NCBI GenBank assembly: GCA_025928185.1
Contig: JAICKA010000006.1
Location: 1-64,000 of the forward strand
Direction of reading: 5' to 3'
Origin: Gemmatimonadaceae bacterium
Lineage (GTDB): Bacteria; Gemmatimonadota; Gemmatimonadetes; Gemmatimonadales; Gemmatimonadaceae
Length of the DNA: 64,000 nt
Part shown: piece after piece, positions 1-64,000 of the stretch
How the letters are laid out: every line of letters starts with the position of its first letter
Numbering within the stretch: position 1 is the stretch's first letter
Made by a program: the position numbers and the translations under genes
The notes under the pieces: generated by a model
What the model was told of the DNA's origin: nothing
Databases searched by the model: none
The model's input: the letters and a program-made list of their open reading frames with translations, nothing else

Positions 1-267
1 GAGCTCGCGACGGATGAACAGGCCGCCTTCGATCAGCGCGTCGACGGCGGACGTGACGGAGCCTTCGGTCGAGTTTTCGATCGGGACCACACCGTACGCC
101 GCAGCGCCGCGGCGGATCGCGTCGAACACGCCCTCGATCGTCGGCGCCTGGACGAACTCGGCAACGCGCGGGAACAGCTCGCGCGCCGCCATGTCGGTGA
201 AGGTGCCGGATGGTCCGAGGAACGCGACGCGTGGAGGCTGAGGAATGGGCGACGGCGACGGCGTCAC
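1..267 (-). CDS. pheA: Prephenate dehydratase, N-terminal part (runs off window)
   Basis: Converts prephenate to phenylpyruvate in phenylalanine synthesis. The visible 89 residues contain the family start VAFLGPSGTFT and, further on, GVVPIENSTEGSV, both typical of the periplasmic-binding-like catalytic domain of PheA. The rest of the catalytic domain and the ACT regulatory domain lie outside the window. I chose the GTG at 265-267 as start because its last two bases begin the TGA stop of the upstream kinase (GTGA overlap). That suggests translational coupling to the amino-sugar operon. The identity is clear from the motifs; the full length is unknown. Confidence 0.85.
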   Translation of the reverse strand, partial: MTPSPSPIPQPPRVAFLGPSGTFTDMAARELFPRVAEFVQAPTIEGVFDAIRRGAAAYGVVPIENSTEGSVTSAVDALIEGGLFIRREL

Positions 268-1196
268 GCCATCGCCTCACCCGCCATTCGCAGCGCGCCG
301 CGGACGGCGCCGCGCGCGGCAATCACCGGCTCGGTGTTGATCTGAGCGCCAGGCACAGCGGATTTCAACCGATGCTCGAGTCGCTTGCGCAGCGTGCTGC
401 CGCGAGCGAGCATGCCGCCCGACAGCGCCACGGGCAGCGCCGCGCGTTCGTCGCCGAACAGCTCGCGCGCCAATGCCCGCACGTGAAGCACCAGCTCTTC
501 GACGGCGAGACTGACGAGCGCATTGGCGCGCAGATCGCCCGCGTCGGCCACGCTCAACACCACCGGCGCGAGCGTGGCCAGCTGGCGCGGCGGCGCGTCT
601 GCGGCCCAGGTGATGAGGTCCGCGGTTTCATTCACCTGGGCGGCCGTGAGCACGGCGCCGGTGAGTACCGTTTCGGGTTCCCGTCCGTCCGCGGCGGCGG
701 TGACCACCGACAGAGCGCGGCGTCCGATCCACGCGCCGCTGCCCTCGTCGCCGCACACCGGTCCCCACCCGCCGCAGCGCGACGTAACGCCGGTCGGGCT
801 GCGCCCGAACGCGACCGATCCCGTGCCGCTGATCAGCAGCACGCCCGGACCGTCCCCAAATGCGTCGTCGAGCGCGATGCTGAAATCGGAATGGATCACC
901 AGCTCCGAGGCGAGGTCGCGGGCGATCAGCGCCTGCCACAGCGCCTGGCGCTCGTGCTCGCGACCCGCGCCGGCGACGCCGACGCACAGCACGCGCGGCG
1001 TCACGTGTGTCATCTCGCACGACGCGAGGGCATCGTGCACGACGTCGGCGATGACGGCGGCCGACTCCTCGGCGCGGCCGGGCCGAACCGCGCTTCCGGG
1101 GCCGACCGTTTCCGCTATGATGCCGCCATGTTCGTCGGCGACCATGGCGTGCGTCTTCGAGCCGCCGCCGTCGATTCCAATTACGATGAACGTCAT
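264..1196 (-). CDS. BadF/BadG-type N-acetylhexosamine kinase (GlcNAc or MurNAc kinase)
   Basis: A 310-residue kinase of the actin-like ATPase fold that probably phosphorylates a cytoplasmic amino sugar with ATP. The N-terminal phosphate loop reads GIDGGGSKTHAMVAD, and further on there are LISGTGSVAFGR and GGWGPVCGDEGSGAWIG, which are the ATP and sugar motifs of the N-acetylglucosamine kinase/MurK family. The ATG at 1194-1196 overlaps the stop of the upstream symporter (ATGA). Its operon also encodes a NagB-type deaminase and a symporter, so a role in GlcNAc or MurNAc salvage is likely. Family motifs alone do not separate GlcNAc from MurNAc as substrate. Confidence 0.85.
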   Translation of the reverse strand: MTFIVIGIDGGGSKTHAMVADEHGGIIAETVGPGSAVRPGRAEESAAVIADVVHDALASCEMTHVTPRVLCVGVAGAGREHERQALWQALIARDLASELVIHSDFSIALDDAFGDGPGVLLISGTGSVAFGRSPTGVTSRCGGWGPVCGDEGSGAWIGRRALSVVTAAADGREPETVLTGAVLTAAQVNETADLITWAADAPPRQLATLAPVVLSVADAGDLRANALVSLAVEELVLHVRALARELFGDERAALPVALSGGMLARGSTLRKRLEHRLKSAVPGAQINTEPVIAARGAVRGALRMAGEAMA

Positions 1197-2719
1197 GGTG
1201 TAGCGGCTCGCGCCGACACGTTCGGACCGTGCGTCAGCGAGCAGAGAATGGCGACGAGAAGAGTGATCGCCGTACCGATCAACACGTACCACGGATAGGC
1301 GATGGTGGATATCGGGGGCCCGAGCAGGCCGGCGGTCGCCGGCACGGCGGCGATGATCTGCTTCGCGAACACCACGACACTCATCACGAGGATGCCGACC
1401 GACATGCCGATGATCGCGTCGCGCTCGCGCGCCCGACGCCAAAAGATAGCGAGGAAGAAGCCGCCAAGCAGACCGCCGTACGTGAACGAGGCGATCGACA
1501 GCGCGACGATCACGACCGGCGTCTGCGCGTTCTCCGGAAAGAGCAGCGCGCCGCCGGTGAGCACGATGCCCCAGAACAGCGAGAAGAGCTTGCCGACGTG
1601 CAACGTGCGTGCGTCGTCCGCCGCCCGTTTCGTGAGCGGCAGATAGATGTCGTGCGTGGCGGCGGCTGACAGCGAGTTGATCGCGCCCGCGTGCGTGCTC
1701 ATCGTTGCGGCGAGCACCGCGGCGAGCAGCAGGCCCACGAGCCCGTGGGGCATCTTGTCGACGATGAACGTCGGGAAGATTGCATCGGGAATCGGGAAAG
1801 GGCGGCCGCCGTACACGCCCCACAATCCGACGCCGAGCATGAGGAAAATGGCAAACTGGATGATCACGGCAACGCCGCTCCCGATGACCGCGACCTGCGC
1901 GTCGCGCAGCGACTTTGCCGACAACAGGCGCTGGACGATGAGCTGGTCGGCGCCATGGGACGCCATCGACAGGAACGCGCCGCCGAGCAGGCCAGCGAGA
2001 ACGGTATTGGCGCGGTCGAAGCCGGTGTACGTGTCGATGAAGCGCAGCTTGTGGACGGCGTGCGCCGCGGTGAGGATCGAGCCCCAGCCGCCGGCGACGA
2101 AGTGGCCGGCGAGCACGATGGCCGACAGTCCGCCAATGATGTAGACGGACGCCTGCACGATCTCGGTCCAGATCACGGCGCGCATGCCGCCCTTGATCGT
2201 ATAGAGAATCGTCAAGGTGCCGAGGACGAGGACGGCGACCGGCATGACGGCGGCGCGCGGCAGCAGCGGGCCGATGATCAGCGCGATCGGAACCGCCGTC
2301 GCGAACACGCGCACGGAGTCCGCCATGCCGCGCGTGACCATGAAGACGATCGACGTGAACCGGCGCGCGCCAATGCCGAACCGCTGCTCGAGCAACGCGT
2401 ACGCCGTGACGAGATTCCCCTCGTAGTACCGCGGCAGCAGCGTGAACGCGAGCACGATGCGCCCGAGCAGATAGCCGGCGGCGATCTGGAGAAAGCCCAG
2501 ATCCGTCATGTACGCCAGGCCGGGAATACTGATGAACGTCAGCGCGCTCGTCTCGGTGGCGACGATCGAGAACATCACTGCCCACCAGGGCATCGAGCGA
2601 TCGGTGACGAAATAATCGCGCGAGTCACGCTGCCGCCGCCCGACATACATGCCGAGCAGCGTGATGCCGACCAGATAGACGATGATGACGAGAAAATCGA
2701 GGGCGTTCAGCCCGCGCAT
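1193..2719 (-). CDS. Sodium:solute symporter (SSS family), amino-sugar operon
   Basis: A 508-residue polytopic membrane protein with about 13 hydrophobic helices. The first helix is followed by GRRQRDSRDYFVTDR and then MPWWAVMFSIVATETSA, the usual start of SSS transporters with the Na+-site region. TILYTIKGGMRAVIWTE in the middle is another family hallmark. It imports a solute with Na+. Its ATG follows the stop of the nagB fusion with no gap (TAG-ATG), and its own stop overlaps the kinase start. Position in the operon suggests an amino sugar or muropeptide sugar as substrate; this is inference. Confidence 0.85.
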   Translation of the reverse strand: MRGLNALDFLVIIVYLVGITLLGMYVGRRQRDSRDYFVTDRSMPWWAVMFSIVATETSALTFISIPGLAYMTDLGFLQIAAGYLLGRIVLAFTLLPRYYEGNLVTAYALLEQRFGIGARRFTSIVFMVTRGMADSVRVFATAVPIALIIGPLLPRAAVMPVAVLVLGTLTILYTIKGGMRAVIWTEIVQASVYIIGGLSAIVLAGHFVAGGWGSILTAAHAVHKLRFIDTYTGFDRANTVLAGLLGGAFLSMASHGADQLIVQRLLSAKSLRDAQVAVIGSGVAVIIQFAIFLMLGVGLWGVYGGRPFPIPDAIFPTFIVDKMPHGLVGLLLAAVLAATMSTHAGAINSLSAAATHDIYLPLTKRAADDARTLHVGKLFSLFWGIVLTGGALLFPENAQTPVVIVALSIASFTYGGLLGGFFLAIFWRRARERDAIIGMSVGILVMSVVVFAKQIIAAVPATAGLLGPPISTIAYPWYVLIGTAITLLVAILCSLTHGPNVSARAATP

Positions 2720-4687
2720 CTACTCGACCACATAGGCCTCCATGGCGAAGTACTCGGCGAGCCCGAGCCGGTCCAGCTCAGCGGCCGTGCCCTTGTTGCG
2801 CGCTTCCACGCGCTGCCAAAACTCGCGCTCGTCGTACCCGCCAGGGAAGGGGGCCGAGTCTTTTTGCGACTGATGCTTGAAGATCGCCTGGATCTTGAGC
2901 CGCAGCTCCTCCTGCGAGAGCGGCACGAGCCAGGTGGCCTCGTGAATCGGCCACTCCTGCCATGCGCCGCGATACAACCAGACTTCGGGCTGGCGTACTC
3001 GGCCAGATGTGCCGGTGTCGCCGTCGTCCGACGGCGCGCGCTCGGCCAGCGCGCGGTCGATCGCCTCCTTGCACATGCGATGCGTGCCGTGCGGGTCCGA
3101 GAGATCGCCGGCAACGAAGATGAGATCCGGCTGAATCTCGGCGAGCAGCTCGCGCACGATCGCCACGTCGGCCGGTCCGATCGGATCCTTGCGCACTTTG
3201 CCCGTCTGATAGAACGGCAGGTTGAGAAAGCGCGCCGCGCTGCGCGGCAGGCCGACGGTCTCGATGCCGCTCACCGCTTCCGCTTCGCGCAGGAGGCGCT
3301 TGATGTCCTGCACCTCGGGAATGTCGACTTCGCCCGGGTGCTTCCGATCGAGACATTCGTTCACGCGCGTCGCGAGCGCCTGCACGGGCTGCTCGTCGAG
3401 GCGACCTTCTGCCGCGAGACGCTGGAGGAAATCGACATAGCGGCGCACGTCGTGATCGAACACCGCAATGTTGCCACTCGTCATGTACGCGACGGTGATG
3501 TCGTTGTCATTCTCGGTGAGCTTGCGCAGAATGCCGCCCATCGAGATCACGTCGTCGTCCGGATGCGGGGAGAAGCAGATGATCTTCTGGCCCACGGGCA
3601 GCTTCGACTTGCCGCGGATCTTTGCGCCGAGGACGTTGAAGACCTTGCCGTTCACCTCGCCCGGCGAGCCGAACTTCGCGACGAGCGACGACATGCGGGC
3701 GTCGGCGTAGTCGCGCTGCGTGAGCTTGAGAATCGCCTTGCCCGTCTGCTGCGAGAGCCAGATCACTGCGCGGACGATGAGGTCCTGCGTCCACGTGACT
3801 TCGTCGATCAGCCACGGCGTCTTGATGCGCGTCAGCTCGGCGGCGGCGGCGCGATCGATGTAGAACGTGGTATTCGGGTGCTCCTGCAGGAACGTCGCGG
3901 CCACCTCGAGATCGATCTCGCCTTCGACCGCGCGCTGGACGATGCTGGCCTTGTGCTCACCCGTCGCAATGATGGCGATCTCGCGAGCCTCGAGAATCGT
4001 CGCGATGCCCATCGTCACCGCCTCGCGCGGGACGTATTCCTCGCCGAAGAAGTCGGCCGCCGCATCGCGTCGCGTGACGGCGTCGAGCGTGACGAGTCGC
4101 GTGCGACTGTCGGCGCCGGAGCCGGGCTCGTTGAAGCCGATGTGGCCGGTCTTGCCGATTCCGAGAATTTGAAAGTCGATCCCGCCGGCGCGCGCGATCG
4201 CGGCCTCGTAGCGCAGCGCCGCCTCCTCGATGTCCTCGCGCGGGAGACCGCCGGGCGGGATGTGGACGTTCGCCGGATCGATGTCGATGTGCGAGAACAG
4301 ATTCTCCCACATGAACCGATGGTAGGAGTGAATGCTCTCCTTCGGCATCGGATAGTACTCGTCGAGATTGAACGTCACGACGTTGGCGAAGCTCAGATGC
4401 TCCGTTTCGTGCATCCGAATCAGCTCACGATACACGCCAATCGGCGTCGAGCCCGTTGCCAGCCCGAGAACCGTCTGCTCGCCGGACGCGTCGCGCTCGC
4501 GAATGAGCGCTGCAATCCGATCCGCGACGAGCCGAGCGATGGCTTCGTGGTCTTCGACGACCACCGTGCGGATGCGTTCGGTGCCGAGAGGCGAATGCGA
4601 AACACGAGAGGGCCCGCGATTCTGTGAATCGCGGGCCCTCTCCGTCACGACCGCATCTCGGCGCATGCCTGCGACCGATCGTTCCAT
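2720..4687 (-). CDS. nagB: Glucosamine-6-phosphate deaminase fused to a PIG-L-type deacetylase domain
   Basis: A 655-residue two-domain enzyme. Residues about 40-300 are a NagB sugar-phosphate isomerase domain with GLATGSTPIGVY, NLDEYYPM and GIGKTGHIGFNEPGS. From about residue 370 a PIG-L/LmbE domain follows, with the metal motif SPHPDDDVISMGG and later DPHGTH. NagB opens and deaminates glucosamine-6-P to fructose-6-P; the PIG-L part could remove an N-acetyl group. The residue matching E. coli Asp141 is Thr180 (KTGH instead of NDGH), while His182 and Glu187 are kept. The long NagB form of Bacteroidetes-type genomes has, from memory, the same layout. Start 4687 has a good AGGTG ribosome site 5 nt upstream. 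A strong hairpin lies inside codons 16-28, so a start after it, such as the GTG at 4562-4564, cannot be excluded. Confidence 0.88.
   Translation of the reverse strand: MERSVAGMRRDAVVTERARDSQNRGPSRVSHSPLGTERIRTVVVEDHEAIARLVADRIAALIRERDASGEQTVLGLATGSTPIGVYRELIRMHETEHLSFANVVTFNLDEYYPMPKESIHSYHRFMWENLFSHIDIDPANVHIPPGGLPREDIEEAALRYEAAIARAGGIDFQILGIGKTGHIGFNEPGSGADSRTRLVTLDAVTRRDAAADFFGEEYVPREAVTMGIATILEAREIAIIATGEHKASIVQRAVEGEIDLEVAATFLQEHPNTTFYIDRAAAAELTRIKTPWLIDEVTWTQDLIVRAVIWLSQQTGKAILKLTQRDYADARMSSLVAKFGSPGEVNGKVFNVLGAKIRGKSKLPVGQKIICFSPHPDDDVISMGGILRKLTENDNDITVAYMTSGNIAVFDHDVRRYVDFLQRLAAEGRLDEQPVQALATRVNECLDRKHPGEVDIPEVQDIKRLLREAEAVSGIETVGLPRSAARFLNLPFYQTGKVRKDPIGPADVAIVRELLAEIQPDLIFVAGDLSDPHGTHRMCKEAIDRALAERAPSDDGDTGTSGRVRQPEVWLYRGAWQEWPIHEATWLVPLSQEELRLKIQAIFKHQSQKDSAPFPGGYDEREFWQRVEARNKGTAAELDRLGLAEYFAMEAYVVE
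4606..4642 (-). terminator. Perfect 17-bp hairpin between erpA and nagB (terminator or attenuator)
   Basis: Arms at 4606-4622 and 4626-4642 are perfectly complementary, with a 3-nt loop. On the minus strand the second arm is followed by GTGTTTCG, so there is no real T-run. The hairpin sits just after the erpA stop and within the first codons of the nagB frame. It may end part of the erpA transcription or attenuate nagB. The structure is certain; its function is not. Confidence 0.6.
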
Positions 4688-4709
4688 TGTTACACCTGCG
4701 ACACTCAGG

Positions 4710-5066
4710 TTACGCCGAGAACGAGCTGCCGCAACCGCAGCCGCCCGTTGCATTCGGATTCTTGAAGGTGAAACCGGAGCCCTGCATCGACGAGACGTAG
4801 TCGATCGTCACGCCGTTGATGTATTGCGCGGAGAACGGATCGACGAACACGCGCCACTCGCCCTGTTCAACGATGAGGTCGTCTTCGGCAGCCTCGTCCT
4901 CAATGAGCAGCCCGTATTTGAAGCCGCTGCAGCCGCCGGGTTGCACGCTGACGCGAAGCCCACCCTTGGCGGGATCGACGTTCTCCTGCTCCATGAACTT
5001 CTTCACTTCGGTGGAGGCGGCCGACGTCACGGTCACCAGCACCTCGGGTTGATTCATCGTGCTCAT
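4710..5066 (-). CDS. erpA: Iron-sulfur cluster insertion protein, ErpA/IscA type
   Basis: A 118-residue A-type Fe-S carrier that takes clusters from the assembly scaffold and delivers them to apo-proteins. The three conserved cysteines are present, one in QPGGCSGFKYG and two in the C-terminal GGCGCGS. The ATG at 5064-5066 is preceded by GGAGG with an 8-nt spacer, so the longer in-frame extension into the upstream repeat is not used. A sigma70-like promoter lies just upstream at 5092-5120. It is followed 22 bp later by the nagB fusion, an unusual neighbour. The A-type carrier assignment is firm; ErpA versus IscA is less so. Confidence 0.9.
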   Translation of the reverse strand: MSTMNQPEVLVTVTSAASTEVKKFMEQENVDPAKGGLRVSVQPGGCSGFKYGLLIEDEAAEDDLIVEQGEWRVFVDPFSAQYINGVTIDYVSSMQGSGFTFKNPNATGGCGCGSSFSA

Positions 5067-5091
5067 AAGTCGGACCTCCATTGGTCCCGGA

Positions 5092-5120
5092 AAATTAGCG
5101 GGGTTGGAGAGGTGATACAA
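5092..5120 (-). promoter_or_regulatory. Predicted sigma70 promoter of erpA
   Basis: On the minus strand there is TTGTAT (5115-5120), a 17-bp spacer and TAATTT (5092-5097). Transcription would start near 5085, leaving a leader of about 20 nt that holds the GGAGG site. The layout matches the promoter found for the tRNA-Leu in this window. Confidence 0.6.
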
Positions 5121-5235
5121 CGGTGGAACGGTGGAACGGTGGAACGGTGGAACGGGGAACGGCTGCGATTTCAGGCCTGAGATCTCGGATCTCGGCAGCT
5201 TCCGTTCATCCGTTCCACCATTCCTCCGTTCCACC
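5121..5235. repeat. Tandem 8-bp CGGTGGAA repeat with inverted copies downstream
   Basis: Four head-to-tail copies of CGGTGGAA span 5121-5152. Complementary words CCGTTCCACC occur at 5210-5219 and 5226-5235, so the region can fold back on itself. Between them is a short stretch rich in GATCTCGG words. It fills the gap between the symporter stop and the erpA promoter. The units are too short and lack spacers, so this is not a CRISPR array. Confidence 0.8.
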
Positions 5236-5240
5236 GTCTT

Positions 5241-7106
5241 TCAATCCGCCGCCTCCGCGCTCAACTCTTCGCGAACCGCGACCTCTGCCGGCGGTGGCGG
5301 CTCGGAGCGGAACGAGCGCGCGATCCAGGCGAACGCGAGGGCCGCGATGGCGAGCATGATGAATCCGCTCGTCAGCTCGCCGAAGATCAATTTGCCGCTG
5401 CCGAACAAGGACGCATACACGGCCACGATGCCAGCGATCCAGTTCGTCCAGGCCAGCGCGCCGCCCGGGATCGACTCGCGACCCAGGCCCAGTCGCTCGG
5501 ACACGCGCCTCCATCCGGGCCCACCGGGACGCACTCGCAGATAGAAGGTATCGAGCACCGCCGGGGCCTCGGGAGCGGTCAGATACGTCACCGCCAGCCA
5601 GACCACCGTGCTCACCGCGACGGTGATCAGCATGATCACGGAGTCGGTGCGCGGATCGTCAGCCGGGAACCAGCGACCCGGCACGGTCAGAAAGCAAATG
5701 GCGGACACGACGAACGAGGCAATCATCGCGCTGATTTCCGACCAGGCGCTGATGCGCCACCAGTACCAGCGCAGAATCAACACGAGCCCGGTGCCGGCGC
5801 CGATCGCGAGCAGGAACTTCCACGCGCCCTCCACCGACGAGAGCTGCCAGCTCACGACCGACGAGGCCAGAAAGAGAGCCACCGTCGTCCACCGCGAGAC
5901 TTTCACGTAGTGCCGCTCCGCGGCGACCTTGTTGAGGAATCGGCGGTACACGTCGTTGACGAGGTACGATGCTCCCCAGTTGAGCTGCGTGGCCACGGTC
6001 GACATGTACGCGGCGGCGAAGCCGGCCATCATGAATCCGCGCCACGGTGTCGGGAGCAGATCGACGAATGCCTGCACGTACGCGGCTTCGTGGTCGTGCG
6101 TCGGACCGATGCCATTCGGATAGAGAATCACCGTGGCGAGACCGGTGATGATCCACGGCCACGGCCGTAGCGCGTACTGCGCGACCTGGAACGACAGCGT
6201 GGCCAGCACGCCGTCGCGTTCCGTACGCGCGGAGAAGATGCGTTGCGCGATGTACCCGCCGCCGCCCGGCTCGGCGCCCGGATACCACGCCGCCCACCAC
6301 TGCACGCCGAGGAATACCGCGAGTGTCAACAGCGGCATCCACGCGTAGGTTGTGATGCCGTGCGTCGTCACGGTGATCGGCATCACGGACAGCGCAGCCG
6401 TCTGGCTGCCGAAATGCGCGATGAGCTTGGTCTTCATCGCCGGCATGCCGCCAACGGCAGACACCGCGAACACGGCGAGCACGGTCACCGCCGCCATCTT
6501 GATCACGAACTGCACGAGATCGGTCCACAGCACCGCCCACATGCCGGCGGCGACCGAATACGACATCGTGATCACGAAGCAGATGCCGATGGCGATCATG
6601 TCGCCCGGAATCGTGATGCCCGCGACGACGACCGGCCGGAGCCCCAGCGAGATCGTGAGAATCTTGATCATCGCCCGCGTGACCCAGCCGAGGATGATCA
6701 GGTTGATCGGCACCGCGAGATAGAGCGCGCGGAAGACCCGGAGCGTCGCCGCGGGCTTGCCGCTGTACCGCACCTCGGCGAATTCGACATCCGTCATCAC
6801 GTTGGCGCGGCGCCACAATCGGGCGAAGAAGAACACGGTGAGCATGCCGCTCATCAGCATGTTCCACCACAGCCAGTTGCCGGCGACACCATGCGACGAC
6901 ACGAGTCCCGTCACGACGAGCGGCGTGTCGGCAGCGAACGTCGTCGCTACCATCGACGCGCCGGCGAGCCACCAGGGCACCGCGCGGCCGGAGATGAAAT
7001 ACTCCGACAGGCTCTCGCCGCCCTTCCGCGTGAATGCGAGGCCGATGCCGGCCGAGAGCAGGAAGTAGCTGGCGACGATCGCCCAATCGACCCAGGTCAG
7101 AGTCAT
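5241..7106 (-). CDS. Sodium:solute symporter (SSS family), partner of the serine hydrolase
   Basis: A 621-residue multi-helix inner-membrane protein. The start WAIVASYFLLSAGIGLAFTR, then SEYFISGRAVPWWLAG and SMVATTFAADTP, are SSS signatures, as is AAGMWAVLWTDLVQF. It is longer at its C-terminus than the other symporter in this window and only distantly similar to it. Its ATG overlaps the stop of the AmiE-like hydrolase (ATGA at 7103-7106), so the two are made together. It probably imports a product released by NamZ and the hydrolase in the periplasm, for example MurNAc or a muropeptide fragment; this is inference from context. Confidence 0.85.
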   Translation of the reverse strand: MTLTWVDWAIVASYFLLSAGIGLAFTRKGGESLSEYFISGRAVPWWLAGASMVATTFAADTPLVVTGLVSSHGVAGNWLWWNMLMSGMLTVFFFARLWRRANVMTDVEFAEVRYSGKPAATLRVFRALYLAVPINLIILGWVTRAMIKILTISLGLRPVVVAGITIPGDMIAIGICFVITMSYSVAAGMWAVLWTDLVQFVIKMAAVTVLAVFAVSAVGGMPAMKTKLIAHFGSQTAALSVMPITVTTHGITTYAWMPLLTLAVFLGVQWWAAWYPGAEPGGGGYIAQRIFSARTERDGVLATLSFQVAQYALRPWPWIITGLATVILYPNGIGPTHDHEAAYVQAFVDLLPTPWRGFMMAGFAAAYMSTVATQLNWGASYLVNDVYRRFLNKVAAERHYVKVSRWTTVALFLASSVVSWQLSSVEGAWKFLLAIGAGTGLVLILRWYWWRISAWSEISAMIASFVVSAICFLTVPGRWFPADDPRTDSVIMLITVAVSTVVWLAVTYLTAPEAPAVLDTFYLRVRPGGPGWRRVSERLGLGRESIPGGALAWTNWIAGIVAVYASLFGSGKLIFGELTSGFIMLAIAALAFAWIARSFRSEPPPPAEVAVREELSAEAAD

Positions 7107-8305
7107 TGATGGGCCGACGACAGGAGGACGCTCATCACCGCATCAGCCAGCTGAATGCGCACGCGATTCTCGCGGTTGTTCGCGCGCGTTGGGTCGACGC
7201 GGTTGGTCAGCAGGATGATGAACACGTTGTGATCCGGATCGATCCAGATGGAGGTACCGGTGAAGCCGGTGTGTCCGAACGCGTCTTCCGACATCAGATG
7301 GCCGGCGGAATTCGTCCCGCTCGGCTTCTGCCAACCCAGCGCCCGGTCGGCGACCTGCCGCTTCGTGAAGACGGGAATGAGCGCGGCCGGTAACACCCGT
7401 GTGCCGTCGATCACGCCATGATTGAGGTACATCTGCGCGAACCGGGTCAGATCGTGCGCGCTGCTGAAGAGGCCCGCGTGCGCCGACACACCGCCGAGAT
7501 AGTACGCGCGTTCGTCGTGGACCTTGCCGCGAACGAGACCGCCGCGCTTCGGGTCGAACTCGGTCGGGGCGATGCGCGGAATGAGCGAGGCCGGCGGCTT
7601 GTACATCGTCTCGTGCATGCCCGCCGGCTCGAACACGTGCTCGTGCAAATAGACATCGAGCGTCTGCCCGGTGATCTTCTCGAGCACGCGGCCGAGCATA
7701 TAGGCTCCGATGTCGCTGTAGACCATGCGTGCGCCGGGCGTGGTGTCGAGCGGGGTATTGAACATCAACTTGGCGAGGCTGTCCGGGTCATGCGTGATCT
7801 GATCGTAGGGTTCGAACGCCGGCAGCCCCGAGGTGTGCGTGATCAGATGGCGAATCGTGACCTCACTCTTGTGCGGTCCGGTCCAATCCGGCAGATAGCG
7901 CTGCACGGGCGCGTCCATGTCGATGCGGCCCTGAGCGTCCAGCTGCATGATGCCGCTCGTCAATCCGATTACCTTCGTGAGCGACGCGAGATCCCAGAGC
8001 GTATGCTCGTTCGGCACGGGACTCGGCGCCCAATCGAGATGTCCAACGGCATGCTGCGCGATGACTCGCGTCCGCGTGCCGACGACGGCGATCGCACCGG
8101 GATAGGCGCTGTCGGCCAGACCTCGCGCCAGCACATTGGCAACGGAGTCGCGAATGGCCGCATCGGCCTGAGGTGACAGCTGGGCTTCGCCTGATGAGGG
8201 GCCGGCGGGTACGGATTGCGCAGGAACGGCTTGCGCCGGACGGCAGCCGACGACGAGAAGCGCTGCGACGAGAACGACGCCGACGGAGGATCGAGGGATA
8301 TGCAT
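7103..8305 (-). CDS. Serine hydrolase of the beta-lactamase family, AmiE-like lipoprotein
   Basis: A 400-residue secreted hydrolase with a lipoprotein signal peptide (hydrophobic run ending LLVVGC). The class C beta-lactamase-type active site is visible as ASLTK (SxxK), YSDIG (Y-S-D/N) and HTGFTG near the C-terminus. In Bacillus subtilis a protein of this family, AmiE, removes the peptide from MurNAc and is encoded beside NagZ and NamZ. Here it is divergent from namZ, so the same role is plausible. D,D-carboxypeptidase or esterase activity cannot be excluded. Its ATG shares the palindrome ATGCAT with the namZ start. No clear ribosome site is visible. Confidence 0.8.
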   Translation of the reverse strand: MHIPRSSVGVVLVAALLVVGCRPAQAVPAQSVPAGPSSGEAQLSPQADAAIRDSVANVLARGLADSAYPGAIAVVGTRTRVIAQHAVGHLDWAPSPVPNEHTLWDLASLTKVIGLTSGIMQLDAQGRIDMDAPVQRYLPDWTGPHKSEVTIRHLITHTSGLPAFEPYDQITHDPDSLAKLMFNTPLDTTPGARMVYSDIGAYMLGRVLEKITGQTLDVYLHEHVFEPAGMHETMYKPPASLIPRIAPTEFDPKRGGLVRGKVHDERAYYLGGVSAHAGLFSSAHDLTRFAQMYLNHGVIDGTRVLPAALIPVFTKRQVADRALGWQKPSGTNSAGHLMSEDAFGHTGFTGTSIWIDPDHNVFIILLTNRVDPTRANNRENRVRIQLADAVMSVLLSSAHQ

Positions 8306-9625
8306 CGTGAACGAGTGAAGAGGGTGGAGCGGACGATTTGCCTCGCGGCGACGCTCGGCGTCGCGATCGGGTGTGCGACGACGAGATCCGCCGCGCGACG
8401 CTCGAGCGCGGAGGTGAGCGGCGGCATGATGCGCGTGCGGCCCGGCATCACCGTGCTGCTCGAGGATAGTCTGGCACTGATCCGCGGCCGGCGCATCGGG
8501 CTCCTGACGAATCAGACCGGCATCGATGCAGCGGGCGTTTCCGATATCGAGCTGCTGCGCGACGCCAGGGCGCGCGACGCCGGGGTCACTCTCGTCCGGC
8601 TGTTCTCGCCCGAGCACGGGATCCGCGGCACCGAAGATCGGCAGCACATCGCGAGCGGTGTCGACGAACGCAGCGGATTGCCGGTGCATTCGCTCTACAC
8701 CGTCACGGCAATCGCGCCGCCGGACAGCCTGCTTCGCGATCTCGATGCGCTGGTGTTCGATCTGCAGGACATCGGCACCCGGACGTGGACGTATGTGGGA
8801 TCGATGGTCTACGCGTTGCGTGCGGCGGCGCGCAATCACGTGCCAATCATCGTGCTCGATCGCCCGAACCCCATCACCGGCGATCACGTCGACGGTCCCA
8901 TGCTCGACGCTGCACTGTCGAACGCGGAGGAACAATCGGCGGAGCGCCCGGCCAAGCCGTACGCATTATACCCATTCCCACTGCGGCACGGAATGACGAT
9001 GGGCGAGCTGGCGCTCTTCTACAACGACGTCCTGAACATTCACGCGCCGCTACACGTCATTCCGATGACAGGCTGGCGACGCGGCGAATGGTTCGACGAA
9101 ACCGGGCTTCCATGGGTAAGGCCGTCGCCGAATCTGCCGGACCTCGTCAGCGCACTGGTGTATCCGTCGCTCGTCCCATTCGAGGGTTCGAATGTGTCGG
9201 TCGGTCGCGGCACGCCTGAGGCCTTCCAGCGTTTCGGCGCGCCGTGGATGAACGCGGCGCGCGTAGCCGCGCTGCTCGGCTCGCGGCATCTCGCCGGCGT
9301 TCGATTCGACGTCGACTCGTTCACGCCCCGCAATCCGGGCGATCAGAAGTACGGTGGTCGAACGATTCCAGGCGTGCGTGTCGTGGTCACGGACCGCAAC
9401 GCGGTACAGTCCGGTCGTCTCGCGGCGAACATCCTGTGGGCGCTCCTCAGCACGAATCGCGACTCGCTGCGGATCTCGCCGCGAACATTCGACGAACGCT
9501 TCGGCAGCACGGCAGCGCGTGAGGCAATCATGGGCGGCGCGGACCCCGATCGTGTGATGGACGCGCAGCGCGGCGCGGTCGACGCGTTCATGGCGAGAGC
9601 GCGGCGATACCGGCTCTATCCGTGA
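8300..9625 (+). CDS. namZ: Exo-beta-N-acetylmuramidase NamZ (DUF1343 family), lipoprotein
   Basis: A 441-residue protein of the DUF1343 family, whose characterised Bacillus member NamZ cleaves terminal MurNAc from peptidoglycan chains. Family motifs are LLTNQTGID, FSPEHGIRG, VFDLQDIGTRTWTY, LDRPNPITG and FYNDVLNIHA. The N-terminus is a lipoprotein signal ending VAIGC, placing the enzyme in the periplasm or at the membrane. GGAGG at 8285-8289 lies 10 nt before the ATG. The six bases 8300-8305 serve as start region for this gene and for the divergent hydrolase. Together with the symporters, kinase and NagB it points to cell-wall sugar recovery. Confidence 0.85.
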   Translation: MHRERVKRVERTICLAATLGVAIGCATTRSAARRSSAEVSGGMMRVRPGITVLLEDSLALIRGRRIGLLTNQTGIDAAGVSDIELLRDARARDAGVTLVRLFSPEHGIRGTEDRQHIASGVDERSGLPVHSLYTVTAIAPPDSLLRDLDALVFDLQDIGTRTWTYVGSMVYALRAAARNHVPIIVLDRPNPITGDHVDGPMLDAALSNAEEQSAERPAKPYALYPFPLRHGMTMGELALFYNDVLNIHAPLHVIPMTGWRRGEWFDETGLPWVRPSPNLPDLVSALVYPSLVPFEGSNVSVGRGTPEAFQRFGAPWMNAARVAALLGSRHLAGVRFDVDSFTPRNPGDQKYGGRTIPGVRVVVTDRNAVQSGRLAANILWALLSTNRDSLRISPRTFDERFGSTAAREAIMGGADPDRVMDAQRGAVDAFMARARRYRLYP

Positions 9626-9729
9626 GCCGGCGTTGCGCTGGCGCCGTGGGCAGAGTCCTTGAGCGGACGCGGCCGTCGCACAGCTCTTGCACGCCGCATC
9701 GTACCCGTTCATCTCGGAGGAAGCACACC

Positions 9730-10080
9730 ATGAAGGCACGCGCTTATGGATTGTTCGTCATGGCCGCACTCATCGCCGGCATCGGCACGACCGGGTGCGC
9801 GCCGCGGCAGGTCGAGGTGCGCACCGCGCCGACTCCGCCGACGCAGGTGTCGGTTCAGGTGACGAACCATCTCTCGCAGGCGGTGAACGTCTACATCACG
9901 AGCGGCGGCTCGGACACGTTCCTCCGGCAAGTGGATGGAAATTCCACCGTGACTGTTCCCGTGCAGGGTTTTGCGCCGGGCACGACCGTGTCACTGAAGG
10001 CGGTGACCGTCGACGGGACGAAGACGTACACGCGCGACAACGTCGTGCTCAACGGAACGTACCAGTTCCCCCTGCCGTAG
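9730..10080 (+). CDS. Small lipoprotein of unknown function
   Basis: A 116-residue protein with a clear lipobox signal peptide (AGIGTTGC at about residues 16-23). The mature part is a short beta-rich domain with many Val and Thr residues and no cysteine. The ATG is preceded by GGAGG with a 9-nt spacer. I do not recognise a family. It lies alone between namZ and the phosphatidyltransferase promoter. Confidence 0.75.
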   Translation: MKARAYGLFVMAALIAGIGTTGCAPRQVEVRTAPTPPTQVSVQVTNHLSQAVNVYITSGGSDTFLRQVDGNSTVTVPVQGFAPGTTVSLKAVTVDGTKTYTRDNVVLNGTYQFPLP

Positions 10081-10102
10081 CGGCGGCGGGCAGCCGCGCC
10101 GG

Positions 10103-10131
10103 TTGCTACAACTCTGTGGAAGGGCTACTTT
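10103..10131 (+). promoter_or_regulatory. Predicted sigma70 promoter of the inositol-lipid gene pair
   Basis: TTGCTA (10103-10108), a 17-bp spacer and TACTTT (10126-10131) sit in the gap upstream of the phosphatidyltransferase. The predicted start near 10138 gives a leader of about 90 nt. No clear structure is seen in that leader. Confidence 0.5.
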
Positions 10132-10227
10132 TACGACCGGAGCAGCGCTGCGGCCTGTCGGAGTGCGCGGCCGTTCCATCCCGCCGCGTCAGGTGTTCGG
10201 CGCCGCAATGCGCCCAATCGGAGCCGC

Positions 10228-10923
10228 ATGAAGATTCTCCCGGAGTGGCTCAAAAACGGATACTTGCGCGTCATTGATCCGGTAGCCAACTGGCTGGTCC
10301 GGCGTGGAGTTCACCCAAACATCATTACCGCCGTCGGCACGCTGTGCACGGTTGCCGGTGGGGTGATTTACGCCACCGGGCACATTATGACCGGCGGCTG
10401 GTTCCTCGGATTGACCGCGCTGTTCGACGTGCTCGACGGCACCGTGGCGCGACGATCGAACCGCAGCTCGACCTTCGGCGCGTTTCTCGATTCCACGCTC
10501 GACCGGCTGGCGGACGGAGCGCTCCTCGGCGGCCTCGCCGTGTTCTACGCGCTCAATCCGGCGCACCACAACGTTCCGATGCTCGTGGTGTGTTTGACGG
10601 GACTGATCGGCGCTTTTCTCACCTCGTACACCCGGGCGCGCGCCGAAGCGCTCGGTATCGATGCCAAGGTTGGCATCCTGCAGCGTCCCGAGCGCGTCGT
10701 GCTGCTCTCCGCGCCGCAGGCCTTCTTCGGGCTGGCACTCAACGGCCTGGTGCTTGGAATCATCATCATCATTCTTGCCGCGACCGCGTGGATCACCGTC
10801 GTCCAGCGCATGGTCTGTGTCTATGAACAGACGGCCCGCCGCGCGGCCGACGATGGCACGCTGCGGCTGACGACCGAGAAGACGCCGTGGATCCGGCGTC
10901 GGCGCGCGGCGTCGCATCGTTAA
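10228..10923 (+). CDS. CDP-alcohol phosphatidyltransferase, probably phosphatidylinositol-phosphate synthase
   Basis: A 231-residue membrane enzyme that transfers a phosphatidyl group from CDP-diacylglycerol to an alcohol. The full family motif is present: Asp67, Asp70-Gly71, Ala74-Arg75, Gly84, Asp88 and Asp92 (FDVLDGTVARR followed by GAFLDSTLD). Several hydrophobic helices follow. The next gene, 7 bp downstream, makes inositol-1-phosphate, so inositol phosphate is the likely acceptor, as in actinobacterial PIP synthase. Phosphatidylglycerophosphate synthase is the alternative; the motif alone does not decide. Confidence 0.8.
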   Translation: MKILPEWLKNGYLRVIDPVANWLVRRGVHPNIITAVGTLCTVAGGVIYATGHIMTGGWFLGLTALFDVLDGTVARRSNRSSTFGAFLDSTLDRLADGALLGGLAVFYALNPAHHNVPMLVVCLTGLIGAFLTSYTRARAEALGIDAKVGILQRPERVVLLSAPQAFFGLALNGLVLGIIIIILAATAWITVVQRMVCVYEQTARRAADDGTLRLTTEKTPWIRRRRAASHR

Positions 10924-10930
10924 GTATCAC

Positions 10931-12259
<1,329 letters not shown>

Positions 12260-12272
12260 CCGGAGGCGATCG

Positions 12273-12713
12273 ATGCGCTCACGACAGGCGGCGGTACTGG
12301 CGGCGTTCGCGATCCTCGCGGCCGTGCTGCCCGCCGGTTGCGGCGGCGGCCCCTACCATCCGCCGCCGCTGCGGCAGTCCTCGACGACGTACGCCTTCAC
12401 GGTGTCGCCCGACGACTCGCCGCCGCACGCGCGCCAGGACATTCACTACACCATTCAGGTGCTTGACCGGAAGACGCGGCAGCCAATCGAGAATGGCGAG
12501 GGCCAGCTGTTTGCCGAGAGTCAGGACGGCGCCAAGACGTGGGACGGCATGGCGTATGGTCCCGAGGTCGGCACCTACCACGCGAAGCTGAACTTCGTCG
12601 TCGCCGGAACGTGGGCGGTGGCGATCCGTTTTCACAGCGACTCGCTCCGGCCGCTGGAGCGAATCGACTGGATGCAGGACGTGCTCAACGATCGTGATAC
12701 GATAATTCCCTGA
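12273..12713 (+). CDS. Small lipoprotein, possibly YtkA/FixH-like
   Basis: A 146-residue secreted protein with lipobox VLPAGC at about residue 24. The mature domain contains YTIQVLDRKTRQPIENGEG and ends in an immunoglobulin-like pattern, GTWAVAIRFHSDSL. This resembles YtkA-like domains, but the match is weak. GGAGG lies just before the ATG. Its stop and the next start overlap (TGATG), so it is cotranslated with the following small gene. Function unknown. Confidence 0.7.
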   Translation: MRSRQAAVLAAFAILAAVLPAGCGGGPYHPPPLRQSSTTYAFTVSPDDSPPHARQDIHYTIQVLDRKTRQPIENGEGQLFAESQDGAKTWDGMAYGPEVGTYHAKLNFVVAGTWAVAIRFHSDSLRPLERIDWMQDVLNDRDTIIP

Positions 12714-13006
12714 TGCGACATTTCTATCGTACGCAAATCGCGCCCGCGGACGTGCTCGCGGCCGGCGATTCGTTTTTCCCCGGCATCGGCCTCACCCAGA
12801 ACACGACGGCCCCTCGCGCGCGCACCTATTCGGGCCCGCTCGGCGCGTTGCGGCTGTCGGCGCGTGCGGAGGGCGGCCACTACACTTTCGTGCAGATCGA
12901 TACGGACCAGATGGGCGAGAGCCGCCTGGACCGGAATGCCAAGCGCTTCTTCCTCACGCTGCACCGCACGGAAGATCCGGCGCATCTGCTGACGCCGAAT
13001 TACTGA
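12713..13006 (+). CDS. Hypothetical protein, 97 residues
   Basis: A short soluble protein without signal peptide, membrane helix or cysteine. It is linked by TGATG overlaps to the lipoprotein before it and to the E1-alpha gene after it, which supports real translation. I do not recognise a family. Confidence 0.55.
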   Translation: MRHFYRTQIAPADVLAAGDSFFPGIGLTQNTTAPRARTYSGPLGALRLSARAEGGHYTFVQIDTDQMGESRLDRNAKRFFLTLHRTEDPAHLLTPNY

Positions 13007-14184
13007 TGCCGGCGGCGAAGAGGGGAGAGGGGAGAGGGAAGAGGGGACAACGGCGTCGCCCGGCTCCGGCGTCGATTGCCGCCGCTCCAGCCGTCGCTTC
13101 ACCGGTCCCTGGATTATCGCGCGAGCAATTGCTCGACCTCTACTACTGGATGCGGCTCACGCGAACGCTCGAGGAGCGGCTCGTGGCCCTGTACCGGCAG
13201 ACGAAAGTCGTCGGCGGTCTGTTTCGATCGCTCGGGCAGGAAGCGGATTCGGTCGGCAGCGCGTACGCGCTCGAGCGGCGGGACATTCTCTCGCCGCTCA
13301 TTCGCAATCTGGGATCGATGCTGGTCAAGGGCGCGACGCCGCTCGAGATCCTGCGGCAATACATGGCCAAAGCCGACTCGCCGACGCGCGGCCGCGAGCT
13401 GAACATTCATTTCGGCGACACCGATCGCGGGTTCATCGGGCAGATCTCGCCGCTCGGCGACATGGTGCCCGTCATGGCCGGCGTGACGCTCAGCTTCAAG
13501 ATGCGCCGCGAAGATCGCGTTGGCCTCGTGTACGTCGGCGATGGCGCGACGTCGACCGGCGCGTTTCACGAAGGCATCAACTTCGCGGCCGTGCAGCGCT
13601 GCCCGCTGGTCGTGATCGTCGAGAACAACGGCTACGCGTATTCGACGCCGACGAATCGCCAAACCGCCGCGCGGCAGTTTGTCGACAAGGCGCTGGGCTA
13701 CGGCGTACCGGGCGAAAGCGCCGACGGCAACGACGTGCTCGCCGTCTACGACGTCACGAAGCGCGCAGTCGATCGAGCTCGGCGCGGACAGGGCGTGACG
13801 TTGATCGAGCTCACGACGTATCGGCGCAAGGGTCACGCCGAGCATGACAACCAGTCGTACGTGCCGCCGGGCGAGATCGAACGCTGGGAGCGGGAGAACG
13901 ATCCGATCACGCGCTATCATGATCGGCTCACGAGCGAGCTCGGATTCGACGCCGCCGAGATCGAAGCGACGGACGACCGCGTCCGGCGTGTGGTGGACGA
14001 GGCGACGGATGAAGCCGAGCGGTCCGGAGCGCCTGAAGCGCTCGATGCACTCGTCGGCGTCTACGCGGATCCGGCCGTGCAGCCGCCGCTCTGGTTCCGC
14101 GAAGGCGCGGCAGGAGTCGTCGACGTTCACGAACGCCCTGAAGGGTGGGGCACCTACTCCGCGCCGGCGAGCGATACGGTCTGA
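13006..14184 (+). CDS. 2-oxo acid dehydrogenase E1 component, alpha subunit
   Basis: A 392-residue thiamine-diphosphate enzyme subunit that decarboxylates a 2-oxo acid. The ThDP motif is complete: GDG at 178-180 and NN at 207-208 (VGDGATSTGAFHEG to VVIVENNGYAYS). The sequence looks closest to branched-chain 2-oxoacid or acetoin-type E1; the exact substrate is uncertain. The first 30 residues are Arg/Lys/Ala-rich and encoded by a purine repeat (13016-13046), so the true start may be later. No good ATG or GTG was found downstream before the domain. E1-beta and E2 follow. Confidence 0.88.
   Translation: MPAAKRGEGRGKRGQRRRPAPASIAAAPAVASPVPGLSREQLLDLYYWMRLTRTLEERLVALYRQTKVVGGLFRSLGQEADSVGSAYALERRDILSPLIRNLGSMLVKGATPLEILRQYMAKADSPTRGRELNIHFGDTDRGFIGQISPLGDMVPVMAGVTLSFKMRREDRVGLVYVGDGATSTGAFHEGINFAAVQRCPLVVIVENNGYAYSTPTNRQTAARQFVDKALGYGVPGESADGNDVLAVYDVTKRAVDRARRGQGVTLIELTTYRRKGHAEHDNQSYVPPGEIERWERENDPITRYHDRLTSELGFDAAEIEATDDRVRRVVDEATDEAERSGAPEALDALVGVYADPAVQPPLWFREGAAGVVDVHERPEGWGTYSAPASDTV
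13016..13046 (+). repeat. Purine-rich GAGGGGA tandem repeat at the E1-alpha start
   Basis: An imperfect run of GAGGGGA/GAGGGAA words covers the first codons assigned to E1-alpha. It looks like the short-word repeats in other gaps of this window and encodes only a basic low-complexity tail. Confidence 0.6.
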
Positions 14185-15161
14185 TGGCTGAGATCACGTA
14201 CCTCGAGGCCATTCGCGAAGGTCTCATCGAGGAGATGGAGCGCGACGTCAACGTATTCTGCCTGGGCGAAGACATCGGGCGGTACGGCGGCGCGTTCAAG
14301 GTGACCGACGGACTGCTCGATCGATTCGGAGAGCAGCGCGTGATCGACAGCCCGATCTCGGAGACGGGCATCGTCGGTGCGGCGGCGGGTGCGGCACACA
14401 TGGGTATGCGCCCGGTGGTGGAGATGCAGTTCATCGACTTCATCGCCAACGCCTACGACATGCTGACGAATTACGTCGCGACGGCGCGCTACCGCGCGTT
14501 TCTGCCCTGTCCAATGGTGGTACGCGGTCCGAGCGGCGGCTACGTGCGCGGCGGACCGTTCCATTCACAGAATCCTGAAGCCGGTTTCGTGCACACGCCC
14601 GGGCTGAAGGTCGTGTATCCGTCGACGGCGCAGGATGCGAAAGGCCTGATGAAGGCGGCCATCCGCGACGACGATTGCGTGCTGTTCTTCGAGCATAAAT
14701 ATCTGTATCGGCGCATCAAGGCCGAGATGCCGGCGGGCGATCACGTCGTGCCGATCGGCAAGGCGCGCATTGCCCGCGAAGGACGCGACCTGTCGATCAT
14801 CACGTACGCCGCGACGGTGTGGAAGGCGCTGGACGCGGCCGAACAGATCGAGCGCGAGGACGGCCTGTCGGTCGAGGTGCTTGATCTGCGAACGCTCGCG
14901 CCGCTCGACGACGACGCCATTCAGGAGACGGTCCGCAAGACGAACCGGGTGCTGATCGTGCACGAGGACACGCGCACCGGTGGACTGGCCGGTGAGATTA
15001 CGGCGCGGATCAACGAGCGGTCGTTCGCCTGGCTCGACGCGCCCGTGCTGCGCGTGACGGCGCACGACGTGCCGCTGCCCTATGCGCCGTCGCTCGAGGA
15101 CTACGTGCTGCCGCAGACGATGGACATCGTTCGGGCGCTGCGAACGTTGGCGGCGTACTGA
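14184..15161 (+). CDS. 2-oxo acid dehydrogenase E1 component, beta subunit
   Basis: A 325-residue partner of E1-alpha. It starts with MAEITYLEAIREGLIEEM and contains FCLGEDIGRYGGAFKVTDGL, DSPISETGIVGAAAGAA and GPSGGYVRGGPFHSQ, which are typical of the pyruvate/branched-chain E1-beta family. The C-terminal transketolase domain is present (VLIVHEDTRTGGLAGEI). Its ATG overlaps the E1-alpha stop (TGATG). The subunits form the alpha2-beta2 decarboxylase of the complex. Confidence 0.92.
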   Translation: MAEITYLEAIREGLIEEMERDVNVFCLGEDIGRYGGAFKVTDGLLDRFGEQRVIDSPISETGIVGAAAGAAHMGMRPVVEMQFIDFIANAYDMLTNYVATARYRAFLPCPMVVRGPSGGYVRGGPFHSQNPEAGFVHTPGLKVVYPSTAQDAKGLMKAAIRDDDCVLFFEHKYLYRRIKAEMPAGDHVVPIGKARIAREGRDLSIITYAATVWKALDAAEQIEREDGLSVEVLDLRTLAPLDDDAIQETVRKTNRVLIVHEDTRTGGLAGEITARINERSFAWLDAPVLRVTAHDVPLPYAPSLEDYVLPQTMDIVRALRTLAAY

Positions 15162-15162
15162 G

Positions 15163-15444
15163 ATGTCCGGGGGGGCGACGGAGACGCCGCGGCCGCACTA
15201 TTTTGGAATAGGCTGCTTCACGACATTCATTGGATTCGTGGGCGGCGGCATGATCGCGGTGCTGATCGCGAAGGTCGTGGGCGCAGCGACCAAGTGTGCG
15301 TCGGACAAGGATACCGGCGCGCCATGCAACTGGTACGTGTTTTGGTTGTACGGGGCGATAATCGGAGCCGTCGTGGTGCCCACTGTGGCGATCACGTTGC
15401 TGCGCCGGTCACGCCGGCGGCTCGAGAACTCGGAACGAGGGTGA
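15163..15444 (+). CDS. Small membrane protein between E1-beta and E2
   Basis: A 93-residue protein with two hydrophobic helices (about 17-42 and 62-83) separated by a loop with two cysteines (KCASDKDTGAPCNW), and a basic C-terminus. It begins one base after the E1-beta stop and ends 4 bp before the E2 start. I do not recognise it. Confidence 0.65.
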   Translation: MSGGATETPRPHYFGIGCFTTFIGFVGGGMIAVLIAKVVGAATKCASDKDTGAPCNWYVFWLYGAIIGAVVVPTVAITLLRRSRRRLENSERG

Positions 15445-15448
15445 TGCG

Positions 15449-16822
15449 GTGGCGCGTGTAGACGTCGTGATGCCTCAAATGGGCGAGTCGATCGCCGAAG
15501 GAACCTTGTCCAAGTGGTTGAAGAAGGTGGGCGATCCCGTGAAGCGGGACGAACCGATCTTCGAAATTTCCACGGACAAGGTGGACGCGGAGATCCCCGC
15601 GCCGACGAGCGGCGTGCTCGCGGAGATTCTGGTGCAGGAAGGCCAGACGGTTCCAGTCCAGACGCTGGTGGCGCGCGTCGAGACCGACGTGAACGCGGCG
15701 GTCGGCGCTGGCGCAGCGGCGGCGCCGAGCGCGCCGGCGGCGGCTGCCACGGAGACCGCGGCACCAAAGGCGGCTGTAGCAGCGGGGGGCCCCCCCCAAA
15801 AACAATCTGCATCGAGCGCTGCCGCGTCGTCGCACCAAACTCCCGCCGCCAGCACCCAATCGACGCACGGCAACGGTGCCGGTGCGAATTCGCTCGAGTC
15901 CCGGCTGCGCACGAAATCCTCACCGCTCGTGCGCCGCATGGCGGCCGATCACGGCGTCGAGCTGAGCGCGTTGCACGGCAGCGGTATCGCCGGACGCGTG
16001 ACCAAGCGCGATCTGCTCGAATTCCTGGAGTCCGGCGGCAGCGCTGGCGCCGCACAGCGCCCAGCCGCGAGCGCGCCGAGCCCGGTGGCTCACGGTCCGC
16101 TGCCGGAGCCCTGGCCCGGCGACTCCGTCGAGCCGATGACCAAGATGCGGGCGCTCATCGCCGACCACATGGTGGCGTCGCGGCACACCTCGGCGCACGT
16201 CAGCACGTTCTTCGAGGTCGACTTCACGCGTATCGCGCGCATTCGCGCGAAGCACCGCGCGGAATTCGAGAAGACCACCGGCGAGAAGCTCACGTATCTG
16301 CCGTTCATCATCAAGGCGGTGACGGACGGTCTGCGCGCGCATCCGGTGCTCAACTCCGCCGTGCGCGGCAACGAGATCATCTACCGCAAGCAGATCAACA
16401 TAGGAATTGCCGTCGCACTCGACTGGGGCTTGATCGTTCCGGTCATCAAGAACGCGGACAACCTGTCCCTCACCGGACTCACGCGCACACTCAACGATCT
16501 CGCGAACCGCGCGCGCACCAAGCGTCTCGACCCGCGCGAGGTGCAGGAAGGCACGTTCACGATCACCAACCCCGGCGTGTTCGGCTCGATGATCGGCACG
16601 CCGATCATCAATCAGCCGCAGGTGGGCATTCTGTGCCTCGGCGCGATCGAGAAACGGCCGAAGGTGATCGCCGGGCCGGATGGCGAGGACACGATCGCGA
16701 TTCGTACCTGCTCCTACCTGTCGCTGTCGTTCGATCACCGGATCGTCGACGGCGCGGACGCGGATCGCTTCATGTCCTTCGTGAAGAAGCATCTCGAGAC
16801 GTTCCCCGACGCCGTTCTCTGA
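15449..16822 (+). CDS. 2-oxo acid dehydrogenase E2, dihydrolipoamide acyltransferase
   Basis: A 457-residue core subunit with three parts. A lipoyl domain (1-80) carries the lipoylated Lys44 in EISTDKVDAEIPAP. An E3/E1-binding domain around 155-195 contains SSPLVRRMAADHGVEL. The C-terminal acyltransferase domain has FDHRIVDGADADRF with the catalytic His and Asp. The start is GTG at 15449, just after the small membrane protein. The Ala/Pro linker contains a run of six G, eight C and five A at 15784-15802. E3 is not in the window. Confidence 0.92.
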   Translation: MARVDVVMPQMGESIAEGTLSKWLKKVGDPVKRDEPIFEISTDKVDAEIPAPTSGVLAEILVQEGQTVPVQTLVARVETDVNAAVGAGAAAAPSAPAAAATETAAPKAAVAAGGPPQKQSASSAAASSHQTPAASTQSTHGNGAGANSLESRLRTKSSPLVRRMAADHGVELSALHGSGIAGRVTKRDLLEFLESGGSAGAAQRPAASAPSPVAHGPLPEPWPGDSVEPMTKMRALIADHMVASRHTSAHVSTFFEVDFTRIARIRAKHRAEFEKTTGEKLTYLPFIIKAVTDGLRAHPVLNSAVRGNEIIYRKQINIGIAVALDWGLIVPVIKNADNLSLTGLTRTLNDLANRARTKRLDPREVQEGTFTITNPGVFGSMIGTPIINQPQVGILCLGAIEKRPKVIAGPDGEDTIAIRTCSYLSLSFDHRIVDGADADRFMSFVKKHLETFPDAVL

Positions 16823-16824
16823 CG

Positions 16825-17085
16825 ATGCCGCGTGCGTTGACCATTCAGCGAACACTCGTCACGCCGCCTGAGCGCGACCGGTTCCATCAGAAGCTCCAGC
16901 GCAAGCAGCAGTACTACGCGAGCGTGAACTGTCGCTTCTGGGCCTTCGAGGAGGCTGGGCTGCCCGGCGCGTTTTTGGAGTTCTGTGAAGCCCCCGACCC
17001 GCAGACGCTCGCGCGCGCCCACGCCAATGCGCCCGAGCCGATGCTGGACCCCAAGCGCGTGTACCGCGAAGTGGAACTCAAATAG
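16825..17085 (+). CDS. Hypothetical protein, 86 residues
   Basis: A small soluble protein, rich in Arg and Gln, that starts two bases after the E2 stop and ends directly before the next ATG. Visible segments are RKQQYYASVNCRFWAFEEAG and LPGAFLEFCEAPDPQTLA. It might be a remote dimeric ferredoxin-like fold, but I see no decisive motif. Gene packing supports it as real. Confidence 0.6.
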   Translation: MPRALTIQRTLVTPPERDRFHQKLQRKQQYYASVNCRFWAFEEAGLPGAFLEFCEAPDPQTLARAHANAPEPMLDPKRVYREVELK

Positions 17086-17352
17086 ATGCCGACTCGCACC
17101 GTCACCATCGCCGGCCAGGCTTGGCAGGTGTTTCCGTCCGGCCGCGTCACCGCCAACGAGCACGACGAGTTCGGGCTGATCTTCGTGCACGGCACGGGCG
17201 CCGATCGCCGCGTGCGCATTACGCGGTATTCTCCCGTGGGCGCGCGCTCGCGCGAGCGCTCGCTCGTCGAGTTGAGCGAAGCGGATCTCCAGCGCCTGTT
17301 CCAGACGTCGCAGCCGAGCTCCACGTCGCCCGAGGCCGACTACTCGCCGTGA
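17086..17352 (+). CDS. Hypothetical protein, 88 residues
   Basis: A short soluble protein starting right after the preceding stop codon and overlapping the PHP gene by one base (TGATG). It contains VFPSGRVTANEHDEFGLIFV and a Ser/Arg-rich C-terminal half. No family recognised. Confidence 0.6.
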   Translation: MPTRTVTIAGQAWQVFPSGRVTANEHDEFGLIFVHGTGADRRVRITRYSPVGARSRERSLVELSEADLQRLFQTSQPSSTSPEADYSP

Positions 17353-18206
17353 TGCAGCCGCCGCGCCCGGGAGACGCCGGATTCGCGTTCGTCGATCTGC
17401 ACACGCACTCGACGGCGTCCGACGGATCGCGCGCGCCTGGCGACGTGGTGCGTGAGGCGAAGCGCATCGGCCTCAGCGCGATCGCGCTCACCGATCACGA
17501 TACGCTAGACGGGATCGCCGAAGCCATGCGGGTCGGAATGGAAACGGGCGTCCGCGTGGTCCAAGGCATCGAGTTGAGCGCCGTGGAAGGCGACGTCGAG
17601 ACGCACATTCTCGGGTTGCATCTCTCCAATACGCGCGACATGGAGGCGGATCTGGTCGCGCTGCGCGCCATGCGATTGACACGCGCCGAACGGATCGTCG
17701 GCCGGCTGAACGAGCTCGGCGTTCGGCTGGAGCTTGCCGCGGTGCTCGAGCAGTCCGCCGGCGGCGCGGTCGGACGGCCGCACGTGGCGCGCGCGATGAT
17801 CGCCGAGGGCTGGGCCGTCGACTTCCGCGACGCATTCGATCGTTACCTCGGCAACGGACGTCCGGCGTATGTCGCCAAGGATCGCCTCGCGATCGGCGAC
17901 GCCATCGCGCTCATCCACCGCGCTGGTGGCATTGCGGTGTTGGCGCATCCCGCGCACGCGGGAACCCGCGAGCGGGTCGAGTCGTTCGTGCGCGCCGGCA
18001 TCGATGGCGTCGAGGTACGGCATCCCAGCCATTCGTCCGAAGACATGGCGCGACTGCTGGCGCTCGTCGAGCATTTCGGGCTCGTGCCGAGCGGTGGATC
18101 GGACTGGCACGGCGCTGCCGAAGGCTCACGCGTGCTTGGAATGATGCACGTGCCGCTGGATTGGCTCGACCGTCAGGACGGCCGTGTGCAGGCACGCGCC
18201 GCCTAG
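17352..18206 (+). CDS. PHP-domain phosphoesterase (RNase AM/YciV-like)
   Basis: A 284-residue metal-dependent phosphoesterase. The PHP metal ligands are visible in DLHTHSTASDGS, TDHDTLDG, a later LAHPAHAG and the C-terminal SGGSDWHG. The length fits the YciV/TrpH group, which hydrolyses 3',5'-nucleoside bisphosphates and trims RNA 5' ends. Related PHP enzymes include histidinol phosphatase, so the substrate is inferred. It overlaps the preceding small gene by one base. Confidence 0.82.
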   Translation: MQPPRPGDAGFAFVDLHTHSTASDGSRAPGDVVREAKRIGLSAIALTDHDTLDGIAEAMRVGMETGVRVVQGIELSAVEGDVETHILGLHLSNTRDMEADLVALRAMRLTRAERIVGRLNELGVRLELAAVLEQSAGGAVGRPHVARAMIAEGWAVDFRDAFDRYLGNGRPAYVAKDRLAIGDAIALIHRAGGIAVLAHPAHAGTRERVESFVRAGIDGVEVRHPSHSSEDMARLLALVEHFGLVPSGGSDWHGAAEGSRVLGMMHVPLDWLDRQDGRVQARAA

Positions 18207-18232
18207 CGTTCTCACACTCGCACCTCGATCCC

Positions 18233-18964
18233 ATGGAGCTCCGCGGACGCGTTGCGCTGGTGACCGGTGCCGGTCACCGCGTCGGCCGGGCGCTCGCCGT
18301 CGCGTTGGGCGGACGCGGGATGCGAGTCGCCGTTCACTATCATGGAGCCGCCGACGGCGCGCACGAGACCGCACGACAGATCGTCGCCGCTGGCGGCCAG
18401 GCAGAGTTGTTCGCCGCAGACCTGACGGCGGTGCCCGCGCCGGCCGAGTTGATCGCGGGCGTCGTCGAACGGATGCACGGACTCGCCGTCCTGGTGAACT
18501 CGGCCGCGATCATGGTGCGCACGCCATTCGGTCAAACCGATCCCGGCACCTGGGACCGCATCATGGCGCTCAATCTCCGCGCGCCATTCCTGCTGTCACA
18601 GGCCGCGGCGCCACATCTGCGCGCGGCGCGCGGCGCGATCGTCAACATCTCCGATCTGGCGGCCTTCGAGACCTGGCCCGGATACGTGCCGCACGGCATC
18701 TCGAAAGCGGGCGTCGTCACGTTGACGCGATCGCTCGCGAGCGTGCTGGCTCCCGAAGTGCGCGTTGCGGCGATCGCGCCCGGTACGGTGCTCCTGCCCG
18801 ACAACTGGAGCGTCGAGGACGAGGAGCGCCTGCGGCGCACCACGCCGCTGGCGCGCACCGGCAGTCCGGAGGACGTGTCTTCGACGATGCTGTTCATCCT
18901 CGACTCGGACTATCTCACCGGCGAAACGATCATCGTCGACGGCGGTCGACATGTCCGCCACTGA
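18233..18964 (+). CDS. Short-chain dehydrogenase/reductase lacking the catalytic Tyr
   Basis: A 243-residue SDR-fold protein. NAD(P) binding is indicated by VTGAGHRVGRA, and the VNSAA and NIS segments follow the family order. The usual YxxxK is replaced by His154-Gly-Ile-Ser-Lys158, so the catalytic tyrosine position holds histidine; Tyr151 lies three residues earlier. Overall the sequence resembles pteridine-reductase/FolM-like SDRs. It may be a divergent enzyme or a non-catalytic binding protein. It overlaps the next gene by 14 bp. Confidence 0.78.
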   Translation: MELRGRVALVTGAGHRVGRALAVALGGRGMRVAVHYHGAADGAHETARQIVAAGGQAELFAADLTAVPAPAELIAGVVERMHGLAVLVNSAAIMVRTPFGQTDPGTWDRIMALNLRAPFLLSQAAAPHLRAARGAIVNISDLAAFETWPGYVPHGISKAGVVTLTRSLASVLAPEVRVAAIAPGTVLLPDNWSVEDEERLRRTTPLARTGSPEDVSSTMLFILDSDYLTGETIIVDGGRHVRH

Positions 18965-19733
18965 GCACCGCACCCCCGATCGCTACGCGACCATCGTCGT
19001 GGTCGGAGGCGGCTGTTACGGCGGCTACTACGTGCGGCAACTGAAGCGTGCCGCGCACGCGGGCGCCATCGAGGCTGAGCGGATTCTCGTCGTCGACCAC
19101 GATCCACGATGTGCGGTGGCCCAGGCACAGTCGACCGCGGAGAACGCAGCGGCGATTCCCGTGCACTTCGACATCGCGGAGTGGCAGGAGTTCTTTCCGC
19201 GATATCTCTCGCGGGCGGCGGAACAGGGCGCTGCGCTCGCGCGTGACGCAATTGTACCGTCGCCGTTGATGCCGCACCTGATGGCGGAATGGCTGGTGCA
19301 ACGTGCGATCGAGCGGTGGCCGGCGAGGTCCGTGACGACGTGCGCATTCGAGCAGCTGCCGCCCGTTCCGTGGGAGCGCGCCGGCGCGGACGGCACGCAC
19401 TACGTCAGCTTCGCGACCTGGACGTGCCCGATCAACTGCATCGAACCGCGGATCTGTCCGGTCACGCGCGACGTGCGCGACTGGAGCTTGCCGGTGGCGC
19501 TCGACACGCATCGCGATGAGCGGCGGAACACGAGCGCGCCAGTGGACGTCGCTGTGATGCATTGCCGGCATCGGGCTTACGGCGTCGGCATGTTCGACAC
19601 CGCGGACGTGCTCGCCGCGGACGAGTGCATTCGGGCGGCCGGGGCGAGCGGCGATGCCGAGGTGATCATCGGCACCGTTTCGCACTGCCACGGCGCGCTG
19701 ACGCGGCTCCGGATTGGTGTCGCCGCGCGCTGA
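18951..19733 (+). CDS. Cys/His-rich protein with Rossmann-like N-terminus, unknown function
   Basis: A 260-residue protein I do not recognise. Residues 14-28 (TIVVVGGGCYGGYYV) look like a dinucleotide-binding loop, followed by LVVDHDP near 47-52. The C-terminal half has Cys159-x3-Cys163-x5-Cys169 in WTCPINCIEPRICP, then MHCRHRAYG (Cys205, His207) and SHCHGAL (His245, Cys246, His247). These could hold a metal or Fe-S cluster. It overlaps the SDR gene by 14 bp and is followed by thioredoxin reductase, so a redox task is possible. Confidence 0.72.
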   Translation: MSATEHRTPDRYATIVVVGGGCYGGYYVRQLKRAAHAGAIEAERILVVDHDPRCAVAQAQSTAENAAAIPVHFDIAEWQEFFPRYLSRAAEQGAALARDAIVPSPLMPHLMAEWLVQRAIERWPARSVTTCAFEQLPPVPWERAGADGTHYVSFATWTCPINCIEPRICPVTRDVRDWSLPVALDTHRDERRNTSAPVDVAVMHCRHRAYGVGMFDTADVLAADECIRAAGASGDAEVIIGTVSHCHGALTRLRIGVAAR

Positions 19734-19824
19734 ACGTCCCGCCGACGGTTGCCACGGACGCTACATTTTTGGTGAACTTCAATGACGGCGGCTCCGCTCA
19801 GACCGCCAGCACCGAGGAACGGAC

Positions 19825-20814
19825 GTGGCCAGTACCTTCACTTACGATGTCGTGATCGTCGGCGGCGGCCCGGCGGGTATGTGCGCCGGCATGTACGCCG
19901 GTCGCGCGATGCTCAAGACTGTCGTACTCGAGCGCGGCACCCTCGGCGGCGAGCTGCTGAATACGGAGATTGTCGAGGACTACCCCGGCTTCGAGCGGGT
20001 GCTCGGCCACGAGCTGGCGCAGAAATTCGCCGACCACGCCGCCAAGTTCGGCGCCGAGTTCCGGACCGGGGTCGTCGTCGAGTGCGTCCGCAAGCTGGAT
20101 GACGAGACGTTCGAGACGCGCACGGAAGCCGGCGACATCTTTCGTTCCAAGACTGTGATCGTCACAGCGGGCGGCACGCCGGTGAAGCTCGGCGTGCCGG
20201 GCGAGCTGGAGTACGCCGGCAAGGGCGTGTCGTACTGCGCCATTTGTGACGGCGCATTCTTCCGCAACGAGATCATCGCGGTCGTCGGCGGCGGCGACGC
20301 AGCTACGGAAGAGGCGGACTTTCTCACGCGATACGCCGAAAAGGTCTATTTGATCCACCGGCGCGACGAGCTGCGCGCATCGAAGATTCTCCAGGAGCGG
20401 CTGTTCGCGAATCCCAAAGTGGAAGTGATCTGGAATCACGTGGTGGAGCAGGTGGAAGGCGACGGCAACGGTCTCGTGCGCAACCTCAAGCTGCGCGATG
20501 TGACGACGAATGCGGCGCGGGATCTCGGAGTCACCGGCCTGTTCGTGTTCGTTGGATTCCGACCGAACACCGGCATCATCGAAGGGCACGTCGACCACGA
20601 CGACATGGGATATCTGCTGACCGACGCGAACATGCAGACGAGCATCCGCGGGTTGTTCGCCGCCGGCGACGTCCGCGCGCAGCTGACGCGCCAAGTGACG
20701 ACGGCCGTCGGCGATGCGACCACCGCGGCGATCGCCGCGGAGAAATACCTCAAGGCGCTCGAGGACGGCGACGCCAGCGAGCCGATTGTCGGCACCGGCG
20801 GGTACACGGCGTGA
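19825..20814 (+). CDS. trxB: Thioredoxin reductase
   Basis: A 329-residue flavoprotein that passes electrons from NADPH to thioredoxin or a similar partner. The FAD loop is VVIVGGGPAGMCAG, the redox disulfide is in SYCAICDGAFF, and the NADPH loop is VVGGGDAATEEADF. The C-terminal FAD motif GLFAAGDVR is present. The start is GTG at 19825, preceded by GAGGA. Its stop overlaps the MBL gene start (GTGA). The downstream genes include an AhpD-like candidate selenoprotein that would need a thiol reductant. Confidence 0.93.
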   Translation: MASTFTYDVVIVGGGPAGMCAGMYAGRAMLKTVVLERGTLGGELLNTEIVEDYPGFERVLGHELAQKFADHAAKFGAEFRTGVVVECVRKLDDETFETRTEAGDIFRSKTVIVTAGGTPVKLGVPGELEYAGKGVSYCAICDGAFFRNEIIAVVGGGDAATEEADFLTRYAEKVYLIHRRDELRASKILQERLFANPKVEVIWNHVVEQVEGDGNGLVRNLKLRDVTTNAARDLGVTGLFVFVGFRPNTGIIEGHVDHDDMGYLLTDANMQTSIRGLFAAGDVRAQLTRQVTTAVGDATTAAIAAEKYLKALEDGDASEPIVGTGGYTA

Positions 20815-21452
20815 AGATCCTCTCGCGCACTGTCGGCGCCTTTCAGGAGAACACCTATCTCGTGATCGACGAAACAGCGCAACGCGCGGTGCTCGTCGAC
20901 CCAGGCGACGAGCCCGATCGCTTGATCGAAATGGTCGAGCAGTCCGGGGCGACACTCGACGCGATCTGGCTCACGCACGGTCATCTCGATCACGTCGGGG
21001 GCATCGCCGGCGTGCGTCGCCGCTGGCCCGTGCCGGTAAGTCTGCATCCCTCTGACCTGCCGCTGTACGCGAACGCGGCGGAGCAGGCGGAAGCGTACGG
21101 GCTGTCGATCGAACAGCCGGAGCTTCCAGATCGCGAGCTGGCCGACGGAGACCGCTTGACGGTCGGCTCGCTCGAGTTCGACGTGCTGCACATGCCCGGA
21201 CACTCGCCGGGGCACGTCGTCTTTCGGCACGGTACGACCGTGATGGGCGGCGACCTGCTGTTCGCCGGATCGATCGGTCGCACGGACCTGCCGCTGGCGG
21301 ATCCGGCGCAGATGGAGGAGTCGCTCGCGCGCTTCTGCGAGCTGGACGAAGCAACCGTCGTGCACCCGGGACATGGTCCGCGAACGACAATTGGCCGCGA
21401 GCGCGCCACCAACGGCTTTCTCACCGGTGCTGCCCGCATCGTGAGGCGCTGA
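20811..21452 (+). CDS. Metallo-beta-lactamase fold hydrolase, glyoxalase II-like
   Basis: A 213-residue MBL-fold protein. The zinc motif THGHLDHVGG is complete, and further ligands lie in MPGHSPGH and HPGHG. Proteins of this length are hydroxyacylglutathione hydrolase-like or persulfide dioxygenase-like; the sequence alone does not choose. GTG start overlaps the trxB stop. It is 3 bp from the DUF4149 gene. Confidence 0.82.
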   Translation: MKILSRTVGAFQENTYLVIDETAQRAVLVDPGDEPDRLIEMVEQSGATLDAIWLTHGHLDHVGGIAGVRRRWPVPVSLHPSDLPLYANAAEQAEAYGLSIEQPELPDRELADGDRLTVGSLEFDVLHMPGHSPGHVVFRHGTTVMGGDLLFAGSIGRTDLPLADPAQMEESLARFCELDEATVVHPGHGPRTTIGRERATNGFLTGAARIVRR

Positions 21453-21455
21453 GCG

Positions 21456-21938
21456 ATGGCGCAGCGCCTGCTGTGGCCGACGATTCAGCTCATCGTGCTC
21501 GCGGTGTGGATCGGCGCGGCCGTGTTCTTCAGCGCCGCGGTCGCGCCCGTGCTCTTTCGCGTGTTGCCGACGCGCGCGCTGGCCGGTGAAGCCGTGGCCG
21601 GCATGCTCCCGGTGGTGTTCTATTCGGGCATCGTCGCGGGTCTCGTCGTCCTCCTGGTCGAGTTGACGCTCGACGACGGCCATCCATGGTCGGGACGCAC
21701 GGTGGCCGCGGTCGTCATGATTCTCGCATGCGCGATCGCTCAATGGTTCATCGCCCCGCGCATCGCGCGTGTCCGTGACGCGATCGCCGGTCCGGTGGAC
21801 AACCTGCCGGTGTCGGACCCGCGCCGCGTGGCGTTCGGCCGATTGCACGGCTTGAGCGTCGGCTGGCTCGGTATCGCAATTCTCGCCGCGCTGGTGGCGC
21901 TCGTGCTCGTCGCTCGCACGTTTCAAACCCGGAGATGA
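21456..21938 (+). CDS. DUF4149/TMEM205-like membrane protein
   Basis: A 160-residue protein with four predicted helices. The start of the first helix, LIVLAVWIGAAVFFSAAVAP, and LPVVFYSGIVAGL in the second fit the DUF4149 family. Function is unknown. The last four bases ATGA form the start of the following AhpD-like gene, so the two are coupled. Confidence 0.75.
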   Translation: MAQRLLWPTIQLIVLAVWIGAAVFFSAAVAPVLFRVLPTRALAGEAVAGMLPVVFYSGIVAGLVVLLVELTLDDGHPWSGRTVAAVVMILACAIAQWFIAPRIARVRDAIAGPVDNLPVSDPRRVAFGRLHGLSVGWLGIAILAALVALVLVARTFQTRR

Positions 21939-22477
21939 CTGCTATGGACCAGGAACCGCGCGTCACGCGCGTCGACCCCGCCGCTGCCGACCCGACGCTT
22001 CGCGAATCGTTCGATGGATTCCTCCGCGCGCGCGGCAAGGTGCCGAATCTCTTTCGCATCGCGGCGCACAACCCGCCCGTCGGTCGGACGCTCTCGGCGC
22101 ACCTGGATGCGGTGATGGGGCCGGGCACCGTCGGAGAGTTGCTCAAGGAACTCTGCGCCGTTCGCGTCTCGCAGTTGAACAGCTGCGAGTATTGACTGGC
22201 TTCCCATACCGCCTTGGCAAGGCGGCTGGGTGCGACGGACGAGCAGATTCGGTCGCTCGGCGGCGGCGACGTGTCGTCGTTCGAGCCGGCGTGGCGCGCG
22301 CCGCTGCGCGCGGCGGCCGAGATGACCAACGGCGGCGGACGGTTGTCCGAGGGCACGTACCAGGCGCTCGCCGCCGACTGGACGGAGGCGCAGATCGTCG
22401 AGATCGTCGCCGTGATCGGCCTGTTCAATTACTTCAATCGTTTTGCCAACGCCCTCCAGATTCCGCCCACGAAGTAG
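21935..22477 (+). CDS. AhpD-like/carboxymuconolactone decarboxylase-family protein with in-frame TGA, candidate selenoprotein
   Basis: Reading through the TGA at 22193-22195 gives 180 residues, the usual length of peroxidase-related CMD/AhpD-like proteins. The first part (86 residues) ends AVRVSQLNSCEY, and the part after the TGA begins LASHTALARRLG and continues to FNYFNRFANALQ. In the family the active site is CxxC followed three residues later by His. Here it is Cys84-Glu-Tyr-[TGA]87-Leu-Ala-Ser-His91, so the TGA stands exactly at the second cysteine. Both sides stay in frame and look conserved. A hairpin follows at 22203-22230 with SECIS-like geometry. I read this as CxxU selenocysteine. 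A TGC-to-TGA mutation or sequencing error is the alternative. ATG 21935 overlaps the DUF4149 stop. Confidence 0.78.
22203..22230 (+). promoter_or_regulatory. Candidate bacterial SECIS hairpin for the UGA at 22193-22195
   Basis: The upper stem pairs 22209-22215 (CCGCCTT) with 22219-22225 (AAGGCGG) around the loop GGC (22216-22218). A lower stem pairs CCCA (22203-22206) with TGGG (22227-22230), and an internal loop TA/C lies between the stems. The loop starts 20 nt after the UGA and its first base is G. Known bacterial SECIS elements have a stem-loop at about this distance with a G at the start of the loop. It lies within the coding sequence, as expected. Confidence 0.68.
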
Positions 22478-22510
22478 CGTTGGTATGAATTCTCAACTGC
22501 CAGATCTCAC

Positions 22511-23944
22511 ATGACCGATACCCGCCGCGAGAAGGACCCGCTCGGACCACTCGACGTTCCCTCCGACGCGCTGTACGGCGTGCAAACCGTGCGCGCGCAG
22601 CAGAATTTCCCGATCAGCGGCCTGCGTCCGCTCGACGCCTTCGTCACCGCCCAGGTGTGGATCAAGAAGGCCGCCGCGCTCGCGCACAAGGAAACCGGAC
22701 GCCTCGATCCGAAGCTTGCCGATGCCATCATCGCCGCCGCGGACGAAGTGCTCGCCGGCGAGCATCGCGACCAGTTCATCGTCGATCCGTATCAGGCCGG
22801 GGCGGGCACGTCCCACAACATGAACGTGAACGAGGTGCTGGCGAATCGCGCCAACGAGATGCTGGGGGCGAAGCGGGGCACGTACAGTCCCGTGCATCCC
22901 AACGATCACGTGAACATGGCGCAGTCGACGAACGACACGATTCCGACCAACATCCGACTCGCGTGCCTGTCGGAGCTCGGCAAGCTCGACGCATCGTTCG
23001 AACGCCTGCGCTCGGCGTTGGCTGCGAAGGGCCGCGAGTTCGATGACGTCGTGAAGGCGGGACGTACGCATCTCCAGGACGCGATGCCGATCCGGCTCGG
23101 CCAGGAGTTCACGGCGTACAGCGGCTCGATCGCCCGCGGGCTTCGACGCGTGCGCGAAGCCGCGGACTATTTGCGCGATCTGGGCATCGGCGGCAGCGCC
23201 GTCGGCACCGGTGTGACCGTCGAGCCGGAATACCCGGCGCTGATGAACAAGTACCTGCGGCAGATCACGGGACTTGAATTGCGCATCGGACAGGATCGCA
23301 TCCAGCTGATGCAGAGCATGGGCGATGTGGCCGGCTTCAGCGCGCAATTGCGCGTGCTCGCCATCGACCTGAGCAAGATCGCCAGCGATCTGCGGCTGAT
23401 GGTGATGGGCCCCCGCACCGGCATCGACGAGATCACGTTGCCGGCGGTGCAGCCCGGATCGTCGATCATGCCGGGCAAAATCAATCCGTCGATTCCCGAG
23501 ATGGTCAATCAGGTCTGCTTTCAGGTGATCGGCTGCGATACCACGGTGACGATCGCCTCGGAGCATGGCCAGCTGGAGCTCAACGTGATGATGCCGGTGA
23601 TCGCGTTCAACGTGTTGTTGTCGCTCCGCATTCTCACCAACGCGGCCGGCGTACTCGCCGACAAGTGCGTCAGCGGAATCAGCGCGAATCGCGAAATGTG
23701 CGAGTACTGGGTGGAGCGCTCGGCGGCGCTCGCGACGGCGCTCGCGCCACAGATTGGCTATGCGAAGGCAGCCGAGATCAGCAAGCAGTCGGTAAAGGAA
23801 GGCGTGCTCATTCGAGACCTGGTGAAGCGCGAAAAGCTGCTACCACCGGACCAGATCGACGATGTGCTGGATCTGCGCAAGATGACCGACATCGGCGTTC
23901 CCGGCGCCTCGTCGAAGGGTACCGGCGCAAAATCCCGGTCTTAG
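22511..23944 (+). CDS. aspA: Aspartate ammonia-lyase
   Basis: A 477-residue member of the aspartase/fumarase superfamily, the same length as E. coli AspA. The signature GSSIMPGKINPSIPE is present, with the catalytic serine loop. The following NQVCFQVIGCDTTVTIA and GQLELNVMMPVI match aspartase rather than class II fumarase. It reversibly removes ammonia from aspartate to give fumarate. It precedes an Rrf2 regulator by 10 bp. Fumarase activity is a lesser possibility. Confidence 0.85.
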   Translation: MTDTRREKDPLGPLDVPSDALYGVQTVRAQQNFPISGLRPLDAFVTAQVWIKKAAALAHKETGRLDPKLADAIIAAADEVLAGEHRDQFIVDPYQAGAGTSHNMNVNEVLANRANEMLGAKRGTYSPVHPNDHVNMAQSTNDTIPTNIRLACLSELGKLDASFERLRSALAAKGREFDDVVKAGRTHLQDAMPIRLGQEFTAYSGSIARGLRRVREAADYLRDLGIGGSAVGTGVTVEPEYPALMNKYLRQITGLELRIGQDRIQLMQSMGDVAGFSAQLRVLAIDLSKIASDLRLMVMGPRTGIDEITLPAVQPGSSIMPGKINPSIPEMVNQVCFQVIGCDTTVTIASEHGQLELNVMMPVIAFNVLLSLRILTNAAGVLADKCVSGISANREMCEYWVERSAALATALAPQIGYAKAAEISKQSVKEGVLIRDLVKREKLLPPDQIDDVLDLRKMTDIGVPGASSKGTGAKSRS

Positions 23945-23954
23945 ATTACGCCTC

Positions 23955-24443
23955 GTGCGCATCACGACCCTGGCCGAATACGGCGTCATCTGCGCGCTCC
24001 ATCTGGCGAGGCGTGTGGCCGACGGTCCGATCACCGGCCGTGAGATCGCGGCCAGCGAGCGGCTGCCGGCGGACTACGTCGAGCAGATTCTGCTGCGACT
24101 CCGCCGGCGCGGCATCGTGCGCAGCACGCGCGGCGCGCACGGCGGCTACGAGCTGGCGCGTGACGCCGCGCAGGTGTCGATCCGCGACGTGATCGAAGCG
24201 TCGGAGACGACGACCTTCGATCTGCACTGCGTGTCGCATCCGATTGGCGAGGACCGCTGTTCGTCGTCGCACAACTGCAGCATTCGCCCGGTATGGCTGC
24301 TGCTCCAGCAGAAGATCGAAGACGTTCTAGACGGCGTGCATCTCTCCGATCTGCTCGCGGAGGAAAGTCAGGTTCGTGCGCGCGTGGGCCTCGCCGCGCC
24401 GACCGAACTTGACGCGCGTGCGCTGCCCGTGCTCCAGGACTAG
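23955..24443 (+). CDS. Rrf2-family regulator with IscR-like cysteines
   Basis: A 162-residue winged-helix transcription factor. The N-terminus MRITTLAEYGVICALHLAR and RGAHGGYELARD are typical of Rrf2. Three cysteines, Cys92, Cys102 and Cys108, correspond to the Fe-S or redox-sensing cysteines of IscR and NsrR, although the first spacing is longer (x9 instead of about x5). It probably senses redox state, nitric oxide or Fe-S status. GTG start, 10 bp after aspA, so it may control its own operon. Confidence 0.85.
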   Translation: MRITTLAEYGVICALHLARRVADGPITGREIAASERLPADYVEQILLRLRRRGIVRSTRGAHGGYELARDAAQVSIRDVIEASETTTFDLHCVSHPIGEDRCSSSHNCSIRPVWLLLQQKIEDVLDGVHLSDLLAEESQVRARVGLAAPTELDARALPVLQD

Positions 24444-24447
24444 CGCC

Positions 24448-25002
24448 ATGCCGCTCTTCGCCCGATGGCGCGCCGAGCGCGACATGGAGCGCCGCGCCGC
24501 GACGTTCGTCCAGACCCTGTTTGTGGAGCCGGCGGCGGCTGACGTGGAGTGGCTCGCCCGCGTCGCGACGCGCGGCGACCAGGACCACGCGCGCTGGGAG
24601 CTTCGGTACGCGCGCCGAGCGCTCGGTCTCATCGCCGCGCAGCGCGACGCACTCGACGACCGGACCGCTGCGAGCGTCGCGCGGGCCTTGTCCGATGCGT
24701 TCGGCCGCGACCAGAGCATTGCCGCAGGGATGGTCGAAACCGCCGAACGTCAGTTCAACGCGCGCCTGAGCGCTTATCACGACGGACTGGCCGCGAAAGG
24801 CGGACCTCCGACGTCCGTTCGCATGGGCCAGACGCTGCTCGCGTTCGCCGGCGGCAGCTTCCGAGGCGCGGACGAAAGCGTCGCGCGCGGCGGCGAAATC
24901 CTCGAGGTATATCTCGCCGAGGCCAATCAGGCGTTGCGGGCGAGCTTCGGGACGGCGGCGCTGCCGGAGCACGTACCGCCCTCGTCGCTCGCGCCTCGTT
25001 GA
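24448..25002 (+). CDS. Hypothetical protein, 184 residues
   Basis: A mostly helical soluble protein starting 4 bp after the Rrf2 gene. It contains RWRAERDMERRAATFVQTLF and DHARWELRYARRALGLIAAQ, suggesting helical bundles, and no cysteines or signal peptide. I do not recognise a family. A strong hairpin follows 31 bp after its stop. Confidence 0.65.
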   Translation: MPLFARWRAERDMERRAATFVQTLFVEPAAADVEWLARVATRGDQDHARWELRYARRALGLIAAQRDALDDRTAASVARALSDAFGRDQSIAAGMVETAERQFNARLSAYHDGLAAKGGPPTSVRMGQTLLAFAGGSFRGADESVARGGEILEVYLAEANQALRASFGTAALPEHVPPSSLAPR

Positions 25003-25030
25003 GGCATTCGGTACACGCTCCACACGACGC

Positions 25031-25062
25031 AAAAATGCCGCGATCGTCGCGATCGCGGCATT
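25031..25062 (-). terminator. Rho-independent terminator of tRNA-Leu (possibly bidirectional)
   Basis: Arms 25034-25046 and 25050-25062 form a perfect 13-bp GC-rich stem with a 3-nt loop. On the minus strand the stem is followed by a T-run (25031-25035), ideal for ending the tRNA transcript. On the plus strand the following bases are TTCTCGTATT, so it may also end the upstream operon. Confidence 0.8.
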
Positions 25063-25095
25063 CTCGTATTCTCATTGCGACAACGTTGTTCCCAG

Positions 25096-25179
25096 TGCCG
25101 AAGGGGGGACTCGAACCCCCACGGGCATACGCCCACTGCGCCCTGAACGCAGCGCGTCTACCAATTCCACCACTTCGGC
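25096..25179 (-). tRNA. tRNA-Leu (anticodon CAG)
   Basis: On the minus strand the gene begins GCCGAAG and ends CTTCGGC plus discriminator A, forming a 7-bp acceptor stem. The anticodon loop TTCAGGG gives CAG, which reads the CTG leucine codon. A long variable arm (GGGCGTATGCCC) and the T arm GGGGGTTCGAGTCCCCC are present, as expected for a class II tRNA. CCA is not encoded. A promoter and terminator flank it closely. Confidence 0.95.
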
Positions 25180-25189
25180 AGAGTCGAGA

Positions 25190-25218
25190 AAGTTAGTCCG
25201 CGCGTGGAAGTGCGTCAA
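25190..25218 (-). promoter_or_regulatory. Predicted sigma70 promoter of tRNA-Leu
   Basis: On the minus strand TTGACG (25213-25218), a 17-bp spacer and TAACTT (25190-25195) lie 10 bp upstream of the mature tRNA 5' end. It is the best sigma70 match in the window and faces away from the smpB promoter. Confidence 0.7.
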
Positions 25219-25229
25219 CGCGATGCGTG

Positions 25230-25258
25230 TTGCTGGCGGTCTGTCGCCCGTCTAAGTT
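25230..25258 (+). promoter_or_regulatory. Predicted sigma70 promoter of smpB
   Basis: TTGCTG (25230-25235), a 17-bp spacer and TAAGTT (25253-25258) precede smpB by about 55 bp. The gap 25003-25313 therefore holds a terminator, the tRNA and two divergent promoters. Confidence 0.55.
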
Positions 25259-25313
25259 GCGGCACCGCGCCACGTGCGTGTTGACCGTGCGCGTGTTTTC
25301 CTCCGCCGTCCCG

Positions 25314-25796
25314 ATGGCCAAGCCGCCCAAGAAATCCCCCGCCGAGAACGAGATTCAGTCGATCGCCCGGAACAAGCGAGCGCGGCACGACTATCACATT
25401 CTGGAAACGTGGGAGGCTGGCCTGGTCCTGACCGGAACCGAGGTCAAGTCGCTGCGCGACGGCCGGGCGAACATCAGCGACGCCTACGGCATCATCCGAG
25501 ACGGCGAAGCGTTCCTGCTCAATCTGCACATCTCGCCGTACGAGCGGGGCGGCTATTCCAACCACGAGCCGGACCGGACCCGCAAGCTGTTGCTCCACCG
25601 CAAGGAAATCCGTCGTTTGATAGGAGCCGTCGAACGCCAGGGACTCACCCTGATTCCGCTCGAGCTCTACTTCAAGAACGGAGTGGCCAAGGTGGCGCTT
25701 GCCCTCGGCAAGGGAAAGCAACTGCACGACAAGCGCGAAACGGAGCGCGAGCGCGATGCGCAGCGCGAGATGGCGCGCGTGGTCAGGTCACGGTGA
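25314..25796 (+). CDS. smpB: SsrA-binding protein SmpB
   Basis: A 160-residue RNA-binding protein that delivers tmRNA to stalled ribosomes. The core reads RHDYHILETWEAGLVLTGTE then SLRDGRANISDAYG, followed by the basic C-terminal tail (KRETERERDAQREMARVVR) that enters the ribosome decoding channel. The ATG at 25314 gives the usual length. Its stop overlaps the amidase start (GTGA). Confidence 0.95.
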   Translation: MAKPPKKSPAENEIQSIARNKRARHDYHILETWEAGLVLTGTEVKSLRDGRANISDAYGIIRDGEAFLLNLHISPYERGGYSNHEPDRTRKLLLHRKEIRRLIGAVERQGLTLIPLELYFKNGVAKVALALGKGKQLHDKRETERERDAQREMARVVRSR

Positions 25797-27049
25797 TCGC
25801 GGCGCTCCTCGGCGCGTTGCAGATCGCCGCGGCCTCGCCGGCGCTCGTCGTTCGTGACGGACAGCACACCGTGCGTGTGCCGCTCGTCGCGAGCGCGAAC
25901 GGGCCGTTGCTTCGCGTGGAATCGCTCGCGTCGATGCTGCAGATCGCCGTACACCACGATTCGTCGTCGTACTACACGATCAGCGTGAATGGCGCGCGGC
26001 TTCAGGTCAGCACCGGCGTCTCCGTGGTTCGCGTCGGCAGCGACGTGCGGCCGCTGGCCAGCGCGCCAGTGATGGCCGCCGGGCACTTGCTCGTGCCGCT
26101 CCAACTCGTGTCGGAAATCTTTCCGCACGTCGTACCGAACACACGCTGGGACGCGGACAAGGGACAACTCGTGTTGTTCACGTCCCTCGGCGACGCGTCG
26201 AACGGCCTGGTGCAGCAGGCCGGTGCGCCGGCGCCAAGCACACGCACGGTCGCGACGCGCACAGAACACCCGTTGCCCCCGATTCCGCCAAAACGCGCTG
26301 GACGACGGCTGGTGATCGTCGACGCCGGCCACGGCGGCGTGGATAATGGAATGACGGGTCCAATCGGCGACGGTCCAAAGATTCGCGAAAAGGACATCAC
26401 GCTCGCCGTCGCGCTCAAGCTTGGAAAGCGCTTGCGGGCCCACGGCATTGACGTCGTGTACACGCGTACGACCGACACGCTGATCGCCCTCGACGATCGC
26501 GGCCGGATCGCGAACAGGGCCGGAGGCGATCTGTTCATCTCGGTGCACGTGAACGCGGCCAATCCCAACTGGAAGGATCCGGGCGCCGCGCGCGGCTTCG
26601 AGACGTATTTCCTGGCCGAAGCGCATACAGAGGACGCGCGCCGGGTCGAGCAGATGGAAAACGAGTCGATGCGCTTCGAGGGCGGACCGGCCGCCGTGGA
26701 CAAGGACGATCCGCTGGGATTCATTCTCAGCGACATGAAGCAGAACGAGCACCTGCGCGAATCGAGCGAGCTGGCGGAGACGATCCAGGATCACCTGGCC
26801 GAGATGCACCCGGGGCCGAACCGCGGCGTGAAGCAGGCGGGTTTCCGCGTTCTCGTGACGGCGTACATGCCGGCGGTGCTCGTCGAGATCGGATTCGGCA
26901 CGAATCCGCGCGAGGCGGCCTTCCTGTCGAGTCCGGCGAAGCAGAACGCCATCGCGGACGCGATTGCCGCGGGCGCAATGGAGTACCTCCAGGGCTACGA
27001 GCGGCGAGTTGCCGGCGCCGGCGCCGCGGCTACCGGACCGACGCCGTGA
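25793..27049 (+). CDS. N-acetylmuramoyl-L-alanine amidase (Amidase_3)
   Basis: A 418-residue secreted zinc amidase that cuts the bond between MurNAc and the stem peptide. A short hydrophobic N-terminus is followed by an N-terminal domain like those of copper-amine-oxidase-N/StkP-type (LLVPLQLVSEIF). The catalytic domain has VDAGHGGVDNGM, ISVHVNAA and VEIGFGTNPREA, carrying the His/Glu zinc ligands and catalytic Glu. The GTG start overlaps the smpB stop; the N-terminal signal is short but plausible. Confidence 0.87.
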   Translation: MIAALLGALQIAAASPALVVRDGQHTVRVPLVASANGPLLRVESLASMLQIAVHHDSSSYYTISVNGARLQVSTGVSVVRVGSDVRPLASAPVMAAGHLLVPLQLVSEIFPHVVPNTRWDADKGQLVLFTSLGDASNGLVQQAGAPAPSTRTVATRTEHPLPPIPPKRAGRRLVIVDAGHGGVDNGMTGPIGDGPKIREKDITLAVALKLGKRLRAHGIDVVYTRTTDTLIALDDRGRIANRAGGDLFISVHVNAANPNWKDPGAARGFETYFLAEAHTEDARRVEQMENESMRFEGGPAAVDKDDPLGFILSDMKQNEHLRESSELAETIQDHLAEMHPGPNRGVKQAGFRVLVTAYMPAVLVEIGFGTNPREAAFLSSPAKQNAIADAIAAGAMEYLQGYERRVAGAGAAATGPTP

Positions 27050-27993
27050 ACGCCGGAGCGCCGCTCCGAACCGTCGTCAACAAACTCGAATTTCAGAATC
27101 CTCTCGTCCTGGCCGCAGGTACGGCGGGCTACGGGCAGGAGCTCGCCGGCGTGATGCGACTGGATCGCCTCGGCGGGTTCGTGACCAAGGCGGTGTCGCT
27201 CGAACCACGTGCCGGCGCGCCGGCGCCGCGCGTGGCTGAGTTCGAGGGCGGAATGCTGAACGCGGTGGGGCTGGCCAATCCCGGTCTCGATGCGGTGCGG
27301 CGCGACCAGGTGCCATGGTTGGCCGAGCATCTGCCCGCCACGCGCAAGATCGCCAACGTCGTCGGCTTCGAGGTCGAGGAATACGCCGCGGTGATCGCCG
27401 GTCTCGAGCAGAGTCTCGCCGCGCACGCACGGGCCCTCGATGCATTCGAGCTCAACGTGAGCTGTCCGAACGTCAAGGCCGGCGGGATGGAGTTCGGCGC
27501 CGATCCAAAATCGCTCGCGTCGGTGATCGCGGGTGCGCGGGCGAGCACGCGGCGTCCGCTGTTCGTGAAGCTCTCACCGACTCTGGCGGATATTGGCGAA
27601 TCGGCGCGAGTCGCGGTCGATGCCGGTGCGGACGGTATCAGCGTCGTGAACACGGTACCGGGGCTCGTGGTCGACGTCGAACGCCGGCGGCCGGCGCTCG
27701 GATTCGGATCCGGCGGCGTGAGCGGGCCGGCGATTCTTCCGATCGGGGTGCTCGCGACCTGGCGGGTGCGGCAGGCCGTGAGGGTGCCGATTCTCGGGGT
27801 TGGCGGCGTTGCGTCCGCTACGGACGCGCTACAATACATCATTGCGGGCGCGTCGCTGGTCGGCATCGGAACGGCGGCCATGCGCGACCCGCGCGCTCCG
27901 GAGCGAATCGTTCGCGACCTGGAGCGCTGGTGCGCCGCGCATGGCGTGGCCGACATTCAGGAACTCTCCGGTACGCTCGAGTGGCCTCGCTGA
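27046..27993 (+). CDS. pyrD: Dihydroorotate dehydrogenase, class 1B catalytic subunit
   Basis: A 315-residue FMN enzyme oxidising dihydroorotate to orotate in pyrimidine synthesis. The active-site cysteine lies in ELNVSCPNVKAGG, as in class 1 enzymes, and ILGVGGVASATDALQYI is the phosphate-binding region. Class 1B normally needs a PyrK electron-transfer partner, which is not in the window. GTG start overlaps the amidase stop; pyrF follows with a TGATG overlap. Confidence 0.92.
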   Translation: MNAGAPLRTVVNKLEFQNPLVLAAGTAGYGQELAGVMRLDRLGGFVTKAVSLEPRAGAPAPRVAEFEGGMLNAVGLANPGLDAVRRDQVPWLAEHLPATRKIANVVGFEVEEYAAVIAGLEQSLAAHARALDAFELNVSCPNVKAGGMEFGADPKSLASVIAGARASTRRPLFVKLSPTLADIGESARVAVDAGADGISVVNTVPGLVVDVERRRPALGFGSGGVSGPAILPIGVLATWRVRQAVRVPILGVGGVASATDALQYIIAGASLVGIGTAAMRDPRAPERIVRDLERWCAAHGVADIQELSGTLEWPR

Positions 27994-28682
27994 TGCGCAC
28001 GACTCCCATCCTCGCGCTGGACGTACCCGCGGCGGCCGACGCGATCGAGCTCGTCGACTACCTCGGCGACCGGTGTCGCTTCTACAAGGTTGGCAGCGAG
28101 CTGTTCACGGCAGCCGGCCCGGGCATCGTCCGTGAGTTGCGGGCGCGCGGCTGCGACGTGTTTCTCGATCTCAAGTTCCACGACATTCCAAACACGGTGA
28201 CGGGCGGCGTTCGCGCCGCCGCGGCCGTCGGTGCCCGCCTCGTCACGGTGCACGCGACGGGTGGGCGTGCAATGCTCGAGGCGGCGGTGCAGGCGGCGGG
28301 CGCGGACTGCGGCGTGCTGGCTGTCACGGTGCTCACGTCGTTGAACGCCGGCGAAGTTGCGGCGGTGTGGGGACGCGGATCTCCGTTGGACCTGTCGGCC
28401 GAGGTCATGCGGTTGGCGGAGCTCAGCGCGAGCGCCGGTGCGCACGGGCTGGTCTGTAGCGGCCTCGAAGCGCCGGCGGTGCACGGGCGCTTTGGCGACA
28501 AGCTGGCGCTCCTGGTGCCGGGTGTTCGCGCGGCGGATGCGACCGCGCACGACCAGGCCCGCGTGATCACGCCCGCCGGCGCAGCGGCCGCCGGCGCGCG
28601 CTACGTCGTGATCGGCCGAATGGTGACCGCCGCGGCGGACCGGCGTGCGGCAATGGAGCGCGTGCTCGAGGACCTGGCGTAA
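27993..28682 (+). CDS. pyrF: Orotidine-5'-phosphate decarboxylase
   Basis: A 229-residue enzyme that makes UMP from OMP. The N-terminal ILALDVP and the catalytic DLKFHDIPNTV with the Asp-Lys-Asp array are clear, and LVPGVRAADATAHDQ plus YVVIGRMVTAA match the phosphate-binding end. It is coupled to pyrD. Confidence 0.95.
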   Translation: MRTTPILALDVPAAADAIELVDYLGDRCRFYKVGSELFTAAGPGIVRELRARGCDVFLDLKFHDIPNTVTGGVRAAAAVGARLVTVHATGGRAMLEAAVQAAGADCGVLAVTVLTSLNAGEVAAVWGRGSPLDLSAEVMRLAELSASAGAHGLVCSGLEAPAVHGRFGDKLALLVPGVRAADATAHDQARVITPAGAAAAGARYVVIGRMVTAAADRRAAMERVLEDLA

Positions 28683-28742
28683 ACGGGCGAGCGACGGCAA
28701 GGCGCACAGGTACGTGGCGCTCATGCGCGCGGTTCGGTTCCC

Positions 28743-28771
28743 TTGCGTGAAGTTGCTGTGCCGTTTACTGT
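28743..28771 (+). promoter_or_regulatory. Predicted promoter of the ribosomal alpha operon
   Basis: TTGCGT (28743-28748), a 17-bp spacer and TACTGT (28766-28771) lie about 50 bp upstream of rpmJ in the gap after pyrF. The spacing and -10 type match the other predicted promoters in this window. Confidence 0.5.
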
Positions 28772-28819
28772 TAGGGTCTGGCCGCAAACCTCCAACGTTC
28801 TGCATAGTCCGGAGCGCCT

Positions 28820-28936
28820 GTGAAAGTTCGCACAAGCGTGAAGCCGATCTGTGAGCACTGCAAAGTTGTCAAGCGCAACGGCGTGACTCGCATCATCTGC
28901 AAGCGCAATCCAAAGCATAAACAGCGTCAAGGCTGA
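28820..28936 (+). CDS. rpmJ: Ribosomal protein L36 (bL36)
   Basis: A 38-residue large-subunit protein. It starts [17 protein letters not shown] and ends [12 protein letters not shown]. The Cys-x2-Cys and Cys-x4-His pattern shows the zinc-binding form. GTG start with GGAG 7 nt upstream. It precedes rpsM by two bases, the standard order. Confidence 0.95.
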
Positions 28937-28938
28937 TC

Positions 28939-29316
28939 ATGGCTCGTATTGCTGGCGTCGATCTCCCGCGCGACAAGAAGGTCGAGATCGGACTGACGTA
29001 CATCTATGGCATCGGTCGGCATGCCGCGACGGAGATTCTCGAGAAGGCCGGAATCGACGCGTCGCTGCGCATTCGCGATCTGACCGACGCCGACGTGAAC
29101 AAGATCCGCGGTGTGATCGAGCGCGACCACAAAGTCGAAGGCGCGCTCCGCACCGAAGTCGCGATGAACATCAAGCGGCTCATGGATATTGGTTCCTATC
29201 GCGGCATTCGGCACCGCCGCGGGCTGCCCGTTCGCGGACAGCGGACGCACACCAACGCGCGCACGAAGAAGGGTCCACGCCGCGCGATTGCCGGAAAGAA
29301 GAAAGTCACCAAGTAG
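28939..29316 (+). CDS. rpsM: Ribosomal protein S13 (uS13)
   Basis: A 125-residue small-subunit head protein that contacts tRNA and L5. Start [20 protein letters not shown] and the basic C-terminal tail [20 protein letters not shown] are diagnostic. Located between rpmJ and rpsK as in most bacteria. Confidence 0.97.
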
Positions 29317-29361
29317 CGTTTCGCTACCTGAGAATTCTGTCGGAGTGATCAACCACTAGTT

Positions 29362-29739
29362 ATGGCGACCGGGAAGAAGACCAAGCGCGTCGTGGAAGCG
29401 GAGGGCGTGGCGCACATCAGCGCGACGTTCAACAACACGACGATCACGATCACGGACACGCACGGCAATGCGGTGTCCTGGGGCTCGTCCGGCAAGGCCG
29501 GGTTCAAGGGTTCCAAGAAGAGCACCCCGTTCGCGGCGACCGTCGCCGCTGAGCAGTGCGCTCGCGAGGCGCTCAGCGCCGGCGTGAAGCGCGTGCACGT
29601 GCGCGTGCAGGGACCGGGCTCGGGTCGTGAATCGGCGATTCAGGCGTTGGCGACCGCGGGCTTGCAGGTCAAGTCGATCAAGGACGTGACGCCGATTCCG
29701 CATAACGGCTGCCGTCCTCCCAAGCGCCGGAGAGTCTGA
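29362..29739 (+). CDS. rpsK: Ribosomal protein S11 (uS11)
   Basis: A 125-residue platform protein of the 30S subunit. Key segments are [32 protein letters not shown] and the C-terminal [14 protein letters not shown]. Standard position after rpsM. Confidence 0.97.
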
Positions 29740-29742
29740 ACC

Positions 29743-30378
29743 ATGGGTCGGTATACAGGGCCGAGCTGCAAGCAGTGCCGGCGTGAAGGAACCAAGCTGT
29801 TTCTCAAGGGCACCAAGTGCTTCACCGAAAAGTGCCCGGTGGAACGCCGTCCCTACGCGCCAGGCCAGCACGGCCAGAGCACGGCGCGCCGCCGCAAGTC
29901 GTCGGAATACGCCAAGCAGCTCCGCGAAAAGCAGAAGATCAAGCGCATCTACGGCATCAGCGAGCAGCAGTTCCGCAACACGTTCGAGAAGGTGACGTCG
30001 CAGCCCGGCATCACGGGTCACAACCTCCTCGCCGCGCTCGAGAGCCGTCTGGACAATATGCTGTATCGGATGGGCTTCGCACCGAGCCGCAAGGCTGCGC
30101 GGCAGCTCGTTCGGCACCGGCACGTCGAAGTGAACGGCAAGGCGGTCGACATTCCGAGCTACATGGTGTCGCCGGGCGAGGAAGTGCGCGTGCGTCAGAA
30201 GTCGCGCGAGATCCAGCCCGTGCTCGCCGCCATGGATCAGTCGTCGCGCGGCGCGCCGCTCTCGTGGCTCGCGGTGGATCGCGACACGTTCAGCGGCCGG
30301 ATGCTCGAACGCCCCTCGCGCCCGAACATTCCAATCGCGGCGCAGGAGCAGCTCGTTGTGGAGCTGTACTCGAAGTAG
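29743..30378 (+). CDS. rpsD: Ribosomal protein S4 (uS4)
   Basis: A 211-residue primary 16S rRNA-binding protein that in many bacteria also represses the alpha operon. The N-terminus carries a zinc-type cysteine set (CKQC and, further on, CFTEKC). The S4 RNA-binding domain includes RLDNMLYRMGFAPSRKAARQ. It is separated from rpoA by an unusual 230-bp gap. Confidence 0.97.
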   Translation: MGRYTGPSCKQCRREGTKLFLKGTKCFTEKCPVERRPYAPGQHGQSTARRRKSSEYAKQLREKQKIKRIYGISEQQFRNTFEKVTSQPGITGHNLLAALESRLDNMLYRMGFAPSRKAARQLVRHRHVEVNGKAVDIPSYMVSPGEEVRVRQKSREIQPVLAAMDQSSRGAPLSWLAVDRDTFSGRMLERPSRPNIPIAAQEQLVVELYSK

Positions 30379-30381
30379 GAG

Positions 30382-30510
30382 CTAGCGGCTAGGAACTAGA
30401 GACTAGTGGGTTGTTAGAAACTAGTTGCTGGTGGCCGCGAGTCGGCGACCAGTACCTGGCACCCAGCCACCCACTAGCACCCAGCATCTAGCTACCAGCA
30501 ACTGTAGTTC
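30382..30510. repeat. CTAG-rich fold-back repeat between rpsD and rpoA
   Basis: CTAG, normally a rare tetranucleotide in bacteria, occurs seven times between 30382 and 30491. Word pairs such as AGTTGCTGGT (30423-30432) and its complement ACCAGCAACT (30494-30503), and TAGTGGG (30404-30410) with CCCACTA (30470-30476), allow alternative long-range pairings. The remaining stretch to 30608 holds only the rpoA leader with a short palindrome GACCTCAGGTC at 30590-30600. Confidence 0.75.
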
Positions 30511-30608
30511 ATCGGTCGGGACCTTCACTCCCATTCGAGCTTGCCGCGCGTGAAGGGCGGGGCAGGGCGATGCCGGGCTGACCGGCAAGACCTCAGGTCA
30601 TCAATTAC

Positions 30609-31679
30609 ATGGCAAACACGATCGATCTCCGCGGACTCGTCCGCCCGCAGCTGGTCGAAGCGACCAAGCGCGAAGACAATCCGAATGTGGCCGAGTTCCG
30701 GCTCCAGCCTCTGGAGCGCGGCTTCGGCCACACCCTCGGCAACTCGATGCGGCGCATGCTGCTGTCGTCGCTCCGCGGCGCCGCAGTGTGGGCGTTCCGC
30801 ATCGACGGCGTCGTTCACGAGCACCAGACCATTCCTGGTGTCGTGGAAGACGTGCACCAGATCATCGGCAACCTCAAGGCCCTGACGCTGACGCTGCCTG
30901 AAGACGTCGAGGATGTCGTGCTCCACATCGCCAAGACGCAGGCCGGGCCGGTGACGGCGGGCGACATCAGCAGCGCGGGCGGTGTGCGGATCGTCGATCC
31001 GAGCCAGCACCTGTTCACGCTCCAGGACAGCCGCAACCTCAACGTCGATCTCTACGTCAACAAGGGTCGGGGCTACGTCGAGGCCGACCAGCATCCGGTC
31101 GACCGCGGCCTGCCCGTCGATCTCGTACGCATCGACTCGATCTACAACCCGGTGCGCCGCGCGAACTTCACGGTCGCCGAAACGCGCGTCGGACAGCGGA
31201 CGGACTACGACCGCCTCGTGCTCACGGTCGAGACGAACGGCACGATCTCGCCGGAAGAGGCGGTGAGCTACGCCGCGGCGCTCGCGCAGACGCACTTCCA
31301 GTATTTCGCCGACTTCGGCTCGCACACCTCCGCACCCATCGGTCAGTCGATGGAAGGGGCGGCGACGGACGGCAATCGCCTGGCGTCGCTGCTCGCCACG
31401 CCGATCGACGATCTCGAGCTCTCCGTTCGCTCGGTGAACTCACTCAAGAACTCGAGCATTCGCACGCTCGGAGATCTGGTCCGTCAAACGGAAAGCCAGA
31501 TCCTGCAGGTCAAGAATTTCGGCAAGAAGTCGCTCCAGGAGATCGCCGATCTCCTCGAGCGTGAAAATCTGAATTTCGGGATGCGGTTCGAGGAGAACGG
31601 CGGCGGCATTCGCGTGCTCGATTGGGGCACGCCGCCGAGTCGTGCCGCCGCGGCTGCGCCCGACGACATGGAGGAGTGA
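30609..31679 (+). CDS. rpoA: RNA polymerase alpha subunit
   Basis: A 356-residue subunit. The N-terminal assembly domain contains LQPLERGFGHTLGNSMRRML and LVRIDSIYNPVRRANF. The C-terminal DNA- and activator-contact domain contains ELSVRSVNSLKNSSIRTLGD and NFGKKSLQEI. It follows rpsD after a repeat-filled gap and precedes rplQ by 4 bp. Confidence 0.97.
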   Translation: MANTIDLRGLVRPQLVEATKREDNPNVAEFRLQPLERGFGHTLGNSMRRMLLSSLRGAAVWAFRIDGVVHEHQTIPGVVEDVHQIIGNLKALTLTLPEDVEDVVLHIAKTQAGPVTAGDISSAGGVRIVDPSQHLFTLQDSRNLNVDLYVNKGRGYVEADQHPVDRGLPVDLVRIDSIYNPVRRANFTVAETRVGQRTDYDRLVLTVETNGTISPEEAVSYAAALAQTHFQYFADFGSHTSAPIGQSMEGAATDGNRLASLLATPIDDLELSVRSVNSLKNSSIRTLGDLVRQTESQILQVKNFGKKSLQEIADLLERENLNFGMRFEENGGGIRVLDWGTPPSRAAAAAPDDMEE

Positions 31680-31683
31680 GGCA

Positions 31684-32040
31684 ATGCGGCATCGGAAGGC
31701 TGGGCGCCAGCTTCGCCGGACGAGCGAGCAGAAACTCGCTCTCATGCGAAATCTTGCGCAGTCGCTCATCGAGCATGGCGCGATCGAGACCACGGAAGCC
31801 AAGGCGAAGGAGCTGCGCCCGTTCGTCGAGAAGCTGATCACCAAGGCGCGCTCGGGCACGCTGCACGATCGGCGGCACGCGGTGCGGCACGTGCAGAAAC
31901 GGGAGACGGCGGACAAGCTGTTCCAGGAGATCGGGCCCAAGTTCGCCCGTCGGCCCGGCGGCTACACGCGCATTCTCAAGACCGGTCACCGCAAGGGTGA
32001 CGGCGCCGAGATGGCGCGCATCGAGCTGGTTCAGGAGTAA
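31684..32040 (+). CDS. rplQ: Ribosomal protein L17 (bL17)
   Basis: A 118-residue large-subunit protein. [20 protein letters not shown] at the start and the end [18 protein letters not shown] are diagnostic. The ATG at 31684 gives the standard N-terminus. It sits in the usual place after rpoA. Confidence 0.96.
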
Positions 32041-32045
32041 CGATC

Positions 32046-32264
32046 ATGGCCATCCAGAGAAATCGCTGCTTCGCCTGCGACAAGGGCGTCGCATTCGGCA
32101 ACAACGTGTCGCACGCCAATAACAAGACGCGTCGCACGTGGAAGCCGAACCTGCAGGTCGTCCGCACCGTCGTGGACGGCAAGATCGAGAAGGTCAAGGT
32201 TTGCACGCGCTGCCTCAAGGCGGGTAAAGTGAAGCGCGCGCCTCGCGGACAAGCAGTGGCGTGA
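32046..32264 (+). CDS. rpmB: Ribosomal protein L28 (bL28)
   Basis: A 72-residue protein with a zinc-type Cys8-x2-Cys11 at the start (NRCFACDKG) and Cys-x2-Cys near the end ([10 protein letters not shown]). [17 protein letters not shown] in between is typical. In many bacteria rpmB pairs with rpmG; here it ends the alpha operon and is followed by a clear terminator. Confidence 0.95.
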
Positions 32265-32292
32265 GCGCGTCCGACGGCCCGCGTGCACGATG

Positions 32293-32319
32293 AGGGGAGC
32301 TTTCGGGCTCCCCTTTTTT
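32293..32319 (+). terminator. Rho-independent terminator of the ribosomal operon
   Basis: AGGGGAGC (32293-32300) pairs with GCTCCCCT (32307-32314) around a 6-nt loop, followed by a T-run. It separates the ribosomal genes from the nucleotide-sugar operon. Confidence 0.9.
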
Positions 32320-32323
32320 CTGA

Positions 32324-34279
<1,956 letters not shown>

Positions 34280-34296
<17 letters not shown>

Positions 34297-37200
34297 CCTG
34301 CACAAGATTCTCGTCATCGGCTCCGGCCCGATCATCATCGGGCAGGCGGCGGAATTCGACTATTCCGGCACGCAGGCGACGAAGGCGCTCAAGGAAGAAG
34401 GGTACGAGGTGGTGCTGATCAACTCGAACCCGGCGACGATCATGACGGACCCCGAGTTGGCGCACCGGACGTACATCGAACCGGTGACGCCGGAGTTCGT
34501 CGAGCTGATTCTCGAGCGCGAGAAGCCGGACGCGATCCTGCCGACGATGGGTGGTCAGACCGCGCTCAACGTCGCGATGTCGCTCGCCGAATCGGGCGCG
34601 CTCGAGCGCCACGGCGTGGAGCTGATTGGCGCCACGGCACACGCGATCGCGATCGCCGAAAATCGTCGGCTGTTCTCGAACGCCATGCAGCGCATCGGGC
34701 TCGCCGTCGCCACCGGTGGCATCGCCGAGTCGTACGACGAAGCCGAAGCGATCCTCGCCGAAACCGGCTTTCCGGCGATCGTGCGGCCGTCGTTCACACT
34801 CGGCGGAACCGGCGGCGGCATTGCGTACAACCGCGACGAGTTCGAGCAGATCATCCGACATGGCCTCGATCAGTCGCCGACGCACCAGGTGCTCGTCGAA
34901 CGCAGTGTGATCGGCTGGAAGGAGTTCGAGCTCGAGGTGATGCGCGACCATGACGACAACGTCGTCATCGTGTGTTCGATCGAGAATCTCGATCCGATGG
35001 GCGTGCACACCGGCGATTCGATCACCGTCGCGCCGGCCATGACGCTCACCGACCGCGAGTACCAGACGATGCGCGATGCCGCGGTGGCGATCATCCGCGA
35101 AGTTGGCGTCGACGCGGGCGGGTGCAATATCCAGTTCGCGGTGAACCCCGCCGACGGCGAGATGCTCGTCATCGAAATGAATCCGCGCGTGTCGCGCTCG
35201 TCGGCGCTCGCGTCGAAGGCGACCGGCTTTCCGATCGCGCGCATCGGCGCAAAGCTCGCCGTGGGCTACCGGCTCGACGAGATCGCGAACGACATCACGA
35301 AGACGACCCCGGCGTCGTTCGAGCCGGTGCTCGACTATGTCGTCGTGAAAGTGCCGCGGTTCGCGTTCGAGAAATTTCCGTCCGCCAATCCGTATCTCAC
35401 GACGCAGATGAAATCCGTCGGCGAGGCGATGTCGATCGGGCGCACGTTCAAGGAGGCGTTTCAGAAGGGGCTGCGCGCACTGGAAACCGGTCGCACCGGC
35501 TGGACCACGGCCGCGCGCGCGATCGACGATCGGCTTCCGGACGACTCGCTCGAGTCATTGCGAGGCGCGCTGCGCCAGCCGACGCCCGAGCGGATCTTCC
35601 AGGTGCGGCGCGGCCTCGAGCGCGGCATGAGCGTGGCCGACTTGCACGAGCTGACCGGCATCGACCCGTGGTTCCTCGAGCAGATGCAGGAGCTGATCGA
35701 CGCCGAACGCACGTATGCGGCGCTCGACGAGCTCGCCGAGCCGGCGATGCGGCGCATGAAGCGTCTCGGGTTTTCCGACGCACAGCTTGCGGCGCTTCGC
35801 GGCGAAAGTGAAGACGCGGTACGCGAGCGTCGCTGGCGCCTGGGCGTGCGTCCGGCGTACAAGATGGTCGACACCTGTGCCGGCGAGTTTCCATCGGCGA
35901 CGCCATACCTGTACGGCAGCTACGACGAGGAGAGTGAAGCGCCGCCGAGCGGCACACGTTCCGTCGTCATTCTCGGGAGCGGTCCGAATCGGATCGGGCA
36001 AGGCGTCGAGTTCGACTACTGCTGCGTTCGCGCCGTGATGGCGCTGCGCGAGCGCGGGTTCGAGACGATCATGATCAATTCGAATCCCGAAACGGTGTCG
36101 ACGGATTTCGATACGTCGGACAAGCTCTACTTCGAGCCGCTGACCTTCGAGGATGTGCTGGAGATCGTCGATCGCGAACAGCCGGTCGGCGTGATCGTGC
36201 AGCTCGGCGGACAGACGCCGCTCAAGCTGACGCGGCGCCTCGAGGCCGCCGGCGTGCGCATTCTGGGAACATCGCCCGATGCGATCGATCGCGCCGAGGA
36301 TCGGCAGCGCTTCGAGCAGATCGCGCGCGAGATCGGGCTGTCGCAGCCGGCGAACGGCATGGCGACGAGCGTCGACGAAGCGCTCGATGCCGCGTCGCGT
36401 ATCGGGTACCCGGTGCTCGTCCGGCCGTCCTATGTGCTCGGCGGCCGGGCGATGCAGATCGTGTACGACGCGGCCTCGCTCGAAGCGTATTTCGCGACGG
36501 CGGCGCGCGTATCGGAGGAACGTCCGGTGCTGATCGACCGCTTTCTCGAGGACGCGTTCGAGTGCGACGTCGATGCAGTATCCGACGGACAGCGCGTGGT
36601 GATCGGCGGCATCATGCAGCACATCGAGGACGCCGGCATCCATTCCGGCGATTCGGCCTGCGTGCTGCCGCCGTATCTCGTCGGCGCGGCTGACATGCAG
36701 GCGATGCGCGATCAGACGATCGCGCTCGCGCAGGCGCTCGGCGTGGTGGGATTGATCAACGTGCAGTACGCGATCAAGAATGGCGTGGTGTACGTGCTCG
36801 AGGTGAACCCGCGCGCGAGCCGTACGATTCCGTTCGTGTCGAAGGCGATCGGCGTCCCGCTCGCCTCGGTCGCGGCGCGCGTGATGCTTGGCGAGACGTT
36901 GGACGAGATCGGCTTTACCGAAGAGATCATTCCGCCGTACGTCTCCGTGAAGGAAGCGGTGTTTCCATTCAACAAATTCCCCGGCACGGATCCGGTGCTC
37001 GGCCCCGAGATGCGGTCGACCGGCGAAGTGATGGGGATCGCGGATTCATTCGGCGCGGCATTCGCCAAATCGCAGCTTGCCGCATCGAACGGCTTGCCGC
37101 TCGAAGGCGTGGTGCTGATCACGGTCACCGACTCCGACAAGCCCACGGTCACGCCGATCGCACGGCGCTTTCACGAGATGGGCTTCCGGATCGTGGCGAC

Positions 37201-37555
37201 GGCAGGCACGGCGGCGTACCTTCGCGCGCGCGGCATTCCTGCCGACCGGGTGTTGAAGGTGCATGAGGGCCGGCCCAACTGTCTCGACATGATCGTGAAT
37301 CGCGATACGCAATTGCTCATCAACACGCCGCTCGGCAAGCACGCGCAACTGGACGACTACCTGCTGCGGCAAGCGGCGATCGTGCATCGGGTGTCGTACA
37401 CGACGACGATGTCCGCGGCCAGCGCGGCGAGCGATGCGATCCTGTCGCTGCGGTCGCGCCGCGCGACGGCGCGCTCGCTTCAGGAATGGCAGGCCTCGAT
37501 CCCTACGTCGCGCGACGAATGGCCCGTGACGTCGGTCCATCGGGTGACCGCATGA
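34280..37555 (+). CDS. carB: Carbamoyl-phosphate synthase large subunit
   Basis: A 1091-residue enzyme making carbamoyl phosphate for arginine and pyrimidines. Two duplicated ATP-grasp halves are visible: [20 protein letters not shown] near the start and [20 protein letters not shown] in the second half. FTLGGTGGG and [11 protein letters not shown] are the ATP loops, and a C-terminal MGS-like domain ([14 protein letters not shown]) is present. The small subunit carA is not nearby. The start codon lies inside the end of rmd and the stop overlaps the acetyltransferase start, so it is part of the sugar operon. Confidence 0.96.
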
Positions 37556-38139
37556 GCGACGCCCCATTCGTGCACGAATCGGCGTACGTCGACGACGGTG
37601 CGGTGATCGGCGCAGGCACGAAGATCTGGCATTTCTGCCACATCATGGCAGGCGCGACGATCGGGGAGCGGTGCAGCCTCGGTCAGAACGTCGTGATGAT
37701 GCCGCGGACGCGCATGGGCACGAATTGCAAGATTCAGAACAACGTGTCGATCTACGAGGGCGTCGAGCTGGAAGATGACGTGTTCTGCGGACCGTCGATG
37801 GTGTTCACGAACGTGATCAATCCGCGGAGCCACGTGTCGCGCAAGACGGAGTACCGACGCACGCTGGTCAAGCGCGGCGCGTCGATCGGCGCCAACGCGA
37901 CGATCGTCTGCGGCGTGACGCTGGGCGAGTATGCGTTCGTCGGTGCGGGGGCGGTCGTGACGAAGGATGTGCTGCCGTACGGGCTGATGGCCGGCGTGCC
38001 GGCGCGACGGATCGGCTGGATGTGTCAGTGCGGCGAGCGGCTGCCCGACAGCGGCACCGGTACGTGCCCGGCCTGCGGCACCTCGTACGAACGTCGCGGC
38101 GACGGCATCGCGCCGATCCAGGGTATTCACAAACGCTGA
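37552..38139 (+). CDS. WbpD-like sugar N-acetyltransferase with C-terminal zinc ribbon
   Basis: A 195-residue left-handed beta-helix acetyltransferase. The hexapeptide repeats run from about residue 10 to 145 ([35 protein letters not shown]). The end carries CQCGERL and CPACGTSY, a four-cysteine zinc-ribbon-like motif. The family acetylates the 3-amino group of UDP-GlcNAc3N-uronic acid. It is directly followed by matching dehydrogenase and aminotransferase genes. Confidence 0.85.
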
Positions 38140-39200
38140 TGGGTCAGCTCCCGGTCCGCGTCGGCCTGATCGGCTGCGGCCGGATCTCGAAGAACCATTT
38201 CGAGGCCATTCGGAACGTCGAAGGATTATCGCTTGCGGCCGTCTGCGACACGGATGTCGAGCGGGCGCAACGTGCCGGTGCGGAGCAGGGCGTCCCGTGG
38301 TTCGCCACGCTGGGCGAGATGCTGCAAGCCGGAACCGGACCGGGTGCTTCCGCTCCGTTCGATCTCATGTCCGTGTGCACGCCGTCCGGACTGCATGCGC
38401 AACACGGTTGTGCGGCGGCGGCTGCCGGCAAGCACGTCCTCACTGAAAAGCCGATGGCGTTGTCGCTGTCCCAGGCGGATGCGCTCGTGCAGGCCTGTGA
38501 CGCTGCCGGCGTTCACTTGTTCGTCGTCAAGCAGAACCGGCTGAATCCACCGATTCAGCTGCTCAAGCGAGCCGTCGACAAGGGACGCTTCGGTCGCATC
38601 TACCTCGCGAACGTCACGGTGCGCTGGCAGCGGCCACAGGAGTACTACGACGTCGAACCCTGGCGAGGTACGTGGGAATTCGACGGCGGCGCGATCATGA
38701 ACCAGGCGAGCCACTACGTGGATCTCATCCAGTGGCTCGTGGGGCCGGTCGAGAGCATCGTCGCGAAAACGGCAACGCAGGCGCGGCGGATCGAAGCCGA
38801 GGATTCCGGCGTCGCGGTGCTGAAGTTCCGCTCAGGCGCACTCGGCGTGATCGAAGTGAACGTGCTCACCTTCCCGAAGAACCTCGAAGGGTCGATCACG
38901 ATTCTCGGCGAGAAGGGATCGGTGAAGATCGGCGGCACGGCCGTCAACCGTGTCGAGCACTGGGCGTTCGCGGATTACGACGACGACGACAAGCTGATCG
39001 AGGCGTCAAATACCAATCCCCCGACCGTGTATGGCTTCGGCCACGACGGCTATTACCGCAACGTGCTGGCGGTGCTGCGCGGTGAGGCGAAGCCCGAAAC
39101 GGACGGTCGCGCCGGACGCAAGTCGCTCGAGATCATCCTTGGCATCTACGAGTCGGCCCGGACCGGACGCGAGGTGCCGATCCCGCTTCGCTCGATGTGA
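38139..39200 (+). CDS. Gfo/Idh/MocA oxidoreductase, WbpB-like
   Basis: A 353-residue NAD(H)-dependent sugar dehydrogenase. The N-terminal VGLIGCGRISKNHFEAI is the dinucleotide fold, GKHVLTEKPMALS is the EKP catalytic signature, and QASHYVDLIQWL is typical of WbpB. It would oxidise C3 of UDP-GlcNAc-uronic acid. TGATG overlap with the acetyltransferase. Confidence 0.88.
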   Translation: MGQLPVRVGLIGCGRISKNHFEAIRNVEGLSLAAVCDTDVERAQRAGAEQGVPWFATLGEMLQAGTGPGASAPFDLMSVCTPSGLHAQHGCAAAAAGKHVLTEKPMALSLSQADALVQACDAAGVHLFVVKQNRLNPPIQLLKRAVDKGRFGRIYLANVTVRWQRPQEYYDVEPWRGTWEFDGGAIMNQASHYVDLIQWLVGPVESIVAKTATQARRIEAEDSGVAVLKFRSGALGVIEVNVLTFPKNLEGSITILGEKGSVKIGGTAVNRVEHWAFADYDDDDKLIEASNTNPPTVYGFGHDGYYRNVLAVLRGEAKPETDGRAGRKSLEIILGIYESARTGREVPIPLRSM

Positions 39201-39326
39201 GCCTCGCCCCACGGGCGCGCCGAGTGCGTTGACGGCGGGCGCCGCCCCGACGAACTTTCCACGGCTGGACTCGTGACCGCGGCGCTCCGTTGCGCCCGGC
39301 GCCCACACCATCTGAAAATCCTGATA

Positions 39327-40439
39327 ATGCCTGTTCCGCTGCTGGATCTCCGCGCGCAGCACGCGACGATCCGCGATGATGTCGTTTCGAAGCTGCTCGA
39401 TCTCGTCGATTCACAATTGTTCATCCTCGGCGCCCCGGTCGAAGCGCTCGAGCGCCAGGTGGCCGAGCTGTCGCACACGCGGTATGCGGTGGGGTGTGCG
39501 AGCGGCACCGACGCGCTGCTTCTCGCGCTCCGCGCGCTCGATGCAGGCCGCGGCGACGAGGTGATCACGACGCCGTTCACGTTCTTCGCCACCGCCGGCA
39601 CCATTCACAACGTCGGCGCCACGCCGGTGTTCGTCGACATCGATCCCGAGACGTTCAACATCCGGCCGGACCTCGCCGCCGCCGCGCGCACCTCGAAGAC
39701 CAAAGCGGTCGTACCGGTCGACCTGTTCGGGCAGATGGCGGCGGTGGAGCAGATTGCCGCGGCGCTGCCCGGCATTCCCGTGGTCGAGGACGCCGCGCAG
39801 AGCATCGGCGCGCGCCGATCGATCGACGGCGAGTGGCGCATGGCCGGCGAAGTCGCGACGATCGGCACGTTCAGCTTCTTCCCGTCGAAGAATCTCGGCG
39901 GTTACGGCGACGGCGGCATGATGGTGACGCACGACGAGGCGATCGCCGCGCGCCTCAAGCGGCTCCGCATGCACGGGGGCGCCAAGCAGTACTTCCACGA
40001 CGAAGTCGGTTTCAACAGCCGCCTCGACGCGCTGCAGGCAGCGGTGCTGAGCGCCAAGCTGCCGCACCTCGCCGGCTGGAGCGCCAAGCGCCGCGAGAAC
40101 GCGAAGTACTACGACGCCGCGCTCGCCGGCATTGCCGGCGTGCGCACGCCGGTGATCGATCGCGCGAACGAATCGATCTTCAACCAGTACACGATTCGCG
40201 CCGAGCGGCGGGATGACCTTCAGAGTTTCCTCAAGGAGCGTGGTATCGGCACGTCGATCTACTATCCGCTCCCGTTGCACCTGCAGCCGTGCTTCGAGTA
40301 CCTCGGCTACAAGCGGGGAAGCTGTCCGGAGTCCGAACGGGCCGCGGAGGAAGTGCTCTCCCTCCCGATCTATCCGGAGCTGACGCACGCGCAGCTCGAT
40401 GAAGTGATCGACGGCGTGAGGGCGTTCTATGGCCGCTGA
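39327..40439 (+). CDS. DegT/DnrJ/EryC1 aminotransferase, WbpE-like
   Basis: A 370-residue PLP-dependent aminotransferase. GCASGTDALLLALRAL, VEDAAQSIGA and the PLP-lysine loop SFFPSKNLGGYGDGGM are diagnostic. It would add the 3-amino group to the keto sugar made by the WbpB-like enzyme. The 126-bp gap before it shows no clear promoter. It overlaps the UDP-GlcNAc dehydrogenase gene by 11 bp. Confidence 0.9.
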   Translation: MPVPLLDLRAQHATIRDDVVSKLLDLVDSQLFILGAPVEALERQVAELSHTRYAVGCASGTDALLLALRALDAGRGDEVITTPFTFFATAGTIHNVGATPVFVDIDPETFNIRPDLAAAARTSKTKAVVPVDLFGQMAAVEQIAAALPGIPVVEDAAQSIGARRSIDGEWRMAGEVATIGTFSFFPSKNLGGYGDGGMMVTHDEAIAARLKRLRMHGGAKQYFHDEVGFNSRLDALQAAVLSAKLPHLAGWSAKRRENAKYYDAALAGIAGVRTPVIDRANESIFNQYTIRAERRDDLQSFLKERGIGTSIYYPLPLHLQPCFEYLGYKRGSCPESERAAEEVLSLPIYPELTHAQLDEVIDGVRAFYGR

Positions 40440-41793
40440 CGCCGCGGCGGGTCGTTCCAGACAACAACTGCTCGCGCGCATCCAGGACCGGTCAGCCATC
40501 ATCGGCGTGATCGGGCTCGGATACGTGGGCCTGCCGCTGGCGGTGGAATTCGCCAAGGCCGGCTTCCACGTCATCGGCTACGACGTGAGCGAGCGGGTGA
40601 CCGCGCTGCTCATGCGCGGCGAGTCGCACATCCAGGACGTGCCGGCGTCGGAGATCGCTGCCCTCGTCCGGGAAGGGCTGTTCGAGGCGACGACCGATGA
40701 AGCGCGCCTGTCGGAGACCGACGCGATCTCGATCGCGGTGCCGACGCCGCTCTCGAAGACGCGCGACCCAGACATGAGCTACGTCATCGCCGCGGCCGAG
40801 GCGGCCACGCGCCAGGTGCGCCGCGGCACGCTCGTCGTGCTCGAGAGCACCACGTATCCAGGCACGACGCGCGAGGTGCTGCTGCCGGCCCTCACCGGCC
40901 GTGGCTATACCGTCGGCGAAGACATCTTCGTCGCGTTCAGCCCGGAGCGCGTCGATCCGGGCAATCCGGTCTACCACACGAAGAACACGCCCAAGGTCGT
41001 CGGCGGCGTCACGCCGGCGTGTCTCGAGTTGGCGACGGCGCTCTACGCCACGTGCATCGATCAGATGGTGCCGGTGTCGAGCCCCGAGGCGGCGGAGCTG
41101 GTCAAGCTGCTGGAGAACACGTTCCGATCGGTGAACATCGCCATGGTCAACGAGATGGCGATCGTCTGCGACAAGCTGGGTGTGAACGTGTGGGAAGTGA
41201 TCGACGCCGCGGCCACGAAGCCGTTCGGCTTCATGAAGTTCACGCCAGGGCCGGGCATCGGCGGCCACTGCATCCCGCTCGACCCGCATTACCTCGCGTG
41301 GAAGATGCGGACGTTGAATTACAAGACGCGGTTCATCGATCTGGCGAGCGAGATCAACAGCCAGATGCCGGCCTACGTCGTGGAGAAGGTCGCCCACGCG
41401 CTGAACGCCGAGCGGAAGGCGGTGAATGGCAGCCGCATTCTCGTGCTGGGCGTGGCCTACAAGCGGGACATCGACGACGTGCGCGAGAGTCCGGCGCTCG
41501 ACGTGATTCGGCTGCTCGAGGAGCAGGGCGCGACGGTGTCGTTCCACGATCCGTACATCACCTCCGTGCGCGAGGACGGACACGTGCGCAAGGGTGCGGC
41601 GCTCACGTCCGAGACGCTGGCGAAGACGGACGCGGTGGTGATCGTGACCGATCACCGCTCGGTGGATTACCAGATGGTGATGGATCACGCGCCGCTGATC
41701 GTCGACAGCCGCAACGTCACCGCCGATCTGGTGCGGACCAAGGCGCGTGTCGTGACGCTGTCCGCCGCACGCGGATCGGAGACGGATTCGTGA
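40429..41793 (+). CDS. UDP-N-acetylglucosamine 6-dehydrogenase (WbpA-like)
   Basis: A 454-residue nucleotide-sugar dehydrogenase making the uronic acid from UDP-GlcNAc. IGVIGLGYVGLPLAVEFAK is the NAD loop, AISIAVPTPLSK follows, and GPGIGGHCIPLDPHYLAWK contains the catalytic cysteine. This form of the motif is typical of UDP-HexNAc rather than UDP-glucose dehydrogenases. It starts the UDP-GlcNAc3NAcA route together with the three preceding genes. Confidence 0.9.
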   Translation: MAADAAAGRSRQQLLARIQDRSAIIGVIGLGYVGLPLAVEFAKAGFHVIGYDVSERVTALLMRGESHIQDVPASEIAALVREGLFEATTDEARLSETDAISIAVPTPLSKTRDPDMSYVIAAAEAATRQVRRGTLVVLESTTYPGTTREVLLPALTGRGYTVGEDIFVAFSPERVDPGNPVYHTKNTPKVVGGVTPACLELATALYATCIDQMVPVSSPEAAELVKLLENTFRSVNIAMVNEMAIVCDKLGVNVWEVIDAAATKPFGFMKFTPGPGIGGHCIPLDPHYLAWKMRTLNYKTRFIDLASEINSQMPAYVVEKVAHALNAERKAVNGSRILVLGVAYKRDIDDVRESPALDVIRLLEEQGATVSFHDPYITSVREDGHVRKGAALTSETLAKTDAVVIVTDHRSVDYQMVMDHAPLIVDSRNVTADLVRTKARVVTLSAARGSETDS

Positions 41794-41887
41794 TTCCGGC
41801 GAACCGCTTGGTCGGCCCGCGGTTTGCACCGATGACGTTCGGGCTGCCGTTGTCGTCAGTCGTGTGCGTCGTCTTGTTGGAGCATCT

Positions 41888-43210
41888 GTGAACATCACCG
41901 TTGTCGGAACCGGATACGTGGGGCTCGTTGCCGGTGCCTGTCTCGCCGAGACGGGCAACCAGGTCGTGGGCGCCGACGTCGATTTGAAAAAGATCGAAGG
42001 GCTGAAGCGGAACGTTCTGCCGATCTACGAGCCGGGCCTCGACCGGCTCGTGGAACGGAACCAGGCCGCTGGCCGGCTCACCTTCACCACGGACGTGGGC
42101 GCTGCGATTGCGCACGCGTCGGTCGTCTTCATCGCGGTCGGCACGCCGCCGGACGAGGATGGATCGGCCGACCTGCGGCACGTGCTCGCCGTTGCCGAAG
42201 AGATCGGGCGGCACATGGCACGCGAGACCGTGGTCGTCACCAAGTCCACGGTGCCCGTCGGCACCGCGGCCAAGGTCGCCGAATGCGTTGCGCGGAACGC
42301 GAAATACCCGTTCCATGTCGTGAGCAATCCGGAATTCCTGAAGGAAGGCGCGGCAGTCGACGACTTCATGAAGCCCGACCGTGTCGTGCTCGGCGCTGAA
42401 ACGGATCACGCGCGCAGCGTGATGGCCGAGCTCTACGCGCCGTTCGTGCGCACCGGCAAGCCGATCATCTTCATGGACGTGCCGTCCGCGGAGATGACGA
42501 AGTACGCGGCCAACGCGATGCTCGCCACGCGCATCTCGTTCATGAACGACATTGCCAATCTCTGTGAGCGGGTCGGCGCCAACGTCGATCACGTGCGCAA
42601 GGGCATCGGATCGGACGATCGCATCGGTCCCGCATTCCTGTTTCCCGGCCCGGGTTACGGCGGCTCGTGCTTCCCGAAGGACGTGAAGGCACTGGTGCGC
42701 ACGGCGCGCGACCAGGCGACCTGCCTCCGCATTCTCGAGGCGGTGGAATCGGTCAACGAGGACCAGAAGCACCGGATGTTCCAGAAGCTGATGTCCGCCG
42801 TGGGCGACGATCTGCAAGGCGCGCGCATCGCGGTCTGGGGTCTGGCATTCAAGCCGAATACGGACGACATGCGCGAGGCGCCGGCGCTCACTCTGATCGA
42901 GGACCTGCTCGCCGCGGGCGCGACAGTCGCGGCGCACGATCCCGTCGCGATGGATGAAGCCAGGCGGCGGCTCGCGCATGCCGGCGATCGCGTGCGGTTC
43001 GCGTCCTCCAGCTATGACGCACTCGACGGCGCCGATGCGCTCGCGGTCGTTACGGACTGGAACGAGTACCGCCATCCGGACTTCGGCCGCATCAAGCAGA
43101 CGCTCAAACGCCCGCTGATCGTCGACGGCCGGAATCTCTACGCGCTGCATCGCATGGCCGACATGGGCTTCACCTACCATTCCGTCGGCCGCCCGAGCGT
43201 CGCCCAGTAA
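41888..43210 (+). CDS. ugd: UDP-glucose 6-dehydrogenase
   Basis: A 440-residue enzyme making UDP-glucuronate. [19 protein letters not shown] at the start, [11 protein letters not shown] and the catalytic [15 protein letters not shown] are standard Ugd. GTG start with GGAG upstream. The UDP-glucuronate decarboxylase gene follows one base after its stop, giving a UDP-xylose route. Confidence 0.93.
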
Positions 43211-43211
43211 T

Positions 43212-44192
43212 ATGAGAGTTCTCATCACGGGTGCCGCGGGATTTCTTGGCTCGCATCTGACCGACCGATTTCTCCGCGACGGCCACGAGGTGGTGGGACT
43301 CGACAACTTCCTGACCGGCAGCCCGGACAACATCGCGCACCTCACCGGGAACGCGAAGTTCCAGTTCATCCGGCACAACATCTCCGACTACACGTACGTC
43401 GCCGGCCATCTCGACGGTGTGCTGCACTTCGCCTCGCCCGCCAGTCCGATCGACTACCTCGAGCTGCCTATCCAGACGCTCAAGGTCGGCTCGCTCGGGA
43501 CGATCAACGCGCTGGGCATCGCGAAGTCGAAGGGGGCGCGGTTCTTCCTCGCGTCGACCTCGGAGATCTATGGCGATCCACTCGTCCACCCGCAGACGGA
43601 GTCCTACTGGGGCAACGTCAATTCGATCGGGCCGCGCGGAGTCTACGACGAGGCCAAGCGGTTCGCCGAAGCCGTGACGATGGCCTATCACCGGCATCAC
43701 GGCATCGACACGCGGATCGTGCGGATCTTCAACACCTACGGTCCACGCATGCGTCCGCACGACGGCCGCGTCGTGTCGAACTTCATCGTGCAGGCGCTCA
43801 CCGGCGAGCCGCTCACGCTCTATGGCGACGGAACCCAGACGCGCAGCTTCTGCTACGTCGACGACGAAGTCGAGGGGATCTTCCGCCTGTTCATGCGCGG
43901 GGACGCTGAGCCGACCAACATCGGCAACCCCGATGAGTACACGGTAAAGGAACTGGCGGAGATGGTGCTCGAGCTCACGGGCTCGCGATCCGAGCTGGTC
44001 CATCTGCCGCTGCCCACCGACGATCCAAAAGTTCGCAAGCCGGACATCACACGCGCCCGCGAAAAACTCGGCTGGGAGCCGCGCGTGCCGGTCCGCGAGG
44101 GTCTGGCCAGAACGATCGAATACTTTCGCACGCTCACGGACGCGTCCTCGATTTCCACTCGGACGCTCGGCACGGCAGCCAGCGTCGCCTGA
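43212..44192 (+). CDS. UDP-glucuronate decarboxylase (UDP-xylose synthase)
   Basis: A 326-residue SDR-fold enzyme. [18 protein letters not shown] binds [22 protein letters not shown] and [13 protein letters not shown] (YxxxK) and [18 protein letters not shown] are typical of Uxs. It turns UDP-glucuronate into UDP-xylose. It is directly behind ugd, the supplier of its substrate. Confidence 0.92.
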
Positions 44193-44233
44193 TTTGTGGC
44201 GGCGCGGCCGGGTCCGCCGGCGCGCTCAGGTGT

Positions 44234-44239
44234 TATCTT
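44234..44239 (+). promoter_or_regulatory. Possible extended -10 promoter element before bamD
   Basis: TGT followed by TATCTT (44234-44239) lies about 50 bp before bamD. The TG one base ahead fits an extended -10 element. There is no clear -35, so the call is tentative. Confidence 0.35.
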
Positions 44240-44289
44240 TCCCGGCTCGCGTGTGAACCGCTCGCCCCGTCCCGGGTAGAACCACAGAT

Positions 44290-45090
44290 ATGGCCCGTCA
44301 TTCCTGGACAGTTGTCGCCGCGCTGGCGTTGCTGGCGGCCGCGGCGTGCAAGCCGGATTTCGATCTGAAAAAGCTCACGTCGAACGAAGCGCTCTACAAG
44401 GCGTCGCTCGCCGAGTACAACCATCACAGCTGGGATAACGCGGTCACCGGATTCGAGAAGCTGACGACCGATCTGCCGGCGCGCGATACGCTGCTGCCTC
44501 GGTCATATTGGTATCTCGCGTCCGCCCACGAGCACATCGGCGAGCACCTGCTCGCGGCGCAAAGCTATGACCGCCTGGTGGAGTCGTTCCCGGACGATTC
44601 GCTCGCCGACGATGCAGCGCTCGAGGCGTCGAGGTCCTACCGGAAGATGTGGCGCAAGCCCGAGCTCGATCCGCTCTACGGCGAGCAGGCATTGTCGTCG
44701 TACAACACGCTGATCGGCCTGTATCCAACCTCGCCGCTCATCCCGACGGCGCAGAAGGAGATCGCGGAACTCGAGAACTGGTTCGCGATCAAGGACTACA
44801 AGACCGGGATGTACTACTTCCGGCTCAAGTGCTACGACTGCGCGATGATCTACTTCAAGGACGTGCTGGCGAAGTACGGCAACACGCCTACGGCGAAGCA
44901 GGCCGGCGTCAAGCTGGTGCAGTCGAACGTCGCGGTGCACTACAAGGACGACGCGGCGGACCTGTGCGCGCAGCTCCGCCCCAAGTATCCCGGCGACCGT
45001 GACGTCCGCGACGCATGCAAGGATGTGCCGGTCGTGGCGGCGGCGCACGACACCGCCTCGCAGGCTCCCGTGAAGCCTCCGGCGCCCTGA
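44290..45090 (+). CDS. bamD: Outer-membrane assembly lipoprotein BamD
   Basis: A 266-residue TPR lipoprotein of the beta-barrel assembly machine. The signal peptide ends LAAAAC with Cys20. The mature protein shows TPR-like helices: YNHHSWDNAVTGFEKL, YLASAHEHIGEHLLAAQSYD and TGMYYFRLKCYDCAMIYFKD. Length and order fit the BamD/YfiO family. nadD starts 3 bp after it. Confidence 0.85.
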   Translation: MARHSWTVVAALALLAAAACKPDFDLKKLTSNEALYKASLAEYNHHSWDNAVTGFEKLTTDLPARDTLLPRSYWYLASAHEHIGEHLLAAQSYDRLVESFPDDSLADDAALEASRSYRKMWRKPELDPLYGEQALSSYNTLIGLYPTSPLIPTAQKEIAELENWFAIKDYKTGMYYFRLKCYDCAMIYFKDVLAKYGNTPTAKQAGVKLVQSNVAVHYKDDAADLCAQLRPKYPGDRDVRDACKDVPVVAAAHDTASQAPVKPPAP

Positions 45091-45093
45091 CCG

Positions 45094-45666
45094 GTGCGGA
45101 TCGGGCTCCTTGGGGGGAGCTTCGATCCCCCGCACGTTGGACACCTGCTCGCCGCGAGCGACGCCTTCGATGCGCTCGCGCTCGATCGCCTCGTGTTCAT
45201 GCCCGCGGCCACGCAGCCGCTCAAGGCTGGTCGCGCGACCGCCACACCCGAACAGCGCCTCGCAATGACACGGCTGCTCGCCGGCGATGACGAACGGTTC
45301 GATGTGAGCTCGATCGAAATCGACCGGGGCGGGTTATCTTACACGGTTGACACATTGACGTCGTTGGGAGCGAGGTGGCCGGCCGCCGAACTCTTCCTGC
45401 TCGTGGGCGCCGACGTGCCGCGCTCGTTCCCGAGCTGGCGCGAGCCGGAACGAATCGTTCAGCTCGCAACCGTCGTAGTGCTGCAACGGGGAGGCGAATC
45501 GATCGACGTGGCGGGCATGCCGGGTACACCGCGCGTGCTGGCCACCCGCCGCATCGACGTGTCGTCGACGGAGATTCGCCAGCGCGTGCGTGAAGGAAAG
45601 TCGATTCGAGGTTTCGTGCCGGTGACCGTCGCCGAATTCATCGCGGCGGAGCGGCTGTACCGTTAG
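45094..45666 (+). CDS. nadD: Nicotinate-nucleotide adenylyltransferase
   Basis: A 190-residue enzyme forming deamido-NAD. IGLLGGSFDPPHVGHLLAA is the nucleotidyltransferase HxGH motif, and DVSSTEIRQRVREGKS is the C-terminal ISSTxxR motif. GTG start shortly behind bamD. Confidence 0.94.
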   Translation: MRIGLLGGSFDPPHVGHLLAASDAFDALALDRLVFMPAATQPLKAGRATATPEQRLAMTRLLAGDDERFDVSSIEIDRGGLSYTVDTLTSLGARWPAAELFLLVGADVPRSFPSWREPERIVQLATVVVLQRGGESIDVAGMPGTPRVLATRRIDVSSTEIRQRVREGKSIRGFVPVTVAEFIAAERLYR

Positions 45667-45674
45667 AGGATTGC

Positions 45675-48980
<3,306 letters not shown>

Positions 48981-49081
48981 TCCGTGCGCCGTGGTCGGTC
49001 ATGCATGGACCGCACTAAAACGATGATGGTCGGCCAGACGCTGCCTCGTACCGTGCTCTGCAACTTCAACCGGAGCTCGGC

Positions 49082-49786
49082 ATGTCTGGCCAGGTGGTTC
49101 CAAAAGCGTTAACTATTCGAGAGTTGCCCCGTTCCGAGCGGCCGCGCGAGCGGCTGATCGACCTCGGCGCCGCGTCACTCAGCAGCGCCGAGCTGCTGGC
49201 CATCCTGCTCGGATCAGGCGGATCGGGGAGAAGCGCGGTTCAGATCGGGCAAGCCGTGCTTGCCGAAGCTGGCGGAGCCCTGCGCTGGATCGCGCGGCAG
49301 CCCGTGGCCGCGCTGACGTCGGTGGCCGGGATCGGAACGGCTCGTGCGGTGACGATTCACGCGTCGCTGGAGCTCGGCAGGCGAATGGCGGCGGAAGGCC
49401 GGCAGGACGGGTCGCCGGTGCGATCGCCGCGTGACGTCGTGGAATACTTCGGTCCACGAATGGAGGACTTGCCCGTCGAGGAGTTTCACGTGGCGGTGCT
49501 GGATGCGCAGCATCGTCTGGAGCGGGACATCACCGTCACGCGTGGCATACTCAATTCGTCGCTCGTCCATCCTCGAGAAGTGTTTCGGGAAGCGATCGCC
49601 GAGCGCGCGGCGGCGGTGATTCTGGTGCACAACCATCCAAGCGGCGACCCCAGCCCGTCGCCCGACGATCGCACGGTGACGGCGCAGTTGGTGGCGGCTG
49701 GACGGCTGCTCGACATCCCGGTGCACGATCACGTGATCATCGGGCGAGGTCGGTACACGAGCTTCGCGGAGGCAGGACTGTTGTGA
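49082..49786 (+). CDS. radC: RadC family (JAB/MPN domain) protein
   Basis: A 234-residue protein with an N-terminal helix-hairpin-helix part (AALTSVAGIGTARAVTI) and a JAB metalloprotease-like domain with VILVHNHPSGDPSPSPDD. Named DNA repair protein RadC, but its role is not settled. GTGA overlap with the next gene. The 101-bp gap before it contains nothing recognised. Confidence 0.92.
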   Translation: MSGQVVPKALTIRELPRSERPRERLIDLGAASLSSAELLAILLGSGGSGRSAVQIGQAVLAEAGGALRWIARQPVAALTSVAGIGTARAVTIHASLELGRRMAAEGRQDGSPVRSPRDVVEYFGPRMEDLPVEEFHVAVLDAQHRLERDITVTRGILNSSLVHPREVFREAIAERAAAVILVHNHPSGDPSPSPDDRTVTAQLVAAGRLLDIPVHDHVIIGRGRYTSFAEAGLL

Positions 49787-51957
49787 CGGCGATTGCGGTA
49801 CGTGGTGATGAGTTCATGCCGGGGTGGCGCGAGGACGAGCTTCCATTGCACGACAAGCTCGACCGCGACCTCCTTTTGCGCGCGTATCGCTTTGGCGAGG
49901 CGGCGCACCGCGGACAGCTTCGCAACTCCGGCGAGCCGTACATCTCGCACTCGATCGAGGTCGCGAAGATCCTCGCCGGCCTGCAGCTCGACTCCACGAC
50001 CGTCGCCAGCGGCTTCCTCCACGACGTCATCGAAGACACGCGGCTCACGCTCGCCGACGTCGAACGCGAGTTCGGGTCCGAGATCGCCGCCATTGTCGAC
50101 GGCCTGACCAAGATCGCCAAGCTGCCGACCGGCGGCTCGACGCAGGAGCGGCAGGTCGAGAGCTATCGCAAGCTGCTGCTGTCGATCGCCAAGGACGCGC
50201 GGGTGATCATCGTCAAGCTGGCCGACCGGCTGCACAACATGCGCACGCTCGACTGGTTGCCCCCGGAGAAGCGCCGCCGCATTGCCCAGGAGACTCGCGA
50301 CCTCTACGCGCCGCTCGCGCACCGCTTCGGCATGGCGCGGCTGCGCTGGGAGCTCGAGGACCTGGCATTCAAACATCTCGAAACAGAGGAATACAAGGCG
50401 CTCGCCAAGCAGGTCGCGCAGAAGCGCGGCGAGCGCGAAGCGCTGATCAAGCAGATGAGCGAGCCGCTCATCGAGGCGCTCGGGCGAGCCGGCATCTCCA
50501 ACGTCGAGGTCACCGGCCGGCCGAAGCATCTGTGGTCGATCTACAAGAAGATGAAGCAGCGCGAAAAGCCGTACGAGGAGATCTACGACCTCCTCGCCAT
50601 TCGCGTGCTCGTCAACTCGGTGCCCGATTGCTACCACGCGCTCGGCATCATCCATGATGGCTGGACGCCGGTGCAGGAGCGCATCAAGGATTACATCGCA
50701 CAGCCCAAATCGAACGGGTATCAGTCGCTCCACACGACGGTGTTCGGACCGGGCCGGCAGTTGTACGAGGTGCAGATCCGCACGCGCGACATGCATCGCA
50801 CGGCAGACTTCGGCATCGCCGCGCACTGGCGCTACAAGGAGGACGCGAAGAGCGACGAGCTCGATCGGCATCTGTCCTGGTTCCGGCAGGTGCTCGAGTT
50901 GCAGATGGATGCGAAGACGCCGGACGAGTTTCTGGAATTCCTCAAGCTCGACCTGTATCAGGACGAGATCTTCGTCTTCACACCCACCGGCGACGTCATT
51001 CAGTTGCCGAAGGGCGCGACGCCGATCGACTTCGCGTTCGCGGTGCACACGGAAGTCGGCGTGCATTGCGCAGGCGCGCGGGTGAATGGACGCATCGCGC
51101 CGCTCTCGCGGCCGCTGCGCAATTCGGAAACGGTCGAGATCATCACGTCGGCCACCGCAAAGCCGACGCGCGACTGGCTCGCTCACGTCCGCACCGGCCG
51201 CGCGCGTCACAAGATCCGGCAGATCCTCAAGCGCGACGCGCAGAGCTCGGCCGAGAAGCTCGGTCAGGACATGCTGGACCGCGAGCTGAAGCGGCGCCGC
51301 CTCACGAAGCCGGACGACGACCAGCTCGATGCCGCGGCGCAGGCGCTGAGCCTCACCGACGCCACGCATTTGCTCGCGTCGATCGGGCAGGGTGACGTGA
51401 ACGTGACGCTTGCCCTCAAGCATCTATTCCCCGACGAAGCGGAAACGGAAGCGGTCAAGCCGAACGTCTTCGAGCGTTTCGTCGAGCGTGTTCGCGGCAC
51501 CAAGGGCGTGCGCATTCAGGGCGTCGACGGATTGATGGTGCGGTACGCGCAGTGTTGTCAGCCGGTGCCCGGCGACGCCGTGGTCGGCTACGTGACGCGC
51601 GGCCGCGGCGTGAGCATTCACCGCGCCGACTGCCCGAACCTGCTGCTGCTCGCCCACGAGCCGGAGCGCCGTCTCGAGATCGATTGGCAGGAAGCACAAG
51701 GCGAACGGTTCCTGGTGCGGCTGGCGCTCGAGGGCAACGACCGGCGCGGACTCTACGCCGACGTCGCGGCCGCGGTCAGCTCGACGGGCACGGACATCAA
51801 GAGCATGGACCTCCGCAGCACGGACGGCCGCGCGATCGGCTCGATGCTCGTCGAGGTCGAGAACCTCGTGCACCTCGAAAAGATCATCCGCGCCACTCGG
51901 CGCGTGAAAGGCATCACGGAAGTGTCGCGGCGCGAGCGGCTGACGACGGACACCTGA
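49783..51957 (+). CDS. rel: Bifunctional (p)ppGpp synthetase/hydrolase
   Basis: A 724-residue stringent-response enzyme. The hydrolase HD motif FLHDVIEDT is intact. The synthetase carries [18 protein letters not shown], whose RxKD form is found in bifunctional Rel/SpoT enzymes. TGS ([20 protein letters not shown]) and a C-terminal ACT domain follow. GTG start overlaps the radC stop. Confidence 0.95.
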
Positions 51958-52013
51958 GGAGCGGGGGAGCGGGACGTAGGGCGGCCGCCCCGAACAAATC
52001 CCGATCAGGGCAT

Positions 52014-52019
52014 TATATT
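52014..52019 (+). promoter_or_regulatory. Possible leaderless -10 element of uvrB
   Basis: TATATT (52014-52019) stands exactly six bases before the uvrB ATG at 52026, and no Shine-Dalgarno sequence is visible. This is the geometry of a leaderless promoter. The -35 region (around 51991) is poor. Confidence 0.45.
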
Positions 52020-52025
52020 CTCACG

Positions 52026-54065
52026 ATGTCCCGCGCCGAGTTCGATCTCCAGGCTCCGTTCCAACCGGCGGGCGATCAGCCGAAAGCGATCGCCGAGCTG
52101 TCGGCTGGCCTAGATCGCGGCGACCGGTTCCAGACGCTCCTCGGCGTGACCGGCTCGGGCAAAACGATGACGATGGCGAACGTCATCAAGCACCACGGCC
52201 GCCCGACGCTCGTGCTGTCGCACAACAAGACCCTCGCGGCGCAGCTGTACGGCGAGATCAAGAGCTTCTTCCCGCACAACGCGGTCGAGTACTTCATTTC
52301 GTACTACGACTATTACCAGCCGGAAGCGTACGTGCCGACCACCGACACGTACATCGAGAAGGACGCCTCGATCAACGAAGACATCGATCGCCTGCGCCTG
52401 CGCGCGACGTCGAGCCTCATGGAGCGAGAGGACGTCATCATCGTCGCGACCGTGTCGGCGATCTACGGACTCGGCGATCCGGTCTCGTACCGCGAGCAGA
52501 TGGTCACGCTGCTCAAGGGCCAGCACGTCGAGCGCGACGAGATCCTCCGTTCGCTCGTGCGAATTCAGTACTCGCGCAACGACGTGGCGTTCGAGCGCGG
52601 CACGTTCCGCGTGCGCGGCGATACGGTCGAGATCTTTCCGGCGTACGAGGAGCAGGGCGTCCGCGTCGAGATGTGGGGCAACGAGATCGAGCGCATCTCG
52701 AAGATCAACGTCCTCACGGGCGAGACGATCGCCGCGCTGGAGCGCGCGGCGATCTATCCGGCCAAGCATTTCGTGACGCAGCGTCCGACGCTCGAGCGCG
52801 CGGTGAAGCTCATTCGCGCCGAGCTGGTGGACCGCCTGGCCGAGCTGCGCGCGGCGGGCAAGCTGCTCGAGGCGCAGCGACTCGAATCGCGCACGAACTT
52901 CGACGTCGAGATGATGCTGGAGATCGGCACCTGCGCCGGCATCGAGAACTACTCGCGGCACCTCTCCGGCCGCGCCGCCGGCGAGCGTCCGGCGTGCTTG
53001 TTCGACTATTTCCCCGAAGACTTTCTCGTCGTCGTCGACGAGTCGCACGTGACGCTGCCGCAGATCGGCGGCATGTTCAACGGCGACCGGGCGCGCAAGC
53101 TCACGCTCGTCGAGTATGGGTTTCGTTTGCCGAGCGCGCTCGACAACCGCCCGTTGATGTTCGACGAGTTTCTGGCGCTCACGCCGCGCGCGGTGTTCGT
53201 ATCGGCCACGCCGGCGGATCTCGAGCTGCGGCTGTCGGAAGGTGTCGTCGTCGAGCAGATCATTCGTCCCACTGGCCTCGTCGATCCGGAGATCGAAGTT
53301 CGGCCGGTGCGCGGCCAGGTTGACGATCTGCTCAACGAGATCCGCGCCCGCGAGCGGCGCGGCGAGCGCGTGCTCGTCACGACGCTCACCAAGCGCATGT
53401 CCGAAGACCTGACCGATTATCTCCAGCAGGTTGGCGTTCGCGTGCGGTACATGCACTCGGACATCGACGCGATCGAACGCATGGAGATCGTGCGAGGCCT
53501 CCGGCTCGGCGAGTTCGACGTGCTCGTCGGCATCAATCTGCTGCGCGAAGGTCTCGATCTGCCGGAAGTGTCGCTCGTCGCGATTCTCGACGCCGATCAG
53601 GAAGGGTTTCTGCGCAGCGATCGCTCGCTGATCCAGACCGTCGGCCGCGCCGCGCGAAACGTGCACGGTCGCGCCATCTTCTACGCCGATCGCATCACCG
53701 GGTCGATGCAGCGCTGCATGGAGGAGACGGGCCGCCGGCGCGAGGTGCAGCTGGAGCACAATCGGCAGCAGGGCATCACGCCGACGACGGTCGCGAAGAG
53801 CGTCGATCAGGTTCGCTTCACCACGCGCGTTGCCGACGCACGCACGGAGCGCGAGCAGAAGAAGGTCGCCGAACCGGCGCGCGGTTATGCGATCATGGAA
53901 ACCGAGTCCCTCGAGAAGATGCTCGACGAGCAGATGCGCGAAGCGGCGGCCGCGATGGACTTCGAGTTGGCGGCCCAGCTGCGCGATCAGTTGTTCGAGC
54001 TCCGCGCGCGACGTGACTCGGCCAAGGCGCGCCCGGCGACCGCTGGCGCGCGCGCCGCACGGTAG
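52026..54065 (+). CDS. uvrB: Excinuclease ABC subunit B
   Basis: A 679-residue helicase-like damage-verification subunit of nucleotide excision repair. [19 protein letters not shown] is Walker [13 protein letters not shown] is the DNA-gripping hairpin, [20 protein letters not shown] is Walker B, and [14 protein letters not shown] is motif VI. The C-terminal UVR motif ([18 protein letters not shown]) binds UvrC. The ATG at 52026 lies 6 nt after TATATT. Confidence 0.97.
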
Positions 54066-54526
54066 TGTCGCACGAACCAATCATTCCGACACTCGCCTCC
54101 CACGGCCATCTCGCGCTCGATCGCGCGGAGCTGGTCACCTGGGGCGAGCGCCTCGGTCGCGCCGCGTCGCCGCCGCTCGTCGTCACGATCAGCGGCGATC
54201 TCGGCGCCGGGAAGACGACACTCGTGCAGGCGATCTGTCGCGGGTACGGCGTCACGGAGGACGTGACGAGTCCAACGTTCGCGCTGGTGCACCGATACGC
54301 GGCGCCGCTCTCGCCGGTGTATCACCTCGATCTGTATCGACTCGAGTCGCCCTCGGAGCTGACGAATCTCGGCTGGGATGAGATCCTCGTCGATGATGCG
54401 CTCGTGCTCATCGAGTGGCCCGATCGCGCCGGCGACGAGATTCCGCACCTGCACGTCCCGATCAGCCTCCAGCACTTGCCCGACGACCCGTCGCGCCGGC
54501 TGCTGTACGCTGGCGGCCACGTATGA
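54065..54526 (+). CDS. tsaE: tRNA threonylcarbamoyladenosine ATPase TsaE
   Basis: A 153-residue ATPase of the t6A tRNA-modification complex. Walker A is SGDLGAGKTTLVQAI, followed by VTSPTFALVHRY and the catalytic HLDLYRLE. GTG start overlaps the uvrB stop by one base, and its own stop overlaps the tsaB start. Confidence 0.94.
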   Translation: MSHEPIIPTLASHGHLALDRAELVTWGERLGRAASPPLVVTISGDLGAGKTTLVQAICRGYGVTEDVTSPTFALVHRYAAPLSPVYHLDLYRLESPSELTNLGWDEILVDDALVLIEWPDRAGDEIPHLHVPISLQHLPDDPSRRLLYAGGHV

Positions 54527-55188
54527 TCACGCTGGCGATCGACGCCTCCACGTACCGCGGGAGCGTCGCCGTGCTCGATGACGCGCGTGTGCTCGCCGCC
54601 GAACACGTCGCGATGCGCGGGGCGGAGCATGAGCACCTGATGCCTGCGGTTGTGGCGGCGCTCGAGCACGCCGGTCGCGCGGCACGAGACATCGACCGAG
54701 TGGTGTGTGGCCGCGGTCCAGGCAGCTTCACGAGTCTCAGAATCGCCGGCAGCATCGCGAAGGGGATTGCAGTTGGCGTCGCCCGTCCGCTCTTCGCGGT
54801 GTCGTCACTCGCATTGCTCGTCGCCGCTGCACCAGCGCGCAGTGGACGACACCTCGCGGCGCTCGATGCGTTGCGCGGAGAGTTCTACGTCGGGCTGTAC
54901 GAAATCTGGCCGGACCTGCAGCTCTGTGAGCTCGAAAGTGCGCGGCTGATACTGAGTGACCGGGTGGATGCGTTCGCCGCGGAGCTCGGGGCGACGGTCG
55001 TGAGCCCGATGCGCCAAGCCGGCTGGATCCAGTCGCAACCGGATGCCGCCGCGATCGACCGGTGCGCCGCGTTGATCGCCGAATCGGGTCCAGTGGACGT
55101 TCGAACGTGGGAGCCGCTGTACGGACGGCTGGCCGAGGCGCAGGTCCGCTGGGAGTCGACGCACGGCCGTCCGCTGCCCGCCGGATGA
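54523..55188 (+). CDS. tsaB: tRNA threonylcarbamoyladenosine protein TsaB
   Basis: A 221-residue scaffold/dimer partner of TsaD. The start MITLAIDASTYRGSVAV and the GRGPGSFTSLRIAGSIAKG segment are typical. It lies between tsaE and rimI, the common order, with ATGA overlaps on both sides. Confidence 0.92.
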   Translation: MITLAIDASTYRGSVAVLDDARVLAAEHVAMRGAEHEHLMPAVVAALEHAGRAARDIDRVVCGRGPGSFTSLRIAGSIAKGIAVGVARPLFAVSSLALLVAAAPARSGRHLAALDALRGEFYVGLYEIWPDLQLCELESARLILSDRVDAFAAELGATVVSPMRQAGWIQSQPDAAAIDRCAALIAESGPVDVRTWEPLYGRLAEAQVRWESTHGRPLPAG

Positions 55189-55643
55189 CGTTCTCGATTC
55201 TGCCGGCCAGCGAACGCGACCTGCCGGAGATCGCTGCCATCGAGCGAAAGGTGTTCGGCGATCCGTGGTCGACGCAGTCCTTCCGGGAATCGTTCGGACA
55301 CCATGCGATGTACTTCGCCTGCGCTCGGCGTGACGGCGGTCAGCTGGTGGGTTATGTTGTCGCCTGGTTCGCAGCCGGGGAAGGCGAGATCGCCAACCTC
55401 GCGGTGGACCCGTCGGAGTGGGGACACGGTGCGGGACGACAGTTGCTCGAAGCCGCGCTGTCGGCGGCTGCGGCCCGGCGCACGACCGCTGTGTATCTTG
55501 AAGTGCGGGAGTCGAACGCGCGGGCCCGGCGACTCTACACGTCGTACGGCTTCGAGGAGGTCGGGCGACGGCGTGGGTATTATCGCCGACCGGTGGAAGA
55601 CGCGATCGTGCTGCGGCGCACGCTCGAGGTGAAGGATGGGTGA
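55185..55643 (+). CDS. rimI: Ribosomal protein S18 alanine N-acetyltransferase
   Basis: A 152-residue GNAT acetyltransferase. NLAVDPSEWGHGAGRQLLE is the acetyl-CoA motif, and YLEVRESNARARRLYTSYGF is the RimI-type second motif. Context behind tsaB supports RimI. Confidence 0.9.
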   Translation: MTFSILPASERDLPEIAAIERKVFGDPWSTQSFRESFGHHAMYFACARRDGGQLVGYVVAWFAAGEGEIANLAVDPSEWGHGAGRQLLEAALSAAAARRTTAVYLEVRESNARARRLYTSYGFEEVGRRRGYYRRPVEDAIVLRRTLEVKDG

Positions 55644-55762
55644 GGACGGATGTGACGTGGGCAATGGAAATTGTTGATCCGCAATAATCTGGTTGCGCGA
55701 CGACACGGACTGGATCGTAACGTGAGCGGCGAGGTCACCGAATCTCTCGCCAGGAGGAACCT

Positions 55763-56260
55763 GTGAGCCGTAGCTTGAACAAGGTCATGTTGATTGGAAA
55801 CCTCGGCAACGATCCCGAGGTCCGCTCCACGACGGGTGGCAACCGAGTCGCGACGTTTTCGCTGGCGACCAGCCGCACGTGGAACGACGCGGGCGGATCG
55901 AAGCAGGAGAAGACGGAGTGGCATCGCTGCGTCGTCTGGAATTCCAAGACGTCGACGCTCGCCGACATCGTCGAGAAGTACGTCAAGAAGGGCGACAAGC
56001 TGTACGTCGAAGGGCGCGTCGAATACCGCCAATGGCAGGACAAGGACGGGCAGACGCGCTACAGCACCGAGATCAACGTGCGTGAGCTTATCATGCTCGG
56101 CGGGAGCAAGGGCGGTGGAGACTATGATGCCGCCGAAAGCTCCAACCGCAGCCGAGCCGCCGTTGGTGCTGCCAAGGCGAAGGCGACAGCCGGTGGCGGC
56201 GAGGACTTCGAGGACTTCCCGAACGCCCTCGCCGACGAAGACGACGATCTGCCCTTCTAG
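55763..56260 (+). CDS. ssb: Single-stranded DNA-binding protein
   Basis: A 165-residue SSB. SLNKVMLIGNLGNDPEVR starts the OB fold, YVEGRVEYRQWQDKDGQTRY follows, and the acidic C-terminus ends DDDLPF, the docking tip for partner proteins. GTG start with AGGA upstream. A fold-back repeat lies just after the stop. Confidence 0.96.
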   Translation: MSRSLNKVMLIGNLGNDPEVRSTTGGNRVATFSLATSRTWNDAGGSKQEKTEWHRCVVWNSKTSTLADIVEKYVKKGDKLYVEGRVEYRQWQDKDGQTRYSTEINVRELIMLGGSKGGGDYDAAESSNRSRAAVGAAKAKATAGGGEDFEDFPNALADEDDDLPF

Positions 56261-56271
56261 AGGTTAGTGGC

Positions 56272-56310
56272 GAGAGGATAGAGGATAGAGACACTATCCT
56301 CTATCCTCTC
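56272..56310. repeat. GAGGATA-word hairpin after ssb, probable terminator
   Basis: GAGAGGATAGAGGATA (56272-56287) pairs perfectly with its complement at 56295-56310 around a 7-nt loop. A further TATCCTCTC copy follows just downstream. There is no T-run. It is built of a short repeated word like the gaps before erpA and rpoA, and may end ssb transcription. Confidence 0.7.
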
Positions 56311-56430
56311 GATTCTATCCTCTCCGCCCGTTTCCTTCCAGGCAGCCAGTCGTCTCCACCGCAGAGGCTGGCACTTAGGGCCCGCCGAGGCTCAAAAAAA
56401 GAATCACGAATTCGCCTGGAGTTCATTGCC

Positions 56431-57636
56431 ATGCTCGAGCGGGCTCTCTGCAGCGGGCACCGTGGTCGCTGGATGCGTTTCGTCACCTGTGCCGCGCTCG
56501 CGGCGATTGTGGCGCGTCCGCGCGCACTCGCCGCGCAGCAGCCAACTGCGCCGAAGCCCGCCATCCCGCGTACGCACACCGTCAAGCGCGGTGACACGTT
56601 GTGGGATCTCGCCAAATTGTACCTCGGCGACGCATTCCTGTGGCCGGCGATCTACCGGCTCAACACGGATCAGATCGAGGATCCACACTGGATCTATCCG
56701 GGCGAGGTACTGAAGCTGCCCTCCGACAGCGGCAAGATCGTGGCATCGGCAACGCTGCCGCCGCCGACCGCTGACACCGCGCGAGTGACGCCGCCGACTG
56801 CCGTCGTCGCAAAGATCGATACGGCATCAGTCCAGCCGGTCGTCGTTTCAACTCCTACAATCGTCGCGGTCGCGCCGGACAGTCTGGCCGACACGACGGC
56901 GAGCATGCCGCAGTCGAACGCCGCACCAACGCGCCCGGCGATTCGCCTCGGTGAATACGTTGCGTCGCCCTGGGTCGATCGCGCGGGAGGTCCGCGCGGT
57001 TCCGGCTACATCATCCAGAGCGCCGATCTTCCAGGCATTCCCCGTATGGAGCTTGATAATCTGAGTCTCTATACGCCGATATTTGTTTCGCCGCCGAACG
57101 GCGCGGAACCGGTCGAGCACGATCGCTTCCTGGCGTATCGCCTTGGGCCGCTCGTCGAAGGCATGGGGCAGATCGTGATTCCCACGGCCATCATCGAAGT
57201 CACGAAAGCGCCGGGGCCCGGCGAAGCGACGACTGCGCGTGTGATCAAGATGTTCGACGAGGTGAAGACGGGGCAGCGTCTCGTTCGCTACGACACCACC
57301 GCCGCCACGGTCTTCGGAACGGCTACCGCCGTCGAGAATGGACTGCAGGCCAAGGTGCGTTGGATCTACAGCGAGCCGGTGCAGCCGAGCATCCAGAGCT
57401 ACATCGTGCTCGACATGTCGCATCGCGACGGCGTGAATCCCGGCGACCAGATCGAGCTCTATCAGCCGCGGCGTGGTCCGACGGACGGGCGTCCGCTTGC
57501 GCTGCCTGAAGTGTCAATCGCACACGCTCAGGTGCTCCGCGTCACAGATTACGGCGCGACGGCAATCGTCACTGCACAGGACCAGCCGAAGATCGAAGAA
57601 GGCACGGCGGCTCGTATCGCCGCCAAGATGCCGTAA
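56431..57636 (+). CDS. LysM-domain secreted protein
   Basis: A 401-residue exported protein with a signal peptide (CAALAAIVARPRALAAQQ). One LysM domain at about residues 48-97 contains HTVKRGDTLWDLAKLYL and YPGEVLKLP, which binds peptidoglycan. The long C-terminal part is Thr/Pro-rich, then globular with GVNPGDQIELYQPRRG, and has no motif I recognise. A start at Met15 (56473) is possible and gives a more usual signal peptide. Confidence 0.82.
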   Translation: MLERALCSGHRGRWMRFVTCAALAAIVARPRALAAQQPTAPKPAIPRTHTVKRGDTLWDLAKLYLGDAFLWPAIYRLNTDQIEDPHWIYPGEVLKLPSDSGKIVASATLPPPTADTARVTPPTAVVAKIDTASVQPVVVSTPTIVAVAPDSLADTTASMPQSNAAPTRPAIRLGEYVASPWVDRAGGPRGSGYIIQSADLPGIPRMELDNLSLYTPIFVSPPNGAEPVEHDRFLAYRLGPLVEGMGQIVIPTAIIEVTKAPGPGEATTARVIKMFDEVKTGQRLVRYDTTAATVFGTATAVENGLQAKVRWIYSEPVQPSIQSYIVLDMSHRDGVNPGDQIELYQPRRGPTDGRPLALPEVSIAHAQVLRVTDYGATAIVTAQDQPKIEEGTAARIAAKMP

Positions 57637-57669
57637 GCTGCGATCCGACAGTAGATTTGGGCGATCCAC

Positions 57670-58476
57670 ATGATCGCGATCGCCCAGTTTGTCGCCATAT
57701 CGTGCTACCTTGGCGCCGCGGCTCTTGCCGCGGTGCCGTTCGCACGTCCGGTCCGTGCCCCCGTTGCCGGTGTTCTCACCGCGTTGGGGCTCGGCATTGC
57801 GGCGCACGTCTTCGCATTGCTGAGCTTCGCGTTCCGCGCGAGCACCGTGCCGATGACCGGGCTCGGTCCGTCGCTTTCCTTCGCCGGTGTGGTCTTGGCG
57901 ACGACGTTGTTTATCGTCGAGCTGCTCGCCCGCGAGGTCAGCCTGACCGTCGTTGCCGCACCGCTTGCGGCACTCCCGACCATCTTCGGCAACGTCATCG
58001 GACTCCGGCCCGGCCAGGGCGCCGAGGGCGTTCGCGGAGTCTGGCTGTTCGCTCACATCGCGTTGAGCTTCATCGGCATTGCCGCGTTCGCGACGGCGGC
58101 TGCGGCGGGTGCGATGTACCTGCTGCAGCGCCGTGAGCTCAGATCGCGTCGCTTCGACACGCTGTTCCGGTTCTTTCCGCCGTTGGCCACGCTCGATCGG
58201 GTGAATCATTTCGCCGCTATCGCCGGGTGGCTCGGCCTGACGCTCGGGATCGTGCTGGCGGGCACGTACTCGGTGGAGTACCGGCAGCTCAACCTGCCGC
58301 AACTGTTCTGGGGCGGCGTCGCATGGCTCGCCATCACCTGCATCGCGCTCGGGCGGGTGGCAGGTGGATGGCAGGCGCGCCGCGCCGCCATGTACTCCAA
58401 CGTGGCGTTCGTGTCGGTGCTCGTGCTATACGTTGCGCTCCGCGTCGCGACACCAGCCGGCGGACAGTTCCTGTGA
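57670..58476 (+). CDS. HemX/CcsA-like cytochrome assembly-type membrane protein
   Basis: A 268-residue polytopic membrane protein with about eight helices. The layout and length fit HemX-like members of the CcsA/CcmC superfamily, often encoded before hemA. The tryptophan-rich heme-handling WWD motif of true CcsA is not visible (the segment reads NLPQLFWGGVAWLAI). It probably supports heme biosynthesis rather than cytochrome c maturation. Its stop overlaps the next start (GTGA). Confidence 0.75.
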   Translation: MIAIAQFVAISCYLGAAALAAVPFARPVRAPVAGVLTALGLGIAAHVFALLSFAFRASTVPMTGLGPSLSFAGVVLATTLFIVELLAREVSLTVVAAPLAALPTIFGNVIGLRPGQGAEGVRGVWLFAHIALSFIGIAAFATAAAAGAMYLLQRRELRSRRFDTLFRFFPPLATLDRVNHFAAIAGWLGLTLGIVLAGTYSVEYRQLNLPQLFWGGVAWLAITCIALGRVAGGWQARRAAMYSNVAFVSVLVLYVALRVATPAGGQFL

Positions 58477-59084
58477 GCGCGTACCCGCTCATGCTCGACG
58501 GCGCATCATTGTCGGCGCTCGTCGTCGGCGGTGGTGCGGTTGCCGCGCGCAAGGTCGCCGCGCTGGCGGAAGTCGGAGCGGAGATTCGCGTGATTGCGCC
58601 GCAGATCGATGAGCGCATCGTGCGGCTCGCAGCCGCGAATCCACGCATCGGCGTGGTGCGCGCACTGTACGACGCGGCGTTGTTGGGCAACGCGACACTG
58701 GTGATCGCCGCCACCGATGATCCCGCCGTCAATGCACGCGTCGCTCGCGATGCCCGCGGCGCCGGTCGACTGGTCAACGTCGTGGACGCGCCGCAGCTTG
58801 GGAACTGCACGACGCCCGCGGTCCACCGCAGCGGAGAGCTCGTGATCGCCGTGAGCGCCGGTGGCGTGCCGGGCGCAGCGGCCCGCATTCGCGATGCGGT
58901 TGGCGAGCGCTTCGACGAGCGGTACGCCGCGGCGATCCACGGTCTGGCCACGCTGCGATCGCGGCTGCTCGACGATGGACGACGCGAGCGCTGGTCCGAC
59001 GCCGCGAGCACTCTGCTGGCCGGCGATTTCTGCGAACAGGTCGAGTCGAAGCAGCTGATCGCGAAGGTGGCCGAATGGCGCTAA
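58473..59084 (+). CDS. Precorrin-2 dehydrogenase/sirohydrochlorin ferrochelatase-type protein
   Basis: A 203-residue protein like the N-terminal part of CysG and yeast Met8. LVVGGGAVAARKVAALAEVGA is the NAD loop, VIAATDDPAVNARVARDAR and VNVVDAPQLGNCTTPAV complete the pattern. It would oxidise precorrin-2 toward siroheme. GTG start overlaps the HemX-like stop, and its end overlaps hemA by 10 bp. Confidence 0.88.
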   Translation: MSAYPLMLDGASLSALVVGGGAVAARKVAALAEVGAEIRVIAPQIDERIVRLAAANPRIGVVRALYDAALLGNATLVIAATDDPAVNARVARDARGAGRLVNVVDAPQLGNCTTPAVHRSGELVIAVSAGGVPGAAARIRDAVGERFDERYAAAIHGLATLRSRLLDDGRRERWSDAASTLLAGDFCEQVESKQLIAKVAEWR

Positions 59085-60412
59085 TCGCGGTCGGGATCAA
59101 TCACGTCGGCGCGCCGCTCGATATCCGCGAGCGGATTGCCTACGCGGCGAGCGACGTGGACGATGCCCTGCGCGCGTTGACCGAGGCGAGCGCGGCTCGC
59201 GAAGCGGTGCTGCTCTCGACGTGCAATCGCACCGAGTTCTATCTCGTGGAGTCCGACGTGGACGCGACCGCCGCCGCGTGGGCGGCGCTATCCGCTCGCC
59301 TCGGGAGCGAAGCGTCAGGGTACGGCTACGTGCGTCGCGATCGCGAGGCGGTGACGCACTTGTTTCGTGTCGCCAGCGGGCTGGATTCGATGGTGCTCGG
59401 CGAGGCCCAGATTCACGGCCAGGTGCGCGATGCCTGGGAGGTTTGCCGAGCGCACTCTGGTCCGGTGCTCAACCGATTGTTCCAGACTTCGCTGCTCGTC
59501 GCTGGCCGCGTGCGCAACGAGACGTCCGTGGCACGCGGCGCGGCTTCGGTCAGCTCCGCCGCCGTGCAACTCGCCAGACAGATCTTCGGTTCGCTCGCCG
59601 GCACTCGCGCCATGGTCCTCGGCGCCGGCGACATGGCCGAGCTGGCGCTCGAGTGTCTTGGCGACCAGGGGGTGCGGACGTCGATCGTCGCCAATCGCAC
59701 CTTCGAGCGCGCGCAGGTGCTCGCGGAGAAGTACGGTGCGCTCGCCATGCACTACGACGAATGCTGGACCGCGCTCACCGACGTCGACGTGCTCGTGTGC
59801 TCCACCGCGGCGCCGCATCCGATCGTGCAGCCCGACCACGTGCGGCCGGCGCTCGCGCGGCGCGGCGACCGCCCACTGTGCATTCTCGACATCGCGCTTC
59901 CGCGCGACGTGCATCCGGCCGTCGGCACCTTGAGCAATGTCTATCTCTACAATCTGGACGATCTGCAGTCGGTCGTCGCGGCGAATCTCGAGCGGCGCCG
60001 GGCCGAGCTGCCGAGTGCGGAGGAGCTGATCGCCGGCGAAGTGGCGAAGTACTGGACCTGGCTCGCCGGACTGGCCGCGGTGCCTGTACTTGCCGAGATG
60101 CGCTCGCGCATGGACGCGGTGCGGGCGCGCGAGCTGGCCGACGCGCTGCGTCGTCTCCCGAATCTCACGCCCGACGAACGGGGCCGAATCGAAGAGTTTT
60201 CACGATCTCTCATGAACAAGTTCCTGCATGAGCCGACGGTGCGGCTTCGTGCCGCGGCGGCTAACGGTCGCGGGCTCGGCGTGGTCGACACGGCGCGGTA
60301 TCTCTTCAATCTCGAGACCGCAGCGGCCAATGACGGCGCATCGTCGGCCACTGCTGCATCGGCGGCTCCGGCCGCGGACGCACCCGCCAGCACCGTCGGG
60401 AATCCCGAATGA
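59075..60412 (+). CDS. hemA: Glutamyl-tRNA reductase
   Basis: A 445-residue enzyme opening the C5 route to tetrapyrroles. LLSTCNRTEFYLV holds the catalytic cysteine. SGLDSMVLGEAQIHGQV and VLGAGDMAELALECL (NADPH) follow, and a C-terminal dimerisation helix is present. It follows the HemX-like and precorrin-2 dehydrogenase genes, a common order. Confidence 0.95.
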   Translation: MALIAVGINHVGAPLDIRERIAYAASDVDDALRALTEASAAREAVLLSTCNRTEFYLVESDVDATAAAWAALSARLGSEASGYGYVRRDREAVTHLFRVASGLDSMVLGEAQIHGQVRDAWEVCRAHSGPVLNRLFQTSLLVAGRVRNETSVARGAASVSSAAVQLARQIFGSLAGTRAMVLGAGDMAELALECLGDQGVRTSIVANRTFERAQVLAEKYGALAMHYDECWTALTDVDVLVCSTAAPHPIVQPDHVRPALARRGDRPLCILDIALPRDVHPAVGTLSNVYLYNLDDLQSVVAANLERRRAELPSAEELIAGEVAKYWTWLAGLAAVPVLAEMRSRMDAVRARELADALRRLPNLTPDERGRIEEFSRSLMNKFLHEPTVRLRAAAANGRGLGVVDTARYLFNLETAAANDGASSATAASAAPAADAPASTVGNPE

Positions 60413-61389
60413 GCGGCCGCGTGCTCGTTACCGGTGGCGCCGGCTTCATCGGCTCGCACGTCGCGGATCTGTTCGTGCGGCAGGGCTGGTCCGTCGCCGT
60501 GCTGGATGACTTATCGCGCGGAAAACGAGAGAACGTCAATCCCGCCGCGACGCTGCACGTGCTCGACATCCGTTCGCCGGACGCCGCTGCGCTGCTCGAG
60601 CGGCAAGCGTTCGACGTCGTCGTGCACCTCGCCGCTCAGATGGATGTGCGTCGCAGCGTGGCCGACCCGGCGTTCGACGCGAGCGTGAACGTGCTCGGCA
60701 CGCTCAATCTGCTCGAGGCGCTCCGGCGCAGCGGAACCGCGGGTCACACGCGCGTCGTGTTCTCGTCGACGGGCGGTGCGGTGTACGGCGACCTCGCGAC
60801 GCCGCCCAACGGCGAGACGACGCCGAAAGATCCGGATTCGCCGTACGCGGTCGCCAAGTTAGCGGTCGAACATTATCTATCGTATTACGCGCGTATTCAC
60901 GGCATTTCGACGGTGAGTGTGCGTTACGCCAACGTCTACGGGCCACGGCAGGATCCACACGGCGAAGCGGGCGTCGTCGCGATCTTCTGCGGCCGCATTC
61001 TCGCCGGTGAGCCGCTGACGGTGTTTGGCGACGGCCAGCAGACGCGCGACTACGTGCACGTCGGCGACGTCGCGGACGCGACGTACCGGGCCGCGAGCGT
61101 CAACCTCGACGAAGCGTTGCATCTCGACGACCGCGCGTTCAACGTCGGCACCGGCATCGCCACGTCCGTGCTCGATCTGGCAACGACGCTGCTCGACGCG
61201 GCCGGTGTGTCGGTGCCGATCGAGTTCGCGCCGAAACGGCCGGGCGAGCAGCAGCAGTCGTTTCTCGCCGTCGGCAAGGCCGCACGCGTGCTCGGATGGT
61301 CGCCGCGCATTTCGCTCGCCAACGGCCTCGCCGATACCTATCGCTGGTTCGCCACCCGCGAGACGGCGGCCGTTCCTTCTCGTACCTGA
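60409..61389 (+). CDS. NAD-dependent epimerase/dehydratase, UDP-glucose 4-epimerase-like
   Basis: A 326-residue extended SDR. VLVTGGAGFIGSHVADLFV binds NAD, SPYAVAKLAVEHYL holds YxxxK, and YANVYGPRQDPHGEAGVVAI is typical of the GalE-like group. It overlaps hemA by 4 bp. The exact sugar is unknown. It stands outside the nucleotide-sugar operon. Confidence 0.85.
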   Translation: MSGRVLVTGGAGFIGSHVADLFVRQGWSVAVLDDLSRGKRENVNPAATLHVLDIRSPDAAALLERQAFDVVVHLAAQMDVRRSVADPAFDASVNVLGTLNLLEALRRSGTAGHTRVVFSSTGGAVYGDLATPPNGETTPKDPDSPYAVAKLAVEHYLSYYARIHGISTVSVRYANVYGPRQDPHGEAGVVAIFCGRILAGEPLTVFGDGQQTRDYVHVGDVADATYRAASVNLDEALHLDDRAFNVGTGIATSVLDLATTLLDAAGVSVPIEFAPKRPGEQQQSFLAVGKAARVLGWSPRISLANGLADTYRWFATRETAAVPSRT

Positions 61390-61400
61390 ACCCCAGGATC

Positions 61401-62150
61401 GTGCTGCTTCCACCTCCGCAGATCGCGGCCGGCGCGGTGCCGGCGAGTCCCGTCGAGCTGGTGATGAATGCGACCACCGTGACGCAGGTGGTGCTCATCG
61501 TGCTCGCCTGTCTGTCGCTCCTGAGCTGGGGCATCATCTTCGGCGTGTGGCGTGCCCTGGGCAGAGCGTCCGGCGCGGCGACGCGGTTCTCCCGCGAATT
61601 CGATCGCGCGCAGCGGCTCGACGAAGCTGGTGCGCTCGCGAAGCGTTCCGCGCCCAATGCGCTCTCGCGCCTGTTCCTGCGGGCGATGCACTTCGTTTCC
61701 GATGCACGCGTGGCGAACCAGCAGATTCGCGAGCTCGCCACCCCGGCTGGCGGCGACACGCCGCCCGCGACGACAATGAGCGGATCCCAGATCGAGACGT
61801 TGCATCTGCTACTCGATACGGAAGCGGCGAACGAGCGCGATCGACTCGGACGCTTTCTGCCCTGGCTGGCGACGATCGGCTCGGTGAGTCCGCTCATCGG
61901 ACTGCTCGGCACGGTGCTCGGCGTCATCGAAGCGTTTCTCGGCATCGCGACGAAGGGCTCGGGCAATCTCGCGGCCGTCGCGCCGGGCGTTGGTGAAGCG
62001 TTGACCGCCACGGCCGCGGCGCTCATCGTCGCCATTCCCGCCACATTCGGGTACAACATCTTCGCCAGCCGTCTCAACCAGTTCGACGGCATGCTCGAGA
62101 GCTTCGGTACGTCTGTGATCGCGCTGCTCGTGCGCGAAGGGCGGATCTGA
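61401..62150 (+). CDS. tolQ: TolQ/ExbB-type proton channel protein
   Basis: A 249-residue inner-membrane protein with three helices. The first is VLIVLACLSLLSWGIIFGVW; the second and third lie in LATIGSVSPLIGLLGTVLGV and ATAAALIVAIPATFGYNIFA, the ExbB/TolQ core. The GTG at 61401 has AGGA 4 nt upstream. With TolR, a TonB/TolA protein and TolB it forms the Tol system. Confidence 0.88.
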   Translation: MLLPPPQIAAGAVPASPVELVMNATTVTQVVLIVLACLSLLSWGIIFGVWRALGRASGAATRFSREFDRAQRLDEAGALAKRSAPNALSRLFLRAMHFVSDARVANQQIRELATPAGGDTPPATTMSGSQIETLHLLLDTEAANERDRLGRFLPWLATIGSVSPLIGLLGTVLGVIEAFLGIATKGSGNLAAVAPGVGEALTATAAALIVAIPATFGYNIFASRLNQFDGMLESFGTSVIALLVREGRI

Positions 62151-62151
62151 G

Positions 62152-62565
62152 ATGGCGCGCCGGTCGCGCCGACAGACGTACGCACTCATGGCGGACGTGA
62201 ACGTCGTCAGCCTCATCGACGTGATGATGCTGCTGCTCGTCATCTTCATGATCACGGCGCCGATGATGGAAGGCGGCGTCGACATCACGCTGCCGAAAGC
62301 ACAGAGCAAGCCGCTCGAGTCGAAGGACGGCTTATCGATCACCGTGAGCCGGAATGGCACGATCGTCGTCGACAATGAGAAGCTGACGCTGCCGGAGTTT
62401 CGCGTCGCGGTGAAGCAGCTCGCGACGAACCGATCGCGCAACGGCGTGTATCTCAGGGCGGATCAAAACGTCGATTATGGTATCATCGCCCAGCTGCTCG
62501 GCATCATGAACGGCGCCGGAATCACCAACGTGGGGCTCGTAACCGAGCCGGAGGAGATCAGGTAG
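62152..62565 (+). CDS. tolR: TolR/ExbD-type protein
   Basis: A 137-residue protein with one N-terminal helix (VVSLIDVMMLLLVIFMITAP) that carries the conserved Asp23 required for proton use. The rest is the periplasmic ExbD/TolR domain. It begins one base after the tolQ stop. Confidence 0.9.
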   Translation: MARRSRRQTYALMADVNVVSLIDVMMLLLVIFMITAPMMEGGVDITLPKAQSKPLESKDGLSITVSRNGTIVVDNEKLTLPEFRVAVKQLATNRSRNGVYLRADQNVDYGIIAQLLGIMNGAGITNVGLVTEPEEIR

Positions 62566-62566
62566 C

Positions 62567-63313
62567 GTGGCGGTTGGTTCGACGCCGCGGCTCACCGGAG
62601 GCATCGCGGCGTCAGTGGTTCTGCACGGTGCGCTGGTGACCGCGTTTTTCCTGATGCGGCCCGCGCCGCTGCCGCCGTCGCCGCCCGTATACCGCGTGCA
62701 ACTGTTCGCCGCTCCGCCTGGGGCGCGCGCCGTCGGCATTGTGACGCCGAACACGCCGCCCGTGCAGCAGACGCCCGCACGAGCTCCCGTTTCCAAGCCG
62801 GTGGTGCCAAAGCCGGTGACTCCAAAACCGGTGGAAACCAAGCCGGCTCCAAAGGCCCGGCATACGGCACCGGCTCCCCGCCAAACGACGCCCGAGCCGA
62901 AGGAGAAGCCTGCGGCGACCGCCAAGCCGGCGAAAACGCAGACTCCGCCTCCGGCAGCCGGCGGCGGCGAGTCGGGCGGCCACGGAGCCGACGTCGCCAA
63001 CATCAACACGTCCGGCGTCGAGTTTCCGTATCCCGGCTACATCAACAACATCGCCCGGCAGATCATGCTCCAGTTCCATCCGGGGCGTGCCGTTCTCACC
63101 AACGAAGTCCGATTCATCATCCGCCGCGATGGGACAGTTGACCCGGAAAGCATCCATTTGGTGACCTCATCGGGCAATTACTCGTTCGATCAACAGGCAC
63201 TCGCTGCGATCGAAGCTGCGGCCAACGCCCGGGTCTTCGGACCGCTGCCTCCTGGTTTTCAGGAAGACATTCTGCCCGTCACGTTCAGGTTCTCTCCCAG
63301 TCTGTTTCGATGA
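62567..63313 (+). CDS. TonB/TolA-type energy transducer
   Basis: A 248-residue protein with one N-terminal helix (IAASVVLHGALVTAFFLM), a Pro/Lys-rich middle (TPKPVETKPAPKARH) and a C-terminal TonB fold (NEVRFIIRRDGTVDPESI). Position between tolR and tolB suggests the TolA role. GTG start; its stop overlaps the tolB start. Confidence 0.87.
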   Translation: MAVGSTPRLTGGIAASVVLHGALVTAFFLMRPAPLPPSPPVYRVQLFAAPPGARAVGIVTPNTPPVQQTPARAPVSKPVVPKPVTPKPVETKPAPKARHTAPAPRQTTPEPKEKPAATAKPAKTQTPPPAAGGGESGGHGADVANINTSGVEFPYPGYINNIARQIMLQFHPGRAVLTNEVRFIIRRDGTVDPESIHLVTSSGNYSFDQQALAAIEAAANARVFGPLPPGFQEDILPVTFRFSPSLFR

Positions 63314-64000
63314 TTCGTCGTGTGCACCTCGTTCGCGCGGTGGCGACCTGCTGTCTCGCCGCCGCGCCGTCGATCATTCATGCCCAGGACACCACGTTCC
63401 GCGGGGTGACGATCAACGGCACCTACGACCCGCTCCGCGACAAGTGGGGCGTCGTGGTGCTGCCGGTCGCCGGCCCGCAGGGCGACTCCGTGCGCGCGAT
63501 CGTGCAGCGCGATCTGGATTTCAGCGACCGGTTCTCGATCATCGCCGTCGACACGTCGGACATGAGCGCGCTGCATGCGCGCGGCGGTGCGCCGGGGCTC
63601 AACTATCCGTTGTTCGCGCGGATTGCCGCCGCCGCAGTGGTCGAGATCACGCCGGTTCCGAGCGGGCTCCATGTGGCACTTCACGACGTGGCCGGCGCCA
63701 AAGTGATCAACGTCGGGGAATTTCCGCTGCCGCCAACGATGGGTCGCGACTGGCGCATGGCGGTGCATCGCACGTCGGATGAGATCGCGCGATGGGTGAC
63801 CGGCCAGCGCGGCATTGCGGCGACGCGCGTGGCGTACATGCGCGGCTCCGTGGTGCACATCGTCGATAGCGACGGCGCCGGCGACATCGCGATTCCAACT
63901 GCGGAGAACGCGATGAGCCCCGCGTGGAATCCGGTGGGCTCGTCGCTGGCGTACACGACCTACGGTCTCGACTCGCGGCTGTTCGTGCTGGATCTCGCGA
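63310..64000 (+). CDS. tolB: Tol-Pal system protein TolB (N-terminal part, runs off window)
   Basis: At least 230 residues are visible. A signal peptide (about residues 1-25, ending IIHAQ) is followed by the TolB N-terminal domain (VVVLPVAGPQGDS, IVQRDLDFSDRFSI). The first propeller blade begins at GDIAIPTAENAMSPAWNPVG. No stop is reached before the end of the window. ATG 63310 overlaps the upstream stop. Confidence 0.88.
   Translation, partial: MIRRVHLVRAVATCCLAAAPSIIHAQDTTFRGVTINGTYDPLRDKWGVVVLPVAGPQGDSVRAIVQRDLDFSDRFSIIAVDTSDMSALHARGGAPGLNYPLFARIAAAAVVEITPVPSGLHVALHDVAGAKVINVGEFPLPPTMGRDWRMAVHRTSDEIARWVTGQRGIAATRVAYMRGSVVHIVDSDGAGDIAIPTAENAMSPAWNPVGSSLAYTTYGLDSRLFVLDLA

Follow-up and report, generated by a model that had tools for sequence, protein, structure and literature searches.

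Uptake of MurNAc without a PTS is known from Tannerella forsythia, where the MurT-MurK-MurQ route relies on a member of the sodium symporter superfamily (PMC5790795). Because this route has already been described there, PTS-independence is not in itself new. A second point of reference is the murQRP-amiE-nagZ-ybbC(namZ) cluster of Bacillus subtilis, as described in PMC5061867. Here we compare these systems with a locus at positions 264-9625 of a 64,000-nucleotide window from a Gemmatimonadaceae bacterium, with domain assignments based on Pfam and NCBIfam profile searches.

The searches bore out the gene content proposed in the initial annotation (a kinase, two SSS symporters, a NagB fusion, an AmiE-like hydrolase and NamZ). 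Genes on the minus strand begin with a BadF-type amino-sugar kinase (264-1196; PF01869, 129 bits), MurK/NagK-like and predicted to be a MurNAc/GlcNAc 6-kinase. It is followed by SSS sodium:solute symporter A (1193-2719; PF00474, 148 bits; TIGR00813 above cut-off), which may take up amino sugars, and by a NagB/PIG-L fusion (2720-4687; NF002557; PF01182 plus PF02585) that joins an N-terminal GlcN-6-P deaminase to a putative C-terminal GlcNAc-6-P deacetylase. Further along are SSS sodium:solute symporter B (5241-7106; PF00474, 106 bits), a candidate second amino-sugar transporter, and a beta-lactamase-family serine hydrolase of the AmiE/PBP4B type (7103-8305; PF00144, 219 bits). The symporters share 25% identity. 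The best NCBIfam model for the hydrolase is NF002968 (PBP4B), with a score under its cut-off. Between the fusion and symporter B lies a conserved neighbour missing from the earlier gene list, which encodes an ErpA/IscA-type (ErpA-like iron-sulfur insertion) protein (4710-5081, minus strand; NF010147, 117.8 bits versus a cut-off of 117).

Spacing of the minus-strand genes is operon-like (-4, 0, 22, 159 and -4 nt), with a 4-nt overlap between the symporter A and kinase genes and the fusion gene placed mid-operon. The predicted exo-beta-N-acetylmuramidase NamZ (8300-9625, plus strand; PF07075 NamZ_N, 223 bits; PF20732 NamZ_C, 121 bits) is divergent from the minus-strand genes. Lipobox-like motifs, AIGC in NamZ (Cys25) and VVGC in the hydrolase (Cys21), make the earlier proposal that both are lipoproteins plausible. 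A partial prephenate dehydratase gene, pheA (1-249, minus strand; PF00800, 77 bits), truncated at the contig end, is probably a flanking gene outside the pathway.

We consider it fairly probable that these genes contribute to a single PTS-free scheme for salvage of peptidoglycan sugars. In this scheme the AmiE-type hydrolase would act beyond the inner membrane to remove peptides from muropeptides, and NamZ together with NagZ-type GH3 enzymes would there free MurNAc and GlcNAc. The free sugars would be taken up via one or both SSS symporters and phosphorylated at C6 by the BadF-type kinase. An unlinked MurQ, encoded beside AnmK, could then convert MurNAc-6-P to GlcNAc-6-P. The PIG-L domain of the fusion may carry out the step performed elsewhere by NagA, from GlcNAc-6-P to GlcN-6-P, and the NagB domain would deaminate this product to fructose-6-P. 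We infer the substrates, the specificity of transport and the PIG-L activity on GlcNAc-6-P.

Neither murQ nor a GH3 gene matched on the window's contig, in agreement with the initial annotation, which saw no murQ or nagZ in the window. At the level of the genome, absence of either gene is ruled out, and the suggestion that the locus operates instead of MurQ falls away. The genome encodes a MurQ split across two contig ends that overlap by exactly 141 bases, both on contigs other than the window's, and AnmK directly adjoins it. Two NagZ-type GH3 genes, with the motif KHFPGHG(D/N)TD..SH, also occur off the locus. MurQ scored above cut-off in 56 of 59 family genomes, in addition to the split copy. 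Genes of the locus were not found (E<=1e-8) in the MurQ neighbourhoods of 10 relatives or on the two MurQ contigs of the window's genome. The proposal of PTS-free salvage gained support, as no PTS EIIC (PF02378) was detected in the window's genome, the one genome considered, which is a 90%-complete draft; the control matched in 7 of 14 genomes. A full PTS-MurQ route elsewhere, which had been named as the counter-case, is therefore half present: MurQ is there and the PTS was not found. The genome-wide search proposed for murQ, nagZ and nagA likewise recovered the split murQ and the two GH3 genes, and found no nagA.

The fusion, as a whole protein, scores 903 bits against NF002557, which has a curated cut-off of 384. 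Its AlphaFold model has a pLDDT of 88.5. The NagB half of the model has a structural match at Z 38, and the PIG-L half matches BshB and diacetylchitobiose deacetylases (Dac) at Z 20-21 (rmsd 2.8-3.8, 206-221 residues aligned). Both sets of motif residues in the fusion are invariant, those of the PIG-L motifs HPDD and HGTH in 80 of 80 fusions. Of the 79 fusion frames that were usable, 47 were aligned with the window's protein (alignment A2). The PIG-L half resembles GlcNAc deacetylases and may act on GlcNAc-6-P. The family is widespread, with at least 585 confirmed relatives. Among 80 fusion loci of other bacteria, 8 have MurQ at a distance of about 1 kb, and one of these also holds a BadF-type kinase. 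Our literature search found no study of the function of the C-terminal half of NF002557/PRK02122.

The fusion probably replaces NagA. No NagA was detected in 59 family genomes, by a search that also missed the Bacillus subtilis control. Bacillus subtilis has nagA, and the absence of NagA consequently leans in part on a survey of amidohydrolases. In the window's genome, 15 PF01979 places correspond to 11 distinct amidohydrolase frames; all were scanned and none is NagA. A NagA hidden behind weak TIGR00221 matches was rejected, as these are HutI and other amidohydrolases. A partial check of one relative covered nine amidohydrolase frames at E<=1e-35 (genome G022). More broadly, we surveyed 50 of 80 fusion-bearing genomes, after omitting 22 on mostly short contigs and then 8 more before results were seen. 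NagA had no match in 34 of the 50, and a NagA-like gene accompanies the fusion in 15, which we count against replacement. We give roughly even chances to a broader proposal: that NF002557 is a self-contained GlcNAc-6-P deacetylase/deaminase, in which a metal-dependent PIG-L domain takes the place of NagA, to which it is unrelated, and passes GlcN-6-P to its own NagB. On this proposal, amino-sugar catabolism in Gemmatimonadota, and in much of Bacteroidota and Planctomycetota, would as a rule end with this protein, which would belong to a complete wall-sugar pathway that needs no PTS.

The closest solved chain to the kinase is 8zo3, an N-acetylmuramic acid/N-acetylglucosamine kinase (E=8.7e-36), MurK of Clostridium acetobutylicum. 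This dual kinase is the nearest solved relative, and the substrate of the window's enzyme is predicted from that similarity. According to PMC10465942, MurK-type MurNAc kinases are free of bulky side chains at S133-P134-L135 and T94. At these pocket positions, placed by motif and not by structure, the window's kinase has small residues, C141-G142-G143 and S103. Of 21 sequences, 20 have T, S, A or P at position 103. Such a pocket would admit the lactyl group and so permit use of MurNAc, but is no proof of it, since human NagK likewise lacks a bulky side chain at the first of these positions.

To assess conservation we chose by hand, and not at random, 20 of 80 other NamZ places that are on long contigs and carry the longer-spaced NamZ type found in the window. 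NamZ occurs in 56 of 59 family genomes, and the window's copy is the only one in its genome. Symporter B is present in 8 of the 20 loci. The fusion is at the locus in only 7, which we count against our preferred explanation. ORFs in the gaps of one relative's locus (L042) had no Pfam match.

These loci bear on the idea that slow-changing gene order in the family has kept together genes without shared function. Genes for the ErpA-like protein (20/20), a CDP-alcohol transferase (19/20) and an inositol-phosphate synthase (16/20) are kept there about as often as those for sugar use, and synteny by itself therefore proves little. The kinase, symporter A, the ErpA-like protein and NamZ occur together in all 20 loci, a grouping that exceeds chance. 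Given the stop/start codon overlaps and a gene set that matches the murQ clusters of B. subtilis and E. coli, we regard chance neighbourhood as very improbable. Another possibility is utilisation of GlcNAc from chitin or glycans, with the kinase and symporters specific for GlcNAc and with NamZ and the hydrolase sharing the neighbourhood for wall remodelling. In keeping with this, the kinase matches the GlcNAc kinase model NF046058 (109.7 bits, far under the 370 cut-off), and MurQ is not in the examined stretch of 72 of 80 fusion loci. The dual specificity of 8zo3, the constant company of NamZ with the kinase and symporter A, and the near universality of MurQ in the family make a GlcNAc-only system quite doubtful.

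It is unlikely that the pathway serves recycling and not catabolism, returning MurNAc-derived GlcNAc-6-P or GlcN-6-P to UDP-GlcNAc and leaving the fusion as an optional side branch or an enzyme for another acetylated amino sugar. Thirteen of the 59 family genomes, 12 of them at least 92% complete, keep NamZ and MurQ without the fusion, NagA or NagB above cut-off, a result that counts against catabolism. Kinase and symporter A were retained in the five such loci examined, and the position of AnmK beside MurQ suggests turnover of the cell's own wall. Pointing the other way, the fusion is kept in 46 of 59 genomes in which no NagA was found, and it sits within the operon in the window. Overall, the locus is best read as serving PTS-independent salvage of cell-wall sugars.

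If correct, this reading would carry PTS-free MurNAc salvage beyond Tannerella into another lineage, where the locus is found across the family. It would also account for the completion of amino-sugar breakdown in bacteria in which NagA was not detected, and could assign a function to a large, vaguely named fusion family.

Comparison with known systems reveals a mixture of features. As in the MurT-MurK-MurQ route of T. forsythia, the window's genome combines a sodium symporter, a predicted ATP-dependent MurNAc kinase and MurQ with no PTS, and the symporter adjoins the BadF-type kinase. Unlike that route, murQ is unlinked, beside anmK and outside the symporter/kinase operon, and the locus adds NamZ, the AmiE-type hydrolase and the NagB/PIG-L fusion. 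The E. coli murQ-murP-yfeW operon pairs murQ with a homologue of the hydrolase, YfeW (29% identity, E=1e-46), but has a PTS transporter and lacks NamZ. The B. subtilis cluster shares the outer module of AmiE-type hydrolase and NamZ, which are adjacent in the window. Its NagZ-type gene is within the cluster, whereas here such genes lie elsewhere in the genome, and within the locus in 5 of the 20 relatives. It also uses the PTS transporter MurP with MurR, where the window has symporters and an ATP kinase. By analogy, the whole locus may work like the T. forsythia MurT-MurK-MurQ route joined to the amiE-nagZ-namZ module of Bacillus.

Every gene that the initial annotation listed for the locus was found as stated, in a draft genome of 3.71 Mb (288 contigs, 90% complete). 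The minus-strand order is AmiE/PBP4B-type hydrolase, SSS symporter B, an ErpA-like gene, the NagB/PIG-L fusion (2720-4687), SSS symporter A, and BadF-type kinase; two joints overlap by 4 nt, and the remaining spacings are 0, 22, and 159 nt. The gene for NamZ, an exo-beta-N-acetylmuramidase, is divergent from these, and after the locus the contig ends in a truncated prephenate dehydratase gene. The called start codons of NamZ and the hydrolase overlap in a palindromic ATGCAT (8300-8305); probably either one gene starts further inside or the promoters lie within the opposite genes. The ErpA-like iron-sulfur insertion gene (4710-5081, minus strand), embedded in the operon between the fusion and symporter B, is an addition to the original list.

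For comparison we took 20 NamZ loci from relatives, hand-picked from the other 80 places where NamZ occurs. The kinase, symporter A, the ErpA-like gene, and NamZ are present in 20/20; the hydrolase occurs in 11/20, symporter B in 8/20, the fusion in 7/20, and a NagZ-type GH3 gene in 5/20. No iron-sulfur enzyme of the pathway accounts for the constant presence of the ErpA-like gene. In one stretch from another genome, an open frame of 301 residues (L042:11092-11994) with no Pfam match separates symporter A from the kinase. Neighboring genes are also conserved (CDP-alcohol transferase in 19/20, inositol-phosphate synthase in 16/20), so conserved order by itself argues only weakly for a shared function. 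In the window, a CDP-alcohol phosphatidyltransferase followed by a myo-inositol-1-phosphate synthase adjoins the locus (10228-12259), and the pair suggests that the lineage may have a phosphatidylinositol pathway.

The best solved match of the kinase is an N-acetylmuramic acid/N-acetylglucosamine kinase (8zo3, E=8.7e-36), with lower-scoring matches to human NagK (2ch5) and to 8oqw and 8ow9 ("ATPase", "putative novel MurNAc kinase"). According to PMC10465942, two positions decide MurNAc use; placed by motif, these are C-G-G and S103 in our kinase. The CGG stretch hardly varies among 21 family kinases, and position 103 is T, S, A, or P in 20 of them. Judged from sequence, these pocket residues would permit MurNAc without proving its use. 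NamZ shows both domains; among solved structures it matches two proteins whose depositors gave no name for their function. Most of the hydrolase's length aligns with E. coli YfeW/PBP4B, at 29% identity, and the hydrolase's best NCBIfam model is PBP4B, at a score under the model's cut-off. In E. coli, yfeW comes after murQ-murP.

The route had been proposed to operate without the PTS and instead of MurQ. The former stands, as no PTS_EIIC was found in this 90% complete draft. The latter fails: MurQ is present as two fragments (C95:6-617 and C271:12879-13241), and exactly 141 bases are common to the end of C271 (13,275 bases) and the start of C95, indicating a single gene cut by the assembly. MurQ also exceeds the cut-off in 56/59 family genomes, the same number that have NamZ. 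AnmK adjoins the MurQ fragment (C271:11737-12846). The search for murQ, nagZ, and nagA thus recovered the split murQ and two GH3 genes with KHFPGHG, a motif we take to mark the NagZ type, but not nagA; all 11 amidohydrolase frames in the genome are something else.

The fusion matches family NF002557 at 903 bits. In its predicted model (mean pLDDT 88.5), residues ~38 to 291 resemble NagB enzymes (Z 35.7-38.1 for the best eight, rmsd 1.1-1.9) and residues ~355 to 655 resemble BshB, diacetylchitobiose deacetylases, and MshB (Z about 16-21); by sequence profile, the solved proteins closest to the PIG-L half are the diacetylchitobiose deacetylases. Among the matches listed, the nearest named relatives are Gemmatimonadaceae, Gemmatimonas, and Gemmatimonadetes records. 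Across 80 fusions (79 from named genomes plus ours), D109, H182, and E187 of the NagB half and H375, D377, D378, H533, and H536 of the PIG-L half are invariant. The residue at the place of D141 in E. coli NagB, T180 in ours, is T or S in 79/80 and N in one, an unexplained signature in which the fusions differ from stand-alone NagB.

The PIG-L half may replace NagA. For this count the fusion's presence in 46/59 family genomes where NagA gave no match, the identity of the 11 amidohydrolase frames of our genome as other enzymes, the many fusion-bearing genomes of other phyla that lack a NagA match, and the location of MurQ ~1 kb from the fusion in 8/80 loci. Two of the latter were annotated: in both, the fusion has a DeoR-type regulator as a neighbor, lying between fusion and MurQ in L104 and on the other side of the fusion in L126, where a BadF-type kinase is beside MurQ. 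NagA (TIGR00221, E<=1e-20) had no match in the 59 family genomes; counting against replacement, the model at this threshold missed the Bacillus subtilis control, which has nagA, so its sensitivity is limited. Among 50 fusion-bearing genomes from several phyla (E<=1e-8), 34 lack a NagA match, among them all 11 whose titles are of Gemmatimonadota type (those used from L082 to L100, plus L107), and one has a short, weak match. Another point against replacement is that the other 15 also carry a NagA-like gene (E<=2e-44; 5 over the cut-off). Also against it, 13/59 relatives have no fusion, NagA, or NagB over the cut-off, yet keep MurQ and NamZ (G001, G007, G009, G017, G019, G021, G023, G032, G035, G044, G045, G052, and G056); two have weak, sub-threshold NagB matches, and 12 are at least 92% complete.

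Judged by title and abstract, the matches listed in searches of the open-licence literature included no paper on the fusion's deacetylase half and none on such a salvage pathway in Gemmatimonas or Gemmatimonadota. The fusion is the one under-studied enzyme of the locus, and is easy to test. Overall, the salvage locus is real and conserved, and its principle is ordinary. The outer module is the same as in Bacillus, where namZ formerly bore the name ybbC. The NamZ, NagZ-type, and AmiE-type set in GH3-bearing relatives' loci resembles the B. subtilis amiE-nagZ-ybbC run (PMC5061867). For T. forsythia, PMC5790795 reports that MurNAc is taken up without a PTS by a sodium symporter that works with MurK and MurQ; the paper places MurT among sodium symporters but once, in the discussion, in the major facilitator family. 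The variant is the gene combination in this lineage, with the fusion as putative terminal enzyme.

Follow-up and report, generated by a model that had tools for sequence, protein, structure and literature searches.

The DNA analysed here, hereafter the window, is a stretch of 64,000 nucleotides from a Gemmatimonadaceae bacterium. It is contig 114 of a MAG of 3.71 Mb (288 contigs, 90.1% complete, 5.3% contaminated). A gene for an AhpD-like protein with one in-frame TGA lies in a tight forward-strand cluster headed by a thioredoxin reductase gene (Table 1). From trxB to the AhpD-like gene, neighbouring genes overlap by 4 bases or stand 3 bases apart; downstream come aspA and the gene of an Rrf2 regulator. 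The order trxB, MBL, (TM), ahpD, aspA, rrf2 is kept in many Gemmatimonadota loci, whether selenocysteine (Sec) or Cys is encoded, and the trxB synteny is absent from the Acidobacteriota loci. No NCBIfam match was obtained for the 160-residue hydrophobic protein. At one Gemmatimonadota locus (L067:1592-2600) the cluster trxB is 40% identical to that of the window, compared with 64-82% in most others, as if it had been replaced by a reductase of another type.

Table 1. Features of the locus and the selenocysteine genes of the same genome. Ranges without a contig label are window positions; C53, C78 and C278 are other contigs of the genome.
Feature	Location	Strand	Remarks
trxB, thioredoxin-disulfide reductase	19825..20814	+	TIGR01292, 355 bits over its cut-off; heads the tight cluster
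GloB-like MBL-fold hydrolase	20811..21452	+	4-base overlap with trxB
160-aa hydrophobic protein	21456..21938	+	own TGA stop overlaps ATG 21935
GGAG, likely ribosome-binding site of ATG 21944	21931..21934	+	inferred from the sequence
Predicted AhpD-like selenoprotein CDS	21944..22477	+	177 aa, Sec at residue 84; from the upstream ATG 21935, 180 aa, Sec at residue 87
Codon of putative catalytic Glu72	22148-22150	+	upstream of the CEYULASH codons
CEYULASH motif codons (Cys, Tyr, Sec, His)	within about 22184-22207	+	translation, alignment, comparison with PA0269
In-frame TGA predicted to be read as Sec, second position of CxxU	22193..22195	+	translation and homolog alignment
Lower stem of the bSECIS hairpin	22203-22206 with 22227-22230	+	in this genome; less conserved among homologs
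bSECIS upper hairpin	22209..22225	+	stem 22209-22215 / 22219-22225, 7 bp; loop GGC 22216-22218
aspA, aspartate ammonia-lyase family	22511..23944	+	directly downstream; conserved neighbour
tRNA-Sec	C53:34833-34926		74.2 bits, cut-off 47; ARAGORN agrees
selD	C53:33815-34738		369.9 bits, cut-off 125; TGA in CAGUAAK
selB	C78:94555-96381		356.7 bits, cut-off 242
selA	C278:3499-4815		542.7 bits, cut-off 268

When the TGA is read as U, positions 21935-22477 of the forward strand form a single open frame of 180 residues, and its only U, residue 87, stands in the context ...NSCEYULASHTALARR.... A reading made earlier from the sequence alone had described this frame as one AhpD/CMD protein of 180 residues that is interrupted by a TGA and would be split by gene callers. 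The interrupted frame was borne out, since the read-through protein matches one domain across the TGA and purifying selection is seen both 5' (dN 0.21 / dS 0.90) and 3' of it (dN 0.25 / dS 0.64) in the comparison with a 69%-identical homolog, L010. A chance meeting of two frames is thereby excluded. Mechanical ORF calling did yield two ORFs, one of 86 aa and one of about 87 aa from TTG 22214. The proposed length needs revision, as the true start is probably ATG 21944: the GGAG is suitably placed for it and several homologs begin there, while ATG 21935 directly abuts the GGAG and overlaps the stop of the preceding gene (TGA 21936-21938). Residues are numbered from 21935 below. In the window, 407 TGAs have 30 open codons on each side, and these were compared by codon scores. 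Those that score like the present one include normal junctions between a stop and the next start, such as 45088, which immediately precedes a NadD-like start, and others that resemble reverse-strand shadow frames; none was kept as a candidate.

The uninterrupted protein is a member of the CMD/AhpD superfamily, with scores above the curated cut-offs of Pfam CMD (PF02627; 68.4 bits, cut-off 23, the match spanning the TGA) and NCBIfam ahpD_dom (TIGR00778; 56.9 bits, cut-off 27.8). AhpD-like proteins of the PDB match the read-through protein over nearly its whole length. The AlphaFold model has a pLDDT of 93.9, and its top Foldseek matches are the AhpD-like peroxidase-related proteins 2pfx, 2prr, 6k40 and 3c1l together with the debrominase Bmp8 (TM about 0.85). 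The E...C-x-x-C/U...H active site is found in the two-helix hairpin of this all-helical fold. E72, C84, Y86, position 87 and H91 are invariant in an alignment of ten sequences, which agrees with the earlier remark that the His four positions after the TGA is kept. The spacing E-12-C-2-Y-1-U-4-H is that of E36/C48/Y50/C51/H55 in PA0269 (PMC3141380). The best NCBIfam match is TIGR01926 (peroxidase-related enzyme), with a score of 77.9 bits against a cut-off of 81.8, and the scores of homologs straddle this cut-off (L010 81.2, L014 83.7, L011 66.9). Because of this borderline score the protein is filed as AhpD-like and not as TIGR01926. It also fell below the cut-offs of the YciW-related (seleno)protein model NF053654 (63.7 bits, cut-off 310) and of canonical AhpD, TIGR00777 (21.3 bits, cut-off 191.95), and no NCBIfam model named (seleno)protein attained its cut-off on this protein.

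Immediately after the TGA the RNA reads CUGGCUUCCCAUA-CCGCCUU-GGC-AAGGCGG, which gives a 7-bp stem and a 3-nt loop with G first, the loop being 20 nt from the UGA. The energy of the upper stem is -9.5 kcal/mol, and about -15.2 kcal/mol with the lower stem. The published bSECIS model (PMC13188914) has a loop of 3-9 nt with G first, a stem of 4-16 bp, a spacing of 16-37 and an energy <= -7.5, and the hairpin of the window satisfies all of these constraints. As a single sequence its energy is not unusual for such GC-rich DNA (z -1.4). Moreover, 3 of the 1548 TGAs in the window satisfy a comparably strict hairpin rule, so the hairpin by itself is weak evidence and covariation decides. Among 53 distinct TGA sequences the hairpin columns are 99.7% paired, with compensatory changes in four of the seven pairs (27 cells); none of 500 shuffles matched the pairing or compensation values, and control hairpins slid along the alignment were 31-64% paired. 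Across 43 Cys sequences, pairing in these columns is 28.2%, as in the shuffles. RNAalifold returned the identical seven pairs unprompted. For the Sec reading that the sequence-only reading had proposed, the strongest test is this covarying hairpin, which only the TGA homologs possess; it was absent from the checks listed there.

Protein and RNA constraints both appear visibly to act on these codons. A frequent coupled exchange pairs ACC to ACT, which is synonymous for Thr, with CGG to CAG, which turns Arg into Gln; a second pairs GCC to GTC, which turns Ala into Val, with AGG to AGA, which is synonymous for Arg. In the genome of the window the stem is written with rare codons (TTG 9%, GCA 6% and AGG 1% of their families). 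A search of this genome with the SECIS model gave 71.4 bits at the window site and 19.5 bits for the next match, and no second copy was found. A second, strong stem-loop lies just upstream of the TGA (22168-22189; 9 bp, z -2.6). As a mean of only 5.7 of its 9 pairs is kept in homologs, no element is claimed, and it probably arises as a side effect of the protein sequence.

The same genome carries selA, selB, selD and tRNA-Sec, all of which had been named earlier as genes to look for. All four lie on contigs other than that of the window, so a binning error is possible in principle; a second genome of the genus with the same TGA (G005) also has tRNA-Sec and selA. The selD of the window's genome is a selenoprotein gene itself, of the known CAG-TGA-AAK form, and is located about 95 bases before tRNA-Sec (G000:C53:33815-34926; L048, L001).

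Homologs were collected as matches above 190 bits in 395 genomes of the phylum Gemmatimonadota. They were found in 39 genomes, with TGA at the Sec codon in 33 and another codon in 6; the non-TGA homologs examined in this phylum carry TGC. Both TGA and Cys forms occur in Acidobacteriota. The named loci come from Gemmatimonadota, many Acidobacteriota and single MAGs of Planctomycetota and Pseudomonadota. The aligned homologs encode Sec by TGA or else have Cys at this position, in keeping with the earlier proposal that the TGA takes the place of the second Cys of CxxC. tRNA-Sec was detected in 31 of the 33 TGA genomes and selA in 26, against one of the six Cys genomes in each case. At least one of the two is present in 32/33 TGA and 1/6 Cys genomes (Fisher p = 6e-5, uncorrected for relatedness). 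The TGA genomes lacking a tRNA-Sec match are G202, which has selA, and G355 (86% complete), in which neither gene was found. G014 is the sole Cys genome with tRNA-Sec and selA. Three other Cys genomes (G012, G338, G071) gave weak tRNA matches of 46-49 bits that look like tRNA-Ser background, with no accompanying selA. In the whole phylum, 290 of the 395 genomes have a tRNA-Sec match, a number possibly inflated by a few tRNA-Ser genes that score near the cut-off.

These results were weighed against readings that do without selenium. The TGA could be an error of sequencing or assembly that hides a TGC or TGT codon, or the gene could be a pseudogene with a recent nonsense mutation; TGC is one base away from TGA, and the window comes from a MAG. 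However, at least 53 distinct sequences, which come from independent assemblies in two phyla, share this TGA at the corresponding codon, always together with the hairpin, and the part 3' of it is under purifying selection. The independent homologs refute error and pseudogene alike, and we consider either exceedingly improbable. A genome-wide reassignment of TGA, such as the Trp reading of code 4, has nothing in its favour beyond the one in-frame TGA. Eight of the 12 confident genes in the window terminate with TGA, so the codon otherwise serves there as a normal stop. Homologs that lack the TGA have Cys instead, and a dedicated tRNA-Sec is encoded in the genome. Reassignment is refuted by these observations and its probability is practically nil.

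It is also conceivable that the TGA is a real stop between two short proteins, and the two ORFs obtained by mechanical calling are exactly those that this predicts; or an ordinary amino acid might be inserted at the codon. The helix hairpin that carries the AhpD active site, however, extends across the TGA, and homologs in genomes free of Sec machinery have Cys at this codon, never Trp or any other residue. Both readings are also at odds with a SECIS that covaries and is restricted to TGA forms, and we regard them as very unlikely. We conclude with a probability of about 0.95 that the gene encodes a functional AhpD-like selenoprotein, in which UGA 22193-22195 is read as Sec via the SECIS hairpin. 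The frame, the place of the TGA within it, the SECIS, the Sec genes and the exchange of Sec for Cys among homologs are all directly visible in the sequences; insertion of Sec in the cell is what we infer from them.

The distribution of the two forms suggests that Sec is an old trait of this subfamily, with several later losses. On a quick tree of 96 proteins there are 6 Sec/Cys changes, compared with 31.8 for shuffled labels, and the majority of Cys sequences group in clades that lie within the Sec sequences (unrooted tree, moderate supports). In addition, one Terriglobia MAG (L063:3278-3796; JASHTR010000071.1) has a Cys homolog with TGT and an intact hairpin, CCGCCTT-GGC-AAGGCGG, and this looks like a recent replacement of Sec by Cys in which the hairpin is still undecayed. 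In a clade of Acidobacteriaceae the first Cys is missing (N-x-T-P-Y-C) and the second, at the Sec position, is kept (L099, L102, L103, L107, L108, L110, L112-L115, L120-L123, L125, L128, L130), which suggests a one-cysteine mechanism there. More distant AhpD-like genes also have an in-frame TGA at the same CxxU position: L021, L022, L025, L026, L027 (CxFU) and L029 (CRYU). L026 belongs to the genus of the window. The four that were scanned, L021, L025, L026 and L029, all exceed the TIGR01926 cut-off, which points to at least one second type of AhpD-like selenoprotein in these bacteria.

In the proposed mechanism, the downstream hairpin would recruit SelB carrying Sec-tRNA-Sec, so that the UGA would be read as Sec, with SelA, SelD and tRNA-Sec supplied by the same genome. 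The active site would consist of Glu72, Cys84, Tyr86, Sec87 and His91. The selenolate of Sec most likely attacks a peroxide or a related oxidised or halogenated substrate; Sec87 would then form a selenenyl-sulfide with Cys84, which a dithiol system would reduce again. Thioredoxin is the likeliest reductant, given that the conserved cluster begins with trxB, the probable source of electrons. This link is circumstantial, because the trxB synteny is shared by Cys loci and does not extend to Acidobacteriota. The thiol peroxidase-type function proposed earlier is plausible in view of the active-site residues, and our best guess is a likely role as a thioredoxin-linked selenol peroxidase/reductase.

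It is quite possible, though we do not favour it, that the main reaction of the selenoprotein is other than peroxide reduction and that it acts as a thiol-disulfide adaptor or a Bmp8-like reductive dehalogenase. The Bmp8 debrominase structures 6ohi and 6ohj are among the top fold matches, but the identity to Bmp8 is only about 21%. AhpD of M. tuberculosis mainly links a lipoyl protein to AhpC (PMC3141380), and some 5 kb upstream the window contains a gene that by sequence encodes a lipoyl-type E2. However, the adjacent reductase gene is trxB and not lpd, and the AhpC-type C-terminal domain PF10417 was not found in the 90%-complete genome, so the classical role of AhpD as reductant of AhpC is unsupported. 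Taking all parts together, we lean slightly towards a distinct subfamily of AhpD-like selenoproteins that occurs in both Gemmatimonadota and Acidobacteriota, has a single conserved and covarying SECIS and is missed by the current NCBI selenoprotein models. In this subfamily Sec would be the older state and Cys the result of repeated Sec loss, and the Gemmatimonadota members would be thioredoxin-linked selenol enzymes encoded with their reductase.

The selenoprotein content of both phyla is likely to be under-counted, since standard gene callers would split this gene or call it broken and no NCBIfam (seleno)protein model reaches its cut-off. The family also offers a clean natural experiment, in which a gene with and without Sec occupies the same genomic place and the SECIS decays after Sec loss. 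The identification as a selenoprotein is well supported and not fundamentally new, because the CxxU kind of AhpD-like protein has long been catalogued. As the sequence-only reading had stated, such selenoproteins have been listed since 2005-2008 (COG2128, 299 marine sequences; PMC2398784), and an 'AhpD-like protein, TIGR01926, CxxU' is listed in PMC13188914. In the literature searched, we found no description of one from Gemmatimonadota. The listed proteins (COG2128/TIGR01926; 'AhpD-like 1' of the Global Ocean Sampling set; MCB9421940.1 as the reference sequence in reviews) share the fold family, the CxxU position and the size of the window protein, which differs in scoring below the TIGR01926 cut-off. 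NF053654 is a recognised Sec/Cys family that matches it over the full length but, given the score, represents another subfamily.

Among Cys enzymes, PA0269 of P. aeruginosa (2o4d, 2ijc) matches in fold and has the same five active-site residues and spacing, but it has Cys in place of Sec and a shorter chain of 145 residues. A proton relay has been described for PA0269 and weak reduction of H2O2 measured (PMC3141380). The best structural matches, 2pfx, 2prr, 6k40 from D. radiodurans and the debrominase Bmp8 (6ohi), with TM of about 0.82-0.86, are all Cys enzymes and only 21-28% identical to the window protein. M. tuberculosis AhpD (1gu9) has the equivalent set E118/C130/C133/H137 (PMC3141380), but its chain topology is different (TM about 0.54), and the window protein is likewise far from the canonical AhpD family by score. 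The chemistry belongs to a known kind, and the present protein extends existing knowledge of this group without overturning it.

Follow-up and report, generated by a model that had tools for sequence, protein, structure and literature searches.

Introduction

An in-frame TGA that is followed at once by a hairpin raises the question of whether the codon is simply a stop or whether it is a selenocysteine (Sec) codon marked by a bacterial SECIS element. We address this question for a gene lying in a 64,000-nucleotide stretch of Gemmatimonadaceae DNA, referred to here as the window, in which a reading from the sequence alone had pointed to a 7-bp perfect stem with a GGC loop after such a TGA, a hairpin that is indeed found at 22209-22225, with the TGA at 22193-22195. 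The features on which the discussion relies are the following:

19825..20814, forward strand: thioredoxin reductase gene trxB, conserved upstream neighbor (TIGR01292, 355 bits against a cut-off of 343; synteny in Gemmatimonadota)
21944..22477, forward strand: predicted AhpD-like (CMD-family) selenoprotein coding sequence (ATG 21944, TAG 22475-22477, 177 aa, TGA 22193 read as Sec)
22193..22195, forward strand: in-frame TGA (UGA), predicted selenocysteine codon, aligning with TGC/TGT in 43 Cys orthologs and with TGA in 41 distinct sequences
22203..22230, forward strand: outer extension CCCA (22203-22206)/TGGG (22227-22230) across a TA/C internal loop, present in the MFE fold and not conserved
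22209..22225, forward strand: putative bacterial SECIS core, stem CCGCCTT/AAGGCGG with GGC apical loop, 287/287 cells paired in 41 Sec orthologs

The gene and its in-frame UGA

The coding sequence is preceded by GGAG at 21931-21934, and its TGA occupies the second position of a CxxC/CxxU active site (N-S-C-E-Y-U-L-A-S-H). Without a Sec reading the list of open reading frames splits the gene into an 86-aa and an 87-aa frame; standard gene calling would cut the selenoprotein gene in two, as it does for most selenoproteins. Full-length orthologs are present in both Gemmatimonadota and Acidobacteriota, with the homology running on past the TGA, and this conservation of the downstream protein argues against a genuine stop. 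An open frame is also what would be seen if TGA were reassigned, for example to Trp, or read through without the help of a SECIS element, but the upstream MBL and DUF4149 genes terminate in TGA, the residue aligned with the codon is the catalytic Cys, the genome holds a full Sec system, and the stem tracks the TGA, and we attach only a minute probability to a reading of this kind. Since the neighboring genes use TGA as a normal stop, it must be the context that marks TGA 22193.

Geometry of the hairpin

The stem consists of seven Watson-Crick pairs joining 22209-22215 to 22219-22225 around the loop GGC (22216-22218). It starts 13 nt past the TGA and not 20 nt, as the sequence-only reading had it, the latter being the distance from the TGA to the apical loop. 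The claimed fit to a bacterial SECIS holds in every dimension: the apical loop has 3 nt (limits 3-9 nt), its first two positions contain G, as they do in 41/41 Sec sequences, the upper stem has 7 bp (limits 4-16 bp), and the 20 nt between UGA and apical loop lie within the range of 16-37 nt. The SECIS element of E. coli fdhF contains a bulge in its upper stem, whereas the window hairpin has none. The MFE fold reproduces exactly the hairpin that had been proposed, namely the 7-bp stem together with the outer CCCA/TGGG pairs, though the folding energy exceeds chance expectation only marginally (z = -1.57, with 11 of 200 shuffles folding equally well). The 4-bp lower stem beyond the internal loop, described earlier as an extension of the hairpin, is thus present and folds, but its conservation fails: all four pairs form in only 8 of the 41 Sec sequences, and three of the four do not form in 16 to 20 of the 41 Sec orthologs. 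The lower stem was rejected as a part of the SECIS on these grounds.

How much weight geometry can bear depends on how often it arises by chance. Of the 1548 TGAs in the window, counting both strands, 10.7% are followed under a loose bSECIS geometry by an unbroken SECIS-like stem of 7 bp or more, and about 17% of synonymous recodings carry a hairpin of loose SECIS geometry. Such geometry is too common in GC-rich DNA for it to be anything but weak evidence when taken alone, and the earlier argument that a fitting geometry makes a random stop improbable was, as an argument, weak, even if the SECIS reading itself is upheld by the comparison of orthologs. These frequencies, together with the modest z-score, speak for the possibility of a genuine stop at this position, or of a sequencing or assembly error in a Cys gene, with the hairpin having arisen by chance in GC-rich coding sequence. 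The exact stem, however, was recreated in just 13 of 500,000 synonymous recodings that kept the peptide and followed local codon usage, which tells against chance, as do the compensatory changes described below. The exact hairpin class, defined by seven Watson-Crick pairs and a GGN loop, has just two occurrences in the window when both strands are counted. A search of Rfam returned no matching family; the three hits obtained were sub-threshold chance matches on the opposite strand.

Comparison of selenocysteine and cysteine orthologs

Orthologs were gathered from the genomes of relatives and from named genomes, giving 41 distinct sequences with TGA and 43 with TGC or TGT at the Sec codon, so that the in-frame UGA aligns with a conserved Cys of homologs, as in a selenoprotein gene. 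All seven stem pairs form in 41 of the 41 TGA orthologs and in 1 of the 43 Cys orthologs. Within the TGA alignment, where every stem cell is paired, four of the seven pairs have changed in both partners, amounting to 13 cells, and the covariation lies above that of all 500 shuffles; in the Cys alignment, with the single exception (L059) left out, 26.8% of cells are paired, which is no better than shuffles. The compensatory changes that the sequence-only reading had proposed to look for are therefore seen in TGA homologs and not in Cys homologs, and equal conservation of the stem in the latter, which would have reduced it to coding sequence, is contradicted by its absence from 42 of 43, some of which sit at the same syntenic locus as TGA orthologs. 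We regard this comparison as decisive and as far stronger than the figures for energy, geometry or recoding. That 41 distinct sequences, drawn from independent genomes in two phyla, all have TGA at this codon along with a co-varying stem refutes a chance stop or an error in a Cys gene, for which we retain almost no credence.

A subtler objection is that the hairpin is conserved through the peptide that it encodes, HTALARR, and not as an RNA element. The Sec orthologs do have HT[AV]LARR in common, and the similarity of their DNA is for that reason partly coding. Against this stand the stem codons, which are rare in the neighboring genes (AGG 2/100 Arg, GCA 9/156 Ala, TTG 15/139 Leu), the double changes, which keep the pairing although they swap residues (A to V, R to Q), and the Cys orthologs, among which similar peptides such as HTALSRK and HTMLARR come without the stem and only the one of 43 already mentioned keeps it. 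Conservation through the peptide is, on this evidence, very unlikely, and we consider it close to certain that the 22209-22225 hairpin serves the AhpD-like selenoprotein gene 21944-22477 as its bacterial SECIS element.

A covariance model of the hairpin, built from the 41 TGA sequences, found a significant match in the genome that contains the window at the window site only, and so no sibling SECIS of the same sequence elsewhere in that genome. Run against 151 genomes of the order, it gave 23 matches, one per genome. In held-out genomes 16 matches read as TGA genes, and further double changes were seen among them, with UA at pair 18/32 in 12/16 and at pair 20/30 in 10/16; this set is not wholly independent, since at least one member (L138) is identical in sequence to a record already in the model. 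One held-out TGA ortholog (L152) has its outermost pair broken, and the weakest match of the model is a Cys ortholog with 2/7 pairs.

Protein family, active site and structure

The protein belongs to the CMD family and to the AhpD core, its scores lying above the curated cut-offs of both PF02627 (Pfam; 68.4 bits against 23, over residues 45-127 of the scanned frame, on both sides of the TGA) and TIGR00778 (NCBIfam; 57 against 27.8). Among full-length NCBIfam models TIGR01926 (peroxidase-related enzyme) fits best; it is matched by 10/10 orthologs with E up to 0.001, and the window protein misses its cut-off at 78.0 against 81.8 bits. Glu69, Cys81, Cys/Sec84 and His88 are invariant across ten aligned orthologs, with the spacing of Glu118, Cys130, Cys133 and His137, the catalytic residues of Mycobacterium tuberculosis AhpD (PMC3141380); given this match, Sec would stand for the second catalytic cysteine. 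The Glu-Cys-x-x-Cys-His proton-relay spacing and the two-helix AhpD core are common to the window protein, M. tuberculosis AhpD and P. aeruginosa PA0269, the last of which also has a Tyr before the second Cys, as here (PMC3141380), the difference being that both of these enzymes have Cys at the second position, where the window protein is predicted to have Sec.

The AlphaFold model of the window protein (pLDDT 94.8) matches peroxidase-related and AhpD structures with TM 0.83-0.88, and sequence matches were obtained as well. The fold is common over the whole chain to the Bmp8 debrominase and Deinococcus AhpD (6ohi, 6k40; TM 0.84-0.87), which are Cys enzymes with 21-25% identity to the window protein. 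M. tuberculosis AhpD (1lw1) matches the whole fold only weakly. The selenoprotein probably reduces hydroperoxides or acts as a thiol/selenol adaptor; for its substrate and its electron donor we infer as much from family resemblance. As a separate observation, many Acidobacteriota Cys orthologs (L096, L097, L101, L102, L105-L108, L111-L117, L122, L123) have the motif N-[EDA]-T-P-Y-C-L-A-S-H, from which the first CxxC cysteine is absent, so that of the pair they retain just the residue equivalent to Sec.

Selenocysteine machinery

The genome that contains the window, a MAG that its named relatives place near Gemmatimonadaceae, encodes SelA, SelB and SelD as well as a tRNA-Sec (74 bits), and selA, selB, selC and selD, as expected for a genome with a selenoprotein gene, are thus all present. 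Its SelD gene (L128 around 1531, G000:C53) lies directly upstream of tRNA-Sec and itself contains an in-frame TGA where Sec is usually found (RCAGUAAKLG), followed by a hairpin that differs from that of the AhpD-like gene. Among relatives, tRNA-Sec scores above the cut-off in 6/6 genomes with a close TGA ortholog, and of the three genomes with close Cys orthologs, it does so in G014 and not in G012 and G022 (2/3 without). In G022 a SelB-like match (G022:C67:8760-9935) is broken by an in-frame TAA, and this genome possibly harbors a decaying Sec system. The genomes of relatives also contain a second, more distant CMD/AhpD family with an in-frame TGA (L029, L030, L033, L034, L035; C-x-F-U-[IT]-x-SHAAVAA), in which a different potential hairpin, GCCGCGGTCGCGGC, follows the TGA.

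Selenocysteine and cysteine states at one locus

In Gemmatimonadota, TGA and Cys orthologs alike are flanked by trxB, the MBL hydrolase, DUF4149, an aspA-like lyase and an Rrf2 regulator. On a protein tree made with the Sec codon and the hairpin-encoding residues masked, at least five changes between Sec and Cys are found, and the stem went along with the codon in 4/5 independent pairs and in the opposite direction in none; the sign test on these pairs has a median p of 0.125, five pairs alone being too few to reach significance. The one Cys ortholog with the full 7-bp stem and GGC loop, L059, comes from a Terriglobia MAG (JASHTR010000071.1, 3238-3297) and has a TGT codon; SelB is present in its genome and tRNA-Sec was not found above the cut-off in what is a fragmented assembly. 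The simplest reading is that this stem would be a SECIS not yet decayed after a recent change from TGA to TGT. We put at about even the chance that the Gemmatimonadota/Acidobacteriota clade forms a distinct AhpD-like selenoprotein subfamily, with repeated swaps of Sec and Cys at one syntenic locus and with at least one Cys gene that has retained its SECIS.

Relation to known selenoproteins and SECIS elements

Since 2005, AhpD-like selenoproteins that carry CxxU and have a bacterial SECIS downstream have been known from the Sargasso Sea set (PMC1088965), and a 2026 review (PMC13188914) lists the AhpD-like CxxU selenoprotein in a table under TIGR01926; the window gene is consequently a further example and not a new kind. 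It has in common with the Sargasso Sea protein the CxxU in an AhpD core, the in-frame UGA and the SECIS directly downstream, and differs from it in scoring slightly below the TIGR01926 cut-off and in belonging to a clade of Gemmatimonadota and Acidobacteriota. The hairpin likewise agrees with the bSECISearch consensus, namely a 3-nt loop with G first, a 7-bp upper stem and a loop 20 nt after the UGA, and nothing in it falls outside the bSECISearch model (PMC13188914). The window hairpin is very probably a well-supported new example of a SECIS that works in the known way. For the Gemmatimonadota clade of this selenoprotein we found no description in the literature searched, which covered titles and abstracts, with most subscription papers outside its scope.

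Proposed mechanism and significance

The computed hairpin with its co-variation, the lack of the stem in Cys orthologs, the homology across the UGA and the complete Sec machinery suggest a mechanism in which Sec insertion and SelB binding are the steps that we infer. When a ribosome reaches UGA 22193, SelB carrying Sec-tRNA-Sec would bind the GGC apical loop 20 nt downstream and deliver Sec at the UGA, with termination by release factor 2 being avoided. The product would be a full-length, 177-aa, peroxidase-type enzyme of the AhpD fold, with Sec in place of the second CxxC cysteine (Cys133 of M. tuberculosis AhpD), and its electrons may be supplied by the thioredoxin reductase encoded nearby at 19825..20814.

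These findings indicate the use of selenium in an uncultured soil lineage. The Sec and Cys forms at one locus provide a clean comparative set for the coupling of Sec/Cys exchange with the gain and loss of SECIS elements, and if the proposal of a distinct subfamily is true, this subfamily could hold a natural record of the sequence of steps by which one residue replaces the other.
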